Shown: positions 1 through 64,000 of the stretch, in pieces
Layout of the letters: the number at the start of each line of letters is the position of its first letter
Position numbering within the stretch: the first letter of the stretch is position 1
Assembly: GCF_019355395.1 (NCBI RefSeq)
Contig: NZ_CP048829.1
Location: forward strand, 930,001 to 994,000
DNA: 64,000 bases
Reading direction: 5' to 3'
Origin: Chordicoccus furentiruminis
GTDB lineage: Bacteria; Bacillota; Clostridia; Lachnospirales; Lachnospiraceae
Translations under genes and position numbers: made by a program
Notes under the pieces: model-generated
Told to the model about the DNA's origin: nothing
The model's database searches: none
Seen by the model: the letters and a program-made list of their open reading frames with translations, nothing else

Positions 1-763
1 CAGGCTGGCGTGCCGTCTGCTTCATCAGCGCATGCTCCATACGGTAGCTGTTTCCTTCGAAGAGGAGCAGATGCCCGTGATGGACAAGACGGTCAATCAT
101 CGCCGCGGCCATCTGGTCATCAGTAAATATGCTGCCCCATTTAGAGAATTCCAGATTGGTAGTAAGAATGAGGCTTTTGCTCTCATAACTGTCTGATATT
201 ACGCGGAACAGGAGCTGGGATCCGTCACGGTCTACCGGGACATATCCCCACTCATCCAGAATTAGCAGATCAAGGGAGTTCAGATCACTGCGGAGCCTCT
301 CGAGCGTTCCATTCTTCCTGGCCTCTGCCAGTTTCAGGACAAGTTCCGTCACTGTATAAAAGCGCACCTTGTATCCTTTCCGGCAGGCATTCACGCCGGC
401 GGCGATCGCCATATGGGTCTTGCCAACACCTACGGGCCCATAAAGGACAAGGTTATGCTTATGCTCTATGAAACGGACAGCTTCCAGATCTTCTTTGGAT
501 AGCGCCGGCGGAAGTTTTACACAGCGGTATTCATATCCGTCGAACGTTTTATAAACCGGGAACCGGGCGCGTTTGACCAGACGTTCGCGCTTGTTCTCGT
601 CCCTGCGGACAACTTCTTTTCGGAGGGCAGCCGCAAGATATTCGATCTGCTTCGGCGTGCCGTCTTCCTTGATGAACTCCGGGATCGCGGAAGTAAGAAA
701 CAGGGACTTGCAACAGGCTTGTATGCTTTCTTCCATCTCAGTTCTGGCGATTGCCGTGATCAT
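1..763 (-). CDS. istB: IstB-like ATP-binding helper protein of IS21 transposition (partial, runs off left edge)
   Basis: Translating the minus strand from the ATG at 763-761 gives an open frame to the window edge (about 254 residues). It begins MITAIARTEM and contains the Walker A loop GPVGVGKTH and the Walker B-like LLILDEWG, typical of the DnaA/DnaC-like AAA+ ATPase IstB. IstB forms oligomers that remodel target DNA and stimulate the IstA transposase. The start overlaps the istA stop as ATGA, and AAGGAGG lies 8 nt upstream inside istA, so the two are translationally coupled. The C-terminus is outside the window; nothing visible suggests a defect. Confidence 0.95.
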   Translation of the reverse strand, partial: MITAIARTEMEESIQACCKSLFLTSAIPEFIKEDGTPKQIEYLAAALRKEVVRRDENKRERLVKRARFPVYKTFDGYEYRCVKLPPALSKEDLEAVRFIEHKHNLVLYGPVGVGKTHMAIAAGVNACRKGYKVRFYTVTELVLKLAEARKNGTLERLRSDLNSLDLLILDEWGYVPVDRDGSQLLFRVISDSYESKSLILTTNLEFSKWGSIFTDDQMAAAMIDRLVHHGHLLLFEGNSYRMEHALMKQTARQP

Positions 764-2235
764 GATGCCGCCTCCTTGTCTGTGGCCTGGTTGGGCAGAA
801 AGGCCTGGTCATAAACAACAAGTGACGGGCCGGGTTCCGGCGGAGTATCAATGCCGTATCCGGTGATACGCGCCGCGAGAATGGCGGTATCCGACTTGTT
901 GACACTGTTGCCTTTGATGGCGAGCTCCAGCGCGTTTACAGCTGCCTCATAGCCGTACTGTTTTGACAGGCTGCTTAGCATCCGGATACAGGATTTGCGC
1001 CCTGCACGGGGCTGGCTGTCAACGTACTCCCGGATCAGTTCCGGTGCGTCCTTCCGAAATCCGCTGTTCGGCCAGGCACCGATATTCTTTGAGAGCATCT
1101 CAAGCGATGTACTGTAATCCGTAAGATCGGTACGTTTTTCCCCATATTGACGCCTGTGGCGGACCAGAAGACCGCCGTTTGGTTCCAGGATGTCTATGTA
1201 ATGGGCGCGGATGCCGACCATGACCTTCTGGTTGTGGTTTTCGGGCTTGGTGGAGTAAAAATGTCTGCCATCAAGGCAGATCTTTCCATATCCGTCGGCC
1301 TTGCAGGTCTCATACCGGCATACATTGAACGGTTTTGCCGGAAGCGGGAGGAAATGCTTCTTATCTTCTTCAAAGAGCTCTGATATCGTAGTGCCCTTCT
1401 TATAGTGGGCTTCTGCCGCTTTCTTTGCATGCTGGCCAAGAAGGCCGCGGTTGAACTCTTCGATGTCGTGGTATGTGGGAACAGGAACAAACAGGTTCCG
1501 CCGGCTTGTACCTACTTTATTCTCGACGTTGCCCTTCTCGTATCCGGCATGCGGATTGCAGAACCGGATACGGAACCCGTAATGGGCACGGAACCGGGCA
1601 AACAGCTCGGTCTCATGGATCTTATCCATGACCCTGCGGCCAACGCCGGTTGCGTTGTCGAACACAAGAAGCGAAGGGACACCCCCAATGTAGTTGAAGA
1701 TATCCTGAAGCCCCTGGCAGACGCATTCGGCAGTTTCGCCCCGAAATACCTGGTTATATCCGTCGTTGCTGAATGGGAAGGATACGGTAAGGTATTTCCG
1801 GCGGACGCATTCGGTATCCTCATTGAAATCCGCCTCTCCGAAGTCAACCTGTGCGCAGCCGGGCTCCCAGACGAGTTCTTGTGTTCCTTTGGTTTGGATA
1901 TCGGTCCGGATTCTGTGCACGAATTTCTGGACAGAATCATAGCTTCCGGTAAAACCGTATTCCTCCTGCAGGCGTTCGTGGATGCGCTTGGCAGTATGCC
2001 GCTGCTTGGACCAGTGTTTCTGGTCCTCCTCAAGCCATTCCGTGATGATATCAATGTACGGCGTGACGATGGATGTTCTGGATTTCGCCACAGGCGGCTC
2101 CGGTGAGAAGTCGTCTTGTTCAAGGTATTTACGGATCGTCTTGCGATCCTTTCCTGTGAGGGATGATATTTTGGAAATCCCATATCCCTTTCGGCTCAAA
2201 TCTCTGATATCATTGATTTGGGACATAGTCAGCAT
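760..2235 (-). CDS. istA: IS21-family transposase IstA
   Basis: 491 aa. An N-terminal helix-turn-helix (residues about 5-45, ISKISSLTGKDRKTIRKYL) is followed by an rve-type integrase core. The DDE residues are visible as D131 in VDFGEAD, D193 in LLVFDNATGVG and E238 in GNVENKVG. The gene catalyses cut-and-paste transposition together with IstB. AAGGAGG precedes the ATG at a normal distance. Length and motifs are complete, so the element is probably still active. The antisense frames over this gene are shadows. Confidence 0.97.
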   Translation of the reverse strand: MLTMSQINDIRDLSRKGYGISKISSLTGKDRKTIRKYLEQDDFSPEPPVAKSRTSIVTPYIDIITEWLEEDQKHWSKQRHTAKRIHERLQEEYGFTGSYDSVQKFVHRIRTDIQTKGTQELVWEPGCAQVDFGEADFNEDTECVRRKYLTVSFPFSNDGYNQVFRGETAECVCQGLQDIFNYIGGVPSLLVFDNATGVGRRVMDKIHETELFARFRAHYGFRIRFCNPHAGYEKGNVENKVGTSRRNLFVPVPTYHDIEEFNRGLLGQHAKKAAEAHYKKGTTISELFEEDKKHFLPLPAKPFNVCRYETCKADGYGKICLDGRHFYSTKPENHNQKVMVGIRAHYIDILEPNGGLLVRHRRQYGEKRTDLTDYSTSLEMLSKNIGAWPNSGFRKDAPELIREYVDSQPRAGRKSCIRMLSSLSKQYGYEAAVNALELAIKGNSVNKSDTAILAARITGYGIDTPPEPGPSLVVYDQAFLPNQATDKEAAS

Positions 2236-2280
2236 CTTCCTTTCCTCCTTTGCCTTTGGTCGTGCTTAGACAAAGGATAA

Positions 2281-3054
2281 ATGATTGGTTTGTTTGCTAC
2301 AACATGTCCCTTTCCGATTTCGGGGATTTCCCCTTCTGAAACTGGGGAATTTTGTTTCCGATTCCGGGTACTTTTATTTTACGCTACACACCCGCACCAA
2401 AGATCTGTATATGTCGATGTCGAGGACTTACAGGCTGCCATTACCGAAGGAATCCATAGCTGTTTTAACAGGAATAAAGACAAGATATTCACATTTCTCC
2501 CTGAATACCTTGGCACATACATTGATCTCGTCACAGCGAGCAATAAGCTTCCATCTGGAACCCCTTCCTCATCATTGGCTACAACTGTAAAGAGGGCGAC
2601 GACTAGCCACAAGAAAGCCCGGACAATTCGGTCTGTAGATGACATTCTCGCCAGCATGTCAAAAATTACAGATACAGAAAAAGATGCTGTAACTAAGCAA
2701 AGAGTCGGCCAAGGATATTTTAAGGAATTATTGCTGAACAAGTATTCATGCAAATGTGCTCTATGCTCTATTTCAACAAAGAGCATGCTTGTCGCAAGTC
2801 ATATTAAGGAATGGTCTGTTGCAAGCAATACGGAAAAATTAGATGAAAACAATGGCCTGCTGCTCTGCGCTCATCACGATGCGCTGTTCGACAAGCACCT
2901 GATTTCTTTTGACTCATCAGGGGATGTCATAGTATCTCCGACCTTGTCTGCGTCAGAGCAAACGCAGCTTGGAATTCCATCAATTCCGAAAATCACAATG
3001 ACGCCCGCTATGGACGTATATATGGCATACCACAGAGCGCATCTGAAAAAGTAG
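2281..3054 (+). CDS. HNH endonuclease, 5'-truncated by the IS21 element
   Basis: An open frame of 257 aa whose first ~37 codons are IS21 end sequence; host-derived coding starts near 2392. The C-terminal half has an HNH fold signature: CxxC in CALCS, LVASHIKEW, then NGLLLCAHHDALFDKHLISFD. This matches HNH_2-type nucleases found in restriction systems. The region upstream of about residue 110 is not recognisable. No ribosome binding site serves the ATG at 2281, and base composition is more A+T-rich than the flanking genes, suggesting transfer. The native N-terminus would lie on the other side of the IS, outside the window. Probably non-functional. Confidence 0.7.
   Translation: MIGLFATTCPFPISGISPSETGEFCFRFRVLLFYATHPHQRSVYVDVEDLQAAITEGIHSCFNRNKDKIFTFLPEYLGTYIDLVTASNKLPSGTPSSSLATTVKRATTSHKKARTIRSVDDILASMSKITDTEKDAVTKQRVGQGYFKELLLNKYSCKCALCSISTKSMLVASHIKEWSVASNTEKLDENNGLLLCAHHDALFDKHLISFDSSGDVIVSPTLSASEQTQLGIPSIPKITMTPAMDVYMAYHRAHLKK
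2311..2368. repeat. Terminal repeats of the IS21 element
   Basis: TTTCCGATTTCGGG (2311-2324) is repeated as TTTCCGATTCCGGG (2355-2368), 44 bp apart. A short palindrome GGGGATTTCCCC (2322-2333) lies in between. IS21 elements carry several short transposase-binding repeats near each end, and these fit that pattern. The binding role is inferred. Confidence 0.6.
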
Positions 3055-3074
3055 AAAGAGGAGGCCTCTATTTC

Positions 3075-3335
3075 GTGGACATCTTACCAAGTAAATCAGA
3101 ACTCGCAAAAGTCATATTGCAGGTGATGGAAAAATCTCCCGATCCGATATCCGTTACGGTGATGAACGAAAAAGTGGCAAAAGAATTGAACCTCTCCGAC
3201 GATCTTCTGCAAATCGAGGAGATGAACGGTACAGATACTGAATTCAATTACCGCATGCGCTGGGCCCGCACGGAATTAAAGAATAAAGGGCGTATCACGA
3301 ATCCATCGAGAGGAGTTTGGGAACTCACCAGCTGA
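3075..3335 (+). CDS. Mrr-type N-terminal winged-helix protein (orphan or truncated)
   Basis: 86 aa from a GTG start, with AGAGGAGG 8-10 nt upstream. The end of the protein (RMRWARTELKNKGRITNPSRGVWELTS) is the classic close of the Mrr N-terminal winged-helix domain, which normally precedes a restriction nuclease domain. Here the frame stops right after it and no nuclease domain follows; a terminator does. It lies 20 bp after the HNH fragment and shares its low G+C, so both are probably remnants of one restriction locus. It could also be a stand-alone DNA-binding subunit. Confidence 0.65.
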   Translation: MDILPSKSELAKVILQVMEKSPDPISVTVMNEKVAKELNLSDDLLQIEEMNGTDTEFNYRMRWARTELKNKGRITNPSRGVWELTS

Positions 3336-3369
3336 GGACTGAGCCATTACTGCCGGCAATGATTGTGAA

Positions 3370-3408
3370 GCGAGCCTTAAGGGACATTCTCCCTCAAGGC
3401 TCGCTTTT
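3370..3408 (+). terminator. Intrinsic terminator after the Mrr-domain gene
   Basis: GCGAGCCTTAAGGGA (3370-3384) pairs with TCCCTCAAGGCTCGC (3390-3404), with one mismatch and a 5-nt loop. TTTT follows. It separates the restriction remnant from the convergent rlmD gene. Confidence 0.85.
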
Positions 3409-3421
3409 CCGTTGTTGTTAT

Positions 3422-4912
3422 TCAGCCTTTGTTCGTCATCTTCCTGTACTCATCCATGTCGAGGCTGACGTCCACATAGGAATCCGCCTTTACATTTCGG
3501 TGGGTCAAGAGTACTACCGTCTCGACATGGCTGGTCATCCCAAAAAGATCAACCGGCTGGACCGACCGGAGCTCATAGGCATTCCCGCTCTTTTCGACAA
3601 GGAACCGGAGGTCACGCGAAAGCGTCGCCGGGTCACAGCTCACGTAGACGATGCGGGTCGGAGCGAGCACAAGGACCGCCTGAAGGAGCTTCGGATCGCA
3701 GCCTCGGCGCGGCGGGTCGAGCACGACGACGTCCGGCCGCGGGCAGGGAACGCCCTCCGCGAAGCTGCCGCGCGCCACAAGCTCCTCGGCGGCTCCGGTG
3801 AAGAAGAACGCGTTGTGAATGCCGTTGGCGGCTGCATTCTCTTTCGCGTCCCGGATCGCGTCGGGTACGATCTCCACGCCGTACACTTCCTTCGCGTTCC
3901 GCGCCAGAAAGAGCGAGATCGTGCCGATGCCGCAGTACAGGTCGTACACGATTTCCCGTCCGGTCAGCTGCGCCGCCTCCAGCGCCTTCCGATAGAGGAC
4001 TTCCGTCTGTTCCGGATTGACCTGATAGAACGACCGGGGCGAGATACGGAAAGTCAGGCCGCCGAGCGTATCCCGGAGCCACGGGTCGCCGTACAGCGGA
4101 CGGACCGTCGGCCCGAGAATCGTGTTGCCCCGGGTCCGGTTCTCATTCAGCGAGACGGAGACAACGCCGCGCAGCGCCGTCAGGGCGCGGACAAGATCCT
4201 CTTCATGGGGAATCCGGTCACCGTTCACGATCAGGCAGACAAGACGCTGTCCGCTCCGGTTCCGGCGGATCAGAATATGACGGATGAGGCCTTTACCGGC
4301 GGCCTCGTCATAGGGGGCCACACGAAAGCGCTTCATCCAGCGGAGGATGGCGTCGTTCACCTTCTGGTTTTCCGGGTCGGTCAGCAGACAGTCGCCGACA
4401 GGGATCAGCCGGTGGCTGCGCGGCGCGTAGAATCCGGCGGCTGGCTCGGGCGCGCCGCCCGGCCCGGCCGCCAGTCCTACGGGATACTGGGCCTTGTTGC
4501 GGTATCGGTACGGCTCCTTCATACCGAGCACCGGCCGCACCGGCGGATCGGTGAAACCGCCGATCCGCTCCAGCACATTCCGGACGTACTGTTCCTTCCA
4601 TCGGAGCTGAGCGTCGTAGGCGTACTCCTGCAGGGTGCAGCCGCCGCACCGGCGGGCGTACGGGCAGGCGGCGGGCACGCGGTCCGGCGACGGCGTCAGA
4701 ATCTGCTGCACCGCGGCATAGGCGTAAGTCTTCTTCGGGCGCGTGATTACAGCGCGCACGCGATCACCGATGACTGCGTGTTTCACAAAGAGGGTATAGC
4801 CGCCGGAACGGCCTATACCCTCTTCACCGGGATCGGCCGCAAGGTGGCCGATCCCGTCTCCTTCTTTTGTAAAATCCATGATCGCCACATCGGCGATGTC
4901 ATTTTTCTTCAT
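3422..4912 (-). CDS. rlmD: 23S rRNA (uracil-5)-methyltransferase, RlmD/RlmCD family
   Basis: 496 aa. An N-terminal TRAM RNA-binding domain (about 1-65) is followed by an iron-sulfur cluster site with C83, C89, C92 and C175, then a Rossmann methyltransferase domain. The SAM loop is VYDLYCGIGTISL (323-335), DPPRRG lies at 399-404, and the catalytic nucleophile is C426 in YVSCDPATLSRD. These mark the TrmA/RumA family that makes m5U in 23S rRNA. Gram-positive members often modify both U747 and U1939; which sites apply here cannot be read. The start overlaps the yhaM stop as ATGA. Confidence 0.93.
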   Translation of the reverse strand: MKKNDIADVAIMDFTKEGDGIGHLAADPGEEGIGRSGGYTLFVKHAVIGDRVRAVITRPKKTYAYAAVQQILTPSPDRVPAACPYARRCGGCTLQEYAYDAQLRWKEQYVRNVLERIGGFTDPPVRPVLGMKEPYRYRNKAQYPVGLAAGPGGAPEPAAGFYAPRSHRLIPVGDCLLTDPENQKVNDAILRWMKRFRVAPYDEAAGKGLIRHILIRRNRSGQRLVCLIVNGDRIPHEEDLVRALTALRGVVSVSLNENRTRGNTILGPTVRPLYGDPWLRDTLGGLTFRISPRSFYQVNPEQTEVLYRKALEAAQLTGREIVYDLYCGIGTISLFLARNAKEVYGVEIVPDAIRDAKENAAANGIHNAFFFTGAAEELVARGSFAEGVPCPRPDVVVLDPPRRGCDPKLLQAVLVLAPTRIVYVSCDPATLSRDLRFLVEKSGNAYELRSVQPVDLFGMTSHVETVVLLTHRNVKADSYVDVSLDMDEYRKMTNKG

Positions 4913-5862
4913 GATTCCACTTCATCCGTCTTTCTGAGATTGGATTCGAAGAAGCGGTTGTAGCCGAGCCAGGCATCGCCGGCGGATGCATTCTCCAGCG
5001 CCTCGGCCATCGTCTCCAGCTTCGCGTCCATATTGTCGGCGAGATTGAGGGCCAGCGCCTCGATGAGGGCCGGCTTCTTCGGTGACCCGTACTCGTACTC
5101 GCCGTGATGGGCGAGGATGCAGTGCTTGAGCTCCGTCTCCAGCAGCGGCGGGAAGCCTTCGATCCGCGACGCGTGATCATGGATCATCTCCGCGCCGATG
5201 GTGATGTGCCCGAGCATCTGACCGTCGTCCGTATACTCGTTGGTCGGGAACAGGGAGAGCTCCTTCGTCTTGCCGATGTCGTGAAGAATCGCCGAGGTGA
5301 TCAGAAGGTCCCGGTTGACCGCCGGGTAATGGTCCGCGATGTAGGCGCTGATCCGGGTCACGGCAAGCGTATGCTCAAGCAGTCCGCCCACGAAGCTGTG
5401 ATGAACGGTCTTGGCCGCCGAGTGCTTCGTGAAGGAGACCGCAAACGCGTCGTCCTCGATGAAGAAGCTGCGCAGCAGGCGGGAGAGCCAGGGGTTCTTC
5501 ACACTCCCCGCGAACGTCATCAGCTCCTGATACATCATTTTCGTGTTCTGCTTCGTCACCGGGAGATAGTCGGCGGGAATGTACTCGCCTTCGCCCGCCT
5601 TCCGGACCTGCTTGAGGGACGCCTGAAGCGCGCCGTTAAAGGAGCTGACCGTACCCGCGACATAGATGTAGTCGAGCGGCTCGAACTCGCCGATAGCGTC
5701 GGAGTTCGGCTCCCATATCTTCGCGTCCAGCTGGCCGGTGCGGTCCTGAAGGATAACATTCTCGTAATTCCGGCCGTTTTTCGTGACGGCTGACTGCTTG
5801 TATTTGCAGAGATAGACGTCCTGAATCCGTCCGCCCTCATGCAGCTCGCTGATGAATTTCAA
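4909..5862 (-). CDS. yhaM: 3'-5' exoribonuclease YhaM family (OB fold plus HD domain)
   Basis: 317 aa. An N-terminal OB-fold nucleic-acid-binding domain (about 15-90, with DRTGQLDAKIWEP) precedes an HD metal-dependent domain. The metal ligands are visible in LLEHTLAV, AILHDIGKT and HCILAHHGEYEYGSP. YhaM trims 3' ends of RNA and DNA and acts in mRNA turnover in Firmicutes. It overlaps htrA by 4 bp upstream and rlmD by 4 bp downstream, forming a three-gene operon. Length matches the family. Confidence 0.92.
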   Translation of the reverse strand: MKFISELHEGGRIQDVYLCKYKQSAVTKNGRNYENVILQDRTGQLDAKIWEPNSDAIGEFEPLDYIYVAGTVSSFNGALQASLKQVRKAGEGEYIPADYLPVTKQNTKMMYQELMTFAGSVKNPWLSRLLRSFFIEDDAFAVSFTKHSAAKTVHHSFVGGLLEHTLAVTRISAYIADHYPAVNRDLLITSAILHDIGKTKELSLFPTNEYTDDGQMLGHITIGAEMIHDHASRIEGFPPLLETELKHCILAHHGEYEYGSPKKPALIEALALNLADNMDAKLETMAEALENASAGDAWLGYNRFFESNLRKTDEVES

Positions 5863-7106
5863 TGGTTCTCTCCTATCTTAATGGTGAAGGTAAACGGAAC
5901 ATAGCCGTCGACTCCGCGCCGCAGCACCCGGGCTTTCACCGCATCACCCGCGCTGTGCCGCAGGATGCTGTCCCGGATCTGCGCCATGCTTCGCACGTCC
6001 GCTCCGTCGAATGCCGTGATCACATCGCCTTTCGCGATGCCCGCCTCCAGCGCCGGCGAGTCGGACTCCACCGAGCGCACAAAAACGCCCTCCGGTACGC
6101 CGACCGTCTCCGACACGTCCCGTGTGACGCTTTCTCCGGTGATCCCCGTGTATCCGACCGGCTCGTTGTCCGTCAGTTTCCGGATCGTGTCGATGAGGTC
6201 CGCCATCCGGACCGCCGTCACGACCTGCACGCCTTCCGCTGTATATTTTCGGGAAATGCATCCGACGATCTGACCGTCCCGGTCAGCCAGCACACCGCTG
6301 CTGTCGCCGCTGCCGATGATGCTGGTTACATAGAGCCGGTACTCTCCGTCCACCGCCTGCGCGTCTGCCGTGACGGATGTGAGCTCGCCGAACGCGACAG
6401 AATCACTATACCCTAACGGACTTCCGATTGCAACGATCGAATCCCCGCTCGCCAGCGCGTCCGATACGGACAGCTCCGCCGTCACCAGATTCCGCCGCGT
6501 TGCCGCCTTCAGGTCCTTCTTCTTCACTTCGATCACGGCAAGATCCGTCGGCCCGCAGCTGCGGATCCTCCCGGCTTTCGCCATCCGGCCATCCCGGAAG
6601 GTGACGTAGACGGTATGCATTCCCTTCACAATGTCCCGGTCCGTCAGAATCCGGACGGCGTCATCCGTCTGGGCGACGATGAGTCCGCTGGTGTTCCGGT
6701 CCGTCTCATGATTCACGCTGAACCAGTCCTCGGCCGTCTTCAGCGCGGTCACTCTGACCACTGACCGCTGCGCCTTTTCAGCGGCCTTCGTCAGCCGTTC
6801 GGTCCGGACGGATGGAAGCACGGAACTTCCGAGGCAGTTTTCCGCCGTTGTTCCGTCCGACTCTGTGCCGGAAGCGCATCCCGCGCATAACGCCGATCCT
6901 CCGTTCCTCACACAGAGATTCCCGCTGTTTCCTCCGCCGGGGCCGCCCGCCGTATTTTCGAAGACCCGGGAAACCGCAAGACCGAACAGAAAGCCCGCGA
7001 GGACAAGCAGAACCGCTGAAACCGTCAGCATTCTTTTTCCCGTCGAATGGCGGACCGTCTCCGTGAGAAATGCATAAGAATCATCCTGCGGATCAGGCTT
7101 TCCCAT
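5859..7106 (-). CDS. HtrA/DegP-like membrane-anchored protein with PDZ domain, catalytic His apparently lost
   Basis: 415 aa from the ATG at 7106, chosen because GGGAGAG lies just upstream; a GTG at 7178 has no such site. One membrane helix (about 26-45), then a short Cys-containing segment (C65, C74, C77, C91), a trypsin-like domain (about 110-310) and a PDZ domain (about 320-410). Against HtrA proteases the Asp (D188 in PTDLAVIEV) and Ser (S269 in GDSSG) are present. The usual TNxHVV is LTDRDIV, putting Asp158 where the catalytic His belongs. It may be a pseudoprotease that binds peptides through its PDZ domain. Likely acts outside the cytoplasmic membrane. Confidence 0.85.
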   Translation of the reverse strand: MGKPDPQDDSYAFLTETVRHSTGKRMLTVSAVLLVLAGFLFGLAVSRVFENTAGGPGGGNSGNLCVRNGGSALCAGCASGTESDGTTAENCLGSSVLPSVRTERLTKAAEKAQRSVVRVTALKTAEDWFSVNHETDRNTSGLIVAQTDDAVRILTDRDIVKGMHTVYVTFRDGRMAKAGRIRSCGPTDLAVIEVKKKDLKAATRRNLVTAELSVSDALASGDSIVAIGSPLGYSDSVAFGELTSVTADAQAVDGEYRLYVTSIIGSGDSSGVLADRDGQIVGCISRKYTAEGVQVVTAVRMADLIDTIRKLTDNEPVGYTGITGESVTRDVSETVGVPEGVFVRSVESDSPALEAGIAKGDVITAFDGADVRSMAQIRDSILRHSAGDAVKARVLRRGVDGYVPFTFTIKIGENH

Positions 7107-7286
7107 TCTCTCTCCCTTCGTCTTCTTCTCCCGTTCCGCGCCGTCCGGACTGTCTCTTGCGGCGGCGCATATGTTCACCCTGAAGTTATTATTTTAGAAC
7201 GGAATTGCCGATTACATATGAACAAACGATGACTTTATTACGAAGATTCTCTTTCCGGCCGATGCTGAAACGTGTATGATAGGCGT

Positions 7287-9653
7287 ATGAATGAAAAAGC
7301 CTTACATACACTCGAATTTGACAAAATCATCGGGCAGCTGGCGGCTCTGGCCTCCTCCCAGCCCGGGAAAGAGCTCTGTCGCGCGCTCGTCCCGCTCGAT
7401 TCTCCCGCGGAGATCAACCGGATGCAGGATGAGACCGCCGCGGCCGTGGAGCGGATCCTGAAGAAGGGCAGTGTCTCCTTCGGAAGCACCTACGACGTCC
7501 GTGCGTCGCTCCGGCGGCTGGAAATCGGCAGCGCCCTCGGCATTCACGAGCTGCTGGAGATCGCGAAACTTCTCGAGAACACAGCCGTCGTGCGCGCCTG
7601 GGCGAAGCGCGACCGGGACGAGGACGCGGAAGATATCCTGACTCCGATGTTTCAGGCGCTGGATCCGCTTGCCTCCGAAGTGGCGGAGATCCGGCGCTGC
7701 ATTCTCTCCGAGGATGAGATCGCGGATGACGCGTCGTCTGCGCTCCGGTCGATCCGGCGAAGCATACGCGCGGCCGGCGACCGGATTCACACCGAGCTGA
7801 CAAGGATCATCGCATCCCAGTCTTCCTACCTTCAGGACGCGCTGATCACGACGCGGGACGGGCGGTACTGCGTGCCGGTGAAAAACGAGTTCCGTTCTCA
7901 GGTTTCCGGTATCATCCATGATACGAGCCGGGCCGGCTCCACCGTCTACATCGAGCCCGCCTCGGTCGTGCGGCTGAACAACGAGATCCGGGAACTGGAA
8001 GCGAAGGAGGCGCAGGAAATTCAGGTCATCCTCGCCCGTCTGTCGGAAGGGCTGGCCGGAAAGACCGGCCTGATCCGCACCGATTACGACATGATGACCG
8101 CTCTGGATTTCATCTTCGCCCGCGCCCGTCTTGCGCTCGATCAGAACGCGACCCGTCCGCTGATCGCCGTCGACGGCGTGATCGACATCCGGCGGGCGCG
8201 TCACCCGCTGATCCCGAAGAAGAAGGCCGTCCCCATCGATATCCGTCTGGGAGAAGACTTCGATCTTCTCGTCGTCACGGGTCCGAATACCGGCGGCAAG
8301 ACGGTCTCCCTGAAGACGACGGGACTGCTGACGCTGATGGCGCTCGCCGGGCTGCATATCCCGGCCGCGGACCGCAGCCGGATCTCTGTCTTCCGTGAGG
8401 TCTACGCGGATATCGGGGACGAACAGAGCATCGAGCAGTCTCTGTCGACATTTTCCTCTCATATGACAAATGTCGTGTCCTTCCTGAAGCAGGCGGACGA
8501 GGATTCGCTGGTTCTCTTCGACGAGCTGGGCGCCGGCACCGATCCCACCGAGGGCGCGGCGCTGGCGATCTCGATTCTCGACTTTCTGCATCAGCGCGGC
8601 ATCCGCACGATGGCGACGACCCATTACAGTGAGATCAAGATCTACGCACTCCGGACGCCCGGCGTGGAAAACGCATGCTGCGAATTCGACGTGGAGACGC
8701 TCTCTCCCACCTATCGGCTGCTCATCGGCGTACCCGGAAAGAGCAATGCCTTCGCCATCTCGAAAAAGCTGGGGCTCGGCGACGACATCATCCGCCATGC
8801 CCGTTCGCTTCTGAGCGAGGCCGATGTTTCCTTTGAGGACGTGATTTCCGGTCTTGAGAAGCAGAGAACGGAGCTGGAGCAGGAAAAGGCCGGTGTGGAA
8901 CGCACCCGCGAGGAGCTGGAGACGCTCCGGAAATCGCTGGCCAAAAAGGAGCAGGAGCTGACCTCAAGGAAGCGGAACATGCTCTCCGATTCCTCCGAAG
9001 AAGCCCGGCGGATCCTCAAGGAAGCCAAGGACTACGCGGACAAGACCATCAGCTGGTACCAGAAGCACGGCGGCAACACGCGGGAGATGGAGCAGGAACG
9101 CACGCGGCTCCGGAACCGGATGGACGAGCTCGGACGGAATGTGAAGCAGATCAGCAGCGCGTCCCGTGAAAAGGGCCGTATGACCGCCTCGGACATCCAC
9201 GTCGGGGACCGCGTGAAGGTCATCAGTCTCGGTCTCACCGGCACGGTCAGCACGCTGCCGGACGGAAAGGGCTTTCTCTTCGTCACGCTCGGCATCATGC
9301 GTACGAAGGTGCGGCTCGACGATCTGATTCCCGTGGAAGAGGAGGAAATCACGGCGCCCGGTCTCAAACGCACCTCCTCCGGCCGGATCAGTATGGCGAA
9401 GTCGATGGCCGTGAGCCCGGAGATCAACCTGCTCGGCAAGACCGTCGACGAGGCCTGCGCGGAGCTGGACAAGTATCTCGACGATGCTGCCATCGCCCAT
9501 CTCGAGCAGGTACGCATCGTTCACGGCAAGGGCACCGGCGCTCTGAGAAAGGGCGTCCATCAGTTTTTGAAACGCAACAGGCATGTCGCGTCCTTCCGGC
9601 TCGGCGAGTACGGCGAGGGCGACGCGGGCGTGACGATTGCGAAACTGCGCTGA
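7287..9653 (+). CDS. mutS2: MutS2 ATPase/endonuclease
   Basis: 788 aa from the ATG at 7287 (MNEKALHTLEF, the usual family start); a GTG five codons earlier is less likely. MutS core and clamp regions are followed by Walker A GPNTGGKTV (about residue 331), Walker B LVLFDELGAGTDP (about 410), a long coiled coil (about 510-640), and a C-terminal Smr nuclease domain (about 710-788, HGKGTGALR). MutS2 suppresses recombination and, in Bacillus, splits stalled or collided ribosomes. It is transcribed divergently from the htrA operon and followed 43 bp later by a two-component pair. Confidence 0.97.
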   Translation: MNEKALHTLEFDKIIGQLAALASSQPGKELCRALVPLDSPAEINRMQDETAAAVERILKKGSVSFGSTYDVRASLRRLEIGSALGIHELLEIAKLLENTAVVRAWAKRDRDEDAEDILTPMFQALDPLASEVAEIRRCILSEDEIADDASSALRSIRRSIRAAGDRIHTELTRIIASQSSYLQDALITTRDGRYCVPVKNEFRSQVSGIIHDTSRAGSTVYIEPASVVRLNNEIRELEAKEAQEIQVILARLSEGLAGKTGLIRTDYDMMTALDFIFARARLALDQNATRPLIAVDGVIDIRRARHPLIPKKKAVPIDIRLGEDFDLLVVTGPNTGGKTVSLKTTGLLTLMALAGLHIPAADRSRISVFREVYADIGDEQSIEQSLSTFSSHMTNVVSFLKQADEDSLVLFDELGAGTDPTEGAALAISILDFLHQRGIRTMATTHYSEIKIYALRTPGVENACCEFDVETLSPTYRLLIGVPGKSNAFAISKKLGLGDDIIRHARSLLSEADVSFEDVISGLEKQRTELEQEKAGVERTREELETLRKSLAKKEQELTSRKRNMLSDSSEEARRILKEAKDYADKTISWYQKHGGNTREMEQERTRLRNRMDELGRNVKQISSASREKGRMTASDIHVGDRVKVISLGLTGTVSTLPDGKGFLFVTLGIMRTKVRLDDLIPVEEEEITAPGLKRTSSGRISMAKSMAVSPEINLLGKTVDEACAELDKYLDDAAIAHLEQVRIVHGKGTGALRKGVHQFLKRNRHVASFRLGEYGEGDAGVTIAKLR

Positions 9654-9696
9654 CTGGCAGAACAGGCGCATCCAAACAACGGGGGAGGAGCGGATT

Positions 9697-10410
9697 ATGG
9701 AGGAACAGCAGAAAATACTAGTTGTGGATGATGACGAGAACACTGCTGAACTCATCTCTCTTTATCTGACAAAGGAGATGTACCGCACGGAGACCGCCTC
9801 GGACGGCGTCGAGGCGCTGGAAAAGGTGAAAAGCTTCAATCCTGACCTGATTATCCTCGACCTCATGCTGCCCGGAAAGGACGGCTACGAGGTCTGCCGT
9901 GAAGTACGTCAGACAAAAGAGACGCCGATCATCATGCTCTCCGCGAAGGGCGAAACCTTCGACAAGGTGCTCGGTCTCGAGCTGGGCGCCGATGATTATA
10001 TCATCAAGCCCTTCGACGCAAAAGAGCTGATCGCACGCGTGAAGGCCGTGCTGCGCCGCTACCGCGGCCGCGGCGCGGCTCCGGCCGCTCCCACCGCGCC
10101 GAGCGGCCTGAAATCCGTCCAGTATCCGGGACTGACGGTCAATCTCACGAACTACACCGTGACCTACAACGGGAAAAAGGTGGATATGCCCCCCAAGGAA
10201 CTGGAGCTTCTCTACTTCCTCGCCTCCCAGCCGAACCAGGTATTCACCCGCGAGCAGCTGCTTGACCATATCTGGGGCTATGAGTATGTAGGCGATACGC
10301 GGACGGTTGACGTCCATATCAAACGGCTGAGAGAAAAAATCAAGGGCAGCGACCGCTGGTCGATCGGCACCGTCTGGGGCATCGGCTACCGCTTTGAGTA
10401 CCGCGCATGA
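9697..10410 (+). CDS. OmpR/PhoB-family response regulator
   Basis: 237 aa. The start at 9697 has GGGGGAGGAG upstream; the longer frame from 9637 lacks one. Receiver domain (1-120) with acidic pocket DDD at 11-13, phospho-acceptor D55 in LIILDLMLPGKDG and the conserved Lys in IIKPFD. An Ala/Pro linker (about 125-140) leads to a winged-helix DNA-binding domain (about 140-237, ending TVWGIGYRFEY). The stop overlaps the kinase start as ATGA, so it is co-translated with its partner. The regulon is not visible. Confidence 0.95.
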   Translation: MEEQQKILVVDDDENTAELISLYLTKEMYRTETASDGVEALEKVKSFNPDLIILDLMLPGKDGYEVCREVRQTKETPIIMLSAKGETFDKVLGLELGADDYIIKPFDAKELIARVKAVLRRYRGRGAAPAAPTAPSGLKSVQYPGLTVNLTNYTVTYNGKKVDMPPKELELLYFLASQPNQVFTREQLLDHIWGYEYVGDTRTVDVHIKRLREKIKGSDRWSIGTVWGIGYRFEYRA

Positions 10411-11813
10411 ACCATTCACCGCATCTTCGTCTTCTTGTCTCCTGGCTGCTGCTGGTCCTGGTCTGTTTTCTCACTGCGTCGCAGCTCGGCCCGCGCCTTC
10501 TGCTCGATCAGCAGGCGCAGGATCAGACCGATCAGTACTACAGGGGTATCTCCGCGCTGTCGGACGACTACGCGGAGGACATCGCGAACGGCCGGAAATC
10601 CCTCCGCCATCTCTATGACGTCCTGAAAACCGTCGCCAGCGGCGAACAGGCCGATATTTTCCTGCTCGACGAAGCGGGAAATCTCCGGCTGTCATCCGCG
10701 GAGCCGTTCAGCCGGAACCGTTCCACGCCGCTTTCCGGCTTCGATTACGCGAAATTCGGCCCCTCCTATTACGAAATCAGCCGTTTCTTCGGCGTCTATT
10801 CCTCTGATCATCTCAACGTGCTCGTCCCGGTCACCTTTGAGATGAATACCGTGGGCTATATCGCCGTCTGCAAACCGTTCTCCCTCCTTGAGGCCGCCTG
10901 CGCGCGCCAGATGAACGTTCTCTATCTGATCACGGGCATCACGCTGGCGCTGGCCGGCTGTCTGCTTCTGTTCCTTTCGCTCCGGATCCGCCGTCCTCTC
11001 GACCGGATCCGGGCCGGCGTCCGCGACATCGCATCCGGCAGACTGGAGACACGGATCGACGTTCGCAGCGGCGGCGAGATGGCCCCGCTGGCGGAGTCGA
11101 TCAATTTCATGGCGGCGGAGCTGCAGAAAGGGAGCGACAGCCAGAAGCACTTCCTGTCGAATGTGAGTCATGATTTCCGCTCGCCCCTCACGTCCATCCG
11201 CGGCTACACCGAAGCCATGCGCGACGGAACGATCCCGCCCGGGCTGTATGACCGCTATCTGCGCATCATCTCCGACGAGACGGACCGTCTGATGAAGCTG
11301 ACGTCCTCCATTCTGGATCTCAACACGATGGACGAAGGGCGGATGGCCCTGCATCTCTCCGACTTCGACATCAACCGTCTGCTGCGTCAGAGCGCGGAAG
11401 CCTTCGAGGGCGTCTGCCGCCGCAAACGGATCTCCATCGAGCTCCGGATGGACGAGCCGCAGCTTCCGGTCCGGGCTGACGAGCCGCGCATCGCGGAAGT
11501 CCTTTTCAACCTGCTGGACAACGCGGTCAAATTCAGCCCGAAAGGCTCCGCGATCCGGCTGAAGACGGCGGTCCGGCACGGACGGTGCTATGTTTCCGTG
11601 AAGGACGAGGGCTGCGGCATCCGCTCAGAGGATCTTCCGAGGGTCTGGGACCGCTTCTACAAGACGGACGCGTCACGCGGAATGGACAAGACCGGCATCG
11701 GGCTCGGGCTTCCCATCGTGAAGGAAATCCTGAACGCCCACGGACAGAAAATCAGTATCGTCAGCACGGTGCATGTCGGCACAGAGGTCGTCTTCACGCT
11801 GGATCTCGCCTGA
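10407..11813 (+). CDS. Membrane sensor histidine kinase (HAMP-HisKA-HATPase)
   Basis: 468 aa. Transmembrane helix 1 (about 8-26), an extracytoplasmic sensor of about 140 residues, transmembrane helix 2 (about 173-193), a HAMP linker, then HisKA with the phospho-acceptor His at about 255 (SNVSHDFRSPLTSIRGY). The ATPase domain shows N-box NLLDNAVKFS, DEGCGI and GIGLGLPIVKEI. It phosphorylates the regulator encoded just upstream. The signal is unknown. Architecture resembles kinases that watch the cell envelope, but this is inference. Confidence 0.95.
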   Translation: MNHSPHLRLLVSWLLLVLVCFLTASQLGPRLLLDQQAQDQTDQYYRGISALSDDYAEDIANGRKSLRHLYDVLKTVASGEQADIFLLDEAGNLRLSSAEPFSRNRSTPLSGFDYAKFGPSYYEISRFFGVYSSDHLNVLVPVTFEMNTVGYIAVCKPFSLLEAACARQMNVLYLITGITLALAGCLLLFLSLRIRRPLDRIRAGVRDIASGRLETRIDVRSGGEMAPLAESINFMAAELQKGSDSQKHFLSNVSHDFRSPLTSIRGYTEAMRDGTIPPGLYDRYLRIISDETDRLMKLTSSILDLNTMDEGRMALHLSDFDINRLLRQSAEAFEGVCRRKRISIELRMDEPQLPVRADEPRIAEVLFNLLDNAVKFSPKGSAIRLKTAVRHGRCYVSVKDEGCGIRSEDLPRVWDRFYKTDASRGMDKTGIGLGLPIVKEILNAHGQKISIVSTVHVGTEVVFTLDLA

Positions 11814-11821
11814 CCGCGAAA

Positions 11822-11875
11822 AAAGCCCTGGGAAGCGGACCGCGTTTCATACGCGGCCCCGCTTCCCAGGGCTTT
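11822..11875. terminator. Bidirectional intrinsic terminator between convergent operons
   Basis: AAAGCCCTGGGAAGCGG (11822-11838) pairs perfectly with CCGCTTCCCAGGGCTTT (11859-11875), with an inner CGCG pair. Read on the minus strand the stem is followed by TTTTTT, so it serves the gene at 11897 best and the kinase gene as well. Confidence 0.9.
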
Positions 11876-11896
11876 CTGATCCGGCGGAGAGGCGGT

Positions 11897-12499
11897 TCAC
11901 CATCCCGGCGGACGGTCCAGACAGCGGACCCGGCCGCGGCACCGGATGACGCCCGCCCTGCGCTTAGTCTGGAATCCAATCCTCGAGGCCGGCACTCCCT
12001 CCTCAAGGAGACCGGCCAGCAGCGTCTCTCCTTCCTCCGCGGCGAGCATCACCGCGCCGGAGGAATCTTCCCCGTACGGATCCGCTCCGAAATATTCACA
12101 GAACTCGATCGTCTCCTGCCGGACCGGCACCGCCTCGAGATCGATGTCGCATCCGCATCCGCAGAGCTCGTTCAGCGCCCAGAGGGCGGCGAAGAATCCG
12201 TCCCGCCCCATCGGCAGGAAAACGGTTCCGTCAGACGGTCTGATCAGGGGAGGGTGCGAGCGCCGCGCGGACGCCAGCTCCCGGAGACAGCCGAGCGCAC
12301 CGGACCGGACGGGATCCGTCCATGATCCGTGCGCTTCTACCGCCTGTCTCACCTGATCCCACCCGACCCGCTGCGGACTGTGCCGCTGCGCGTACGCGAA
12401 AAAGGAGGAGAAGCGCTTCCGCAGCTCTCCCTCCCTTGTTTTCATCCACCGGTCCTCCGCCCCGAGGGCGATCGAGCCGGCTACAAGAATCGTCCGCAT
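11897..12499 (-). CDS. AIR synthase/HypE-like protein, C-terminal domain only
   Basis: 200 aa. The last ~95 residues (GFFAALWALNELCGCGCDIDLEAVPVR through SSGAVMLAAEEGE) match the C-terminal domain of the AIR-synthase-related family found in clostridia. The first ~60 residues (ILVAGSIALGAEDRWM) match the domain junction. The N-terminal ATP-binding half of a normal ~330-residue member is absent, so the protein is half length. No frameshifted remnant of the missing half is visible upstream; a short membrane peptide and glyA lie there. It may be decayed or a reduced paralog. Function unknown. Confidence 0.6.
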   Translation of the reverse strand: MRTILVAGSIALGAEDRWMKTREGELRKRFSSFFAYAQRHSPQRVGWDQVRQAVEAHGSWTDPVRSGALGCLRELASARRSHPPLIRPSDGTVFLPMGRDGFFAALWALNELCGCGCDIDLEAVPVRQETIEFCEYFGADPYGEDSSGAVMLAAEEGETLLAGLLEEGVPASRIGFQTKRRAGVIRCRGRVRCLDRPPGW

Positions 12500-12501
12500 C
12501 G

Positions 12502-12600
12502 TCAGCTCATCATCGGTGTGATCAGGGTCAGCACCATCATCACGGCAAGGATGACGGCGATAACGGCGACGACGACTCTCTGGGTGTTGCGATTCATCAT
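12502..12600 (-). CDS. Small membrane peptide, 32 aa
   Basis: A short frame translating as MMNRNTQRVVVAV followed by a hydrophobic stretch and ending TPMMS. It has a basic N-terminus and one predicted membrane helix (about 9-27). AAAGG lies 5 nt before the second ATG (12597), which is the likelier start. It sits between the glyA stop (5 bp away) and the next gene's ATG (2 bp away), tightly packed as in an operon. No known family is recognised. The coding call rests on ribosome binding site, spacing and hydrophobic pattern. Confidence 0.6.
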   Translation of the reverse strand: MMNRNTQRVVVAVIAVILAVMMVLTLITPMMS

Positions 12601-12605
12601 ATCCT

Positions 12606-13844
12606 TTACGCCTCCAGCGGATACCGCTCCGTCAGGCCGCGGACAATTTCGCGCGCCTGCAAAATCTGATCCTCCGATTGTACAACAAGTGCGATCGCTT
12701 CTGCAAGCCGGTCCATATCCTTTTCATCAAGTCCGCGGGTCGTTACAGCCGACGTGCCGAGACGGACGCCGGACGTGACGAACGGAGAGCGAGGCTCGCC
12801 CGGAACCGTATTCTTGTTCGCCGTGATGTGTGCGCGGTCAAGCCGGTTCTCGAGCTCCTTTCCGGTGAGCTCGGTATCCTTGAGATCGATCAGCATCAGA
12901 TGGTTGTCCGTTCCTCCGGTGACGATCTTCACGCCCCTGCTCATCAGTCCTGCCGCAAGCGCTTTCGCGTTCCTTACGACCTGCTTCCCGTACTCGATGA
13001 AGGACGGCTGCATGTCCTCCTTCAGCATCACGGCCTTCGCCGCGATGGAGTGCATCTGCGGTCCGCCCTGCGTGCCGGGGAAGATCGCCTTGTCAAGCCC
13101 GTGCTCCTTCGCGAACTCCGCGCTGCTCAGAATCATACCGCCGCGGGGTCCGCGCAGCGTCTTATGCGTCGTGGTCGTCGTGACATGGGCGTAGGGGATC
13201 GGACTCGGATGCTGTCCCGCCGCCACCAGCCCGGCGATGTGGGCCATATCGACGACCAGATACGCGCCGACCTCGTCGGCGATCTCTCGCAGCCGCTTGA
13301 AATCGATGATGCGGCAGTAGGCGCTCGCACCGCCGATGATCATCTTCGGATGGCATTCCTTCGCGATCCGCTCGCAGGCGTCATAATCGATCCAGCCGTC
13401 CGCGTTCACGCCGTAGGGCACCTGATGGAAATAGCTGCCCGAGATGTTGGCCGATGATCCGTGGGAAAGATGGCCTCCTTCGTCCAGTCTCATCCCCATA
13501 AAGGTATCGCCGGGCTTCAGGAGGGCGTAGAAGACCGCCATATTGGCCTGCGCGCCGGAATGGGGCTGTACATTCGCATAGGTGCAGCCGAACAGCTTTT
13601 TCGCGCGTTCCCGCGCAAGATCCTCGATCTGATCGACGCACTCGCATCCGCCGTAATAGCGGTGCCCCGGATAGCCTTCCGCGTACTTGTTGGTCAGCAC
13701 GCTGCCAAGCGCGGACATCACGGCCTTGCTGGCCCAGTTCTCGGATGCGATCAGCTCCAGATGGGAATTCTGCCGGTCGATCTCCGCCTGAATCAGTCCT
13801 GCAATCTCCGGGTCGGTTCTCTCAATGTCTTCGATTGTGTACAT
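12606..13844 (-). CDS. glyA: Serine hydroxymethyltransferase
   Basis: 412 aa from the ATG at 13844 ([14 protein letters not shown]), with AGGAG 6 nt upstream; an in-frame GTG four codons earlier is not needed. It interconverts serine and glycine using tetrahydrofolate and PLP. Visible signatures are [16 protein letters not shown], the PLP-lysine region [15 protein letters not shown] and [11 protein letters not shown]. It follows dnaB with 8 bp between the genes, so it is the fourth gene of the gdpP operon. Length is standard. Confidence 0.97.
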
Positions 13845-13852
13845 GGCTCTCC

Positions 13853-15184
13853 TCACTTCTTCATGTTGGCAAACTTCGTGTATTCGGGCAGCCAGACCAG
13901 CTTCGTCGTGCCGATCGGACCGTTTCTCTGCTTCGCGATGATGATCTCCGCGATGTTCTTCTCTTCCGTATCCTTGTTGTAGTAATCGTCCCGGTAGATG
14001 AACATCACCACGTCAGCGTCCTGCTCGATGGCGCCGGATTCCCGGAGATCCGAGAGCATCGGCCGGTGATCGTCACGCGTCTCCGCGCTGCGGTTCAGCT
14101 GGGAAAGCGCGACCACCGGGATATTGAGTTCGCGGGCGAGTCCCTTGAGTCCGCGGGAGATATCCGAGATCTCCTGCTGGCGGTTCTCGCCCCGTTTTCC
14201 ACTGCCCGCCATCAGCTGAAGGTAATCGATAAAGATGATCCTGATATCCATATCGATCTTGAATTTTCTCGCCTTCGACCGCAGCTCCTGCAGCGTGATG
14301 CCGGGTGTATTGTCAATGATGATCTTGGAGTCCGCGATCACGCCGGAAGCCTCCACCAGCTTCGTCCACTCCTCATCGTTCATCTTGCCTGTTCGGATCT
14401 TCTGGGAATCCACATGGGATTCGAGCGAAAGCAGACGGTTCATCAGCGACTCGCTGGACATCTCCAGCGAGAAGACCGCGCAGGGCCAGTTTTTCCGAAG
14501 CGCCATGTACTGCACGATGTTGAGGACGAACGCAGTCTTTCCCATCGAAGGACGCGCAGCGACCAGAATGAAATCCGAATTCTGGAAGCCGGAGGTCTTG
14601 TAGTCCAGATCAAGAAAGCCGGTCTCCAGTCCGGTGATGTGGCTCTTCGAACGGGCCGCCGCGGAAATCGCTTCCAGCGCATTGTAGACCACGTCCTTCA
14701 CCGGGACATAGCTCTCCGTCGAGCGCTGCTGGAGAACCTGAAACATCGTCTTCTCCGCGTCGTCGAGGATCTCCTGCGTCTCCTTCTGCTGGCGGTAGCA
14801 GTCCTGCTCCACCTCGGACGCCGCGCTGATCAGCCTCCGGAGCGTCGCCTTGTCCCGGACGATCTCCGCGTACTCCCGGACGTTGGCCGAGGTCGGCAGC
14901 GACGCGAGGATCTCCTTCATGAACTCCATGTTCTTCACGTCTTCGGGAAGGTTCTGTTTCTCGAGCGCTTCCTTCAGCGTGATGAGATCGATGGGCTTCC
15001 GCGCGTCGCTCAGCGCTTTCATCGTCTCGAACACCGCGCCGAGCTGCCGGTCGTAGAAGTCGTCGCCGGTCAGCATCTCCTCGGCCGCCATCGCGGCCTC
15101 GCCGCTCATCACCATCGAGCCGATCACAGAGCGTTCCGCTTCCTCGCTGTGAGGCGGAACCCGCCGGGTTAATGCCTCGTCCAT
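13853..15184 (-). CDS. dnaB: Replicative DNA helicase
   Basis: 443 aa. The N-terminal primase-interacting domain (about 8-110, [14 protein letters not shown]) and a RecA-like ATPase domain (about 180-443) are both present. Walker A is [10 protein letters not shown], followed by [15 protein letters not shown], the Walker [11 protein letters not shown] and the arginine-rich [16 protein letters not shown]. The hexamer unwinds DNA at the replication fork. It starts 3 bp after the rplI stop, the conserved rplI-dnaB arrangement of Firmicutes. Confidence 0.98.
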
Positions 15185-15187
15185 CGA

Positions 15188-15634
15188 TCAGGCTTCCGTG
15201 ACGTTCACGCGGAGAGACGCGGACACCTGAGGATGCAGCCGGATCTCCACCGTCGTGGTGCCGAGCTCGCGGATCGGCTGCGCGAGATTCATCTTCTTCC
15301 GGTCCACCTCGATGCCGAGCTGCTCCTTCACCGCTTCCGCGAGTTCCTTCGAGGAGACAGAACCGAACGTCTTGCCGCTCTCACCGACCCGGATCGACAC
15401 CGTCACCGGCTTCGCCTCAAGATTCGCCTTCAGCGCCTCGGCGGCTTCCTTCTGTTCCTTCGCCAGCTTCTCCTCGCCGCGCTTCTTCGCGGCCAGATCC
15501 TTCATATTGCTGTCCGTCGCCGCCACGGCAAGCTTTTTCGGCAGCAGCATGTTGCGCGCGTAGCCGTCGCTTGCATTCACGACCTCGCCCTTCCGTCCCA
15601 GCGACTTGACATCTTCCAGTAAAATCACCTTCAT
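15188..15634 (-). CDS. rplI: 50S ribosomal protein L9
   Basis: 148 aa, beginning MKVILLEDVKSLGRKGEVVNASDGYARNMLLP, the L9 signature. The two globular domains are joined by a long charged helix (about 45-75, KKRGEEKLAKEQKEAAEALK). L9 binds 23S rRNA and projects from the large subunit, helping hold the reading frame. It lies 1 bp after gdpP and 3 bp before dnaB in the same operon. Confidence 0.98.
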   Translation of the reverse strand: MKVILLEDVKSLGRKGEVVNASDGYARNMLLPKKLAVAATDSNMKDLAAKKRGEEKLAKEQKEAAEALKANLEAKPVTVSIRVGESGKTFGSVSSKELAEAVKEQLGIEVDRKKMNLAQPIRELGTTTVEIRLHPQVSASLRVNVTEA

Positions 15635-15635
15635 A

Positions 15636-17678
15636 TCAGATCTCTCCTTCTTCTTTCATCTGTTTGATCGTATCTTTCAGCAGCTTCAAGGCCTCTTCCA
15701 CGGTGTAGTCGGGAAGCTGGGCGCCGGCGATGTTGAGATGGCCGCCGCCTCCGAGCCGCTCCATGATCAGCTGAACGTTGACTTCATCGATGGCCCGGGC
15801 GCTGATGTAGATCTGTTCATTGTAATCCGTCAGCACGAAGGAAGCCTTGATGCCGACGACGTCGAGCAGCTCGTTGGCCGCCTGTGCGGAGACCACGGTC
15901 GGCGAATGCACGCCCCTGCTGGGGCAGACGGAAATCGCGTAGATGCCTTCGAAGATTTCCGCGTTGGCGACCGTCTGCGCCTTGGCCCGCAGATCCTCCA
16001 TGTTGTCCCGGAAAAGCTTCCTCACGCGGGTCACATCCGCGCCGCACCGTCTCAGATAGGCGGCCGCCTCGAAGGTCCGGACGCCGGTCCGGGTGACGAA
16101 ATTGTTCGTGTCGATGACGATCCCCGCGTACATGGCATCCGCCTCGACGCTGCGGAGCTTCAGGGAGTCGTCAAAGTACTGCAGCACCTCCGCCACCATC
16201 TCGCAGGTGCTCGACGCGTACGGCTCGATGTAGGACAGGACGGCGTTCTGAATCCGGTCGCTGCCCTGGCGGTGATGGTCCAGCACGACGATCGTGTTGG
16301 TGAGCCCCAGCAGATCCTTGCAGGTGATGTAGCCCGACTTATTCGTATCGACCACGACGAGCACGGTGTCCGAGCCGGTCAGCGAAGCCGCCTTCTCCCG
16401 GTTGACGAAGAAGTCCTCCCCGTACTCCGGGTCATCGCGGAAGAGCTGCATCGTCGGAAGCACGGAATCGGACACGTCGTCCGCCACGATGTGCACGGCC
16501 TTCCCGACCGTCTTCGCGGCCCGGCAGACGCCGATCGCGGCGCCGAGCGCGTCGATATCCATCAGCTTGTGTCCCATCACCACGACGCGGTCCTTGCTGT
16601 CGATGATCTCCTTGAGCGCGTGGGCCTTGACTCTCGCCTTCACACGGGTCATCTTTTCGGTCGATTCCGTCTTGCCGCCGAAGAAACGGGTCCGGTATCC
16701 GTCCTTGACCACAACCTGATCGCCGCCCCGTCCGAGTGCGAGTTCCATCGCTGCGGTCGCCGCGTCCATGTTCTGAAGGTAGGAATTCGACCCGACGCCG
16801 ATGCCGGCCGAGAGGGTCAGGGACAGCTCGTTCCCGATGTTCACGGTCTTCACGTCGTCCAGAATGGTGAAACGGGATTCCTCGCACTCGTCAAGAGACT
16901 TCTTCGGCATCATGAAGAAGTAGCGGTCATTGCCCTGCCTTTTCACGATTCCGTCGACCTCGGTGAAGTAGCGGTCGATCTTCCGCTCCACCAGCGCCAG
17001 CAGAAGGGACCGTCTGACCTCCTCAACGCCTTCCATCACTTCGTCGTAGTTGTCGAGGCAGAGGATGCCGACGACCGGCTTATTGGCCTCCCGCTCATCC
17101 GACAGGCGGGAGAAATCCGTCTCATCGAAGAGGCAGACGGCAATCAGACAGTCATTGTCATCCGCGGAAAACTCGCTCCGGTCATCCAGCATCTCATCGA
17201 CCTGAATCCGCCGGAATTCAGCCCGGAAGATGCGTCCGTTTTTCTCCACGCGGGCGGTTCCGGTCGAATCTCCCTCCAGGACGCTCTCCTGTCTCAGCTC
17301 GGGAAACAGCACGGTGATATGCTTGTGATAGTGGCGGTCCCTGCCCGACAGCGCGATGAACTCGTCGTTCATCCAGAGGAAGCGGCCGTCCTCGTCCAGA
17401 AGCGCGTAGGGAAGTGAAAACTCCTGCAGCATTTTCTTCTGAACCTGACCGTACTCCGTCGCGAAGGTGATCATCTCGTTCGCCAGCCGCGGCGCGCCCG
17501 AAAGATAGATCAGAAACACAAGCAGCACATAGATCAGCATGAAAACAAGGCCGGCGGTACCGGCCTTTGTTCCGACTCGGATATAAAGAAAGACAACAAG
17601 AACCGCCCAGAGTGAAATCAGCGCAAGCGGCCATTGCAGATAACTCTTCAGCTTTCCTGTCACTTTCAGATGCTTCAT
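15636..17678 (-). CDS. gdpP: Cyclic-di-AMP phosphodiesterase GdpP
   Basis: 680 aa from the ATG at 17678; GAGAGGG is 9 nt upstream, whereas the ATG at 17684 would sit only 3 nt from it. Two membrane helices (about 10-50), a PAS-like sensor (about 60-150), a degenerate GGDEF domain (about 170-300) and a DHH/DHHA1 phosphodiesterase. The catalytic motifs are GHKLMDIDALG, VVVDTNKSG, LDHHRQG and GGGGHLNIAGAQL. It hydrolyses c-di-AMP to pApA and so affects cell wall and potassium homeostasis. It heads the gdpP-rplI-dnaB-glyA operon. Confidence 0.95.
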   Translation of the reverse strand: MKHLKVTGKLKSYLQWPLALISLWAVLVVFLYIRVGTKAGTAGLVFMLIYVLLVFLIYLSGAPRLANEMITFATEYGQVQKKMLQEFSLPYALLDEDGRFLWMNDEFIALSGRDRHYHKHITVLFPELRQESVLEGDSTGTARVEKNGRIFRAEFRRIQVDEMLDDRSEFSADDNDCLIAVCLFDETDFSRLSDEREANKPVVGILCLDNYDEVMEGVEEVRRSLLLALVERKIDRYFTEVDGIVKRQGNDRYFFMMPKKSLDECEESRFTILDDVKTVNIGNELSLTLSAGIGVGSNSYLQNMDAATAAMELALGRGGDQVVVKDGYRTRFFGGKTESTEKMTRVKARVKAHALKEIIDSKDRVVVMGHKLMDIDALGAAIGVCRAAKTVGKAVHIVADDVSDSVLPTMQLFRDDPEYGEDFFVNREKAASLTGSDTVLVVVDTNKSGYITCKDLLGLTNTIVVLDHHRQGSDRIQNAVLSYIEPYASSTCEMVAEVLQYFDDSLKLRSVEADAMYAGIVIDTNNFVTRTGVRTFEAAAYLRRCGADVTRVRKLFRDNMEDLRAKAQTVANAEIFEGIYAISVCPSRGVHSPTVVSAQAANELLDVVGIKASFVLTDYNEQIYISARAIDEVNVQLIMERLGGGGHLNIAGAQLPDYTVEEALKLLKDTIKQMKEEGEI

Positions 17679-17810
17679 GTGCATGGGCCCTCTCAAAATG
17701 TTCCCAAAGACGTCATTCCTCGTTAAGACTGTTCATCTGACGCGGCCCATCCGGCTTCTCCCGGACATATGCGAACAGCGGTTCCGCCGCCGCTTCTGCG
17801 CGGGAATGCG

Positions 17811-17848
17811 AAAAAAGAACCGCCATTACACACCGGTAATGACGGTTC
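17811..17848 (-). terminator. Intrinsic terminator after rpsR
   Basis: On the minus strand GAACCGTCATTAC pairs with GTAATGGCGGTTC (one mismatch), followed by TTTTTT. It closes the rpsF-ssb-rpsR operon before gdpP. Confidence 0.9.
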
Positions 17849-17865
17849 GATTATACCATGAAAAA

Positions 17866-18126
17866 TCAGTCCTGTACATACGGGAGGATCGCAAGATGGC
17901 GTGCACGCTTGATCGCCGTGGTCAGCTCGCGCTGATGCTTCGCGCAGTTGCCCGTGATCCGTCTCGGAAGGATCTTGCCGCGCTCGGAGATATATCTCTT
18001 CAGCTTGTTGACATCCTTGTAGCTGATCTCGTTGTCCTTGCCGCAGAAGACGCAGACTTTCTTTCTTCTGTGGAAGCCGCCTTTTCTTCTGAATCCGCCT
18101 TCACTGTTCGATTTCTGGTATGCCAT
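17866..18126 (-). CDS. rpsR: 30S ribosomal protein S18
   Basis: 86 aa. The N-terminus is basic and Gly-rich ([15 protein letters not shown]), followed by the zinc-ribbon-like VCVFC and the core [42 protein letters not shown], diagnostic of S18. It pairs with S6 in the platform of the small subunit. Last gene of the rpsF-ssb-rpsR operon. Confidence 0.98.
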
Positions 18127-18160
18127 GTTCTTTCTCCTTTATCTTCCCGGGGCGCGTCGT

Positions 18161-18637
18161 TCAGTTGAACGGAAGCTCCTCGTCGATGCTGTCCGGAATA
18201 TTCATGAAACCGTCGCCCGGATCCTCGGGAGCGGCCGCCGTCTTCGCCTTCGGTCTGGCCGCTGAAGCGGCCGGGTCAGCCGACGCGCGGTAGGCCGCGC
18301 TGTTCGCCTGGGAGACTGACTTGCTCTCGGCAAATTCCTGGTTCTCGATCACGATCTGGTTTCTGTAAACGGTCCGGCCGTCCTTGTCCTGATAGTTATC
18401 GTTCTGCAGTCTTCCCTGAATTACCATCTTGGTTCCCTGATGAAGATATTTTTCAGCGAATTCTGCCTGCCGCCCGAAGGCGACACAGTCGAAGAAGTCC
18501 GCCTCCGGCTGTCCGTCCCGTTTGAAGCGCCGGTCGACGGCCAGTCTGTAGTGAGCGATCGCGGTTGCGCTCTCGCCCGTGGAATAGCGGATTTCCGGAT
18601 CTCTTGTCAGACGTCCCATCATAATCACAGTGTTCAT
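18161..18637 (-). CDS. ssb: Single-stranded DNA-binding protein
   Basis: 158 aa. The OB fold (1-110) begins MNTVIMMGRLTRDPEIRYS and includes FDCVAFGRQAEFAEKYLHQGTKMVIQGRL. An Ala/Pro-rich linker (about 115-148) leads to an acidic tip ending DSIDEELPFN, the tail that recruits replication and repair partners. Its place between rpsF and rpsR is the conserved arrangement for the main replicative SSB. Confidence 0.97.
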   Translation of the reverse strand: MNTVIMMGRLTRDPEIRYSTGESATAIAHYRLAVDRRFKRDGQPEADFFDCVAFGRQAEFAEKYLHQGTKMVIQGRLQNDNYQDKDGRTVYRNQIVIENQEFAESKSVSQANSAAYRASADPAASAARPKAKTAAAPEDPGDGFMNIPDSIDEELPFN

Positions 18638-18710
18638 CGTCGTACCTCATTCGATCAAATGAATGTTCTCGGGTGGCTGTGAGCGGGGAGCCGCCTTGAG
18701 CTTCCGGTGC

Positions 18711-19139
18711 TTACTGCTCAGCCGGTGCCTCGGCCGCGGCCTCTTCCGCCGGAGCCTGCTCCTTGCTCTCCTCAGCCGGAGCCTCTTCCTTCGGAGCCTC
18801 CTCCTTAGCCGGCGCTTCCGTCTTCTCCGGAGCAACGGAGAAGGTATCGTTGTCCTTGCGGACGACCAGATATCTCAGCACGTTGTCCATGATTCTCATC
18901 CGGCCTTCCAGCTGATTCGGCGTATCGGAATCGTCGGAAGTGAACTGGATGAAATAGTAGTAGGCTTCCGTCACCTTCTGGATCTCATAAGCCAGCTTCC
19001 GCTTGCCCCATTCCTCTGTCTCGCCGACCGTGCCTCCGAAACGGGTGATGTAGTTCTTGGCCTTCTCAAGAACGGCCGCGCGCGTATCATCATCGAGTTT
19101 GGCGCTGATGACGAGTGCAAGTTCGTACTTCGTTGTCAT
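18711..19139 (-). CDS. rpsF: 30S ribosomal protein S6 with Ala/Glu-rich tail
   Basis: 142 aa. The ferredoxin-like S6 core covers residues 1-97 (MTTKYELALVISAKL, GKRKLAYEIQKVTEAYYYFIQF). The remaining ~40 residues are an acidic low-complexity tail built on repeats of EAPAEE/KEEAP. S6 is normally ~95-100 aa in Firmicutes; the tail is unusual though not unique. AAGGAGG is 8 nt before the ATG. Transcribed from the promoter at 19218-19246. Confidence 0.97.
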   Translation of the reverse strand: MTTKYELALVISAKLDDDTRAAVLEKAKNYITRFGGTVGETEEWGKRKLAYEIQKVTEAYYYFIQFTSDDSDTPNQLEGRMRIMDNVLRYLVVRKDNDTFSVAPEKTEAPAKEEAPKEEAPAEESKEQAPAEEAAAEAPAEQ

Positions 19140-19150
19140 GTCAATTTCCT

Positions 19151-19185
19151 CCTTATGGCCTTTGGCCTTCCGCTTCGGGCGGAAG
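19151..19185 (-). promoter_or_regulatory. Structured rpsF leader, candidate S6:S18 autoregulatory site
   Basis: On the minus strand the leader has a hairpin CTTCCGC/GCGGAAG with a loop CCGAA (19167-19185), followed by GGCCaaaGGCC next to the ribosome binding site. Leaders of rpsF in many bacteria bind the S6:S18 complex through a CCG trinucleotide. The CCG in this loop makes the leader a candidate, not a confirmed member. Confidence 0.4.
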
Positions 19186-19217
19186 ACAAGGAACTGTTAA
19201 AACTCTCACGGGTGTCA

Positions 19218-19246
19218 AGTATACCATGCGCTTCCGTTTCTGACAA
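19218..19246 (-). promoter_or_regulatory. Promoter of the rpsF-ssb-rpsR operon
   Basis: Minus-strand TTGTCA (19246-19241), a 17-nt spacer, then TATACT (19223-19218). This is a near-consensus vegetative sigma factor promoter about 80 nt before rpsF. Confidence 0.8.
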
Positions 19247-19286
19247 GAATAAGATCGAACGCTTTTGCAGCGGGAATCGCGCCGGT

Positions 19287-20021
19287 TCATCTCACCTGTA
19301 TCTTCGAGAGAACATCTCCGATCGGCGCGGAAATCACAAGATCCGCGCTTCTGTCCCTTGAGGTCGCCGACTTGTTGATCAGAACCATCCGGTCGCCCCG
19401 GAAATAATCGATGAGGCCCGCGGCAGGATAGACCACCAGAGACGTGCCGCTGATCATCAGACAGTCCGCGTCACGGATCGCGTTGACCGCGCCTTCGACG
19501 CACGCCTGGTCCAGCCCTTCCTCGTAGAGCACCACGTCCGGCTTCACAAGCCCGCCGCACTCGTCGCAGCGCGGCACGCCCGGCGCGGCCTTCACATACG
19601 CCGCATCAAAGAACTTTCCGCAGCGAAGACAGTGGTTGCGGTGAATCGATCCGTGCAGCTCGTATACACGCCGGCTCCCGGCCTTCTGATGAAGTCCGTC
19701 GATGTTCTGCGTGACCACCGCCTTCAGTTTTCCGGCCCGTTCCAGCTCGGCCAGCTTTCTGTGGGCCGGGTTCGGTTCCACATCGAGAATCAGCATCTTA
19801 TCCTTATAAAAACGGTAAAATTCCTCCGTGTTCTGAAGGAAAAAGCTGTGGCTGATGATGGTTTCCGGCGGATAGGCGTACTGCTGGTGATAGAGACCGT
19901 CCTGACTCCGGAAATCCGGAATCCCGCTCTCCGTGGAGACGCCCGCCCCTCCGAAAAACACAATGCGCTGATGCGTGTCGACGATCTTCTGCAGTTCCCC
20001 GATCTGTTCCTCGTATGTCAT
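19287..20021 (-). CDS. cobB: NAD-dependent protein deacylase, sirtuin family
   Basis: 244 aa from the ATG at 20021 (MTYEEQIGELQ), with AAGGGAGGGAG upstream; the longer frame has no such site. The NAD-binding motif GAGVSTESGIPDFRS, the catalytic-His stretch TQNIDGLHQKAG/ELHGSIH, the zinc-binding pairs CLRC and CDEC, and ISGTSLVVYPAAGLIDY are all present. It removes acyl groups from lysines, linking enzyme activity to NAD. It follows the sortase gene on the same strand across a hairpin-containing gap. Confidence 0.95.
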   Translation of the reverse strand: MTYEEQIGELQKIVDTHQRIVFFGGAGVSTESGIPDFRSQDGLYHQQYAYPPETIISHSFFLQNTEEFYRFYKDKMLILDVEPNPAHRKLAELERAGKLKAVVTQNIDGLHQKAGSRRVYELHGSIHRNHCLRCGKFFDAAYVKAAPGVPRCDECGGLVKPDVVLYEEGLDQACVEGAVNAIRDADCLMISGTSLVVYPAAGLIDYFRGDRMVLINKSATSRDRSADLVISAPIGDVLSKIQVR

Positions 20022-20043
20022 GATGCTCCCTCCCTTCCAAAGA

Positions 20044-20089
20044 CGGCGCCTCCGTCCCCCGGCCGGATCGGCCGGAAGCGGAGGCGCCG
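20044..20089 (-). other. Compound hairpin between sortase and sirtuin genes
   Basis: CGGCGCCTCCG (20044-20054) pairs with CGGAGGCGCCG (20079-20089) and encloses CCGGCC/GGCCGG. Only a weak T stretch follows on the minus strand. It could end the sortase transcript or act as a processing site. Confidence 0.45.
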
Positions 20090-20129
20090 CACACATGATT
20101 CTGTTTTAATCGCTCCTCCGCAGCCTTTC

Positions 20130-21041
20130 TTAACCGGTCTGCCCCGCCGCATCATCCCCTTCGTAGACGCCGTCGGAGGGCGCGGCAGACGGCGTCGGAG
20201 CCGGCGTCGTCTTCTTCTCCGGGCGCACGGATGAAACGCACTTCCCGATGACCACCTTCCGCACATTGCTGTCCGACGTGCAGGTGCTCAGAATGACGGT
20301 CTTGTCCGTTTTATAAAGCGGAAGCTCGTTTTTGACCTCCGATCCTGCCTGAAGTTTCTTTTCCCATGCGAGAAAGGAATCGTCTCCGCCTGAATACAGC
20401 GTGTAGACGTCCGATTCCGCAGCAGTGGACATGATAGAATAAATATGGTAGCGGTAATTTCCCTCCGGCGTCAGAATCCAGAAGTACGGATGCTCCTCAT
20501 ACTGATCCGCCACGTACTTCAGCATCCCGAACATGCTTCCGTTCTTCATGTTGTGCCCATACACGATGGAATCCGGGTCTGAGAAATCCGACGCATTGTG
20601 GAAGTCCATGAAGATCGCGCCGGCGAACAGATCCTGCCGCTCAAAGGTCCGGTGCAGATAGTAATCGTTGTCCTTTGCCTGGCAGATCGGATAGCTGATC
20701 TTCGGCTGCGCGTCGATATAGAGCCAGCCCACAATCTCCGGGTTGATCGACTTCAGCTTGTTCCAGTCCACAGTCAGCGGCGGCTCGGCGTCCTCGATGT
20801 CCGGGTAGGGCGGCGTCTGGGCCGGCGTTCCCGGCGAAGTCCCGTCGGAAACCGCCGGAATCGATTCGGCCGGCGCGGTATAGGAATCTGCCAGCCGCGC
20901 GTACTCCTTTCCGCTCTCGCGGTACACATGAAAGATCTGGAAGAGCTGCCAGCCGGAAAAGGCCAGCACCCCCAGTGCGACCGCCAGCACCACGGTCCGC
21001 ACGACTCCGAATCCGCTTCCGCCTTTCTTCCTTCCGTTCAC
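20130..21041 (-). CDS. srtB: Class B sortase
   Basis: 303 aa. One N-terminal membrane helix (about 13-36), a Pro/Thr/Ser-rich linker (about 55-88) and the sortase barrel. The catalytic residues are H163 (VYGHNM), C254 (ILSTCTSD) and R261 (SNVRKVV). A low-complexity tail rich in Pro/Thr/Ser/Ala follows residue 272. Class B sortases attach proteins to peptidoglycan. No LPXTG- or NPQTN-like substrate gene is visible in the window, so its targets are elsewhere. Its start is 33 bp after the aminotransferase stop. Confidence 0.92.
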   Translation of the reverse strand: MNGRKKGGSGFGVVRTVVLAVALGVLAFSGWQLFQIFHVYRESGKEYARLADSYTAPAESIPAVSDGTSPGTPAQTPPYPDIEDAEPPLTVDWNKLKSINPEIVGWLYIDAQPKISYPICQAKDNDYYLHRTFERQDLFAGAIFMDFHNASDFSDPDSIVYGHNMKNGSMFGMLKYVADQYEEHPYFWILTPEGNYRYHIYSIMSTAAESDVYTLYSGGDDSFLAWEKKLQAGSEVKNELPLYKTDKTVILSTCTSDSNVRKVVIGKCVSSVRPEKKTTPAPTPSAAPSDGVYEGDDAAGQTG

Positions 21042-21074
21042 CGGCTCACCTCCTTTCGGATCCGTTCCGTCCGT

Positions 21075-22364
21075 TTACGCCTCCAGCAGCTTCTCCACGC
21101 TGACGAGCCGGACGCTCAGCGTGAAGACCGCGGCTGCCTTTTTCAGCTCCTCCAGCGTCGGGAACGAAGGCGCGATCCGGATGTTGCTGTCCTTCGGATC
21201 CTTCCCGTACGGATAGGTCGCCCCTGCCGGCGTCAGCTTGACGCCGGCTTCCGCGCACTTCGCCACAATCGCCTTCGCGCAGCCGTCCATCGAATCGAAG
21301 GAAATGAAGTAGCCGCCTCTCGGGTTCGTCCAGCTTGCGATCCCGAGGCCGCCGAGATCCTTCTCAAGTGCATTCTCCACCGCCTCGAATTTCGGGCGCA
21401 GGATCGCGGCGTGACGGGACATATGCGCATGCATGTTCGCCATATTGCCGAAGAAGCGGACATGGCGCAGCTGATTCAGCTTGTCGTGGCCTATGGTCTG
21501 AACCTGCATGAACTTCGAGATATCCTCAAGGTTCCGCTTCGAGGAAGCCAGCGCCGCGAGACCCGAGCCGGGGAAGGTCACCTTCGACGTGGAGATGAAC
21601 TTGTAGACCATATCCGGGTGTCCCGCCTTCTCGCACTCATCCAGAATCTCGAGTATGACGTCCTGCTTCTCCGGCTCGTCATAGAGATGATGAATCGAGT
21701 AGGCGTTGTCCCAGTAGATCCGGAAATCCTCCGCCGCCGGATTCAGCCGGGCGAAACGGAGCACGGTCGCGTCGGAATAGCTGTAGCCCTGGGGATTCGA
21801 ATACTTCGGCACACACCAGATTCCCTTGACCGCGGGATCGCTGTTTACGTACTGTTCCACCAGATCCATATCCGGGCCTTCCGGCGTCATCGGGATGTTG
21901 ATCATCTCGATGCCGAAGAACTCGGTGATACGGAAATGCCGGTCATAGCCGGGCACCGGGCAGAGGAATTTCACCTTGTCCAGCCGGCACCAGGGCGTGC
22001 TGCCGCAGACTCCGTGGGTGTAGGACCGGGACACGGTATCGAACATGATATTGAGAGAGGAGTTGCCGAAGATGATCATATGATCCGGAGAGACCTCGGA
22101 CATCTCGCCCATCAGGCGCTTGGCTTCCGGAATGCCGTCCATGATGCCGTAGTTGCGGCAGTCCGTTCCCGTCTCGTCCAGGAAATACGAGTCGCCGTTG
22201 AGCACATCCATCATCTCGTTCGACAGCTCAAGCTGCGCCTTCGACGGCTTGCCCCGGGACATATCGAGCTTCAGGTGCTGCGCCTTCACTTCCGCGAACT
22301 GACGCTCCAGCGCTTCCTTCTCGCTCAGCAGCTCGTCTCTGGTCATCTCATTGTAAGCCTTCAT
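21075..22364 (-). CDS. Class Ic aspartate aminotransferase-type PLP enzyme
   Basis: 429 aa from the ATG at 22364 (MKAYNEMTRDEL), with AGAGGAGAG upstream; the longer frame to 22556 is not credible. The sequence matches the subgroup Ic aspartate aminotransferase family: LKLDMSRGKPSKAQLELS near the N-terminus, VPKYSNPQGYSYSD, the PLP contact YWDNAYSIHHLYDE, and the PLP lysine in FISTSKVTFPGSGLAAL. It likely transfers the amino group between aspartate and 2-oxoglutarate; exact substrates cannot be read. It is upstream of the sortase and sirtuin genes on the same strand. Confidence 0.9.
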   Translation of the reverse strand: MKAYNEMTRDELLSEKEALERQFAEVKAQHLKLDMSRGKPSKAQLELSNEMMDVLNGDSYFLDETGTDCRNYGIMDGIPEAKRLMGEMSEVSPDHMIIFGNSSLNIMFDTVSRSYTHGVCGSTPWCRLDKVKFLCPVPGYDRHFRITEFFGIEMINIPMTPEGPDMDLVEQYVNSDPAVKGIWCVPKYSNPQGYSYSDATVLRFARLNPAAEDFRIYWDNAYSIHHLYDEPEKQDVILEILDECEKAGHPDMVYKFISTSKVTFPGSGLAALASSKRNLEDISKFMQVQTIGHDKLNQLRHVRFFGNMANMHAHMSRHAAILRPKFEAVENALEKDLGGLGIASWTNPRGGYFISFDSMDGCAKAIVAKCAEAGVKLTPAGATYPYGKDPKDSNIRIAPSFPTLEELKKAAAVFTLSVRLVSVEKLLEA

Positions 22365-22480
22365 AAACTCTCCTCTCTTCCATGCTGCGTCAAACCTTAT
22401 AATCGACTTGATTTTAAGGCAACGCCCCGAACGTGTCAACAACAGCACCTTGCGGAGAGGCCGCGCTGCATGTATGATGA

Positions 22481-22538
22481 GGGAAATGCAGCCGGCGGCC
22501 GGAAGCCGGAACCGGTTATGCGGGAAATGCAGCCGGCG
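22481..22538. repeat. Direct repeat of 17 bp, 41-bp period
   Basis: GGGAAATGCAGCCGGCG occurs at 22481-22497 and again at 22522-22538, in the gap between the divergent aminotransferase and methyltransferase genes. The function is unknown; it may be an operator pair or a duplication scar. Confidence 0.7.
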
Positions 22539-22611
22539 CGTCCGGGCGGCGGGCAAAAACGGGCCGGCGCACGCAGGACAGGCAGAAGGCGGATGAGGAT
22601 AAGGAGACGTT

Positions 22612-23475
22612 ATGTGGGTCGCGGATCGATGGAAGGAATATGAAGTGCTGGATACATCCGGGGGAGAGAAGCTCGAGCGATGGGGCCGCTACCTGCTGAT
22701 CCGTCCGGATCCGCAGATTATCTGGCAGACGCCGAAGAAGCACTCCGGCTGGAAAAGGCCCAACGGCCACTACCACCGGAGCGCCCGGGGCGGAGGAAGC
22801 TGGGAGTTCTTCGATCTTCCGAAGAGCTGGATCATCCGCTACGACGATCTGGCGTTCCACCTGAAGCCCTTCAGCTTCAAGCATACCGGCCTTTTCCCGG
22901 AACAGGCCGCCAACTGGGACTGGTTCCGTCCTCTCATTGAGCACGCGGGCAGACCGATCCGCGTGCTCAACCTCTTCGCGTACACGGGCGGAGCGACCTG
23001 CGCCGCACTGGCAGCCGGCGCTTCCGTCACCCATGTGGACGCGTCGAAAGGCATGGTAACCTGGGCCCATGAGAACGCGGAGCTCTCCGGCGTCGGGTTC
23101 CGGGACGTCCGCTGGCTCGTGGACGACTGCACCAAATTCGTGCAGCGCGAGCTCAGGCGCGGCAGCCGCTACGATGCCGTTATCATGGACCCTCCCTCCT
23201 ACGGACGGGGTCCGAAGGGCGAGATCTGGAAGATTGAGGACACGGTCTTCCCGCTGATTTCGCTCTGCGCGCAGCTGCTGAGCGACCGTCCGCTCTTTTT
23301 CCTGATCAGTTCCTACACCACCGGCCTTCAGAGCGGCGTGCTCACCTATATGCTGCACACCGCGCTGGACGGCAGAAACCCCGCCGCAATCGAATCCGGA
23401 GAGATCGGTCTTCCGGTTTCCGGAAACGGTCTCATCCTGCCCTGCGGCTGCGCCGGCCGGGCCTGGTGGAGCTGA
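22612..23475 (+). CDS. Class I SAM-dependent methyltransferase, RlmI/RlmK-like
   Basis: 287 aa with AAGGAGA just upstream of the ATG. The N-terminal part (about 1-105, DRWKEYEVLDTSGGEKLERWGRYLLIRPDPQIIW) matches bacterial SAM methyltransferases related to RlmI and RlmL. The SAM-binding motif is VLNLFAYTGGATCAALAAGA (about 122-141) and the catalytic-type motif is IMDPPSYGRGPKGE. It probably methylates 23S rRNA, but the site cannot be told. Encoded alone, divergent from the aminotransferase. Confidence 0.85.
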   Translation: MWVADRWKEYEVLDTSGGEKLERWGRYLLIRPDPQIIWQTPKKHSGWKRPNGHYHRSARGGGSWEFFDLPKSWIIRYDDLAFHLKPFSFKHTGLFPEQAANWDWFRPLIEHAGRPIRVLNLFAYTGGATCAALAAGASVTHVDASKGMVTWAHENAELSGVGFRDVRWLVDDCTKFVQRELRRGSRYDAVIMDPPSYGRGPKGEIWKIEDTVFPLISLCAQLLSDRPLFFLISSYTTGLQSGVLTYMLHTALDGRNPAAIESGEIGLPVSGNGLILPCGCAGRAWWS

Positions 23476-23538
23476 ATGCGCCGGCGGCCGGCAGCCGTGT
23501 CGGATGAATCCGAACACTCCTGCAGCCGGCCGCCAAAA

Positions 23539-23570
23539 AAGGGATCCGCGTCTCATGGCGCGGATCCCTT
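23539..23570. terminator. Bidirectional intrinsic terminator
   Basis: AAGGGATCCGCG (23539-23550) pairs with CGCGGATCCCTT (23559-23570), with an A run before it and TTTCTTT after. It separates the convergent methyltransferase and SH3 lipoprotein genes. Confidence 0.92.
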
Positions 23571-23586
23571 TTTCTTTACCTGTTTA

Positions 23587-24174
23587 TTATTCGAAGTACT
23601 TCGAGCTGACCCATCCGGTCTCGCCGTTGTATTCGACCTCATACCATCCGTCCTGAGAGTCAAGGACTGTCACGGTCTCGCCTTCCTTGATGCCGCCGAT
23701 GATGTTATCTTCATCGCTGGTATCCGGTTCCGAGCGGAAATTCACGGTTGCCTTCGCCGTCGCGGTATTGCCCTCGCCCGCCGGCACAAAGGACTCCGCG
23801 CTGGAGGTGGCATCCGCCGCCGGTGTCGCAGTCGGAGCCGGCGTCGCAGTCGCCGCCGGAGTGACGGCTGTGGCCGCGTTCGACGTCGCTGCGGTCGTGC
23901 CCGACGTGGTCGCGCCTGTTGCTGCATTTCCGACCACCTGCGCCGGAATCGCCGGAAGCGAGGAGGATGTGGAAGAAGCGGCGGACGTCGTGCCCGCTAC
24001 CGTTACCGTACCCGCGTTCACCGCCGTCGTCTGGTTCGCGTTGCCGCCCACCGTCGTCGTAGTCGAATCACTGTCTGTAAGAGAAGAAATCGTACTCGCC
24101 CCTCCGCATGCCGTCAGCGAAAGCGCCGATACGCACGCAGTCAGAACCAGTGCAGCTCTGATCTGTCTTTTCAT
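23587..24174 (-). CDS. Lipoprotein with Thr/Ala-rich linker and bacterial SH3 domain
   Basis: 195 aa from the ATG at 24174, with AAAGGGG upstream. A lipoprotein signal peptide ends in the lipobox LTAC followed by GG, so the mature protein is lipid-anchored. A low-complexity Ser/Thr/Ala/Pro linker (about 25-130) leads to an SH3b domain (about 130-195, ATVNFRSEPDTSDEDNIIGGIKEGETVTVLDSQDGWYEVEYNGETGWVSS). SH3b domains often bind cell-wall peptides. No enzyme domain is present. The repetitive linker makes the G+C locally high. Confidence 0.9.
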   Translation of the reverse strand: MKRQIRAALVLTACVSALSLTACGGASTISSLTDSDSTTTTVGGNANQTTAVNAGTVTVAGTTSAASSTSSSLPAIPAQVVGNAATGATTSGTTAATSNAATAVTPAATATPAPTATPAADATSSAESFVPAGEGNTATAKATVNFRSEPDTSDEDNIIGGIKEGETVTVLDSQDGWYEVEYNGETGWVSSKYFE

Positions 24175-24305
24175 CCGTAAATCCCCTTTCAAAATGCACG
24201 CAATAAACCGCGCCTGCCGTGACGCATCGTCGTGCGCCCCTCAAACACGCGCATGCAAACGAGCAAAAGCCGGAACGGATATACCATTGCACGGATCCTG
24301 CTCCA

Positions 24306-24378
<73 letters not shown>

Positions 24379-24393
24379 GAGTGATCGAGAATC

Positions 24394-24422
24394 ATCATAA
24401 CAGGAAACGAGCGTAATGGCAA
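24394..24422 (-). promoter_or_regulatory. Promoter of tRNA-Ala
   Basis: Minus-strand TTGCCA (24422-24417), a 17-nt spacer and TATGAT (24399-24394), placing the start about 9 nt before the tRNA. Confidence 0.75.
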
Positions 24423-24497
24423 CCATTAATTGCACCGAAAAATATGAAAATTTTGCGAATTGCCTTTGTGTGATGACGCGATCCGGACCGCCCATGC

Positions 24498-24573
24498 TAT
24501 ACTGAAGCGGCCCGGACAGCGCAGAAGAAACCGTATTCGGGCGCCCGGCCGGCAGATCGGCGGTCGGGCGCCC
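24498..24573 (+). promoter_or_regulatory. Putative promoter -10 and leader hairpin of the NTF2-LytTR gene
   Basis: TATACT (24498-24503) resembles a -10 box; no good -35 box is present. The leader then forms GGGCGCCCGgcc/ggtCGGGCGCCC (24539-24573) about 30 nt before the start. There is no U run, so a role in translation or stability is more likely than termination. The gap 24423-24497 holds nothing else recognisable. Confidence 0.45.
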
Positions 24574-24604
24574 TCCTGTTCCGGCCGGAAAGGAATCGAC
24601 CGTC

Positions 24605-25426
24605 ATGAACAACACAAGCCTCGAGGATCTCTCGATCCGGATCATCACCGAATACTACCGGAACAACATCGAGCCGGCACTCCATTACATTGACGAGAAT
24701 ATCATCTGGGTCGGTCCGCGGCTCGGCCAGCTCATCCGCGGCCGTGAGGAACTGACCCGGTTCTTCCGCGAGGCGAAAACCGATCTCGCCTTCGAGCTTG
24801 GGGACATTCAGCTCTACGACGTTTCGTCCGGCACAAGCAGCTGGGAGATCCTCCTGATCTACGAGGTCGTCACCCGCTTCCCGGACGGGACCTTCCATGT
24901 CCATCATCAGCGGCTGCATTATTCATGGACGCTCAGACGCTGCCCTCAGCCGGACGGAACGTCCCGCCGGGATTTTCGGATCACCATGGTCCATATCTCC
25001 AACGCGAAGGCGATCGAGGCGGTCAGCCTCTACGCTCAGTCGGCCGCCGATTCCGCCACGGACGCCCTGTACGTCCATGATGAATCAGATTCTTCCGGAC
25101 ACCGCTGCGTACTCCGCGGAAGAGACGGCAGCAGCCGCTACTTTCCGGCGGAGCGCATCCTTTACATCGAGAGCACGGACGGGGGGCGGCATACCGCCGT
25201 GCACACCGAAGCGCAGACAGTTCCCTGCATGGAGCGTCTCTCGCAGATTCAGGAGGAGTATGGCGACTGCTTTCTAAGACCCCATATCAGCTATCTCGTC
25301 AATCCGCTGGCCGTCGACGACATCACCCGCTTTCGTCTCACGCTGAAAAACGGCGAGACTCTCCCGATCCCCGAGAAGCGGTTCACCGCCTTCCGCAGCG
25401 AGCTCAACCGCTGGTTTCTCCGCTGA
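24605..25426 (+). CDS. NTF2-like (SnoaL) sensor fused to LytTR DNA-binding domain
   Basis: 273 aa with AAAGGA upstream of the ATG. Residues about 8-135 fit an NTF2/SnoaL-like fold (IITEYYRNNIEPALHYIDENIIWVGPRLGQLIRGREEL, then YEVVTRFPDGTFHVHHQR). Residues about 170-273 form a LytTR DNA-binding domain (ERILYIESTDGGRHTAVHT, FLRPHISYLVNPLAVDDI, LPIPEKRF). It looks like a one-component regulator in which the NTF2 pocket senses a small ligand. It faces a LytTR two-component pair with only 18 bp between the stops. Targets unknown. Confidence 0.85.
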   Translation: MNNTSLEDLSIRIITEYYRNNIEPALHYIDENIIWVGPRLGQLIRGREELTRFFREAKTDLAFELGDIQLYDVSSGTSSWEILLIYEVVTRFPDGTFHVHHQRLHYSWTLRRCPQPDGTSRRDFRITMVHISNAKAIEAVSLYAQSAADSATDALYVHDESDSSGHRCVLRGRDGSSRYFPAERILYIESTDGGRHTAVHTEAQTVPCMERLSQIQEEYGDCFLRPHISYLVNPLAVDDITRFRLTLKNGETLPIPEKRFTAFRSELNRWFLR

Positions 25427-25444
25427 CGTATTCTCGTGACTCGC

Positions 25445-27283
25445 TCAGTTCTCCTCTGTCTCCAGCGTGAGATAGACATCGGAAACAAACACGTCCCCCT
25501 CCGGATAGAAGGAGGCGTTCCCGCCCGCCGCGTCCGCGATCGAGGCGATGGACGTCAGCCCGATCCCCACCTCATCCCGTTTGCCTGACAGATAAAAGCG
25601 TCCCCAGCGGCGCAGCCGCCCGCTGTAGCTGTTCTCCATCCGGATGACCAGCGTATTCAGATGCATCACGGATGTCAGCCGGATGAACCGCTTCCCGGTA
25701 TCCTGCATCCGCTGACATGCCTCCATCGCGTTCTCGAGCAGATTCCCGAACAGAACGGACAGATCCCGTTCCTGAACCGTCGTCAGATGCGGCGGAACCG
25801 TCACGCGGATCTCCGGCTGCACGCCCATCTCCGAGCAGACGGACGCATAGTAGGAAATCACCGCGTTCACGGCGCGGTTCTCGCAGTACCGCACGTCCCG
25901 ATTCTTCGGAATCGACTTGATCATCAGATCGATAAACCGGTTCAGCTCCTCCTTTTCTCCTTTCAGGCTGTACTCCTTCAGCACCGTCAGCTGATGGCGG
26001 AAATCATGCCGCTGCCTCCGGAGCCTTTCCTCCTGCTGCAGCACCGCGGCCTGATACTTCTGCTGTTCCGTCAGTTCCCGCTGAAGCAGAAAAATCTCAT
26101 ATTCCTGAACCTGCTCACGCCGGCGGATCAGCACGGATCTGCGGATGCTGAACGCGCCGACGATGCTCATGCAGAAACAGAAGACCACGGCGCCTGTCAG
26201 AAAATAGCGCGAATCCGAATAGCCGACGCTCTTTCTGTAAAAATGCAGTTCCAGAAGCGAAGCGGTCAGCAGAATCACCATCGGAACCAGCATCGCCAGC
26301 GCCGTCCGGTTCCGGCGCCTCACCGCCTCATACACGATTCCGGCGGTGAAGGAAAGAAGCGACACGATCAGGAACAGCTGAAAGAACCATACGCTCTCGG
26401 TAAACATCACGATTCCCACCAGCTGAAGAATGATCGCCGCCGCGGACGCGCCCAGCAGCGTATCGTTCAGGATCCGGAACGGAAGCGGATGGCAGAATCC
26501 GATGCTGTCCATCAGGAACCTCTCCAGCGGCAGAAGCATTACGAAAAAGCTCAGATAGCTCAGCACGTACATCAGATTCGGGTCGTTCAGATAAAGAAGC
26601 GCCATGTCGCAGCCGCTGACGCCCCACACGCCGGTACTCAGCGCGAACAGACCGACCCAGAGCAGAAGCGCTCCCTGCTTTTCGAGCGGAATCACAAAGA
26701 GAGAGAGAAAGGCCAGCAGGATCCCCGCGACCACCAGTACCGCGCTTTCCGACATCGCCGGACCCATATGATTCATGTAATAACGCAGAAGACCGGACTG
26801 ATTGGAGAGAAGAATCGCGGAAACCACAAGGGCGGTCCGGCTGTTCGGCGACGTAAAATGAAGCGTCACCCGGTGTCTCCCCGCCTCCTCCACCTGGATC
26901 CACCGGATCATGGTCCCCGGATCCTTCATGAAGGACGGACGGCTTCCCTTTGCGCCGAAACGGTAGACCGTTCTGCCGTCAATTTCCACCTCGAGAGGGG
27001 CAAAGGCGCTTCTCACCTGGATGCAGCTGTTTCCGTCGCTTTCGATGGTGTATGCAGCCGTCACGGATGTACCGGGAGCAAGCGATCCGATGCGCAGCGG
27101 AAGCGTACGGAACTCCGTCGTCCCGTCCACCGTGATCTCCGCCTCACGGATCACCCGCACCTTCTTCGCTCCGCCGACCCGCTCCTCCCATTTTGAGCAG
27201 GCCATGACGGCGGCGATCATTCCGACGACCGCCAGCGCCGCGGCCAGCACGCCGGACAGCCGGATCACTCCGCTCATCTTCAT
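25445..27283 (-). CDS. GHKL-family sensor histidine kinase (AgrC-like catalytic part)
   Basis: 612 aa. A membrane helix (about 8-28), an extracytoplasmic beta-rich domain (about 40-170), seven or so membrane helices (about 180-385), a coiled coil with the likely phospho-acceptor in QRHDFRHQLTVLKEY (about 430), and an HATPase of the GHKL type (NLLENAMEAC, VGIGLTSI). The layout of an extracellular domain plus a 7TM block resembles 7TM-DISM-like sensors with an AgrC-type kinase. It is 24 bp downstream of its LytTR response regulator. Confidence 0.9.
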   Translation of the reverse strand: MKMSGVIRLSGVLAAALAVVGMIAAVMACSKWEERVGGAKKVRVIREAEITVDGTTEFRTLPLRIGSLAPGTSVTAAYTIESDGNSCIQVRSAFAPLEVEIDGRTVYRFGAKGSRPSFMKDPGTMIRWIQVEEAGRHRVTLHFTSPNSRTALVVSAILLSNQSGLLRYYMNHMGPAMSESAVLVVAGILLAFLSLFVIPLEKQGALLLWVGLFALSTGVWGVSGCDMALLYLNDPNLMYVLSYLSFFVMLLPLERFLMDSIGFCHPLPFRILNDTLLGASAAAIILQLVGIVMFTESVWFFQLFLIVSLLSFTAGIVYEAVRRRNRTALAMLVPMVILLTASLLELHFYRKSVGYSDSRYFLTGAVVFCFCMSIVGAFSIRRSVLIRRREQVQEYEIFLLQRELTEQQKYQAAVLQQEERLRRQRHDFRHQLTVLKEYSLKGEKEELNRFIDLMIKSIPKNRDVRYCENRAVNAVISYYASVCSEMGVQPEIRVTVPPHLTTVQERDLSVLFGNLLENAMEACQRMQDTGKRFIRLTSVMHLNTLVIRMENSYSGRLRRWGRFYLSGKRDEVGIGLTSIASIADAAGGNASFYPEGDVFVSDVYLTLETEEN

Positions 27284-27307
27284 GCGACGGCTCCGCCTCC
27301 TCTCCTG

Positions 27308-28057
27308 TCATGAATCCGCTTCCTGCCCGCATCCGGCCTCAAATCCCTTCGTCACCCGGAACAGCCAGTTTTCATACGCGCGGCGGGCGGCCGGGAGGCT
27401 CTGTCTTCGGATGTGAACCTGAGAGCCGTCTTCCATCACGAACGTCATCAGTTCCCTGTCCAGACGGCGGATCCGGGCAAGATTCACGAGATAGCTCTTG
27501 TGGCATCGGAAAAAGGCCTTCGCGGGAAACTGAGGCTCGATTTCATCCAGACGTCCCGTGACGGTGAGCGGATCGCCGTCGCTGCGGCAGATCACCAGCA
27601 TCCTGCCGCGCTGCTCGATATAGTCGATCAGGCCGAACGGAATCCGGATCACCCTTCCGTCCGACTCGATCATGAAATGAGGCTCCGCCTCCTTCTTCAT
27701 GATGCAGAAGCGGAGAAGATCCTCGAGCTCCTTCTTCTGCACCGGCTTCTCCAGATAACGGATCGCGTGCAGGCGGTACGATTCCAGCGTGAAGTCCTCG
27801 CTGGTCGTGACGATTGCCGCCTCCACGCCGCTGTCGATGGTCCGGATCTTTGTCAGCGCCTCGATGCCGGTCATGCCTTCCATATAAATATCAAGGAGGA
27901 GAAGATCGTATTTTCCCGGATAGTAGGTCCGAAGCATCTCCTCCGCCGATCCGGCCTCCTCCAGCGTATGACGGCCCGGCTCCTGCCTGATCAGTCCGAT
28001 GAGCCGCAGACGGTCCTCCCGATTATCCTCGCAGATCCCGATTCGAAGCTGCTCCAT
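27308..28057 (-). CDS. LytTR-family response regulator
   Basis: 249 aa. The receiver domain (1-120) has acidic residues CEDN near the start, phospho-acceptor D in LLLLDIYMEGMTG and K in YLEKPVQ. A LytTR DNA-binding domain follows (about 130-240, LIDYIEQRGRMLVICRSDG, FFRCHKSYLVNLARIRRLD). AgrA/LytR-type regulators bind tandem 9-bp repeats. No autoinducing-peptide gene is visible next to the pair. Confidence 0.93.
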   Translation of the reverse strand: MEQLRIGICEDNREDRLRLIGLIRQEPGRHTLEEAGSAEEMLRTYYPGKYDLLLLDIYMEGMTGIEALTKIRTIDSGVEAAIVTTSEDFTLESYRLHAIRYLEKPVQKKELEDLLRFCIMKKEAEPHFMIESDGRVIRIPFGLIDYIEQRGRMLVICRSDGDPLTVTGRLDEIEPQFPAKAFFRCHKSYLVNLARIRRLDRELMTFVMEDGSQVHIRRQSLPAARRAYENWLFRVTKGFEAGCGQEADS

Positions 28058-28073
28058 CTCTCCCTCCTCGTCT

Positions 28074-28105
28074 GCCGGCTTTCCTTCCCGGTCCGGAAAG
28101 CCGGC
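28074..28105. other. Hairpin in the gap between the hypothetical gene and the LytTR regulator
   Basis: GCCGGCTTTCC (28074-28084) pairs perfectly with GGAAAGCCGGC (28095-28105). There is no U run on either side. It may end the upstream transcript or shape the regulator's leader. Confidence 0.5.
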
Positions 28106-28202
28106 GTCCCGTCACCGGCGCCTTTCTCCCGGAAAACCCCGCTCCTTCCCCGTCATGTCCCGCATCCGGCGTCAGCCTTCTTTCGCCGGAAACGCCGTAT
28201 AC

Positions 28203-28589
28203 TCACAGGTTCATCGCCCTCAGCTCCTCCGCCGTCCGCTCCGCCAGCCTCCGGCAGGCCCGGGCGGGTCCGCCCAGTAAGCTTCCAATCGGGAAAATCC
28301 CTTCGGACGGTTCCGTATACGCCGGATCAGCCGCCATCACAGAGGCGCAGGCCGCCTCCCCTCTCTGTACCCGAAAGGTGCTGGTCCTTCTCTCTCCCTT
28401 CCCGGTCTGCGGAAGAATCCATACCTGATTTCTCCGGTCAATCGGCGGAAAGGCGATGATCACGCAGAGCCCGTGCTTCGCGAGCGCCGGCGAACCGGCC
28501 GGAAAGACATGATCCCGGATCGCGGCATACAGCTCCTCAATCGTATAGGTCCGATTTGTCTTCACCTGCCCGCGGCCGATTCCAAGCAT
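28203..28589 (-). CDS. Hypothetical protein, 128 aa
   Basis: The start at 28589 (MLGIGRGQVKTNRTYTIEELYAAI) is chosen because AAAGGAGGG sits upstream; the longer frame to 28760 is Arg-rich and lacks a site. No signal peptide or membrane helix is seen. Notable stretches are TYTIEELYAAIRDHVFP, KHGLCVIIAFPPIDRRNQVWILP and a Gly/Pro segment near the C-terminus. No family is recognised. It lies upstream of the LytTR regulator on the same strand, 145 bp away. Confidence 0.65.
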   Translation of the reverse strand: MLGIGRGQVKTNRTYTIEELYAAIRDHVFPAGSPALAKHGLCVIIAFPPIDRRNQVWILPQTGKGERRTSTFRVQRGEAACASVMAADPAYTEPSEGIFPIGSLLGGPARACRRLAERTAEELRAMNL

Positions 28590-28807
28590 AAGCCGCCCTC
28601 CTTTCCCGTTCCGGTCCATTCTCCGCCGCTGAAAAAAGACGCCGGCGGAAGTCGACTTATGTCCCGCCGGAACGCCGATCAGGCCCGGCTTACCGCGCTC
28701 TGTCGTTCCGGGCGTATCCGTCTCCGTCATCAGCATACTCCTTCCGCGGTGGATCGCCAATTCCGAAAACGAAAAAGCGCCCCGGCAAAATCGGTACTTG
28801 ACTGCCT

Positions 28808-28816
28808 TCGCGGCGG
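28808..28816. repeat. Left copy of the 9-bp target duplication of the ISAs1-type element
   Basis: TCGCGGCGG directly abuts the left inverted repeat; the matching copy is at 31076-31084. Confidence 0.9.
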
Positions 28817-28868
28817 CAGGGCTGTTTCATGAAGAGAAATTAAGATAGGTTACATCTCAGTTTTTATC

Positions 28869-28917
28869 GGGGATAGCGATTGATATACATGTCAATTGCT
28901 ACCCTCGATTTTTTTGC
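28869..28917 (+). terminator. Entry terminator inside the ISAs1-type element
   Basis: TAGCGATTGA (28874-28883) pairs with TCAATTGCTA (28892-28901) including one G-U pair, extended by GGG/CCC across a bulge, and is followed by TCGATTTTTTT. It would stop transcription entering from outside before the transposase genes, a common safeguard in insertion sequences. Confidence 0.75.
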
Positions 28918-28927
28918 ATTGTAGAGG

Positions 28928-28965
28928 TATAATGTCTTTATAGTATAGGTATATGCCACCTATAC
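28928..28965 (+). promoter_or_regulatory. Likely promoter and operator-like palindrome of the ISAs1-type element
   Basis: TATAAT (28928-28933) is a perfect -10 box, though the -35 box is weak. Just downstream GTATAGGT and ACCTATAC (28943-28965) form a perfect 8-bp inverted repeat with a 7-nt spacer, ending right before the ribosome binding site. One more GTATAGGT lies after the transposase stop (30853-30860). A binding site for an element-encoded protein is inferred. Confidence 0.55.
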
Positions 28966-28979
28966 AGAAAGGAGGCATT

Positions 28980-29561
28980 ATGCAGAAGCTGGATAAAGTC
29001 TATCCAGAGTGGGTGCAGAAGTTTCGGACGAAAGGAACTACTGTGAAGAAAAAAGGAGACGCTTATTATCTTTACAAGCGTACTTCAAAACGTGTGCCTG
29101 GCAAAAAATACCCGCAGCCGGTCGACCGTTATCTCGGAAAGATCACACCGGACGGAGTGATCAAAAGTGACATGAGGAAAGTATCTGTCAGTTCCATTGA
29201 GGTAAAGGAATACGGTTTTTCAAAAGCAGTATGGGATCTTTGCCCGGAAGATTGGAAAAAACCTCTTGGGGATGATTGGGAAGATGTCCTTCGGATCCTG
29301 ATCAAAAAGGATTCTCCGAATACATTTCTGGGAAAGGAGTATGTCATCAAAGATGAGGATGAATTCCGCTATCAGTTCGCGGCGCAGAAGTCATCTCTCA
29401 TCCGGCGGATCTTCAAGGCAACGGGGATCGAATGGGAAGAACTCACTTCCCTGAATACGATATATAAAGTTTATCTGGAGAAAGAGGCAGTCATCTCCAG
29501 GATCACATCCGAGCAGAAAGCCCTGTTGGAACGGGCCGGGATAGAACTGGAGGTCGGCTAA
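28980..29561 (+). CDS. Accessory protein of the ISAs1-type element, in frame with the transposase
   Basis: 193 aa with a strong AAAGGAGG. Residues about 25-60 (TVKKKGDAYYLYKRTSKRVPGKKYPQPVDRYLGKITPDGVI) resemble the N-terminal segment of IS1634/IS4-type transposases; no DDE catalytic core is visible. The C-terminal half is helical and charged. It ends in TAA, and the transposase frame continues in the same phase, 10 codons later at a TTG. It may be a DNA-binding partner, or the N-terminal part of a fusion made by stop-codon readthrough. The role is not established. Confidence 0.75.
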   Translation: MQKLDKVYPEWVQKFRTKGTTVKKKGDAYYLYKRTSKRVPGKKYPQPVDRYLGKITPDGVIKSDMRKVSVSSIEVKEYGFSKAVWDLCPEDWKKPLGDDWEDVLRILIKKDSPNTFLGKEYVIKDEDEFRYQFAAQKSSLIRRIFKATGIEWEELTSLNTIYKVYLEKEAVISRITSEQKALLERAGIELEVG

Positions 29562-29591
29562 GCTGTTGGGGCTGCCTGCTATGTAAGGCCG

Positions 29592-30851
29592 TTGATCGAG
29601 TTCCTTCGGACAGTTCCGGACCCAAGAAAAGAACGGAACCGGCGCCACGACCATGCGGAGATACTGCTGTGCCTGGCTATAGGATATGCGGCGGGAAAGA
29701 CATCCTATCGCAGGGCGATGGAGTGGTGCGAACGCCATATATCATTTCTCCGTACAGGGATGACATTGAAAAACGGGGTCCCATCCGTATCAACGGTCAG
29801 CAGGCTGATGTCTTCGATCGACGAGGAGTTGTTTCTTTATGCCTTTATGGAATGGATCGGAGAGATCCTGGACTCACGGGGACTGCATCTGATCATTGAT
29901 GGGAAAGCGCTGCGCGGGGCAACATCAAAGGTCCGGGGCGAACGGACCCCTATGATCATGAATGTGATCGACGCGCAGACGAAGCTCGTACTGTGCCAAT
30001 ATCCCATTGATTGTAAGGAAAACGAATGCGCGGCGATACCGAAGTTACTGAAGCTGCTGAATATCCGGGGAAGTACAGTGACTATAGACGCGATCGGCAC
30101 CAATACTGGTATCATGGAGCAGATCGTGCAGGCGGGCGGTCATTATGTATTGACCGTAAAAAGGAACAATCCAGAGACATATGAAGATCTGGTCAGAACT
30201 TTTCAGGAACTGGGAAAGACCTACGAAGACAGTCAGGCAGATGGATCCTGTAAAAAGCGGTACCAGGAACTCCTCGCAAAGTATGAGCAGGATGACCACT
30301 ATGAAAAAAACAGGGAACGGCATGAACATCGATACTACCAGGTGTGTCATGACCCGACGGTATTGGAACGGACCATGAGGGACTGGGGATCTGTAAAAAC
30401 GGTCGGATGTGTACGGCAGATACGGATACCAGTCCGGAGAAATGAGAAAGGCGAGGAGACAACGCCAGATGAAAAGACATTTTTACAAAACAGGGAAAAA
30501 ACAATAGGGGCAGACGCTGATGACGGGAGATCGGCAAAGGTCCAGATGGTCGGGGTGGTATCAGACAGAGAGCTCAGTCTGGATGAGATGGCAAAGATCA
30601 AACGGCAGCACTGGATGATAGAGAACAGTCTTCATCATGTGCTGGACGATACATTCCGGGAAGATCGCTCACCAGCTAAAAGATCCAGGAATAATCTGGC
30701 CCTGATCAGAAAGATCAGTTATAACGTGTTGAGGATAGCCTTTAAGGAAGAAATATCCCCAGGCGTTATGACTGAAAGGATGGACATATTTGCTGATAGT
30801 CCGGATCTGATCACGAAATATTTCTTCTCACCCATACTGAGCCTCAATTAA
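29592..30851 (+). CDS. ISAs1-family DDE transposase
   Basis: 419 aa. The N-terminal associated domain (LIEFLRTVPDPRKERNRRHDHAEILLCLAIGYAAGK) is followed by the catalytic domain, with Asp in LIIDGKALRG, Asp in VTIDAIGTN and Glu in QHWMIENSLHHVLDDTFRED. The start is given as the TTG at 29592, with no convincing ribosome binding site; the same frame is open back to the TAA of the accessory gene. Expression may rely on re-initiation or readthrough. Length and motifs are complete, so the enzyme is probably functional. Confidence 0.93.
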   Translation: MIEFLRTVPDPRKERNRRHDHAEILLCLAIGYAAGKTSYRRAMEWCERHISFLRTGMTLKNGVPSVSTVSRLMSSIDEELFLYAFMEWIGEILDSRGLHLIIDGKALRGATSKVRGERTPMIMNVIDAQTKLVLCQYPIDCKENECAAIPKLLKLLNIRGSTVTIDAIGTNTGIMEQIVQAGGHYVLTVKRNNPETYEDLVRTFQELGKTYEDSQADGSCKKRYQELLAKYEQDDHYEKNRERHEHRYYQVCHDPTVLERTMRDWGSVKTVGCVRQIRIPVRRNEKGEETTPDEKTFLQNREKTIGADADDGRSAKVQMVGVVSDRELSLDEMAKIKRQHWMIENSLHHVLDDTFREDRSPAKRSRNNLALIRKISYNVLRIAFKEEISPGVMTERMDIFADSPDLITKYFFSPILSLN

Positions 30852-30954
30852 AGTATAGGTAATCCGGAAGGCTCTGTAAAGGTAGAGAGGGGTATTTTGC
30901 GCTTTTTCATGAGGGAAAAAGGGTGATATTCCGGACGCACCCGCCCAATAAGGA

Positions 30955-30980
30955 AGAAACGTCGCGGAAGCGACGTTTCT
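30955..30980 (+). terminator. Hairpin after the ISAs1-type transposase gene
   Basis: AGAAACGTCGC (30955-30965) pairs perfectly with GCGACGTTTCT (30970-30980) around GGAA. The 3' arm contains TTT but no longer U run, so termination is plausible but weak. The rest of 30852-31058 holds no gene. Confidence 0.5.
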
Positions 30981-31075
30981 AGGAATCAAACCCGCCCGTC
31001 CGGAGCAGGGGAATGTAAAAATGACGTGATTCATAGTATAAAGCGGGTCGGAACAGTATTCATGAAACAACCCTG

Positions 31076-31084
31076 TCGCGGCGG
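31076..31084. repeat. Right copy of the 9-bp target duplication of the ISAs1-type element
   Basis: TCGCGGCGG directly follows the right inverted repeat and matches 28808-28816 exactly. Confidence 0.9.
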
Positions 31085-31093
31085 CCGTTCGGC

Positions 31094-31122
31094 TTGAGTT
31101 CCCTCCCTCGCTGCGTTATACT
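31094..31122 (+). promoter_or_regulatory. Promoter of the 31158 membrane protein gene
   Basis: TTGAGT (31094-31099), a 17-nt spacer and TATACT (31117-31122). The ISAs1-type element ends only 18 bp upstream (target copy 10 bp), so any upstream regulatory site has been displaced. Confidence 0.8.
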
Positions 31123-31157
31123 TTGGAGATAGCAATCCGTTGCAGAGAAGAGTCGAT

Positions 31158-31865
31158 ATGGAAAGCAGATGGAAGTATACGGACAATATCATAAAATCGG
31201 AGCCGGATCCGCCGCGTCCCGGCGAATCCGGTCCCGATTACTGGCGGCGTGTCAGCCGTGAGGATCCGGGTTCATCCGATGAGCCGCCGGAAGCCTACTG
31301 GAACGGCCCCGACGATCACGGCATGCGTCCGATGAACGATCCTGACTACGGACCGGTGCCGGACGAATACCGCTCAAACGGGATGTCACGGGCCGCCTTT
31401 GCCTGCGGCGTCCTCTCCCTTCTCACGATGCTGTTCGGGGGCGGCGTTTTCTTCGGACTGCTCGGCGTCCTGTTTGCCTGTCTGTCCAGACGGCGCCGCT
31501 TCAGCCGTCAGGCCCGGGCCGCGCTCACGATGTGCGTCGTCAGCATCGCCGCTTTTGCCGTAAACGTCATCCTCGTCGTCTCACTTCTCGTCTCGAGCGG
31601 ATCGTGGGATCAGATTGTCCGCGACGCCCGGAATCTTGATGTGACGGATCAGGAATCGGTCGAATCCTTCGAGTCCGATATCTACAGCGCGGTGATCCGG
31701 GCTGTCGGAGGCGCGGGTACACCGTTTGAATCCGGCTCCATCCTGAATCCTCAGAATCCGAACATCGATGCGGGCACCCGGGCGCGGGAAAACGCCAGCG
31801 CGGCCGCGAAGGAGTTCCGTGGATCGGAAGCGGAATCCGTCTCGTCCGGGACAGTCGAAGTGTAG
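31158..31865 (+). CDS. Membrane protein with DUF4190-like double helix
   Basis: 235 aa from the ATG at 31158. A charged, Pro-rich cytoplasmic N-terminus (1-80) is followed by a Gly-rich helical pair (about 83-112, MSRAAFACGVLSLLTMLFGGGVFFGLLGVLFA) and another helix (about 120-150). This pattern is typical of DUF4190-like proteins. The extracytoplasmic C-terminal part (150-235) is acidic and Ser-rich and has no known fold. Function unknown. Confidence 0.75.
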   Translation: MESRWKYTDNIIKSEPDPPRPGESGPDYWRRVSREDPGSSDEPPEAYWNGPDDHGMRPMNDPDYGPVPDEYRSNGMSRAAFACGVLSLLTMLFGGGVFFGLLGVLFACLSRRRRFSRQARAALTMCVVSIAAFAVNVILVVSLLVSSGSWDQIVRDARNLDVTDQESVESFESDIYSAVIRAVGGAGTPFESGSILNPQNPNIDAGTRARENASAAAKEFRGSEAESVSSGTVEV

Positions 31866-31962
31866 CGGAAACGCAAAAGGAAGGAACCGCTGTTCGGAAA
31901 GGCTGACGCCGCATCAGTCGGACTGCCGCAAAAATGTCCGGCTTTCAGAAGGGAGACTGCGC

Positions 31963-32679
31963 ATGATAAAGGAAACGAACACCACTCTCCGTCAGGAGGC
32001 CCGCATCCTGCTTGACGGCCGCTGGTCCGGCTGTGTGTCCGTCTCTCTTACGCTGCTCTGCGTGAATTTCACGGAAGCCGCCCTGCTCTCCCTCTTCGGC
32101 ATCAGCCGGAAAGCCTTTCTGATGTCCCTTCTGGTCGGCTTCGTCCTCCGGCTGCTGACCAGCCTTCTGGAAGACGGCGGACTCCTCTTTTTTCTTCGTT
32201 TAAAAAGGAAAGAAAACGCCTCTCTCTCCGATCTCATCGAACCGTACCGGAGAGAACCGGACCGTTTCCTGATTGTCTCCCTGATCCGCTGCGGCGTGAT
32301 CGCCGCGCTGGCCGCCCCGCTGGTCTTCCTTACCCTGACTTCCGGAGGCACGCCGTCCCTGTTTTTCCGGATCTTCATTCCGGTCTGGTCAGCGGCGGCC
32401 GCCGTTCTCTCTGTCTGGTTCTGTCTGGTCTATTCGATGTCCGAACTGATCCTCATGGATGACAGGCGACAGCCCGGCGGATCAGTCGGCGCGCTCGAGT
32501 CGATGAGGACGAGCCGCCGTCTGATGCGCGGAAACAGGCTGAAGCTTCTCCGCCTTTTTCTCTCCTTCATCGGCTACGGATTTCTCTGCCTCCTCACCGC
32601 CGGAATCGCCACGGTCTGGGTTCTCCCCTATCTGATAACCACTCTCGTGATGTTTTATGAAGCGCTGCCCGAATCATAA
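31963..32679 (+). CDS. DUF975-like integral membrane protein
   Basis: 238 aa from the ATG at 31963, with AAGGGAG upstream. The start region (LRQEARILLDGRWSGCVSVSL) and four to five hydrophobic segments fit the DUF975 family. The MRTSRRLMRGNRLKLLRLFLSFIGYGFL stretch near the C-terminus is also typical of the family. The 3' end overlaps the convergent LysR gene by 25 bp. It probably shares a transcript with the preceding membrane gene. Function unknown. Confidence 0.75.
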   Translation: MIKETNTTLRQEARILLDGRWSGCVSVSLTLLCVNFTEAALLSLFGISRKAFLMSLLVGFVLRLLTSLLEDGGLLFFLRLKRKENASLSDLIEPYRREPDRFLIVSLIRCGVIAALAAPLVFLTLTSGGTPSLFFRIFIPVWSAAAAVLSVWFCLVYSMSELILMDDRRQPGGSVGALESMRTSRRLMRGNRLKLLRLFLSFIGYGFLCLLTAGIATVWVLPYLITTLVMFYEALPES

Positions 32680-33638
32680 GGTTCACGGCGCCCTTGTGTC
32701 CCTGACGGTGCCGCGGATGCCGCATGTCTTTCCATCCGATCCGATTCCGGCTGCGGCACATGCTTCTTCAGATAATCCGCGAAACGGCGCTCGTCCTCTG
32801 TCAGCGTATGCTTCTTCCGCCAGACCAGACAGAACCGCCTGCTGATCTCCTCCTCCGTCTGATAGGCAATGATCTGTCCGCTTCGGATCAAATCCTGCAC
32901 GGCAAAGGCTGACATCATCGAGATCCCCATTCCTCCCGCGACCATTCTCCGAACCGCCTCAAGATCGTTGGCGCAGGCCGCGACATTCAGGTCTTCCCTC
33001 CGTATTCCATGCCTTTCCAGGAACCGGTCGAAATACTTCCGGGTGCCGGATCCGTTCTCCCTCAGAATCACCGGCTCCTCCAGAAGCTGTTCCAGCGCGG
33101 CTCCGTGATGTTTCAGCCCCATGTAATGCTCGCTGACCGGCGTCACGATAAGGAGCCGGTCCCGGCAAAGCTCCCGGACGGCAAGAGCCGGGTCCTCCGG
33201 CGTGTCGCCCACCACAGCGAAATCCACTGTGCCGTCAAGCACCAGTCCGACAGCAGCCTGTGAATCGGACTGAAGCACCCGGAAGAAGCAGTCGGGTCTC
33301 TCCCGCCGGTACGAAGCCAGCACCGGCGGCAGCAGGCAGGAGGAAGGAATCGTGGACGCTCCCAGCGTGATCACATGGCCGCCGGGAGAGACCATCTTCT
33401 CCCTCGCCGTCCGCTCCAGTTCCATGATCCGCACGGCATAAGTGTAAAACTGCCTTCCTTTCTCTGTCAGACGGACCCGTTTGGTCGTCCGCTCCAGCAG
33501 CTCGGCGCCCAGGTCCTTTTCCAGCGCACGGATCTGGGCGCTGACCGCCGGCTGCGAGAGATGGAGACGCTCCGCCGCCTCCGTGAACCGTTTCACCCGG
33601 GCCACCTCCACGAAGCTCCTGACCTGCTTCAGATCCAT
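32655..33638 (-). CDS. LysR-family transcriptional regulator
   Basis: 327 aa. The winged helix-turn-helix (1-60, MDLKQVRSFVEVARVKRFTEAAERLHLSQPAVSAQIRALEKDLG) is followed by a substrate-binding effector domain (about 90-295) and a short disordered tail. It resembles CysL/CysB-like regulators. It is divergent from the Cys-rich protein and TDT transporter genes, the classic LysR layout, and a palindrome with T-N11-A character lies in its promoter. It likely controls the divergent pair and itself; the effector is unknown. Confidence 0.93.
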   Translation of the reverse strand: MDLKQVRSFVEVARVKRFTEAAERLHLSQPAVSAQIRALEKDLGAELLERTTKRVRLTEKGRQFYTYAVRIMELERTAREKMVSPGGHVITLGASTIPSSCLLPPVLASYRRERPDCFFRVLQSDSQAAVGLVLDGTVDFAVVGDTPEDPALAVRELCRDRLLIVTPVSEHYMGLKHHGAALEQLLEEPVILRENGSGTRKYFDRFLERHGIRREDLNVAACANDLEAVRRMVAGGMGISMMSAFAVQDLIRSGQIIAYQTEEEISRRFCLVWRKKHTLTEDERRFADYLKKHVPQPESDRMERHAASAAPSGTQGRREPYDSGSAS

Positions 33639-33659
33639 ACGCCTTTCTCCTCTTTATTT

Positions 33660-33680
33660 ATTATGAATTTTTATCATAAT
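33660..33680. promoter_or_regulatory. Palindromic LysR operator
   Basis: ATTATGA (33660-33666) and TCATAAT (33674-33680) form a perfect inverted repeat with a 7-nt A+T spacer. It begins 22 bp upstream of the LysR start codon and overlaps its -10 box, so binding would repress the regulator's own gene. Confidence 0.6.
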
Positions 33681-33707
33681 GATAGCATACATGAATTATT
33701 CAATCAA
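33679..33707 (-). promoter_or_regulatory. Promoter of the LysR gene
   Basis: Minus-strand TTGATT (33707-33702), a 17-nt spacer and TATCAT (33684-33679). The divergent gene probably starts from TAAAAT at 33728-33733. Confidence 0.6.
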
Positions 33708-33765
33708 TCCATGCCGCTCCGCTATGGTAAAATAGACAAATCAAATGTCAGAAAGGAGTGTCACT

Positions 33766-34308
33766 ATGGTGAATTATCACGCAAAGCAGGTCAGTCCAAA
33801 GGCGGTCCAGAAACATGCGGAGGATCTGTACCGCGGGGGCTTCTTCTGCTGTGAAGCCGTCATGTCCGCGATCCGCAGCGATTTCGAGGCGGACGTACCG
33901 GAGGAGGTCATCGCGATGTCGTCCGGAATGGCGGTCGGCGCCGGGAGATCCGGCTGTATGTGCGGCGCCCTGAACGGAGGCATTCTGGCTCTCAGCCTGT
34001 TCTTCGGCCGGACGACACAGGACGGTCCCAAGGATCCGAAGGTCAATCACTGCATGGCGCTGACCCATGAGCTTCATGACTGGTTCCGGGAGGCCAATGC
34101 GAAGCATGCCGTCTGCTGCCGGGTTCTCACGAAGGGTTTTGATATGAGCAGCGGGGAGCATAAGGAGCAGTGCATCGCGTTCACCGGCCTTTGCGCGGGA
34201 AAGGCGGCCGAAATTCTCTGCCGGGAGCTGGGCGTCGTCAACACGGATTCCGAGCCGGTCTCCGGCCTCAAAGCACCCTACCTTCCCCCGAAGAAGGAGG
34301 TCCTCTGA
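33766..34308 (+). CDS. C_GCAxxG_C_C family Cys-rich redox protein
   Basis: 180 aa from the ATG at 33766, with AAAGGAG upstream. Conserved cysteines are spread through the sequence: C28-C29, C64-x-C66 in GCMCGALNGG, C96, C117-C118, C136, C143 and C152. This matches the C_GCAxxG_C_C family, proposed to be redox-active or cluster-binding. No signal peptide, so it acts in the cytoplasm. Its stop overlaps the start of the TDT transporter gene (TGATG), so the two are made together. Confidence 0.85.
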   Translation: MVNYHAKQVSPKAVQKHAEDLYRGGFFCCEAVMSAIRSDFEADVPEEVIAMSSGMAVGAGRSGCMCGALNGGILALSLFFGRTTQDGPKDPKVNHCMALTHELHDWFREANAKHAVCCRVLTKGFDMSSGEHKEQCIAFTGLCAGKAAEILCRELGVVNTDSEPVSGLKAPYLPPKKEVL

Positions 34309-35228
34309 TGAAACAGATGATTCGGAGGGTTCCGCTCCCTCTGTCCGGCGTCATGCTGGGCACCGCCGCACTCGGCAACCTGCTGCAGAGCGTCTCTGAA
34401 GCTCTCCGCGGGATCTGCGGATGTCTCGCAGTGATGATGCTGGTGCTGCTTCTCGCCAAACTGATCCTCTTTCCGAAGCAGTTCCGGAAGGATATGAAAA
34501 ATCCGATCCTCGCCGGAATCAGCGGGACCTTTCCGATGGCGCTGATGCTGCTGACCGTCTATGCAAAGCCCTTTATCGGAGGCGCCGCATTCGCCGTCTG
34601 GGCCGCGGCCATCGTGCTGCACACCGTGCTGATTGTATACTTTACGGTAACGTTCCTTTTCCATTTTGACCTGAAGAACGTGTTTACCGTGTACTTCATC
34701 GTCTATGTCGGCATCGTCGTCGCCTCCGTCACAGCCCCCGCCTACGGAGCCGCCGCCTTCGGCAGCGGAGTATTCTGGTTCGGCTTCATCTGCTTCCTGA
34801 TTCTTCTGGTTCCGGTGACGCTGCGTTACACCCGGATTCCCGCTCCCGAACCGGCCCGCTCGCTGGTGGTGATCTACGCCGCTCCGCTCAGTCTCTGCGT
34901 TGCAGGCTATGTACAGAGCGTGACGCCGAAATCCTTCGGCTTTCTGGCCGCGATGACGGTCTGCGCCAATCTGATCTACCTCGCCGCCCTGCTTCCGGCC
35001 CTGCGTTTCCTCACGCTGCCCTTTTACCCGAGTCTTGCGGCGTTCACCTTCCCCCTGGTCATCACGGCGATCGCCACAAAACAGACGATGATGTGCGCGG
35101 CGAAAATGGGCAGGCCGCTGCCCATGCTCGGACCTGTCGCCGCCATCGAGACAGCGATTGCGTCTGCCTTCGTCCTCTATGTCGTCATACGCTATATGGC
35201 CGTAATCTTCTTCGGCGGGACGAAATAA
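34308..35228 (+). CDS. TDT/SLAC1-family transporter
   Basis: 306 aa from the ATG at 34308, with AAGGAGG upstream. About ten hydrophobic helices run from PLPLSGVMLGTAALGNLLQ to the end, the pattern of the tellurite-resistance/dicarboxylate transporter family (TehA, Mae1, Ssu1, SLAC1). Members pass anions such as C4-dicarboxylates or sulfite; the substrate here is unknown. Coupled to the Cys-rich protein and divergent from the LysR regulator, which hints at sulfur or redox chemistry. Confidence 0.85.
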   Translation: MKQMIRRVPLPLSGVMLGTAALGNLLQSVSEALRGICGCLAVMMLVLLLAKLILFPKQFRKDMKNPILAGISGTFPMALMLLTVYAKPFIGGAAFAVWAAAIVLHTVLIVYFTVTFLFHFDLKNVFTVYFIVYVGIVVASVTAPAYGAAAFGSGVFWFGFICFLILLVPVTLRYTRIPAPEPARSLVVIYAAPLSLCVAGYVQSVTPKSFGFLAAMTVCANLIYLAALLPALRFLTLPFYPSLAAFTFPLVITAIATKQTMMCAAKMGRPLPMLGPVAAIETAIASAFVLYVVIRYMAVIFFGGTK

Positions 35229-35243
35229 CGTCGGAAAAACCAA

Positions 35244-35268
35244 ACCGGGGAGGCAAAGCCTCCCCGGT
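35244..35268. terminator. Terminator between the TDT gene and the GH13 gene
   Basis: ACCGGGGAGGC (35244-35254) pairs perfectly with GCCTCCCCGGT (35258-35268) around AAA. On the minus strand GGTTTTT-type sequence follows, so it serves both convergent genes. Confidence 0.8.
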
Positions 35269-35286
35269 CTATCTCTCAATATCCGA

Positions 35287-37404
35287 TCATTTCTCCGGAT
35301 GATTCTGCGCGAGCACCACGGCCTCGAAGGGCGCGAGATCCAGCGTCAGGATCCCGGCGATCACGTCATGAACAACCGGCTCGTCCGAGAAGCCGTCCTG
35401 CCAGGTCTTCAGCAGCTCGGTCATCGTCGTGTTTTTCGTTCTCGTGACGCCGGTCTCCCAGACGGGAATCTCCAGCGCGATCGGGTCCGACCCGGAATTG
35501 ACAGCGATCACGAACTGCTCGGTCCGGCTGAACCGCCCGTAGACGACGCTGTGATAGCCGCTGCAGAGATCCTTGACAGAGCCCTCAGTGAAGACGCGGT
35601 ACCGTTTGTGAAGCGCGATCGCCTTCCGGTAGAACTGCATCAGAGCCTGATTTTCATTTCCCCACGGATACGTCCGCCGGTTGTCCGGATCCGTGAATCC
35701 CACCATGCCGGCCTCATCCCCGTAGTAGATCGTCGGCGCGCCGACGCTGGTCATCTGCATCAGCACAGCCTCCCGCATCACCGGCAGGGAGATATTGATC
35801 GATGCGGCTCCGGTCCCGAGATTCGAGGAGCGGCCGACGTAATGGTTCGTCCTCGTCAGGAAGCGTGAGTGATCGTGGTTGTCGAGCTCGTTCATCGCGC
35901 ACTGAAGGGAGGAAGCCATAAAGCTCGCCTGATGATAGGTCATCGCGTCCCGGAAAGCGTCGCCGTTGCCCAGAAGGTCCTCGCGGAACTGGTCGCTGTG
36001 CTTCTCCATTCCGGTCAGGAACCACGATACCGGCTCCATGAACGCGTCATAGTTCATCACCGTATCCCACTCGTCGCCCTGCAGCCAGTCGTATGTCTCT
36101 CCGTAATGCTCGGCGAGGATGACGGCGTTGGGATTCGCCTCCTTCACCGCCTTCCGGAACAGCTTCCAGAAGGAGTGATTGTACTCCCGGCTGTGCCCGA
36201 GATCCGCGGCCACGTCCAGCCGCCAGCCGTCCGCGGAAAAAGGCGGTGAAACCCATTTCCGGCCGATATTCAGGATATACTCCACCAGCTTCGGACTTTC
36301 CTCGTAATTCAGTTCCGGGAGGGTCGCATGTCCCCACCAGCCGTCGCAGAACTCGTTGTAGGGCCAGGCGTGCTCATTGTTGAACTTGAAGAAGGTTCGG
36401 TACGGGCTGTCGGCGTCGATGAAGGCGCCCTTCTCGTAACCGCCCTGGCGTTCGTAGATCCGTTCGCGGTCAAGCCACTTGTTGAAGGAACCGCAGTGGT
36501 TGAACACGCCGTCCAGGATGATCCGCATGCCGCGGCGGTGAATCTCCTGACAGAGATGGGCGAAGTACCGGTCCGACGCCTCCAGATTTTCCGGATCCGT
36601 CGCTCGGACAATGTACTGGGCCGCCTCCTGATTGTTGTGGTTCCAGTCAGCCAGCGGATGATCCACATCCTTCACGATCTTCGTGAGATGAGGATCCACA
36701 TGGTCGTAATCCTGGATGTCATACTTGTGGTTGGACGGCGAGACGAAAATCGGGTTGAGATAGATCACCTCGACGCCCAGTGCCTGAAGATAGTCCAGCT
36801 TCTGCTCGACGCCCTCCAGATCGCCTCCGTAGAAATTGCCTACATCGATATCCGCAGCCGGCAGCTGATTCCAGTCGTCCACATGGCGCACATGACGTCC
36901 GAGATAGCTGTACTCGTTGTTCCGGACATCGTTCGACGGATCGCCGTTATAAAAGCGGTCCGGATAGATCTGATACATCACGGCTCCCCGGGCCCACTCG
37001 GGCGTCCGGAATCCAGGTGTGATGCGGAATGCATTTCTCTCGGAAAGATCTTTTGTGATTCCCAGCTTGTTGTAGTAGCAGGAGCTCGATTCGACGCGCA
37101 GCTCGAAGTAATACCGGATCCGCTCCTCGCCGACCGGTATCGTGATCTCGTAGTAATCAAAGCCGCCGCTTGTCTCCACGATCCGCATCTTCTCGCGGGT
37201 CGAACCGCTTATGAAATAGACCTCATCCACGTTGTTCTTGCAGGTGCGGATCCGGATCGTCACGCTGTCGCCCGGCTTCGGCTCGAAAGGCGTCCGGTAG
37301 AAGCGTGTCTCGTCGCTGAAGACCGCGCGCTGCTTGAAAATCGGCTTCATCCGGGAGACATACTCCCGCAGCCGTTCGCTGTCATCCGTTCTATCTATGT
37401 CCAC
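35287..37404 (-). CDS. GH13 glycoside hydrolase, neopullulanase/maltogenic amylase type
   Basis: 705 aa. An N-terminal beta-sandwich (about 25-130) typical of cyclomaltodextrinase and neopullulanase is followed by the (beta/alpha)8 barrel. The four conserved regions are visible: DGVFNH, DGWRLDVAAD with nucleophile D397, ILAEHYGE with acid E432, and DNHD ending at D511. A C-terminal beta domain closes the protein. No signal peptide, so it acts in the cytoplasm on imported maltodextrins or similar alpha-glucans. It stands alone. Confidence 0.93.
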   Translation of the reverse strand: MDIDRTDDSERLREYVSRMKPIFKQRAVFSDETRFYRTPFEPKPGDSVTIRIRTCKNNVDEVYFISGSTREKMRIVETSGGFDYYEITIPVGEERIRYYFELRVESSSCYYNKLGITKDLSERNAFRITPGFRTPEWARGAVMYQIYPDRFYNGDPSNDVRNNEYSYLGRHVRHVDDWNQLPAADIDVGNFYGGDLEGVEQKLDYLQALGVEVIYLNPIFVSPSNHKYDIQDYDHVDPHLTKIVKDVDHPLADWNHNNQEAAQYIVRATDPENLEASDRYFAHLCQEIHRRGMRIILDGVFNHCGSFNKWLDRERIYERQGGYEKGAFIDADSPYRTFFKFNNEHAWPYNEFCDGWWGHATLPELNYEESPKLVEYILNIGRKWVSPPFSADGWRLDVAADLGHSREYNHSFWKLFRKAVKEANPNAVILAEHYGETYDWLQGDEWDTVMNYDAFMEPVSWFLTGMEKHSDQFREDLLGNGDAFRDAMTYHQASFMASSLQCAMNELDNHDHSRFLTRTNHYVGRSSNLGTGAASINISLPVMREAVLMQMTSVGAPTIYYGDEAGMVGFTDPDNRRTYPWGNENQALMQFYRKAIALHKRYRVFTEGSVKDLCSGYHSVVYGRFSRTEQFVIAVNSGSDPIALEIPVWETGVTRTKNTTMTELLKTWQDGFSDEPVVHDVIAGILTLDLAPFEAVVLAQNHPEK

Positions 37405-37469
37405 TGAAAGTCTCCTGTCCGATGATGTTCATACAGCCGGCGGACGCGGTTTCGTCCGGTCCTCTGCCG

Positions 37470-39347
37470 TTACTCCGCCGCCGTCACGGGACCTCCGGTC
37501 TCTGTCTGATCCGGAAGCGGCGCCGGCTCTTCCTCAAACAGCGCGTCAAATTCGGCGCCGCTGATCTTCTCCTTCTCAAGAAGAAGCTTTGCCGCGCTCT
37601 CCAGCACACCCCTGTGCTCAAGCACGATCCGTTTTGCCTCTGCGTAGCAGCTGTCGATGATGCGCCGTACCTCCTCGTCGATGGAGCTGGCTGTCGTGTC
37701 GCTGTAGCTTCGCGTCTTCTCGAAATCCCGTCCGATGAAGACCTCATCCGAATCGTCATAGGAGACGAGCCCCAGCTTCGACGAAAAGCCGTATTTCATC
37801 ACCATCGCCTTGGCTGTCGCGGTCGCCTGCTTGAGATCCTGGGAGGCCCCGGTGGTGATATCGTCGAACACCAGTTCCTCCGCAACGCGTCCGCCCAGAG
37901 AGACCGTGATGTCCTCCAGCATCCTTCCGCGGGTGTTGAAGATCTCGTCGCGTTCCGGAAGCGGCATGGTGTACCCTGCCGCGCCCATCCCGGTCGGGAT
38001 GATGGAGACGGAATAGACCGGTCCCACATCCGGCAGCACATGGAAGAGAATCGCATGGCCCGCCTCATGGTAGGCCGTGATCTCCTTGTCCTTGTCCGAG
38101 ATCACCTTGCTCCGCTTCTCCGCGCCGATGCCGACCTTGATGAAGGCCTGACGGATATCATCCTGCCGGATGAACGCGTGTCCGCCGCGTGCCGCGCCGA
38201 TTGCCGCCTCGTTGAGCAGGTTTTCGAGATCCGCGCCGGAGAATCCGGCCGTCGTCTGGGCGATCTGACGCAGATCCACGTCGTCTCCCAGCGGTTTTCC
38301 CACCGCGTGCACTTTGAGAATTTCCTCCCGGCCGCGCACGTCCGGCATACCGACCGCGACCTTCCGGTCAAACCGGCCCGGACGGAGGATCGCCGGATCA
38401 AGGATGTCCACCCGGTTCGTGGCCGCCATCACGATAATGCCTTCGTTGACACCGAAACCGTCCATCTCCACCAGAAGCTGGTTCAGCGTCTGCTCCCGCT
38501 CATCGTGGCCGCCGCCCAGTCCCGCACCTCTGCGGCGGGCGACCGCGTCGATCTCATCGATGAAGACAATGCAGGGATGATGCTTTTTCGCGTCCTCGAA
38601 AAGGTCACGGACGCGGGACGCGCCGACGCCGACAAACATCTCCACGAAGTCCGATCCGGAGATTGAGAAGAAGGGCACGCCGGCCTCGCCGGCCACCGCC
38701 TTCGCGATCAGCGTTTTGCCTGTCCCGGGAGGCCCCACGAGAATGACGCCCTTCGGAATCCGCGCGCCCACCCGGGTGTATTTATCGGGATGCTTCAGAA
38801 AATCGACGATCTCCTCGAGGTCCTGCTTTTCCTCCTCAAGTCCCGCCACATCACGGAAGGTGACGCCGCTGCTCTTGCCGTCGGACATCTGAGCCCGGCT
38901 CTTCCCGAAGTTCATCATCTGAGTGCCGCCGCCGCTCATCGACGAACGGTTCATCATCAGCATGAGCACGAACAGGAACACGGCGATCAGGAGCACCGGA
39001 AGGATGGTCGTCATGAACAGGCTCTCGGTCTTCACCGCCTCGACGATCACCATCACCTCGGGATGGTTCTGATTCAGATCTTCCTCAATGGCATTGACGT
39101 CCGTGTCGTTGAACGAATAGGTATCTCCCGACGTCTTCGTCACGCGGACTTCACCGGTCGGCACCTCGGCGTTCGGGCTGATCACCACCGTGGAGACGTC
39201 CTTTGACTTGAGGTCGGATACCAGATCGGCATACGTATACCCCGAGACTTCCCTGTTCCGGCTGCTCAGAGCCGAATACATACTGATCGCCAGCACGGCG
39301 ACCAGCACATAAAACAAAATCATTCTGTACGGTTTCTGCTGCTGCAA
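37470..39347 (-). CDS. ftsH: ATP-dependent zinc metalloprotease FtsH
   Basis: 625 aa. Two membrane helices (about 8-25 and 105-130) flank a short external domain. The AAA+ ATPase has Walker A GPPGTGKT, Walker [10 protein letters not shown] and the second region of homology ([20 protein letters not shown]). The zinc site is HEAGHA with a downstream Asp ligand. It degrades membrane and regulatory proteins. It is last in the hup-rqcP-divIC-tilS-hpt-ftsH cluster. A second, distinct FtsH gene lies at the right edge of the window. Confidence 0.97.
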
Positions 39348-39366
39348 CGCTTTTCAACCCCTCTTG

Positions 39367-39906
39367 TCAGTCGAATTCCACGACGCCGATATACGGCAGG
39401 TTCCGGTATTTCTGCTCGAAATCCATGCCGCATCCGACGACGAACCGGTCCTCGATCTCAAAGCCCGTGTAATCGACCTTCACTTCCATCTCCCGCCGCT
39501 CCGGCTTGTCCAGAAGCGTGCAGAGCTTCAGGCTTCTCGGGTTTCTTGCTCTCAGCATGCCGAGCAAATAGTGAAGGGTCCGTCCGGAATCGATGATATC
39601 CTCAACCACCAGCACGTCCCGTCCGGCAAGCGGCTGGTCAAGATCCTTGAGAATCCGGACAACGCCGGTGGATTTCAGCTCGTCCCCGTAACTGGATACC
39701 GACATGAAGTCCAGCGTGACCGGCACATCCTCGCTGATGCAGCTGGACAGCTTCGTCATAAAATACACGCCGCCCTTCAGCACGCAGATCATGTGAATCA
39801 CCCGGCCGCGATAGTCCTCGCTGATCCGGCGCCCGAGCTCCGCGGCTCTCCGATCCACTTCCTCACTGGATATCATCTGTTCGATATGATAAGTCCCCTC
39901 GCTCAT
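39367..39906 (-). CDS. hpt: Hypoxanthine phosphoribosyltransferase
   Basis: 179 aa. The PRPP-binding motif VLVVEDIIDSGRTLHYL is diagnostic, with IHMICVLKGGVYFM before it and the C-terminal region YTGFEIEDRFVVGCGMDF after. It salvages hypoxanthine and guanine to nucleotides. The start at 39906 has GGAGGAG upstream and lies inside the 3' end of tilS, a 44-bp overlap that couples the two, as is common in this cluster. Confidence 0.96.
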   Translation of the reverse strand: MSEGTYHIEQMISSEEVDRRAAELGRRISEDYRGRVIHMICVLKGGVYFMTKLSSCISEDVPVTLDFMSVSSYGDELKSTGVVRILKDLDQPLAGRDVLVVEDIIDSGRTLHYLLGMLRARNPRSLKLCTLLDKPERREMEVKVDYTGFEIEDRFVVGCGMDFEQKYRNLPYIGVVEFD

Positions 39907-41548
39907 TCCGCTCCTCCGCAGCTTCCACTTTCAATGCCCGCCCGGCAGACGGACCGATCCGGTAACGGTATCCGATCCGCCATCCGATCACCCAGACGAT
40001 CTCGCTGCCGTCGGCGATCAGAAGGATCCGGTCCCTCACCGCCCGCGGCACCTTCTCGTTCGTAAAATAGTCCGAAAGGCTTTTCCTCATCCCGTCTCCC
40101 ACCGTCAGAAAGTCGCCGGGACGGCGGGTTCGCACCGTTAAATGCCCATTTATTTTATCATAATCGATCCATTTCGTATACTGCATTTCGGGGACCGGCG
40201 CGGGCGGCGCCTCCGTCAGAGCAGCCGTCAGAACGAGGCCGCCGGCACGGAGGCGGGTCACCGCGCCGTGCTCCGCCGGAAGCGGCAGCGTGATGCCTGC
40301 GCCTTCACAGACCGCGTCCGAAAGCGGCCGCGAAAGGTACGACGCAGCGCCGTGCCGGCCTCCGTCCTTCGTCCCCGCGGTCAGCAGCAGGCCCTCCTGC
40401 ACCCGGACGGCCCGCACGGTGCGCGGCAGGTCCATCCGCGCGCCGTTTTGCTTCCGCATCAGCGCGGCCATGCCTTCAAGATGCGCGCGTCCGATGTCTT
40501 TTGCCTCTCCGCCCGGCGTCACCCGTGCCAGCGCGGTCCGGAGAAGCTCGGCCCGCACCGCCGGCATCTCGCAGGTAAAAGCCGCGCGGACCAGAAGTCC
40601 TTCCGGTTTCTCTTCCAGATACCGGTCCGCGCGGGCGGCGGCGGAGGCGCGGACGAAATCGGCCGCTTCCGCCGCCGCCTCCGCCGCGCCGGCCAGATGA
40701 CGGACAGCCTGGGCGTTGACCTCGGACGAAAGCAGAGGCAGGATATCAAGACGGATCCGGTTGCGGACCGCCTCTTTCTCTCCGTTGGTGGAGTCCTCGC
40801 ACCATCTCCGGCCTTCCGCCTGCAGCGCGCTCACGATCTCCTCTCTCGTCAGACACAGCAGAGGGCGGATCACGAGCAGCTCCGGCCTTTCGCCGGAGAA
40901 CGACCGGACCGGGCGCAGCGACCCGATCCCGGCCGGACCGCACCCGCGTGCCATCTGGAGCAGGACGTTCTCGGCGGCATCGTTCATCTGATGGGCGAGC
41001 GCAATCCGCACGCGGCCGAGCGGAACGGGCAGTTCCGCGGATCCGCTCCCGCACACGCACCGGTCCTCCGGAACGCTCCCGGCCAGGGATGAACCGGAGG
41101 ATGCCGCGCCGGGTTCCGGACAGGCCGGGGCGGTCCCGGCATCAGGCTTCTCCCGATCCGGGCAGTCCGGAGCTCCGGCGCCCGCGGCGCGGATGGCCTC
41201 CCCGAACAGCAGCTCATAGCGGGCTCTGCGGCCTGCCTCCTCGAGCGTGAGTCCCTGCGCCTTCGCCTCCGCGGGCACGTCGCGGCGCGCGAGACGGAAG
41301 GGGACGCCGTGTGCGGCGCAGAGCGCGCGCACAAAGCCGGCGTCCCGATCCGCCTCTGCGCCGCGGATTCCGTGATGGACGTGCAGCACCGACAGACGCA
41401 GATGGAGCTTCGGCGCGAGCCGCAGAAGGGTATAAAATAGGAAAACCGAATCCGCGCCTCCGGAAACGCCCGCGATCACCCGATCCCCGTCGGCCAGCAT
41501 GCCGGTTTCCCTGATCAGTTCATCAACCTTTTCTTCTGTCTTTCTCAT
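39863..41548 (-). CDS. tilS: tRNA(Ile)-lysidine synthase
   Basis: 561 aa. The PP-loop SGGADSVFLFY (about 29-39) activates the tRNA cytidine, and HHGIRGAEAD and HQMNDAAENVLLQMARG are the other conserved parts. The C-terminal tRNA-binding domains follow (KVPRAVRDRILLI). TilS puts lysidine at position 34 of tRNA-Ile so it reads AUA. The protein is longer than the usual ~450-480 aa, because about 50 Pro/Ala/Gly/Cys-rich residues are inserted between the first half-domain and the HQMNDAAE motif. Confidence 0.95.
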   Translation of the reverse strand: MRKTEEKVDELIRETGMLADGDRVIAGVSGGADSVFLFYTLLRLAPKLHLRLSVLHVHHGIRGAEADRDAGFVRALCAAHGVPFRLARRDVPAEAKAQGLTLEEAGRRARYELLFGEAIRAAGAGAPDCPDREKPDAGTAPACPEPGAASSGSSLAGSVPEDRCVCGSGSAELPVPLGRVRIALAHQMNDAAENVLLQMARGCGPAGIGSLRPVRSFSGERPELLVIRPLLCLTREEIVSALQAEGRRWCEDSTNGEKEAVRNRIRLDILPLLSSEVNAQAVRHLAGAAEAAAEAADFVRASAAARADRYLEEKPEGLLVRAAFTCEMPAVRAELLRTALARVTPGGEAKDIGRAHLEGMAALMRKQNGARMDLPRTVRAVRVQEGLLLTAGTKDGGRHGAASYLSRPLSDAVCEGAGITLPLPAEHGAVTRLRAGGLVLTAALTEAPPAPVPEMQYTKWIDYDKINGHLTVRTRRPGDFLTVGDGMRKSLSDYFTNEKVPRAVRDRILLIADGSEIVWVIGWRIGYRYRIGPSAGRALKVEAAEERNERGDLSYRTDDIQ

Positions 41549-41886
41549 GACTCCGCCTGTCTCAGAACGAGCTCGCCGCTCTCGACAAGACCCAGTCGGT
41601 CCTTCGCAGCCTGCTCCGCGTACTCGTCTGTCGACAGATAAGCCCGGTAGGACTCGATGCTCTTCGTCCGTTCCTTCTCACTGGCCATCGCGCTGCTCAG
41701 AGCGGCATGTCTCTCCCGTCCCGCGTCGATTTTTTTCTGCAGCCGGACGCCTTCGACCAGCAGCACGATGAAAAGCAGGCAGACGACCGTCAGAATCGCC
41801 AGCATCGCCAGCCTGTTCTCCGACGGTGCCCGACGCCTTCGCGTCTTTCTTCCTCCGCCTCTTCTCCGTCCCGACTGCCCCGCCAT
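41545..41886 (-). CDS. divIC: Septum formation initiator, DivIC/FtsB family
   Basis: 113 aa from the ATG at 41886; GGAGG is 8 nt upstream, while the ATG at 41892 is too close to it. A basic N-terminus (GRRRGGGRKTRRRR), one membrane helix (about 26-46) and a coiled coil (about 48-80) form the DivIC fold. It takes part in the divisome with FtsL and DivIB. It overlaps tilS by 4 bp. The 128-bp gap before rqcP is empty of genes. Confidence 0.88.
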   Translation of the reverse strand: MAGQSGRRRGGGRKTRRRRAPSENRLAMLAILTVVCLLFIVLLVEGVRLQKKIDAGRERHAALSSAMASEKERTKSIESYRAYLSTDEYAEQAAKDRLGLVESGELVLRQAES

Positions 41887-42014
41887 TCGCATTTCCTCCG
41901 ATTCTGTTTCATATCCGCTATAATATCTTCCTATTACAAGGTGTCTTCCGCAGATCCCCTGCGTGCAACGCCCGCGCCCCGTCACAGCGGACGCGCCATC
42001 TTTCGCCGTCCGCC

Positions 42015-42254
42015 TCAGATATACTCGTACATATCGGGTGCATGCTCCTTCTTCGTCGTATCGAGAACCTGCGTCACCCGGACCCGGACCGTCTTCTCGC
42101 CGAACCGGATCTCGATGGTATCCCCGGCCTTGACCTCAGCCGATGCTTTCGCGGGTCTGTCGTTGACGCTGACCCGCCCGGCGTCGCAGGCCTCATTGGC
42201 CACCGTCCGCCGTTTGATCAGACGCGATACCTTCAGGTATTTGTCGAGCCTCAT
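42015..42254 (-). CDS. rqcP: S4-domain RNA-binding protein RqcP (YabO/Hsp15 family)
   Basis: 79 aa from the ATG at 42254 (MRLDKYLKVSRLIKRRTVANEACDAGRVSVN), with AGAGGAG upstream. It is almost entirely one S4 domain. RqcP binds 50S subunits carrying stalled chains and helps RqcH add alanine tails in ribosome quality control. MutS2, which splits stalled ribosomes in that pathway, is also in this window at 7287. Confidence 0.93.
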   Translation of the reverse strand: MRLDKYLKVSRLIKRRTVANEACDAGRVSVNDRPAKASAEVKAGDTIEIRFGEKTVRVRVTQVLDTTKKEHAPDMYEYI

Positions 42255-42280
42255 GCTTCGTCTCCTCTCCCTTACAGCGA

Positions 42281-42310
42281 AGCCCCCTGGCGCAAAAGCG
42301 TCAGGGGGCT
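42281..42310 (-). other. Hairpin between hup and rqcP
   Basis: AGCCCCCTGgCGC pairs with GCGtCAGGGGGCT around AAAA. No U run follows on the minus strand, so it probably lowers read-through from the abundant hup transcript or marks a processing site. Confidence 0.6.
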
Positions 42311-42333
42311 GATTGTATGCCACAGAACTGTGA

Positions 42334-42609
42334 TCACTGATTGATGGCATCCTTCAGAGCCTTGCCTGCCTTGAACTTCGGCGCTCTGGATGCTTCGATC
42401 TGCATGGACTCGCCGGTAGCCGGGTTTCTGCCTTCACGGGCTGCCCTCTCAGCGACCTCAAACGTTCCAAAGCCGACCAGCTGCACCTTCTCGCCCTTCT
42501 CAAGCTCCTTTGTGACAACGTCGATAAACGCCTTGACGGCTGCCTCGGAATCCTTTCTGGACAGTCCCGTCTCGGACGCGATGGCGGCAGCTAATTCAAC
42601 CTTATTCAT
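42334..42609 (-). CDS. hup: HU-family DNA-binding protein
   Basis: 91 aa, MNKVELAAAIASETGLSRKDSEAAVKAFIDVV, with the DNA-clasping arm GFGTFEVAERAAREGRNPATGESMQIEASRAPKFKAGK. It bends and compacts chromosomal DNA. AGGAGG is upstream of the start. Transcribed from a consensus promoter at 42688-42716. Confidence 0.98.
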   Translation of the reverse strand: MNKVELAAAIASETGLSRKDSEAAVKAFIDVVTKELEKGEKVQLVGFGTFEVAERAAREGRNPATGESMQIEASRAPKFKAGKALKDAINQ

Positions 42610-42687
42610 AAATCATCCTCCTGAATTTCGATCTTGCGATCTGATGTCTAAATAACTGGGGACCTTCCCCCGATTTGAGACTACTCA

Positions 42688-42716
42688 TTTATACCCCGAA
42701 TCACCGGGTATGTCAA
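42688..42716 (-). promoter_or_regulatory. Consensus promoter of hup with a palindrome in its spacer
   Basis: Minus-strand TTGACA (42716-42711), a 17-nt spacer and TATAAA (42693-42688). ATACCC (42691-42696) and GGGTAT (42706-42711) form an inverted repeat inside the spacer, ideally placed for a repressor. The leader is about 75 nt. Confidence 0.88.
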
Positions 42717-42806
42717 GAAATATACTTCCGCCCCGCGCGGCCCGGGAGCGGCGTTTCCGGTTACGCCGCGCATCCTGTTCGCGGCTTGGGCGGCCCGCCG
42801 GCCGCT

Positions 42807-44489
42807 TCAGAACAGAGGCTTGAGCGCGGCCGCAAGCCGGTCTTTCTCCGCCTGAGCCTCCTCTTTGTCCCGGCCGAGCGTCGTGTAGTAGGCCTTGATC
42901 TTCGGCTCTGTGCCGGACGGACGGATGACCACCGTCTCATTGCCCTCCAGCGTGTAGATCAGGACGTTGGCCTTCGGAAGTCCCGTCTCCTCCGGCTTCT
43001 CGTAGTCCGTCGCCTTTACGACCTTCCGGCCGCCGATCTCCTCGGGCGGATTCCTGCGGAGCTTCTCCATGATGCCCGTCATCCGGTCCATGCCGCTGAG
43101 CCCAGGGAACTCGAAGCTGTCCACCTGATTGAGATAGCGTCCGTACTGGCTGTAGATCTCCTCCAGCCTCTGCTTGATGGAGGAGCCGATGCTCCGGTAG
43201 TAGGCCGCCATCTCGCAGATCAGCATCGACGCGACCACCGCGTCCTTGTCCCGCACATACGTGCCTGCAAGATAACCGTAGCTCTCCTCGAAGCCGAAGA
43301 TGAAGCGATCTTCCTCCCCGTCCGCCTCGAGACGGGCGATCTGGTCTCCGATCCACTTGAATCCGGTCAGCGTGTGACGCAGCTCCACGCCGTAATGAGC
43401 CGCCACCTTGTCCGCCAGCGGTGTCGAGACGATGGATTTCACCGCCACCGGATGGGCCGGCATCGTGCCCTTCTCGATCCGCCCCGCGCAGATGTAGTCC
43501 ATAAGCAGCACGCCCATCTCATTGCCTGTGACCAGCTCGTACGTTCCGTCCGGGCAGCGCATCGCGATGCCGACGCGGTCCGCGTCCGGATCAGTGGCCA
43601 GCATCAGGTCCGCGCCGGTCTTCGCCGCCAGCTCCAGCCCCTTCTCGAGAGCCTGGAAGATCTCCGGATTCGGGTACGGACAGGTGGTGAAATAGCCATT
43701 GGGGTACTCCTGCTCCGGCACGATGGTCACGTCGGTGATGCCGATGTCGCGCAGAACGTGGGTAACCGGCGCAAGTCCCGTCCCGTTCAGCGGGGAGTAG
43801 ACCAGCTTCAGACCCGCGGTCTTCGCCAGCCCCGGTCGGACCTGACGTGACTCGATCGCCGCGTAGAGCGCCTCCTTGCAGTCATCTCCCACGAAGCGGA
43901 TCAGGCCTTTCTCCACGCCTTCGGCGAAGGTCATGTACTTCGCGCCGGTCAGCACATCCGTCTTCTGGATCGCGTTGTACACCACAGACGCCGCGTCATC
44001 CGTCATCTGGCATCCGTCCGGCCCGTAAGCCTTGTAGCCGTTGTACTTCGCCGGATTGTGGGAGGCGGTGACCATGATACCTGCGTTGCAGTGATAGTAG
44101 CGTGTCGCGAAGCTGAGCGCCGGCACCGGCATCAGCTCGTCATAGATCCGGACGTGAATGCCGTTGGCTGCCAGCACGCCCGCCGCGTCCCGGGCGAAGG
44201 TCCAGCCCTTGAGACGGCTGTCGTAGCTGATTGCCACCGTCTGGGTTCCGCCCTGCGTCCTGACCCAGTCGGCCACTCCCTGCGTTGCCTGACGGACGAC
44301 CCAGATGTTCATGCGGTTCGTCCCCGCACCCAGCGTGCCCCGGAGTCCCGCGGTTCCGAACTGCAGGGAGACCGCGAACCGGTCGCGGATCGCCTCCTCA
44401 TCGCCCTCGATCTGTCTCAGCTCATTATGTAGATCGCAGTCGGCAAGATCCGCCTGAAGCCAGCGTCTGTACTCATCCTGATACATCAT
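42807..44489 (-). CDS. Phosphoglucomutase/phosphomannomutase
   Basis: 560 aa. The catalytic phosphoserine loop is VTASHNPAKYNGYKAY, the metal loop is ATDPDADRVGIA, the sugar loop GFEESYGYL, and the phosphate loop RPSGTEPKIKAYY. It interconverts hexose 1- and 6-phosphates, linking glycogen and cell-wall precursor synthesis with glycolysis. Transcribed alone from a near-perfect promoter. Confidence 0.95.
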   Translation of the reverse strand: MMYQDEYRRWLQADLADCDLHNELRQIEGDEEAIRDRFAVSLQFGTAGLRGTLGAGTNRMNIWVVRQATQGVADWVRTQGGTQTVAISYDSRLKGWTFARDAAGVLAANGIHVRIYDELMPVPALSFATRYYHCNAGIMVTASHNPAKYNGYKAYGPDGCQMTDDAASVVYNAIQKTDVLTGAKYMTFAEGVEKGLIRFVGDDCKEALYAAIESRQVRPGLAKTAGLKLVYSPLNGTGLAPVTHVLRDIGITDVTIVPEQEYPNGYFTTCPYPNPEIFQALEKGLELAAKTGADLMLATDPDADRVGIAMRCPDGTYELVTGNEMGVLLMDYICAGRIEKGTMPAHPVAVKSIVSTPLADKVAAHYGVELRHTLTGFKWIGDQIARLEADGEEDRFIFGFEESYGYLAGTYVRDKDAVVASMLICEMAAYYRSIGSSIKQRLEEIYSQYGRYLNQVDSFEFPGLSGMDRMTGIMEKLRRNPPEEIGGRKVVKATDYEKPEETGLPKANVLIYTLEGNETVVIRPSGTEPKIKAYYTTLGRDKEEAQAEKDRLAAALKPLF

Positions 44490-44571
44490 TACCCTCCTTC
44501 ATGATTCATCCGATTTTCGTCCGCTCCGGGCCGCCCCGCGCGGGGACCGGCCGCAGCCACGCCATATTTTC

Positions 44572-44600
44572 ATTATAGTAAGCTGGAAAATCGCGGTCAA
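44572..44600 (-). promoter_or_regulatory. Promoter of the phosphohexomutase gene
   Basis: Minus-strand TTGACC (44600-44595), a 17-nt spacer and TATAAT (44577-44572), about 80 nt before the start codon. Confidence 0.88.
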
Positions 44601-44647
44601 CTGTCAGAGATTGTCACTTGTGAAACCTTTGCTCAAAGAATAAACAG

Positions 44648-44684
44648 AGCCTGCCCGGACACGCCTCCGCGCGTCGGACAGGCT
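44648..44684 (-). terminator. Hairpin closing the cobalamin-type ABC operon
   Basis: AGCCTGcCCGgAC pairs with GTCGGaCAGGCT, with minor bulges. The minus strand continues CTGTTTATTC, a modest U-rich tail. It lies 25 bp after the btuD stop. Confidence 0.65.
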
Positions 44685-44708
44685 GTATCGCTTCGTCAGA
44701 GCCGGTTC

Positions 44709-45479
44709 TCACCGGTAATCGATGAACAAGCTCCCGTTATGAGTGAACACATCCGCCTTCAGTCCGTACAGCTTCCCCACCAGCTCGCCGCTGATCAGCT
44801 CGGAGGGCTGTCCCTCCGCGGCTACCCGGCCTCCGGCCATAACATAGATCCGCGTGCAGTATTTCGCCGCCAGACTCAGGTCATGGAGGGCCATCAGGAC
44901 AGTTTTGCCGGAACGCTTCAGAATGGAGAGGATCTGGATCTGGCTTCCGATATCCAGATGATTGGTCGGCTCGTCCAGCACGATCAGCGGCGTTTCCTGG
45001 GCAAAGGCCCGCGCGATCAGCACCCGCTGCTTCTCGCCGCCCGACAATGAGAGAAAACTGCGCTCCTCAAGGCTGCCGAGACCGACCATGTCCAGCGCTC
45101 TCCGGACCGCTGCCTCGTCCGTTTCGTCCAGTGTTTCCGTCAGTTTTTTGACCGGATATCGTCCCATTTCGATCACTTCATGGACGGTAAAGTCAAAATC
45201 CGCGTGGTTCTCCTGGGCGACGACCGCCATCCGGCGGGCCATCCGGCGGTTGCCCATATGATCCAGCCGTTCTCCCTCCAGAAAGATATGACCCGAATCC
45301 GGCTTCAGCATTTTGTAAATGTTCTTGAGCAGCGTCGATTTGCCGCTCCCGTTCGGGCCGATGACGCCGACGAATTCTCTGTCGTCCACCTTCATGGAGA
45401 TGTCGTGAAGAATCTCCGTTCCCCTGATCGAATAATGCAGATGCTCGGCCCTTATGGCCGGTAATTTTTCTTTTTCCAT
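44709..45479 (-). CDS. btuD: Cobalamin/iron-type ABC transporter ATP-binding protein
   Basis: 256 aa from the ATG at 45479. Walker A is GPNGSGKST, the signature is LSGGEKQRVLIARA and Walker B is LIVLDEPTNHLD, followed by the His switch ALHDLSLA. It belongs to the FepC/BtuD/FecE group. It powers import through the permease encoded 1 bp upstream. The cobalamin riboswitch ahead of the operon favours vitamin B12 or cobamides over iron-siderophores as cargo. Confidence 0.88.
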   Translation of the reverse strand: MEKEKLPAIRAEHLHYSIRGTEILHDISMKVDDREFVGVIGPNGSGKSTLLKNIYKMLKPDSGHIFLEGERLDHMGNRRMARRMAVVAQENHADFDFTVHEVIEMGRYPVKKLTETLDETDEAAVRRALDMVGLGSLEERSFLSLSGGEKQRVLIARAFAQETPLIVLDEPTNHLDIGSQIQILSILKRSGKTVLMALHDLSLAAKYCTRIYVMAGGRVAAEGQPSELISGELVGKLYGLKADVFTHNGSLFIDYR

Positions 45480-45480
45480 C

Positions 45481-46539
45481 TCAGCTGCCAAATGTGTATT
45501 TGCTCGAACGGACCATCCACAGAAAGAAGGGCGCGCCGATCATCGCCGTGATGATGCCGATCGGAATTTCGCTGGGCGCGTGTACCATCCTGGCTGCCAC
45601 GTCCGACCAGATCAGGAACATACCGCCGACCAGCACGGACAGCGGAAGGACCTTCCGGTGGTCCGCCCCGACGATTGAGCGGACAATATGCGGTATGATC
45701 AGCCCGATGAAGCCGATGCACCCGGCCACCGCGACGGCGGTTCCCGTCAGCACCGCGCTGACGAAGATGATGAGGTTCCGGTCACGGTTCGTGTTCATGC
45801 CCAGCGTGACCGCGCTGCTCTCTCCCATCATCATGGCGTTCATACTCCTTGTGAGCGTCATGAGACAGATGAAGGCCGGCGGCAGCACCACAGCGGGTGG
45901 AATCAGATCCTCCCATTCCGCGCTGGCGAGGCTCCCCAGCATCCAGAAGGAGGCGTTTCTCACCTTCGTCTCGTCCGGGTTTACGTAAACGATGTAGTTG
46001 CCCACCGCCGAGAACAGCGCGGACGCCGCCATCCCCACGAGCACAAGCCGGATCGGGGCCACATCCGTCCCGGTCTTCGCCATCAGGTACACGGTGATGA
46101 TGGAGAACATCGCTCCGCAGAAGGCTCCCGCCTCCGTCCGGTAACTGCCTAAGACCGAGAACACGGAGGTTGTCATCGCGACCACCGCCCCCAGATAGGA
46201 GCCGGAGGAAATCCCGAGGACGTAGGGGCTCGCCAGCGGATTCCGGGTAAAGGCCTGCATCGAGATGCCGGAAAGCGTCAGACTCATGCCGATCAGCGCA
46301 TCCTCCAGCACTCTGGGCGTGCGCAGGGTCCAGATAATGTTCCGGGTATTCTCGTCGATGTCCGCGATCTCGCCGAGACCGAACTGCCGGTTCAGGATCA
46401 CCCTCCATACGGTGCGGAAGGGAATGAAAACCGGTCCGATTCCCACCGCGCACACCACGGAGAGAATCAGAAGCGCTGCCAGGATGAGGCATCCTGACAG
46501 CGTATGCTTCCGAAAAAACGACCGAACAGACTGCAGCAT
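45481..46539 (-). CDS. btuC: Cobalamin/iron-type ABC transporter permease (FecCD family)
   Basis: 352 aa from the ATG at 46539 (MLQSVRSFFRKHTLSG). About ten membrane helices show the FecCD family motifs TLRTPRVLEDALIGMSLTLSGISMQAFTRNPLASPYVLGISSG and GFIGLIIPHIVRSIVGADHRKVLP. It is the membrane channel of the importer, between the binding protein (1-bp gap) and the ATPase. The gene looks intact. Confidence 0.9.
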   Translation of the reverse strand: MLQSVRSFFRKHTLSGCLILAALLILSVVCAVGIGPVFIPFRTVWRVILNRQFGLGEIADIDENTRNIIWTLRTPRVLEDALIGMSLTLSGISMQAFTRNPLASPYVLGISSGSYLGAVVAMTTSVFSVLGSYRTEAGAFCGAMFSIITVYLMAKTGTDVAPIRLVLVGMAASALFSAVGNYIVYVNPDETKVRNASFWMLGSLASAEWEDLIPPAVVLPPAFICLMTLTRSMNAMMMGESSAVTLGMNTNRDRNLIIFVSAVLTGTAVAVAGCIGFIGLIIPHIVRSIVGADHRKVLPLSVLVGGMFLIWSDVAARMVHAPSEIPIGIITAMIGAPFFLWMVRSSKYTFGS

Positions 46540-46540
46540 A

Positions 46541-47473
46541 TCAACCCGCCTGACTCCCGAAGCAGTCCGGATGGAACGCCTTGGCGAATTTCTCGATCGT
46601 GTCCGCCACACGGGAGCTGGCGAAGACCTCGGGAAGGGTGACGACTACATAGTTCTGGTTCTTGACTGCGGTGACGCCGGAAAGCGCCGCGTTGCTGTTC
46701 AGGCTGTCGATCTTCTCCTGCGCTGTGGTGTCCCCGTAATCGTTGATGACGATGACGTCCGGATTCTGGGCGACCACCTCTTCCCAGCTGACGGTGTTCC
46801 ATGTCTCTGGCAGATTCTCGAACACGTTGACGCCGCCCGCATGACGGATCAGCTTGGACGTGAAATTGTTGCCCGGCGTATAGGCGCCGCCGTCCATATC
46901 GCAGTCAAAGTTAAAGACCTTCACCTGATCCTTGTCCTTCACTTTGTCCTCAATATCGGCGATCTTCGCCTTCAGCCCGTCCACGACCTCGTCGGCCTTG
47001 TCTTCCACCTGAAAGATCCGACCGAGATTGTAGAAGTCCTGATAGACATCCTCCACATCCGCCCCGAGTTTGTAGCCTTCGATGGAGGAAAGAGACATAA
47101 TGCTGAGCTCGCTGAGCTTGTCATGGGTCGCGATCGCCGTGTCCTTGTCCGAGAAGGCCGAGCTTCTGCCATAGATGAAATCCGGCTTCAGATTCAGCAC
47201 CACCTCCAGCGAGGGATACTCGTCCGCGATGACCGGGAACGCCTCGTACTCTTTCCTGTACGGCTCCGCGACCTCGGCGTTGTTGTAGCAGGTGCCGATG
47301 ATCTTGTCCCCGAGTCCGAGGGCCATCAGCTCCTCGCCCGTGTTCGGGTTCGTGCTGAGAACCCGCTCCGGCACATGCGTAAAAGTGACGACCTGATCGT
47401 CCTTCGTCGTGAGCGTAAACGGAAAGGCGCCGCCGTCCGCCGTGCTCTCCGCGCCGCTTGCGGCGTCCGGCAT
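46541..47473 (-). CDS. btuF: Cobalamin-type ABC transporter substrate-binding protein lacking a signal peptide (probably 5'-truncated)
   Basis: 310 aa in the open frame from ATG 47473. The sequence from FPFTLTTKDDQVVTFTHVPERVLSTNPNTGEELMALGLGDKIIG onward is a normal class III binding protein of the BtuF/FhuD type. It begins with what looks like the Ala/Ser linker that normally follows a lipoprotein signal. In frame upstream, seven codons read AAASSA before a TAA; no signal peptide, lipobox or ribosome binding site is present. The riboswitch aptamer ends only about 35 nt upstream. A deletion seems to have removed the 5' end, so export is unlikely. Confidence 0.8.
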   Translation of the reverse strand: MPDAASGAESTADGGAFPFTLTTKDDQVVTFTHVPERVLSTNPNTGEELMALGLGDKIIGTCYNNAEVAEPYRKEYEAFPVIADEYPSLEVVLNLKPDFIYGRSSAFSDKDTAIATHDKLSELSIMSLSSIEGYKLGADVEDVYQDFYNLGRIFQVEDKADEVVDGLKAKIADIEDKVKDKDQVKVFNFDCDMDGGAYTPGNNFTSKLIRHAGGVNVFENLPETWNTVSWEEVVAQNPDVIVINDYGDTTAQEKIDSLNSNAALSGVTAVKNQNYVVVTLPEVFASSRVADTIEKFAKAFHPDCFGSQAG

Positions 47474-47489
47474 CGCGGATGACGCCGCA
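47459..47489 (-). other. Hairpin between riboswitch and btuF frame, start codon in loop
   Basis: Minus-strand TGCGGCGTC (47489-47481) pairs perfectly with GACGCCGCA (47467-47459). The ATG at 47473 sits in the 13-nt loop. It may be what remains of the riboswitch expression platform or an accident of the deletion. Confidence 0.5.
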
Positions 47490-47504
47490 GCTTATGAGTT
47501 CCCG

Positions 47505-47700
47505 ATCAGTCGCAGCAGGTCTTCTGACTTGTATCCTTGAGCGAACCCGTTCTGCCTTCTCAGGAATCCCCCAATGGCTGATTTTCATCCCGAACCGGTT
47601 CAGATACACACAGCGGCGGTACCGTGCATGACTTTCACATGCTTCTCTATTCTCCTTCCGCCGTCACCGTTCGGAGCGGCGAAAGGCACTGCGCCTTACT
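47505..47700 (-). ncRNA. Cobalamin riboswitch
   Basis: On the minus strand the element shows the conserved parts in order: AGTGCC near the 5' end; GAGAAGC; GTGAAAGTC; ACGGTACCGCCGCTGTG (the B12 box, normally CCCGCCACTGT); AGCCATTGGGG; GAGAAGGC; and finally AAGTCAGAAGACCTGC, matching the AGYCAGRARACCTGC core. It would bind adenosyl- or aquocobalamin and shut down the btuFCD operon. Its promoter is split by the ISL3 element at 47745. Nothing but ~35 nt separates it from the btuF frame. Confidence 0.9.
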
Positions 47701-47722
47701 CCATATGAAGTTCTACCAGTTC

Positions 47723-47728
47723 ATTATA
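47723..47728 (-). promoter_or_regulatory. -10 box of the riboswitch promoter, separated from its -35 box by the ISL3 element
   Basis: Minus-strand TATAAT. Removing the ISL3 element and one target copy puts TTGACT (49521-49516) exactly 16 nt upstream. With the element in place the sequence 17 nt upstream is TGAGCC from the IS end, a poor -35 box. Confidence 0.85.
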
Positions 47729-47736
47729 AAATCGTG

Positions 47737-47744
47737 TGGAATAA
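47737..47744. repeat. Left copy of the 8-bp target duplication of ISL3 element
   Basis: TGGAATAA, identical to 49508-49515. Confidence 0.93.
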
Positions 47745-47747
47745 GGC

Positions 47748-49160
47748 TCAGTCACATTTTCTGTGTGATGCAGGGTTCCGGTCATAGTCCCGACGGCTGA
47801 TGTCGAAGATCTTCAGGAAGAAGTATTCGTCATCTGGATAGCCATAGCCCTGCCGCCTGAGTGTTTTGATCTTGTTGTTCAGTCCTTCGATCTTTCCGGC
47901 TGAGATCCGGTAAGTCGCATGGGCAATGATACCTTCAAAGTGGTTTTCAATCAGGCGGCCGAACCACCGCAGATGTCTGTTCCCTGTGGCGAAGCAGATA
48001 TCTATGGTCTCAGTCATCATCTCCGCCATGACTACTTCACTGGTCTGCCGGTACGCCTCGCTGAGTTTCTCCTTGATGAGATCCAGCGTGAACAGGAGCT
48101 CGTTTTCCGCAAGGAGCGCGTCATACTTTGCCTCATATCCGGACTTCCGGATGACCTCTTCCTTATTGAAGAGACCGCCGCCCTTTGACAACACTTTGCC
48201 CTCAGATGCTTCCTGATCCTTCCGCTGAAGGGTCGAGCGGCTGGACGTAAGGATATAGCGGGTGCGCTTGAGTGCCCTGGCTGCTTCGAGGTTTCCTTCT
48301 TCAGTGAGCCGTCTCTGCTCATCGCGCCGGACTTCGCTGACCACCTTATCATTGAAGTTTTTGACGATGTGGAAGTAGTCGAATACCGGCTGGATCCATT
48401 CGCAGCGCTCCTCGAAGGCCTCCTGGAAATCGGAATTCATGTCGCAGGCGACAGCTTCTACGCTTTCCATCCACTCCATCCCGACATGGTCAATGAAGTC
48501 GTAGACGACCTGCTTCTTCTTGCCGTGGCCGATCCAGAGGACGTGGCCGCGCTCCATGTCGATGATGTGCGTAGCGTAGCGGTGCCCGTTATGCAGCTTG
48601 AACTCATCGATACCAAGAAACTTTGCCTTATGTTCCGGCTTACGCAGCTTTTTGCCGTCAATCGTATACGCATCCTGCAGGCGCTTTTTATCGATTGCCT
48701 TGACAACGTTTTTCCCAAGGCCGGTGATCTCGGAAACCTGCTTGAGTGTATATGTTCCATGAGCCAAAAGATCCCGGGTGTACTGGTACAGTTCTTCCGT
48801 GATCCGGTGCCCATCCGCTTTAAAAGAGATGAACTGGGAATGTGTCCCGCCGCATTCCGGACACCGAAACTGGTTATGCGGAAACACAACACTGGAGAGA
48901 TTCCCGCCGATGCAAAGATGCCGCAGAGTGATCTCCGGATGCTGGTTCACATGCATCCTCGCGCCGCACTCCGGACAGACCGTTTCTTCCGGAGGGACAT
49001 CCAGCGTACCGTGGTAGCAGAAGACTTTTCTGCCGGATACCGCTTCATGAACGGTAGTCTCCGTATTATGGAAGCCATACAGGCAGCACGGAATCATCAA
49101 AAAATCTGTTGATTCTGCAAATGTGAGTTGTCCGTCAGCCTCAGGTCGGATATACTGCAT
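47748..49160 (-). CDS. ISL3-family transposase
   Basis: 470 aa. An N-terminal zinc-finger pair (CPECGARM and CPECGGTH, about 62-110), a helix-turn-helix (about 140-165, TLKQVSEITGLGKNVVKAI) and the DDE_Tnp_ISL3 catalytic domain. Acidic residues are seen in FLGIDEFKLHNG, CDMNSDF/DYFHIVK and SAGKIEGLNNKIK. AAAGGAG lies 10 nt before the ATG. Length is normal and the frame intact, so the element is probably active. Confidence 0.95.
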   Translation of the reverse strand: MQYIRPEADGQLTFAESTDFLMIPCCLYGFHNTETTVHEAVSGRKVFCYHGTLDVPPEETVCPECGARMHVNQHPEITLRHLCIGGNLSSVVFPHNQFRCPECGGTHSQFISFKADGHRITEELYQYTRDLLAHGTYTLKQVSEITGLGKNVVKAIDKKRLQDAYTIDGKKLRKPEHKAKFLGIDEFKLHNGHRYATHIIDMERGHVLWIGHGKKKQVVYDFIDHVGMEWMESVEAVACDMNSDFQEAFEERCEWIQPVFDYFHIVKNFNDKVVSEVRRDEQRRLTEEGNLEAARALKRTRYILTSSRSTLQRKDQEASEGKVLSKGGGLFNKEEVIRKSGYEAKYDALLAENELLFTLDLIKEKLSEAYRQTSEVVMAEMMTETIDICFATGNRHLRWFGRLIENHFEGIIAHATYRISAGKIEGLNNKIKTLRRQGYGYPDDEYFFLKIFDISRRDYDRNPASHRKCD

Positions 49161-49264
49161 GATGAAGGGTCTCCTTTGGATTGTGGTATCTCATCTTGCC
49201 AGGATGATACGTACAACCTTACAGGATGATCCTTCTTTTATTCAAGTGTAAAGGTGCAAAGTGT

Positions 49265-49465
49265 TATAAGCAGGCTGTTCTTAGGCTCCTGAGCCTGAGG
49301 CATAGAAACAGCCACCCTGCGAAGCAGGGCCTGCCCTTGGCGGGTTCTGGCAGAAACGCTATACTGAGCAGCCGATATGGTGAAGAAGGCAGGCTGTTCT
49401 TGAGTTCTTCACCGTCGGCACTTAAGCCGCAGCGTTTCTGACAGGTTCAGTCAAGGGTGGCGTAC
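49265..49465. other. Highly structured non-coding region inside the ISL3 element
   Basis: Nested and serial inverted repeats fill this stretch: GGCTGTT/AACAGCC enclosing AGGCTC/GAGCCT (49273-49313); CCCTGC-GAA-GCAGGG (49315-49329); CCTGCC/GGCGGG (49330-49344, one G-U on the plus strand); and a long arm CAGAAACGCT/AGCGTTTCTG (49351-49440) enclosing GCCG/CGGC and GGTGAAGAA/TTCTTCACC. GCCACCC (49311-49317) can also pair with GGGTGGC (49455-49461). CAGGCTGTTCTT occurs twice. A small plus-strand frame here is not convincing. It may be an RNA or a transposase leader that limits expression. Confidence 0.7.
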
Positions 49466-49507
49466 GTAACCAGTAACCATCAAGCACACAGAAAAAGTGA
49501 TTGACCC

Positions 49508-49515
49508 TGGAATAA
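49508..49515. repeat. Right copy of the 8-bp target duplication of ISL3 element
   Basis: TGGAATAA, identical to 47737-47744. Confidence 0.93.
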
Positions 49516-49521
49516 AGTCAA
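49516..49521 (-). promoter_or_regulatory. Displaced -35 box of the cobalamin riboswitch promoter
   Basis: Minus-strand TTGACT, directly next to the right target copy of the ISL3 element. It now lies about 1.8 kb from its -10 box at 47723-47728. Confidence 0.8.
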
Positions 49522-49581
49522 GATATATTATCTTTTCGCATCGCCGTCCTGAAGCATTTCCAGAAAGGCCGCAAAATGCCG

Positions 49582-49609
49582 AAAAAAAGGAGGCGCCCGA
49601 AGGCGCCCC
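49582..49609 (-). terminator. Terminator of the opp operon, UUCG loop
   Basis: On the minus strand GGGGGCGCC pairs with GGCGCCTCC around a TTCG tetraloop, followed by TTTTTTT. It lies about 30 bp after the oppA stop. The stretch from 49522 to 49581 holds no gene. Confidence 0.93.
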
Positions 49610-49640
49610 CCTTACGTGACCGCAGTCAGCTGCATGTTCC

Positions 49641-51494
49641 TTATTCAGCCACGGATGCAGCGGCGGAAGCAGCTTCCGCGCTCTTGCCGAACTGCGGATC
49701 GTCGTTGCCGGAATTCGATGCGAACATCTCCAGCATGTTGATCGGGTCGTTGTAGTCGGCGAGCCATCCCTCACGGGCGAAGTCGAAGTTGCCGGCCTTT
49801 CTCTCGTCGACGAAGACGTTCCACTCCTCGGTGTCGATCTCGACATTGATGCCCACCACGGAGAGGTCGCTCTGGATCGCCTGGGCGATTGCCTCGTGAC
49901 CCGTGCCGCTGTTGGTCAGATAGGTGAGGTTGAGCGGCGTCTCATCGGAGAGCATGCCGTCGTCCGTGAACTTGTAGCCGGCGTACTCGAGCAGCGCCTG
50001 TGCCGCCTCGACGTTGGCGTCGTCATCGGTGCCAGTGGTCTCCGGATAGTAACCCGTCGCGTCCTTCACCGGATAGGTGTAGGCGTCGGAGTTCTCCTTG
50101 AAGGTGCCGCCGTTGCCGTCCGCCATACCGACCGGAATGAAGGAGGTCGCCACCTTCTGCTCGGTCTGGCCGATGTTCTCGATGATGTACTGGCGGTCAA
50201 TCAGCAGAGAGATCGCCTTGCGCATCGCGTTGGCCTGATCGACGGTCTTGCCCTCGAAGATCGGGCTGTTTACGTTGAAGCACGCATAATAGGTGCCGAG
50301 GTTGTCCACGACATGGAAGTCGTCGTTGTCCTTGATGGACGCGATCTCGTTGGTCGGAACCGTATCCGCGAAGTCAAGGTCGCCGGACTGGTACGCCGCG
50401 TAGATCGCGGTGTCGTCTGCGCTCAGCATGAAATCAAGCTCCGGAATCTTGACCTCATCCGCCTTGAACCAGTTGTCGTTCTTCTTGAGAACGATGGACT
50501 GGTTGTGATCCCAGGAGGTCATCGTGTAGGCACCGTTGGTGATGTAGCCGGCTTCCGTCGCCCACGCGCCCGGGTTGGAGCCGTCCTTGTCAGCCGCCTC
50601 GACCGCCGCCTGCGGGACCGGATAGAAGGCCGGGAACGCAGCCAGATCAAGGAAGTACGCGCACGGCGCAAGCAGCTTCGCGGTCAGCGTCGTGTCGTCC
50701 GTCGCCTTGACGTCGATCGCGCCGTCGCTGTCCGTCGCGAAGGTATCCGTGAAGAGATAGGAGTAGTCCGCGCCGGTCTTCGGATCAGCCGCCCGCTTCC
50801 AGGCGTACTCGAAGTCCTTCGCCGTCAGGGCGCTGCCATCCGACCACTTCAGGTCTTTCTTCAGATGGAAGGTGTAGGTGAGGCCGTCGTCGGAGACTTC
50901 ATACGGGTTGTCGTCGTCCGCGCACTCCGGAACGAGGTTGCCGTCCTTGTCATAGGAATACAGGCCGCTGAACATGTTGACGACCATGCACGCGCCGTCA
51001 ACCGTCGTATTCAGCGCCGGATCCAGCTTCGCCGGCTCGGACGCCAGATTGATCTTCAGGACGTCGCGCGGAGCCGTCGCGTTGCGGAAATACTTGAAGC
51101 CGAAGAGGTTGGAATAGATGCCGTCCACGTCGGTCTTCTGCAGATAAAGATCGTTGTAGTAATAGATCGGGATGACCGCGCCGGTGCCCATCAGGATATC
51201 CTCTGCCTGATGCATCAGCTTCACACGCTCATCCGTCGGGATGTTGGATTTGATCTTCTTGATCAGCTCGTCGTACTCCGACCAGTCCGGCGCCGCCGAA
51301 TTGTAGCCCGCGCCCTTGTAGGTCACGCCGTGAGGTGTCGGATAGAGGTCCGTCACGTCGCCCGGCAGAGCCGATTCAGCCGACTCCGTGGCCGCAGCCG
51401 ACTCAACCGCTGAATCCGCCATCACGACGGTGGAGCCCAGCATGCCGACCGCTGTGATGCCGGCAAGGCAGAATGACAGTACTCGATTCTTCAT
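49641..51494 (-). CDS. oppA: Oligopeptide ABC transporter substrate-binding protein with circularly permuted order
   Basis: 617 aa. A Sec signal peptide (1-26, no lipobox) and an Ala/Ser/Glu linker are followed at residues 65-140 by NSAAPDWSEYDELIKKIKS through YYYNDLYLQKTDVDGIYSNLFGFKYF, which normally ends OppA/DppA-type proteins. The usual mature start (DVLKINLASEPAKLDPALNTTVDGACM) comes only at about 144. The frame then runs through the family in order to GWLADYNDPINMLEMFASNSGNDDPQFG and stops with an Ala-rich tail, so the C-terminal ~80 residues sit at the front. The start has AAGGAGG. It binds peptides outside the membrane for OppBCDF. Confidence 0.93.
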   Translation of the reverse strand: MKNRVLSFCLAGITAVGMLGSTVVMADSAVESAAATESAESALPGDVTDLYPTPHGVTYKGAGYNSAAPDWSEYDELIKKIKSNIPTDERVKLMHQAEDILMGTGAVIPIYYYNDLYLQKTDVDGIYSNLFGFKYFRNATAPRDVLKINLASEPAKLDPALNTTVDGACMVVNMFSGLYSYDKDGNLVPECADDDNPYEVSDDGLTYTFHLKKDLKWSDGSALTAKDFEYAWKRAADPKTGADYSYLFTDTFATDSDGAIDVKATDDTTLTAKLLAPCAYFLDLAAFPAFYPVPQAAVEAADKDGSNPGAWATEAGYITNGAYTMTSWDHNQSIVLKKNDNWFKADEVKIPELDFMLSADDTAIYAAYQSGDLDFADTVPTNEIASIKDNDDFHVVDNLGTYYACFNVNSPIFEGKTVDQANAMRKAISLLIDRQYIIENIGQTEQKVATSFIPVGMADGNGGTFKENSDAYTYPVKDATGYYPETTGTDDDANVEAAQALLEYAGYKFTDDGMLSDETPLNLTYLTNSGTGHEAIAQAIQSDLSVVGINVEIDTEEWNVFVDERKAGNFDFAREGWLADYNDPINMLEMFASNSGNDDPQFGKSAEAASAAASVAE

Positions 51495-51547
51495 ACTTTG
51501 TCCTCCTTATTTTCCCAGGAATCATGTCCTGTTCGTGTACGGTGCCA

Positions 51548-51577
51548 ATTATAGCATCAATTCGCCGCCTCCGTCTA
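51548..51577 (-). promoter_or_regulatory. Separate promoter of oppA
   Basis: Minus-strand TAGACG (51577-51572), an 18-nt spacer and a perfect TATAAT (51553-51548), about 55 nt before the start codon. It would let the binding protein be made in excess over the other subunits. Confidence 0.7.
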
Positions 51578-51600
51578 TGGATGGTTCACAATTCCGTCAC

Positions 51601-51620
51601 AAAAAGGCGGCGGACCGCCG

Positions 51621-51621
<1 letters not shown>
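51601..51621 (-). terminator. Short terminator after oppF
   Basis: On the minus strand CGGCG-GTC-CGCCG is followed by CCTTTTT, overlapping the oppF stop. Partial termination here plus the oppA promoter would uncouple oppA from oppBCDF. Confidence 0.6.
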
Positions 51622-52597
<976 letters not shown>

Positions 52598-52601
<4 letters not shown>

Positions 52602-53623
52602 CGCTCCGGCACCTCCATATAATTGTGATTCCTGACGTTCACCCAGCAGGACGCGAAATGGCCGTCCGGCATCCGGAGTTCCGGCGGAACGTCCGTGAGA
52701 CAGATCTTCATCGCCTCATCGCAGCGCGCGCAGAACGCGCAGCCCTTCGGCATGTTGAGCAGGTTGATCGGGTTGCCTCCGATCGGCACCAGCTTCTCCT
52801 TCATGTTGTCCACGCGGGGAATGGAGCGGAGCAGACCCTTGGTGTACTCGTGGCAGGGCCGGTAGAAAATGTCGTCCGCCGTACCTCTCTCGCAGATCCG
52901 GCCGCCGTACATGACCACGATCTCATCCGCCATCTGGGCGATGACGCCCAGATCGTGGGTCACGATGATGATCGCCATCTTCAGTTTCTTCTGCAGATCC
53001 TGCATCAGTTCCAGAATCTGCGCCTGAATCGTCACGTCGAGCGCCGTGGTCGGCTCGTCCGCGATCAGGATATCCGGTTCCGAGACCAGCGCCATCGCGA
53101 TCATCACGCGCTGCCGCATACCGCCGGATAATTCGTGAGGATACTGACGGATCCGTCTCTCCGCGTCGTTGATGCCTACCAGCTTCAGCATCTCCAGTGA
53201 TTTCTGATACGCCGCCTCGCGGGATACCTGCTTATGCGTCAGGATCGCCTCGCGGATCTGGTTTCCCACTGTGTACACCGGATTCAGCGAGGTCATGGGA
53301 TCCTGGAAGATCATGGAGCATTTCTTGCCGCGGAAATCCGCCATCTGCTTCTCGCTGTATTTCGTGATGTCCTCGCCCCGGTAGAGAACCTGGCCCTCAG
53401 TGATGTGTCCGTTCTGCTCCAGAATCCGCATGATCGAGTAGGCCGTGACGGATTTGCCGGAGCCGGACTCGCCCACGATTCCCAGCGTCGTGCCGGGGAA
53501 CAGCTTGAAATTCACGCCGTTGACCGCCCTCACCTCACCCTTGTCCGTCGTGAAGGAGGTGTGGAGGTTCCGTACCTCCAGAATCGGCGTTTTCTCATCA
53601 TTCGCAGTCCTTGCGTCTGCCAT
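52598..53623 (-). CDS. oppD: Oligopeptide ABC transporter ATP-binding protein OppD
   Basis: 341 aa. Walker [10 protein letters not shown], signature [16 protein letters not shown], Walker [13 protein letters not shown], and the C-terminal extension with [15 protein letters not shown]. Partner of OppF. It starts 5 bp after the oppC stop. Confidence 0.95.
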
Positions 53624-53628
53624 CTTGC

Positions 53629-54690
53629 TTACCTCCTCAGTTTCGGATCAAATGCGTCTCTCAGACCGTCGCCCAGCAGGTTGAACGCCAGCACGATCAG
53701 GATGATGGTGACAGCCGGGAACACCAGCTGCATCGGGTAGCTCTGCAGTCCCTGCCGGGCCGCGTTGGCCAGCGAGCCCAGCGACGGCATCGGGGCCTTG
53801 ACGCCCATGCCAACGAAGGAAAGGAAGGATTCGGTGAAAATCGCCGACGGCACCTGCAGCGCCGTCGTAATGATGATGACGCTGACGCAGTTCGGGATGA
53901 TGTGCTTCCGGATGATCCGGCCCGAGCTCGCGCCGACCGCCTTCGCCGCGAGGATGTACTCGTTGTTCTTGATGGTGAGGATCTCGCCGCGGACCAGCCG
54001 GGCCATGCTGACCCAGTACAGGAGGCCGAAGACGATGAAGATCGAGATCATGTTGGATCCAAGAGACTGGACCAGCTTGTTCTTGCTGTTCGTCAGCGTC
54101 TCGTTGAGCACCACCGAGAGGAGGATGATGATCAGCATGTCCGGCAGCGAGTAGATCACGTCAACAATCCGCATCATGATGAGGTCCACCCGCCCTCCGG
54201 CGTACCCTGATATGGATCCGTAGACCACGCCGATGATGAGCACGAGGATCGCCGCGAAGACACCGACGAACAGAGAAATTCTCGTCCCGTAGACAACGCG
54301 GATAAAATAGTCGCGGCTCAGCGAATCGGTTCCCATGATGTGAGGAAAGAGCTTCTTTCCCGTCTTTTCCATATACTTCTGTTCATTCTCCGAATACTCG
54401 AAGGGGCCGAGGTTCTTGGCGCCGCGGTCGCGCTTCCCGTCTACGCGGATGATCTCCGAGTAGCTGTAGGGGACGACAGCCGGGGCAACGACGATCGTCG
54501 CAATGATCAGAGCCAGCACGACGATGGAGGCCACCGCCAGCGGGTTCCGCATCAGCTTCCGCATTCCGTCTCTGAAGAAGGTCGTGGACCTGCTCATGAC
54601 GTCGGCCTGCTGCTTCTCCTCATCCGTCGCCTTCTCGAATTTGCTGAGATCGATCTGAAGACTCAGCGGGTTCTTCTTTGGCATTTCCAT
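53629..54690 (-). CDS. oppC: Oligopeptide ABC transporter permease OppC
   Basis: 353 aa. A long cytoplasmic N-terminus, one helix (about 45-70), an external stretch of about 50 residues and five further helices. The binding-protein-dependent transport motif EYILAAKAVGASSGRIIRKHIIPN contacts the ATPases. It forms the channel with OppB, whose gene ends 17 bp upstream. Confidence 0.94.
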   Translation of the reverse strand: MEMPKKNPLSLQIDLSKFEKATDEEKQQADVMSRSTTFFRDGMRKLMRNPLAVASIVVLALIIATIVVAPAVVPYSYSEIIRVDGKRDRGAKNLGPFEYSENEQKYMEKTGKKLFPHIMGTDSLSRDYFIRVVYGTRISLFVGVFAAILVLIIGVVYGSISGYAGGRVDLIMMRIVDVIYSLPDMLIIILLSVVLNETLTNSKNKLVQSLGSNMISIFIVFGLLYWVSMARLVRGEILTIKNNEYILAAKAVGASSGRIIRKHIIPNCVSVIIITTALQVPSAIFTESFLSFVGMGVKAPMPSLGSLANAARQGLQSYPMQLVFPAVTIILIVLAFNLLGDGLRDAFDPKLRR

Positions 54691-54707
54691 ACTGCTTTTC
54701 GTCCTCC

Positions 54708-55619
<912 letters not shown>

Positions 55620-55738
55620 ACTGTTCCTTTCTAACGTTCAGATTTCTGATGGCTCCCCGCCCAAAATGCGCGCCGCGGGCCGCCGGATCCGTTCACTCTC
55701 CGGGCTCCTTCCCTGAACAGCTGCCAGAATAAGAAAAT

Positions 55739-55774
55739 GCCGGACCACAGACCGCATCCGTCGGCCTGTCCGGC
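55739..55774 (-). terminator. Possible attenuator in the opp leader
   Basis: On the minus strand GCCGGAC (55774-55768) pairs with GTCCGGC (55745-55739), with inner pairing, followed by ATTTTCTT. It lies between the promoter and oppB. No T-box or known riboswitch core is recognised, so the controlling signal is unknown. Confidence 0.6.
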
Positions 55775-55801
55775 ACTTCACCAAAGCAAAGAGTCACCGC
55801 T

Positions 55802-55830
55802 ATTATAAAAGCTGCGCATTGCACTGTCAA
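55802..55830 (-). promoter_or_regulatory. Consensus promoter of the opp operon
   Basis: Minus-strand TTGACA (55830-55825), a 17-nt spacer and TATAAT (55807-55802), a perfect match to the vegetative consensus. The rest of the gap 55620-56038 holds the attenuator-like hairpin at 55739, the hairpin at 55881 and no further gene. Confidence 0.93.
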
Positions 55831-55880
55831 TGAAGCGTCTCTCAAAAAAACACCGAAATTCCGCTTCTTTTCACAAAAAA

Positions 55881-55895
55881 ACGGCTTGGAGCCGT
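55881..55895. other. Orphan terminator-like hairpin between divergent transcripts
   Basis: ACGGCT-TGG-AGCCGT has AAAAAAA before it and GGTGTTTTT after it, so it could terminate in either direction. No gene is known to enter it from either side. Confidence 0.5.
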
Positions 55896-56038
55896 GGTGT
55901 TTTTCCCGATGTTGTGCGATACTGAAAAGAAGCAGAAACGCGCCTTTGCGGCCGCTTCAGCCCCGCCTCCCGCGTTTCCGGCGCGGAGACGGTCTCACAT
56001 CTGCATTTCACACCGCATATGATAAGGAGATTCGTACT

Positions 56039-56557
56039 ATGGACAATCCAGTTGTCACGATCACGATGGCGGACGGCGGCGTGATCCGGGCTGAGCTTTA
56101 CCCGGACACTGCTCCGAATACGGTCCGCAACTTCATCTCTCTGGTAAAAAAAGGATTCTACGACGGACTGATCTTTCACAGAGTGATTCCGGGGTTCATG
56201 ATCCAGGGCGGCGATCCCACCGGAACCGGCATGGGCGGTCCGGGCTATGAGATCCGCGGCGAATTCAGCACCAACGGCTTCGACAACGGGCTCCGCCACA
56301 CCGCGGGTGTGCTCTCGATGGCCCGTGCGATGGACCCTGACTCCGCCGGCAGCCAGTTCTTCATCATGCACGCGGACGCGCCCCATCTCGACGGACAGTA
56401 CGCCGCCTTCGGCAAGGTGACGGACGGAATGGACGTCGTCAACCGGATCGCGGAGACGGAAACGGACTGGAACGACCGTCCGAAGGCAGATCAGGTCATG
56501 AAGACGGTCACAGTGGAGACCTTCGGAACGGATTATCCGGAGCCGGAGAAGGCCTGA
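56039..56557 (+). CDS. Peptidyl-prolyl cis-trans isomerase, cyclophilin type
   Basis: 172 aa from the ATG at 56039, with AAGGAG 9 nt upstream. The cyclophilin core is complete: FHRVIPGFMIQGGDPTGTGMGG, GVLSMARAMDPDSAGSQFFIM and HLDGQYAAFGKVTDGMDVV. No signal peptide, so it assists folding in the cytoplasm. hprK follows 12 bp later and is probably co-transcribed. Confidence 0.96.
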   Translation: MDNPVVTITMADGGVIRAELYPDTAPNTVRNFISLVKKGFYDGLIFHRVIPGFMIQGGDPTGTGMGGPGYEIRGEFSTNGFDNGLRHTAGVLSMARAMDPDSAGSQFFIMHADAPHLDGQYAAFGKVTDGMDVVNRIAETETDWNDRPKADQVMKTVTVETFGTDYPEPEKA

Positions 56558-56569
56558 TCGGAGGCGGAA

Positions 56570-57514
56570 ATGAAAACCGTAGTCAGTCTTCAGAAACTGG
56601 CGGACGCGCTGAAGCTCCAGAATCTCACGCCCGAGATCGACATGAAGCAGATTCAGCTCACGACGCCGGACATCAACCGGCCGGCTCTTCAGCTGACCGG
56701 CTATTACGACCACTTCGTGAAAGAACGGGTTCAGATCATCGGGTACGTGGAATATTCCTATATCATGCAGCTGCCCGACGCCGAGCGGGAACGGATTTAC
56801 GACCGTTTCATCTCGAGCGGGATTCCCTGCGTCATCTTCACGACGCTGACCGAGCCATCGGAGGACATGCTGTCGATCTCCCGGAAATACGGCGTGCCGA
56901 CGCTGGTGACGGAACGCACGACCAGCTCCTTTATGGCGGAGATCATCCGCTGGCTGGGCGTGGAGCTGGCTCCCAGCATCTCCGTCCACGGCGTGCTGGT
57001 GGACGTCTACGGCGAGGGCGTCCTCATCATGGGCGAGAGCGGAATCGGGAAGAGCGAGGCCGCTCTTGAGCTGGTCCGCCGCGGACACCGTCTCGTGAGC
57101 GACGACGTCGTCGTCATCCGCAAGGTCTCCGACGTCACGCTGGTCGGCTCCGCGCCGAACCTCACGCGGCACTTCATCGAGCTGCGGGGCATCGGCATCA
57201 TCGACGTGAAGACGCTCTACGGCGTCGAGCACGTGAAGGATACGCAGTCCATCGACCTCGTCATCAAGCTGGAGGACTGGAGCCGCGACCGCGAGTACGA
57301 CCGTCTCGGCCTTCAGGAGGAATACACTGAGTTTCTCGGCAACAAGGTGGTCTGCCACTCGATTCCGATCCGGCCGGGCCGCAATCTTGCCGTCATTGTC
57401 GAAACCGCCGCGGTCAACCACCGCCAGAAGAAGATGGGCTACAATGCCGCGCAGGAGCTGTACCGCCGGGTACAGGAGAATATGTCCAACCCGAAAGGAA
57501 CGGAGACGACCTGA
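56570..57514 (+). CDS. hprK: HPr kinase/phosphorylase
   Basis: 314 aa. The N-terminal domain (1-130) is followed by the kinase domain with Walker A GESGIGKSE (about 155-163), the HprK signature LRGIGIIDVKTLYGVEHVK and the C-terminal NHRQKKMGYNAAQELYRR. It phosphorylates and dephosphorylates HPr on Ser46, the basis of carbon catabolite control in Firmicutes. Its stop codon lies in the loop of the terminator. Confidence 0.97.
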   Translation: MKTVVSLQKLADALKLQNLTPEIDMKQIQLTTPDINRPALQLTGYYDHFVKERVQIIGYVEYSYIMQLPDAERERIYDRFISSGIPCVIFTTLTEPSEDMLSISRKYGVPTLVTERTTSSFMAEIIRWLGVELAPSISVHGVLVDVYGEGVLIMGESGIGKSEAALELVRRGHRLVSDDVVVIRKVSDVTLVGSAPNLTRHFIELRGIGIIDVKTLYGVEHVKDTQSIDLVIKLEDWSRDREYDRLGLQEEYTEFLGNKVVCHSIPIRPGRNLAVIVETAAVNHRQKKMGYNAAQELYRRVQENMSNPKGTETT

Positions 57515-57533
57515 GTCGTCTCCGTTTCTTTTC
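57499..57533 (+). terminator. Terminator of the cyclophilin-hprK operon
   Basis: AACGGAGACGAC (57499-57510) pairs perfectly with GTCGTCTCCGTT (57515-57526) around CTGA, which includes the hprK stop. TCTTTTC follows. Confidence 0.92.
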
Positions 57534-57553
57534 GCCATTTTTCATCCGTCCGT

Positions 57554-59968
57554 TCAGCCAACAGCCTGCGTACTGTCCCCGTCGTCCGGCTGTGAATCCG
57601 GTGTCCCCGAATCGCCGGATTCCGCCGGCGGAGGGGTTCCGGCCGGTTCGGAAGCCGGCGCGGAGCTGTCTGAATCGGCGGATGGCCTGGCCGAGTCCTC
57701 ATCCGGATGCAGGACCGGCGCGTCCGGATTCTCCGTCGGCGTCACCACGGTGACCGCCGGTGTCGGCGCGGAGGTCACGGCTTTCTCGGGCGCCGATGTC
57801 GGATTTCCTTCCGGCGTCAGCGTCCGGGGCTCGTCCTGTCCTTCGCTTAAGAGTCCGTCCCCGTCCACATTGCAGATCTCCGTTGGCACATAGCGGTCCG
57901 CCACATAGTCGTCGCTGATGTACTGGCAGGTCTCGGACGGCAGCATGTTGGAAAGCCCGCACAGCTTCATCCGGCGGACCGTTTCCGGCTTCTCGAAATC
58001 CCGGACCGTCTCGTCCGCCGCGATCCGGTCCATGATCCGCTTCCAGAGGAGCTTGTGGGCGATCCGGCTCTGCTCCCCCTCCGGGATCACCGTGTTGTCA
58101 TCATAGCCGTACCAGATGCCCATCGTATAGTAGGGCGTATAGCCGACAAACCAGAGGTCGCGGTAACTGGATGTCGTTCCGGTCTTACCGGCGACAGCCA
58201 TCGCGCTGTCGAGTTGCAAGTCCGTACCGGTTCCGTCGGAGACGACGCCCTTCATCGCGTCCGTCAGGATCCACGCCGTCTCCCGGCTGATGACCTGCGT
58301 CTTTTCCGGCGACGAATTGTCGATGACCGTGTTCCCGTTCATGTCCGTGATCTTCGTGTAGAAGGCCGGCGGCATGTACACGCCTCCGTCTGCGATCGCC
58401 GCATAGGCCGCAGTCAGCTCCAGGTTCGTCACACCATTGGTGATGCCTCCCAGTGCCAGCGCCTGGCCCGCGTCCTTCTTCTCGTCGAGCGTCGTAAATC
58501 CGAATTTCTCCAGCATCTCGAGTCCTGCCTTCGGCGTGATCGCGGTCAGCACTTTGACGGCGACCACGTTGACGGAATGCACGATGGCCTGCCGGAGCGG
58601 AATCCAGCCCAGATAGCCCTCCTCCGCGTCATGTACCTCTGTGCCGTCCGCATACGCATACGGCTCATCACACTCGTACGAGCCGATCGTCCGCTTGCCG
58701 CTGTCGATCGCGGGCGCGTAGGTCGAGAGGATCTTGAAGGTCGAGCCGGGCTGACGTTTCACGCTGACCGCCCGGTTCAGCGTCAGCGACGCGGTCTTTT
58801 TCCCGCTGCCTCCTACGATCGCCTTCACGGCTCCGGTGGACTGATCCATCAGGACGAGAGACGACTCCGACCCTTCCGCGAATTCCGTCATGGCGGCGTA
58901 CTCCTCGTCGCAGATCGCCTGAAGGGACTGGTCCTGCGTCGTATAGATCCGGAGGCCGCCCGAATACAGAAGCTGGTAGGCCTGCGTCTCGGAATAGCCG
59001 CCCCTCTCCTCAAGATCCTTCACCACCTGGCCGGTCAGCGCGTCGACGAACCACGAGTATACCGTGTTCTCCGTCGTCCGGGCGGCTTCCTGCGCGTCCG
59101 CAATTTCCTGATAAACGTCGTCAGCAAGGCATTCGTTCATCTCGGTCTGCTTGATGTAGCCCTGCTCCGCCATCTTCGTGAGCACGCGCTTCCGCCGCTC
59201 CGCGTTGGCCTCTGGGTGCCTGATCGGATTGTACTTCGCCGGATTCTGCGTGATGCCTGCGATCACGGTCGCCTCGGAGAGGCTGAGAGCCGACACATCC
59301 TTGTTGAAATACTTTCTCGACGCGGCCTCCACGCCGTAGGTTCCGGCTCCGAGGTTGATCGTATTGAGGTAATTCTCGAGAATCAGGTCCTTGTTCTTCA
59401 GCTTTTTCTCAAGCTTCACCGCGAGATACTGCTCCTGCACCTTGCGCTTGAGCTTCTCCAGCATCGTCGTCTCGCCGGTCCAGTCCGTGAAGACATTGTT
59501 CTTGATCAGCTGCTGCGTGATCGTGCTCGCACCCTCTGAGAAATGGAAGCCGTTTCGGACGCCCTGCACCGCCGCCCGCAGGATGCCGCGGATATCGATC
59601 CCTCCGTGCTGATAGAACCGCTCGTCCTCGATCGCGACCACCGCGTGCTGAAGAGAGACCGGCACCTGACTGAGCGAAACCGCGGTCCGGTTGGAATCCG
59701 AGGTCGTCAGCTTCTGCATCTGGCGTCCGTCCGCGTCATAGATGTAGGTTGCATATCCGCTGGGGGAGATGCTGATCGAATCCACGTCAGGCGCGCTGGA
59801 AATCCACCCGCTGATGACGCCGGCCGCCGCTGCCCCTCCGATCACAAGCAGAAAAAGGACCGCAAAAAGGAAGCCCCGCAGCACGCTGCGGATCACGCCT
59901 CTCTTCTTTCGCGGCCGTCTTTTTCTGAATTTTCCGTCTTCATGTTTCGAATTGGCTTTGCTTTTCAT
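57554..59968 (-). CDS. Class A penicillin-binding protein (transglycosylase/transpeptidase)
   Basis: 804 aa. A basic cytoplasmic N-terminus, a membrane anchor (about 30-55), and a GT51 glycosyltransferase domain (about 85-260) with catalytic E114 in EDERFYQHGG and GASTITQQLIKN. The transpeptidase domain shows SxxK in PGSTFKIL, SxN in HSVNVV and KTGTT. A Pro/Thr/Ser/Asp-rich tail of about 110 residues ends the protein. It polymerises and cross-links peptidoglycan. Encoded alone. Confidence 0.96.
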   Translation of the reverse strand: MKSKANSKHEDGKFRKRRPRKKRGVIRSVLRGFLFAVLFLLVIGGAAAAGVISGWISSAPDVDSISISPSGYATYIYDADGRQMQKLTTSDSNRTAVSLSQVPVSLQHAVVAIEDERFYQHGGIDIRGILRAAVQGVRNGFHFSEGASTITQQLIKNNVFTDWTGETTMLEKLKRKVQEQYLAVKLEKKLKNKDLILENYLNTINLGAGTYGVEAASRKYFNKDVSALSLSEATVIAGITQNPAKYNPIRHPEANAERRKRVLTKMAEQGYIKQTEMNECLADDVYQEIADAQEAARTTENTVYSWFVDALTGQVVKDLEERGGYSETQAYQLLYSGGLRIYTTQDQSLQAICDEEYAAMTEFAEGSESSLVLMDQSTGAVKAIVGGSGKKTASLTLNRAVSVKRQPGSTFKILSTYAPAIDSGKRTIGSYECDEPYAYADGTEVHDAEEGYLGWIPLRQAIVHSVNVVAVKVLTAITPKAGLEMLEKFGFTTLDEKKDAGQALALGGITNGVTNLELTAAYAAIADGGVYMPPAFYTKITDMNGNTVIDNSSPEKTQVISRETAWILTDAMKGVVSDGTGTDLQLDSAMAVAGKTGTTSSYRDLWFVGYTPYYTMGIWYGYDDNTVIPEGEQSRIAHKLLWKRIMDRIAADETVRDFEKPETVRRMKLCGLSNMLPSETCQYISDDYVADRYVPTEICNVDGDGLLSEGQDEPRTLTPEGNPTSAPEKAVTSAPTPAVTVVTPTENPDAPVLHPDEDSARPSADSDSSAPASEPAGTPPPAESGDSGTPDSQPDDGDSTQAVG

Positions 59969-60046
59969 GCCGCCATTATACCATCGGAGCCGGTTCTTTC
60001 CAAGAATCCGCGATGGAATTCACATTCTGCCGCCGGGTGCATTTTC

Positions 60047-60055
60047 TGCTATAAT
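60047..60055 (+). promoter_or_regulatory. Extended -10 promoter of the YigZ gene
   Basis: TGCTATAAT has the extended TGn and a perfect -10 box; the -35 region is poor. Start of transcription would be about 50 nt before the TTG start. Confidence 0.65.
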
Positions 60056-60109
60056 GACGTGGAACATGCAGCCGCCGTCCCCTGCCATCTGAAAGAAAGG
60101 AACGCAGAC

Positions 60110-60757
60110 TTGGACTTCCGAACCATCCGAACCAACGGCACGTCCGAAATCATCGAAAAAAAATCACGCTTCCTCGGGGAAGCGGTCCGCGTCGGCACGC
60201 CGGACGAGGCGGAGGCGTATCTCGCCTCTGTCCGGAAGCGCTATTACGACGCCCGTCACCGCTGCTTCGCCTATGTCGCCGGCGAGCCCGGCTCTCCGGC
60301 GGAGGTGACACGCACCAGCGACGACGGCGAGCCCTCGGGCACAGCTGGCCGGCCGATGCTGGAGGTTCTGACCGGCCGCGGACTGCACGGCTGTCTGCTG
60401 GTCGTCACCCGCTACTTCGGCGGCACGCTGCTCGGCACCGGCGGACTCGTCCGGGCCTACACGGCCGCAGCCCGTGACGCCGTCGGGGCCGCGGGAATCG
60501 TCACCGTCCGCCAGGGCGTCCGTCTGCGCATCCGCTGCCCCTACACACAGCTGGGCCGGCTGTCCTACCGTCTCGCGAAGGAGGGGATCCCGGTGACCGG
60601 CACCGAATACGGCGAGGGCGTGACCGTCGAAGTCCTTCCCGCCGCCGGCCGGAAGGACTTCGTCCTTGCCCTGGTCACCGAGCTGACCGACGGCGCCGGC
60701 CAGGTCGAGGTTCTCGGGCCGGCCGTCTTCGAGGAGCCCTGCGGCGAAGAGGGCTGA
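60110..60757 (+). CDS. YigZ/IMPACT family protein
   Basis: 215 aa from a TTG at 60110, chosen because AAAGG sits 9-10 nt upstream and the family match begins here (LDFRTIRTNGTSEIIEKKSRFLG). The IMPACT N-terminal domain has the hallmark stretches DDGEPSGTAGRPMLEVL and VVTRYFGGTLLGTGGLVRAY; a ferredoxin-like C-terminal domain (about 140-205) follows. Bacterial members bind nucleic acid and are linked to translation regulation; the exact role is unclear. Confidence 0.92.
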   Translation: MDFRTIRTNGTSEIIEKKSRFLGEAVRVGTPDEAEAYLASVRKRYYDARHRCFAYVAGEPGSPAEVTRTSDDGEPSGTAGRPMLEVLTGRGLHGCLLVVTRYFGGTLLGTGGLVRAYTAAARDAVGAAGIVTVRQGVRLRIRCPYTQLGRLSYRLAKEGIPVTGTEYGEGVTVEVLPAAGRKDFVLALVTELTDGAGQVEVLGPAVFEEPCGEEG

Positions 60758-60822
60758 CCGGTCTCTCAGGAATCCGTCCTGCCCGCTGAAGGCTCCTCCG
60801 GAGGTCGGCGCCTCATCGTCTC

Positions 60823-62742
60823 TCAGGCCTCTTCCGTACCGGCGTTGGCCCGTGTCCCGTTTCCGGACGGTTCCGGATGGAAGAACGCGTACACTTTCGC
60901 CGCCGCCGCGGCGTTCATTGAGGGCGCATGCTTCAGCTCGTCCAGCGACGCGTCACGGATTCCCTCCGCCGACCCGAAGGCGCGGAGCAGCGCCTTTCTG
61001 CGGACGGTTCCGATCCCTTCAATGTCATCCAGAACCGAGCGGACCTGGCCCTTGCTGCGAAGCAGGCGATGGTACTCGATCGCGAACCGGTGCGCCTCGT
61101 CCTGAATCCGTGTGATCAGCCGGAAGCCCTCCGAATCCCGCCGGATCGGCACCTCCCGCTCCCGGTACCAGAGTCCCCGCGTCCGGTGATAGTCGTCTTT
61201 CACCATCCCGGCCACCGGGATCGCCAGCTGCATAGCATGCAGCACCTTCTCCGCGATATGCACCTGGCCGCGTCCGCCGTCCATCAGGATCAGATCCGGC
61301 AGCCGCGAAAAACCGGCTGATCCGTCCTTCGCCCGCTGAAAGCGCCTCGTCAGCACTTCCTCCATCGACGCGTAGTCATTCGGCCCCTGCACCGTGCGGA
61401 TTCGGAACTTCCGGTAATCCGTCCGCTTCGGCCTGCCCTGATCGTAGACGACCATCGATCCCACCGATTCAAATCCGCTGATGTTCGAGATGTCATACGC
61501 TTCCATCCGGTCCGCCGATTCAAGGCCGAGCAGATCCGCGATCTCCCGGACCGCCCCGACTGTCCGGAGCGCCTCGCGCTGCATCCGTTCCCGGTCGCGC
61601 TGGAGCGCGTTGACTGCGTTCTCCCGTGCCATCTCCACCAGTTTCTCCTTCATGCCCCGCTGCGGCACCCGGATCGAAACTTTGCTTCCTCGGCGCTTCG
61701 TGAGCCACTCTTCAAGCAGCGCACGCTCCGGCACGTCTTGCTCGAGCATCAGCTCCTTCGGGACGAACGGCGTGCCCGCATAGTACTGGGCGATGAAGTT
61801 CCGGAGGATCCGGGCCGGATCGTCGGTGTCCTCCGCGGTCAGGAAGAAATGCTCCCGTCCGATCAGCTTTCCGTCCCGGACGAAAAAGACCTGAGCCACC
61901 GCTTCCGTCCGCCCCATCGAGCTGTTGGCTTCCTTCACCGTGTCCGCGGCCAGCGCGATCACGTCGCGGTCGTTGCCGTCAGATCCGGTGATCTTCTGTC
62001 TTTCCCCGATCACGCGAATGCTCTGAATGAGGTCGCGGCACGCGGCGGCTTCCTCATACTGCATCGCCCCGGACGCTTCTTCCATTCGCCGTGTCAGACG
62101 GCTGATCTCATCCTTCGTGTTGCCATTGAGAAAGTCAACCGCCTGCTCCACCCGTTTCCTGTAGCTTTCTTCCGGGATATTGCCCTGGCAGGGCGCGTCG
62201 CACTGGCCGATGTAATAATTCAGGCAGGGCCGTTCCCGGGCGGGCTGACCGGGCACGATCTGCTTCGAGCAGGAGCGGATGCGGTACAGCCGCCGCACGA
62301 GATCGATCATGTCATGCACAGCGCCCGCCGTCGGATACGGGCCGTAGTACTTCGACGCATCCTTCTTCATCCGCCGCGCCATCACGACTCTCGGATACGC
62401 TTCGCCCAGCGTCACGCGGATAAACGGATAGCTCTTGTCGTCCTTGAGCATCGTGTTGTACTTCGGCCGGTTCTCCTTAATCAGATTCGACTCGAGCACC
62501 AGCGCCTCCAGCTCCGAGTCTGTGACGATATACTCGAAATGATCAATCTGGGACACCATGCGGATCACCTTCGGCGTCTTATTCTTCTGGCTCTGGAAGT
62601 ACTGCCGCACCCGGTTCCGGAGGTTCACAGCCTTGCCGACATAGATGATCTCATCCTTCGCGTTGTGCATGATATAGACGCCGGGGGCGGCGGGCAGCTT
62701 CTTCAGCTCCTCGCTGATTACAAACGGTTCCTCCTCGCTCAC
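60823..62742 (-). CDS. uvrC: Excinuclease ABC subunit C
   Basis: 639 aa. A GIY-YIG nuclease domain (about 14-95, [25 protein letters not shown]), a Cys cluster ([17 protein letters not shown]), a UVR motif (about 205-240), an RNase H-like second nuclease ([21 protein letters not shown]) and a C-terminal helix-hairpin-helix ([18 protein letters not shown]). It makes the two incisions around damaged bases in nucleotide excision repair. Confidence 0.97.
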
Positions 62743-62782
62743 TGCTTCTCCCTTCTGACGCTTTCACCGTCTGATACGGCTT

Positions 62783-62820
62783 CAGCCCGTCCGCCGCGGT
62801 TCCCCGCGGCGGACGGGCTG
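62783..62820. other. Strong hairpin between uvrC and the second ftsH
   Basis: CAGCCCGTCCGCCGCGG (62783-62799) pairs perfectly over 17 bp with its complement at 62804-62820. No U run follows on the minus strand, so it may be a U-independent terminator for ftsH or an mRNA end stabiliser. Confidence 0.65.
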
Positions 62821-62850
62821 ATTCGGTCTCACTGTCATGTCACGGTTCTT

Positions 62851-64000
62851 TCAGATCTTCCGGATGGAATCCCAGAAATCCTGGTCCTCCGGCTCTCCGT
62901 CTTCCCCGGATCCGTTCGCTTCCGCCCTGTTCCCGGGGGCCTCTTCCGTTTCCGGCTCTGGTCCGGACTCATCCCGTTCTTCGGATCGTTCGGCTTCTTC
63001 CTGCGTCCGGCGGCGTTCCTCGACCACCGCCTTCACACTCGCCGCCAGTTCCTCCTCGGTCGAGCGCACGGCGGCTTCCGGAGACTCAGCCGGCTCCTCC
63101 GTCTCTGCGGTCCGTTCCGGCTCCTCGTCCGGCTCTGCGTCCGCATCCTCCGGATCCGGATGATGACCGGTCTCCGGCACCGGCATTTTCTCCTCCGGCC
63201 CTGCCTGATCTTCCGTGCCCGGCTCCGGCACGTCATTCCGCTGCTCTCCCGGAGCGTTTCCTGCGGTCTGCGATTCAGCACGGTTCTCCGGCGCCGGCGC
63301 TTCGTTCACAGCCCCGGCACCGTCACTCTTCTGCCCGGCTTCCGCCGTTTTCTCAGCCTGCTCCGGAGAGCCCGGCTCTCCGCCGTCATCCGCCGGTCCG
63401 TCGGGATCCGGGATTCCCTCGCACTCCCGGTAGATCCGCATGAATTCCTTCCCGGTGATCGTCTCCCTCTCGATGAGGAAGGCGGCGATGCGGTCCATCG
63501 TCTTCCGGTGCGCCCTGAGAAGGGCCAGTGACTGGTCATACGAGCGCTTCAGCAGCGCCATCACCTCGTGGTCGATCTCCGTCGCCGTCTCGTCGCCGCA
63601 GTTCAGCACCGCGCGGCCGTCCAGATACTGGCTTTCCTGAGAGGCGAGCCCCATCAGCCCGAACTTCTCGGACATGCCGTACTGTGTGATCATCGCACGC
63701 GCGATGGCCGTCGCCTGCTCGATGTCGTTGGCGGCACCCGTCGTCACAGTATCGAAGACGATCTCCTCGGCCGCCCGTCCACCCAGCGCCACCACAAGCC
63801 GGGCCTCCAGCTCCTTCTTCGTGCTGAGGAATTTTTCCTCCTCCGGAACCTGCATGACGTAGCCGAGCGCGCCCATCGTGCGGGGAATGATCGTGATTTT
63901 CTGAACCGGCTCCGCGTTTTTCTGAAGAGCCGTGAGCAGCGCGTGCCCCACTTCATGGTACGAGACGATCCGGCGTTCCTCTTTTCCGAGGATCCGGTCC
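62851..64000 (-). CDS. ftsH: Second FtsH-type zinc metalloprotease, C-terminal part (runs off right edge)
   Basis: About 383 codons are inside the window; the ATPase domain lies beyond 64000. The first visible residues read DRILGKEERRIVSYHEVGHALL, with the zinc motif HEVGH. The M41 peptidase domain follows (PRTMGALGYVMQVPEEEKFLSTKKELEARLVVALGGRAAEEIVFD). After about residue 180 of the visible part comes an acidic Pro/Glu/Ala-rich tail of roughly 190 residues, unlike the FtsH at 37470. It is therefore a paralog, not a duplicate copy. Confidence 0.92.
   Translation of the reverse strand, partial: DRILGKEERRIVSYHEVGHALLTALQKNAEPVQKITIIPRTMGALGYVMQVPEEEKFLSTKKELEARLVVALGGRAAEEIVFDTVTTGAANDIEQATAIARAMITQYGMSEKFGLMGLASQESQYLDGRAVLNCGDETATEIDHEVMALLKRSYDQSLALLRAHRKTMDRIAAFLIERETITGKEFMRIYRECEGIPDPDGPADDGGEPGSPEQAEKTAEAGQKSDGAGAVNEAPAPENRAESQTAGNAPGEQRNDVPEPGTEDQAGPEEKMPVPETGHHPDPEDADAEPDEEPERTAETEEPAESPEAAVRSTEEELAASVKAVVEERRRTQEEAERSEERDESGPEPETEEAPGNRAEANGSGEDGEPEDQDFWDSIRKI

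Follow-up and report, generated by a model that had tools for sequence, protein, structure and literature searches.

The DNA at positions 28980-30851 of the window, the 64,000-nucleotide stretch of the Chordicoccus furentiruminis genome analysed here, raises the question of how a transposase is made when it lies behind a stop codon in the reading frame of the gene that precedes it. As originally predicted, a 193-aa accessory gene (ORF1) and the transposase gene (ORF2) share one frame, divided by a single TAA at 29559-29561, past which ORF1's frame stays open until 30851. Ten open codons beyond the TAA lead to the first ATG, GTG or TTG, a TTG at 29592, and the suspicion that it has no good Shine-Dalgarno (SD) site was confirmed, the sole possible one being an AAGG 3 nt upstream. 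From the window alone, simple arithmetic puts the chance of a shared frame at about 1 in 3 and that of ten open codons at about 0.6, and by itself the arrangement is not beyond chance.

Anatomy and mobility of the element

The features of the insertion sequence (IS) are as follows.
28808-28816, no strand: left target duplication TCGCGGCGG, from comparison of duplications across copies (L003 being the window copy)
28817-31075, plus strand: whole IS, 2259 bp, with an ISAs1-type transposase; bounds set where the identity of four copies ends, with inverted repeats and 9-bp target duplications
28817-28833, plus strand: left terminal inverted repeat CAGGGCTGTTTCATGAA, 17 bp; most relatives have nearly the same end sequence with few changes
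28904-28933, plus strand: promoter-like CTCGAT-18-TATAAT, kept in the relatives' leaders in an alignment by eye
28943-28965, plus strand: palindrome GTATAGGT-7-ACCTATAC between the -10 and the SD, from leader comparison
28968-28975, plus strand: SD AAAGGAGG of ORF1, from the sequence
28980-29561, plus strand: ORF1, 193 aa, with an N-terminal domain resembling the IS1634-family one, stop TAA at 29559-29561
29549-29553, plus strand: SD-like GGAGG shortly ahead of the ORF1 stop, from the sequence, shared with some relatives only
29562-30851, plus strand: ORF2, ISAs1-type DDE transposase, in frame 0 after the TAA, sole canonical start TTG 29592
31059-31075, minus strand: right terminal inverted repeat, 16/17 identical to the left one by end comparison
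31076-31084, no strand: right target duplication TCGCGGCGG, from the same comparison across copies

That ORF1 precedes a genuine ISAs1 transposase, making this a two-gene ISAs1 element as predicted, is borne out by the match of ORF2 to the NCBIfam model NF033564 (ISAs1; E 1.3e-67, 228 bits, cut-off 70) and by its DDE_Tnp_1_assoc and DDE_Tnp_1 domains (PF13808 and PF01609), both above cut-off; the match to the IS1634 model (E 0.01) was below cut-off. For ORF1, neither Pfam nor NCBIfam returned a hit at cut-off. Its residues 8-84 align in hhalign (97.2%, 42% identity) to the N-terminal part of L089, an IS1634-family transposase that matches NF033559 at 1.3e-46, and the IS1634-like N-terminal segment ascribed to the accessory protein therefore holds. 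The likeness is confined to the N-terminus, and ORF1 has no catalytic domain. In an AlphaFold model (pLDDT 86.6) the N-terminal part of ORF1 is strand-rich and the C-terminal part helical; the model matched nothing in the PDB at E 0.001 or better, and the sequence had no PDB match either. A model of the read-through product reached a pLDDT of 59.9, with the transposase half mostly below 50, and we draw no conclusion from it.

The two ends of the element are CAGGGCTGTTTCATGAA and the inverse of CAGGGTTGTTTCATGAA. Its promoter-like sequence was not reported by a consensus promoter scan. The leader palindrome is shared by most of the 17 leaders of relatives that were compared (missing or degenerate in L054, L055 and L047); it is possibly an operator for ORF1 or a leader hairpin, and ORF1 might bind it as a repressor. 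The left half of the palindrome, GTATAGGTA, reappears in the window at 30853-30861, directly past the transposase stop. A motif like TTTTGCGCTTTTT at 30891-30907, possibly a sub-terminal site or a terminator, recurs shortly past the transposase stop in many relatives, and the right non-coding end holds a perfect 11-bp hairpin (30955-30980), terminator-like on the minus strand, which might act as a barrier to transcription entering the element.

The single-contig genome (3,267,205 bases) carries four copies identical over 2259 bp, whose identity breaks off at the same two points and each of which has its own perfect 9-bp duplication (TCTGATCGC, ATAAATGAT, TCGCGGCGG and CTGCCTTCC). A fifth copy (L018), from the rumen MAG RUG12566 of an uncultured Lachnospiraceae, is 100% identical over 2259 bp and flanked by CCGGCGGAT, so that 9-bp duplications are found at all five insertions. 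Its host is probably a species other than that of the window genome, because the right flank (1483 bases) matches the latter only partly (67% over 403 bases). Identical copies with their own duplications mean that the split form is a recently mobile form. Given at least five moves of one identical element, ORF2 is probably still made in the window lineage.

The ORF1-ORF2 junction in relatives

Relatives were gathered with ORF1 as query, which gave 70 loci from genome contigs. Matches were found in 4 of 99 genomes of the close-relatives set (own genome included), 16 of 397 of the family and 3 of 391 of the class, with one class-level match (E 1.4e-12) being the IS1634 transposase L089; on the family and class counts, the element is largely one of Lachnospiraceae. 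A search for more relatives returned one locus from viral contigs and none from plasmids. From 109 loci plus the window we obtained 55 rows with an ORF1 end and an ORF2 start, and from these 37 distinct junctions. Left out of this count were 16 duplicates of the window copy, loci in which a contig end or a deletion has removed the C-terminus of ORF1, the N-terminus of ORF2 or both (e.g. L023, L049, L053, L098), and the remote relatives L012 and L014, which have a short ORF1 and a GTG start. Damaged copies (L029, L048, L051, L097, L104) and contig-end fragments (L054, L105) were counted, the PDPR anchor of L097 being uncertain by a multiple of 3.

Relative to ORF1, ORF2 is in the +1 frame in 35 of the 37 distinct junctions, in frame 0 in one (the window and L018) and in +2 in one (L047, with an ATGA overlap). 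The two genes are separate in all 37; the fused single-ORF versions that further copies might have revealed did not appear among them. The TAA is the same in the five identical copies, and an in-frame stop is absent from the other distinct junctions. Most copies, then, have the genes in separate frames, a result that the original prediction had itself named as speaking against its proposal, and it leaves stop-codon readthrough as a conserved device unsupported. Several apparent fusions were rejected: the long ORFs of L049, L056 and L086 are stretches of masked N, L089 and L106 are IS1634-like transposases, and L077 has an internal deletion. The last (2833-3505) is a 672-bp deletion derivative with intact ends, in which the start of ORF1 is joined in-frame to the end of the transposase.

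A tree was built from 35 transposases, two rows being too short. It shows two changes of frame, each on a long single branch, and its deepest splits have +1 members on either side. Between the ORF1 stop and PDPR there are 49 nt in 26 of the 37 junctions; the remaining +1 junctions have 43, 46, 52, 55 or 58 nt, and L047 has 47 nt. By parsimony, linker length changed about 7 times on the tree, and all +1 lengths differ by multiples of 3, as a frame-dependent link between ORF1 and ORF2 predicts. The window linker, at 57 nt against 49 in most relatives, has 8 extra bases, which places ORF2 in frame 0.

We then considered where ORF2 could start. Ten of the 35 +1 junctions (L020, L024, L028, L035, L044, L054, L055, L097, L104, L105) lack any ATG, GTG or TTG that lies in the open ORF2 frame 9 or more residues ahead of PDPR, and four of these (L024, L035, L054, L055) have no start at all before PDPR, the next one lying 15 to 21 residues after the PDPR start. 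One of the four, L035, is a full-length element (2169 bp) with a 9-bp duplication (ACTCCCAGT), present as a single copy in its genome. Shortly upstream of PDPR the relatives share conserved residues, roughly F-x-T-K-P-L. In two ISAs1 loci for which no ORF1 match was found (L118, L129), an ATG or GTG start lies about 13-14 codons before the DPR motif, roughly at the F-x-T-K-P-L position, so the ORF1 stop falls approximately where a normal ISAs1 gene begins. Among the remote relatives, L014 (1504-2998) is of the ISAs1 type and has two genes: its ORF1 is 123 aa long and overlaps the transposase gene, whose GTG start lies behind GGGGGA.

In Lachnospiraceae bacterium A4, six identical 2011-bp copies (L063-L068) that have lost 66 central residues of ORF1 in-frame occur alongside full-length copies, and a viral contig holds a seventh (L017). 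Since all of these carry 10-bp duplications and keep the +1 junction, the middle of ORF1 may be dispensable for transposition, or the 2011-bp copies may have been moved in trans.

Routes to the transposase

Coding constraint is found on both sides of the ORF1 stop. Substitutions were counted in those of 26 supplied sequences of equal linker length that were on the tree. In the last 8 ORF1 codons they numbered 30/47/29 at ORF2-frame positions 1/2/3, the peak at position 2 being ORF1's third codon position, and in the 24 bases past the stop they numbered 23/23/40. A one-sided binomial test gave 0.012 for the ORF1 end and 0.0076 past the stop, and an equal-thirds chi-square 0.055 and 0.035, respectively; the signal is modest, yet it flips at the ORF1 stop.

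We consider it probable, from sequence comparison, that this is a two-gene ISAs1 IS in whose clade a +1 slip at the ORF1 stop yields a fusion, the window being a derived case that probably relies on reinitiation at TTG 29592. ORF1 would provide an N-terminal domain akin to the one in IS1634-family transposases, and ORF2 an ISAs1 DDE transposase that lacks its own start. Some ribosomes reaching the ORF1 stop would slip +1 and produce the ORF1-ORF2 fusion, likely the full transposase, while normal termination would give ORF1 alone, likely a regulator. The prediction of a fusion next to a short form is retained to this extent, a short ORF1 with a rare fusion being the best reading for the clade; its mechanism, readthrough as a conserved device, is not. 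In the derived window lineage the 8 extra bases would have put the transposase in frame behind the UAA. A +1 shift at the window TAA meets a stop (ATG TAA, 29581-29586), so that an ORF1-ORF2 fusion is impossible by that route. Here ORF2 would most likely arise from coupled reinitiation, with TTG 29592 as the start, and the transposase would then lack a few of the usual residues; UAA readthrough is the less likely route. We rank reinitiation first from general considerations only.

The slip in the relatives would be translational. The shift box spans only 14 nt in L020, and 20 nt in each of L054 and L055, and no run over 3 occurs in the boxes of L020, L054, L055, L011 and L073; transcriptional slippage is therefore unlikely at these shortest-box junctions, which have no homopolymer, and was rejected for them. 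The stop context of relatives is mostly TGC TGA A, and TAA and TAG also occur. Immediately before the stop, 21 of the 35 +1 junctions have TGC, and the other 14 have GTG, ATG, GGC, GAC, GAT, TCC, TCT, GCC, GAA or AAA. By the pairing rules, few of these codons are expected to re-pair after a +1 step. Folding of 20 sequences showed no conserved RNA structure at the junction (-1.15 kcal/mol), and the SD-like GGAGG is strong in some members only (mean duplex -5.4 vs -3.5 in synonymous shuffles). The varied codon, the missing fold, the partial GGAGG and the canonical starts that lie far enough upstream in 25 of 35 junctions do not fit a slip throughout the clade. Each relative may use either coupling or shifting, by analogy with other gene pairs for which either route is reported in the available text of PMC3711429.

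In a possible, if unlikely, alternative the whole clade uses ordinary translational coupling without recoding, and ORF2 starts close to the ORF1 stop at ATG, GTG, TTG or a rare codon such as CTG. A canonical start at least 9 residues before PDPR is available in 25 of the 35 +1 junctions; L047 has its ATGA, L011 a well placed ATG at -5 and the remote L014 its GTG, and GGAGG precedes several stops. Coupling does not account for the ten junctions without such a start or the four without any before PDPR, the start positions differ between lineages, and free initiation would not preserve the frame through linker indels.

Stop-codon readthrough, in which the window UAA at 29559 would sometimes be decoded to give a 623-residue in-frame fusion, seems to us doubtful. 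The element is mobile, its one open frame is interrupted by a single stop, and the residues ahead of TTG 29592 (CYVRPL) resemble the relatives' F-x-T-K-P-L and so look translated. Against this, readthrough would be of no use to the relatives, 35 of 37 junctions being +1, and the window linker has no close relative in which constraint could be tested. Moreover, a UAA followed by G is a strong stop. More doubtful still is the idea that the window copies are defective and that an intact element mobilises them in trans: frame 0 is found in the window lineage alone, but the single-contig genome holds no further, non-identical copy of the window transposase (4 matches, all identical), and the defective form would also need to have reached another genome and produced a new duplication there. 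Lastly, we regard as improbable the far-reaching version in which the Lachnospiraceae ISAs1 clade has a +1 frameshift tolerant of the preceding codon and of all three stops, joining an IS1634-type N-terminus to an ISAs1 catalytic domain, and the window lineage has swapped it for UAA readthrough.

Relation to known systems and significance

Members of the ISAs1 family typically have a single transposase gene in an element of about 1.2-1.5 kb and make target duplications of 8-10 bp. The window element shares with the family (NF033564) the transposase with its DDE_Tnp_1_assoc and DDE_Tnp_1 domains, the inverted repeats and the 9-bp duplications, and differs in its 2259 bp and the preceding ORF1. 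In turn, ORF1 residues 8-84 resemble the IS1634-family N-terminus, whereas the IS1634 DDE domain is missing and ORF2 is of the ISAs1 type. The proposed organisation would resemble the OrfA-OrfAB of IS1 and IS3, with an upstream DNA-binding-type protein, a downstream catalytic ORF and a fusion that would act as transposase. The two frames of that arrangement are found in the relatives (35 of 37 in +1) and not in the window (frame 0). Programmed frameshifting in ISs is named for IS1, IS3, IS5 and IS630 and is usually -1 at A-rich sites, according to the available text of PMC5009743; here the five shift boxes named above lack an A-rich slippery site, and the shift would be +1 at a stop without a homopolymer, in ISAs1. 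IS1447, an IS of Firmicutes, would share the +1 route to OrfAB; it differs in belonging to the IS3 family and in using transcriptional slippage on an A9 run (PMC6211511, as far as its available text goes). With prfB (RF2) the relatives would share a +1 shift at an in-frame stop and, in some, an SD-like element upstream; an RF2-like shift would fit the frame and the missing starts in the relatives, not in the window. The prfB motif CTT TGA C, given in the available text of PMC3711429, is absent here, where TGC TGA is found in 21 of 35 junctions and the SD-like element is partial. As far as the available texts of the literature go, no frameshifting or two-gene form was found described in ISAs1.

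If the proposed reading is true, annotating such elements as two separate genes, or from the TTG, would be wrong, and about 35 natural shift cassettes with varying codon and stop would be useful for defining what a +1 shift at a stop requires. If the clade does shift +1 and the window lineage uses readthrough, two kinds of recoding would replace each other within one clade. A conserved +1 shift at stops in ISAs1 would extend IS frameshifting by both a family and a direction, and would also show how the N-terminal domain of one IS family came to precede a catalytic domain from a different one.

Follow-up and report, generated by a model that had tools for sequence, protein, structure and literature searches.

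The binding-protein gene of an Opp-type importer in the gut bacterium Chordicoccus furentiruminis encodes its mature domain in circularly permuted order, and related genomes carry both permuted and normal versions of the protein in the same operon position. The gene, at 49641..51494 (minus strand) of the 64,000-nucleotide stretch of DNA that was analysed (the window), has an ATG start, and its coordinates were confirmed; homology searches and profile mapping showed its 617-residue product to be an OppA/DppE-like SBP_bac_5 protein. We propose, with a probability of about 0.9 for the explanation as a whole, that these are functional oligopeptide-binding proteins whose chain has repeatedly been re-opened in surface loops, with the membrane tether moved to another lobe, and that many Lachnospiraceae and other Clostridia have kept this arrangement in working form. 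The proposal builds on the observed swapped order, its conservation, interleaving trees, purifying selection and the predicted fold; from these we infer peptide import, relocation of the tether and the route of rearrangement.

The C-terminal segment precedes the rest of the mature domain

A preliminary description of the DNA had proposed that residues 65-140 represent the C-terminal end of OppA/DppE proteins, that the normal mature start follows, and that the chain ends where the relocated part would otherwise come. A phmmer search against the PDB bore this out. Window protein residues 72-133 matched residues 451-512 of Bacillus subtilis DppE (i-E value of 1.3e-9), residues 139-595 matched DppE 17-441 (i-E value of 2.8e-59), and the stop codon comes soon after QFGK. 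B. subtilis OppA was matched in the same swapped two-part order (i-E values of 6e-64 and 0.0012). The native C-terminal segment, looked for at the end of the window protein, was absent. Both parts are thus homologous to one protein, their order is swapped, and the old C-terminal segment is gone from the end, as in a circular permutant.

The Pfam SBP_bac_5 model (PF00496) passed its gathering score (279.5 bits, cut-off 32.4) but covered only residues 189-598, and the OppA equivalog model NCBIfam NF011684 stayed below its curated cut-off (217.9 versus 947 bits). Since the canonical N-to-C order of the family is not kept, we regard the window protein as a permuted-order homologue, a variant rather than an ordinary SBP_bac_5 member. 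The limited span of the Pfam match could be read to mean that the binding protein is truncated and that its residues 68-140 belong to an extra domain, either unrelated or duplicated. This is very improbable, as the segment significantly matches the DppE C terminus, is 57-90% identical between permuted relatives, is predicted with high confidence as a packed part of the fold, and, among the loci examined, was never seen in a protein holding both an N-side and a C-side copy; we rejected it on the alignments and the absence of two-copy proteins. An assembly artefact in the window is harder still to credit. The window genome is a single 3.27-Mb contig, and the same order recurs in dozens of independent genomes, isolates and single-contig chromosomes among them, which excludes misassembly.

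Layout of the permuted gene and its operon

All features described here lie on the minus strand. Residues 1-26 (51417..51494) form a signal peptide that lacks a lipobox and has a probable signal peptidase I site after VVMA. A low-complexity linker (residues 27-67; 51294..51416) leads to the relocated C-terminal segment (residues 68-140; 51075..51293), which corresponds to DppE 451-512 and is made up of two helices and one long strand (phmmer and AlphaFold2). In residues 138-144 (NATAPRD; 51063..51083) the old C-terminal end is fused to the old mature N-terminal start, and residues 145-605 (49680..51062) comprise the rest of the binding protein in native order up to the cut just past QFGK, here called site A; both were placed by alignment and profile mapping. 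This part includes Asp580 of the motif GWLADYNDP (49755..49757), located by alignment of site-A proteins. An Ala/Ser/Glu-rich tail of about 12-13 residues past QFGK and the stop codon complete the frame (49641..49679).

A Shine-Dalgarno sequence, AGGAGGA, precedes the gene at 51501..51507. Farther upstream are a promoter-like TAGACG-18-TATAAT, with TG ahead of the second hexamer (51548..51577), and, in the intergenic stretch behind oppF, a terminator-like hairpin (51606..51620), each a consensus match only. Another terminator-like hairpin just past the stop (49582..49611), with a GGCGCC-TTCG-GGCGCC core followed by TCC and seven T, was read from the sequence, outside the scan scoring. By profile matches, the permuted gene adjoins the same-strand genes for the ATPases OppF (51621..52601) and OppD (52598..53623) and the permeases OppC (53629..54690) and OppB (54708..55619), as expected for a gene of an Opp importer. 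The operon and ribosome binding site of the original description were found, and the gene's own promoter, also part of that description, corresponds to a consensus match only.

The absence of a lipobox, to which the preliminary description had also pointed, was confirmed for the window protein; an association with the permutation was not supported, since 45 of the 57 site-A proteins with a scorable leader do have one. The lipobox is missing from the window protein, its nearest relatives and a few others, which show an ordinary signal-peptide end instead, and we regard its loss, as read from these leaders, as secondary to and independent of the permutation. In the protein L033 the leader and the mature domain are separated by a long, acidic linker of Ala/Glu repeats, and L037 has a similar one.

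Predicted structure

AlphaFold2 predicted the window protein with a pLDDT of 87 and a pTM of 0.84. The relocated helices (residues 72-82 and 87-103) and strand (residues 107-119) were confident, the stretch around the fused junction (residues 121-150) had a mean pLDDT above 90, and residues 1-41 fell below 50. The normal-order sister L185 was predicted equally well (pLDDT of 87-88 and pTM of 0.84 for the two proteins), with the same elements at its C-terminal end (504-551), and the two models have the same secondary-structure elements in rotated order. The top Foldseek matches of the window model were OppA and DppE, consistent with an OppA-like fold. Sequential Foldseek comparison with DppE gave TM scores (target length) of 0.76-0.77 for the best permuted-model matches and 0.91 for the normal sister; a lower sequential score is expected for the permuted model if chain order alone differs.

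Conservation of site A and its operon position

The swapped order was found in dozens of related genomes. Profile mapping of all open reading frames assigned at least 60 distinct proteins of the first set to site A, that is, with the chain opened just past QFGK, together with three, two and one proteins opened at other sites (B, C and D, respectively). By blastp mapping of open reading frames at the relatives' loci, the C-terminal segment lay ahead of the core in 26 entries including the window protein. A junction-spanning query (window protein residues 93-220) gave a match extending across the junction in 27 of 397 genomes of the window genome's family, with further cases in order, class and phylum samples. 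Among the site-A carriers, two Proteiniclasticum species, P. ruminis and P. aestuarii, are represented by isolate genomes, and complete chromosomes carry the arrangement as well.

Nearly all site-A genes follow oppB-C-D-F, and in other genomes the same position is filled by proteins of normal order that share 54-61% identity with the window core, so that the oppBCDF-SBP operon is kept for both chain orders. The site-A C terminus is uniform: 46 of 60 proteins end exactly at the end of the profile-aligned core, mostly with FGR, FGK or LGK, and the end of most site-A relatives reads Q(F/L)G(K/R), which suggests that many site-A proteins share one origin. In nine close pairs dN/dS was 0.05-0.14, indicating that in the sampled pairs the permuted form is under strong purifying selection and hence in use. 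The earlier suggestion that it is probably used is likewise strongly supported by homology, conservation, operon context and the confident fold prediction, all of which also bear out the circular permutation of an OppA/DppE-type protein.

The aspartate of GWLADYNDP (Asp580 of the window protein) was invariant in 37 site-A proteins, and we take it to be the counterpart of the aspartate with which OppA holds the alpha-amino group of its peptide. With the motif kept and the aspartate invariant, site-A proteins most likely function, as judged from sequence, by binding peptides for OppBCDF. In one single-contig genome (G330; entries L176 and L131) the site-A gene is split by one stop into parts of 404 and 206 residues, either a pseudogene or a sequencing error.

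Repeated switching between normal and permuted order

For phylogenetic analysis all proteins were first rotated into one common order. Permuted and normal proteins interleave in the binding-protein tree (IQ-TREE), in which site A requires seven changes, at least five of them forced by well-supported branches. In AU tests a single site-A clade was rejected (p = 9.9e-7), as was a topology uniting the nested normal proteins in one clade (p = 8.3e-8), and the tree of OppB/C/D/F alone forced five changes as well. When all states were considered, 12 changes were needed (site A, 7; C, 3; B, 1; D, 1). The relatives thus point to many events, in place of the single permutation that had been assumed.

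The closest mixed pair consists of a permuted protein, present under two labels (L147 and L190), and the normal-order L185. In the OppB/C/D/F tree these are sisters (100/99), and the two binding proteins are mutually nearest in nearly every segment, including both edges of the core. For the relocated segment of L147, the closest sequences are those of L139 and L185, both of normal order, which argues against import of permuted ends from elsewhere. A second mixed case occurs within one genus (G410 permuted, G1570 normal).

Interleaving would also result if the permutation arose once, anciently, and exchange in the shared core by homologous recombination between normal and permuted genes then mixed the core tree. 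Both architectures do coexist within one bacterial family and one genus, and the nearest relative of L130/L184 changes from segment to segment. L147 and L185, however, remain each other's closest match at either edge of the core, the sister relationship extends to their oppBCDF genes, and the relocated segment points to normal-order proteins rather than to a permuted donor. Moreover, a single crossover would leave two C-terminal segments or none, and no protein with two was seen among the loci examined; sites B, C and D would also be left unexplained. We consider this explanation improbable, and as a whole account it was set aside, being unsupported for the best pair by segment identities and operon tree.

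The direction of the changes behind the repeated switching is ambiguous. The outgroup has normal order and the deep branches of the site-A clade are mostly permuted, and several permutations, or a single early one followed by several reversions, fit equally well. In a more specific form of our explanation, the chain would have been permuted once, in the ancestor of the site-A clade, and would then have undergone several true reversions in which the old junction was re-opened and the loop closed by a short Ser/Thr-rich linker. Besides the branch order, the uniform site-A C terminus speaks for this, as do short linkers (DSTSSAPDW, TDSAAAPEW) in nested normal proteins, where distant normal proteins have none or a long insert. 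Later re-permutations are about as good by parsimony, however, and the linker is too short to prove direction, leaving this version at somewhat below even odds. In a normal-order sister group (L015-L017, L084 and L163), the loop that corresponds to the site-A cut is enlarged by an insert of about 30 residues.

Other opening sites

Three further break points share the fusion of old C to old N terminus, each in several genomes; they are known from few lineages and mostly draft genomes. Site B (window protein residues 253|258) was found in three genomes of two genera (L193, L194 and L195). Site C (409|417-421) occurs in three separate lineages, represented by G1620, by G1161, and by the single-contig chromosome G1071 with four relatives at 71-72% identity and the normal-order G1605 nearby. 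Site D (508|522) was seen in G1081 and relatives at 76-97% identity. On the window model, every break point maps to a loop that connects predicted elements, and wherever the gene start is complete the leader stays in front and the mature domain alone is rotated.

From OppA anatomy, using an approximate alignment offset, we take the old termini to be adjacent in domain I, cuts A, C and D to lie in domain III, and cut B in domain II. On this assignment the tether would move to another lobe.

Proposed model and rearrangement route

The gene product would serve as substrate-binding protein of an OppBCDF importer, probably for peptides, with a mature domain predicted to fold like OppA/DppE. Its chain would be cut open at a surface loop a little beyond the ligand-contacting GWLADYNDP, the old C and N termini being joined where they meet, so that leader and linker would now precede the old C-terminal segment, on a lobe other than the normal one, with binding pocket and docking surfaces retained. 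In one and the same operon position, at least five changes between normal and permuted order have taken place, and other lineages show this fusion with openings at three further loops. Because the old termini lie together, the clostridial SBP_bac_5 protein may be pictured as an open ring whose break point was shifted repeatedly, perhaps reversibly, among four loops in the same operon, changing the lobe tied to the membrane and possibly reflecting selection on tether geometry; we offer this as a tentative idea, slightly less probable than not.

As a rule, natural circular permutations are inferred event by event, from comparisons of remote homologues. Here, normal and permuted versions about 80% identical share one orthologous operon position, the order has changed several times independently, and the chain opens at four sites, providing replicated natural experiments on the origin and reversibility of permutation and its effects on folding and transport, and pairs suited to direct biochemical comparison. 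Order-based domain annotation misses such proteins, standard profiles covering only part of the chain. OppA and DppE (SBP_bac_5, PF00496; PDB 8are and 8ay0) share with the window protein homology over the whole mature domain, the predicted fold, operon partners and the pocket aspartate; the window protein differs in its permuted chain, its probably displaced tether and its missing lipobox.

Glycine-betaine- and molybdate-binding proteins, less than 24% identical, are related by circular permutation at the structure level (PMC2395249), likewise a natural permutation among importer ligand-binding proteins. In contrast, the present case concerns orthologous operons and proteins about 80% identical in different orders, at four sites and repeatedly. 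In the literature searched, we found no description of natural permutation in the SBP_bac_5 family, the nearest precedent being PMC2395249, and its recurrence there appears to be previously undescribed. Circular permutation itself is known; what appears to be new is recurrent multi-site permutation within one orthologous operon position.

Duplication followed by trimming is the textbook route, as for DNA methyltransferases and saposin/swaposin (reviewed in PMC3320104). It yields the same end result and is plausible here, and a transient in-frame duplication is the most likely route; however, the tandem or partly duplicated intermediates that it predicts were not found. The preliminary description had proposed tandem duplication with loss of the outer parts, and among the loci examined we detected neither proteins with two C-terminal segments nor downstream remnants. 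A search for break-point repeats in the window gave only short (14-23 nt), mostly imperfect matches.

Other genes of the window genome

A second OppA homologue of the window genome (C1:608855-610063), 37% identical to the window protein, has normal order and a lipobox, and its Ser/Ala-rich linker is very long. An ISL3-family transposase gene (47748-49160, minus strand) lies immediately downstream of the permuted gene, with a 27-nt imperfect inverted repeat nearby (49334-49360/49431-49457). Close to this element, a Peripla_BP_2 gene of a FecCD-type importer (46541-47473, minus strand) looks truncated at its 5' end, since it has no leader and an in-frame stop lies just upstream.
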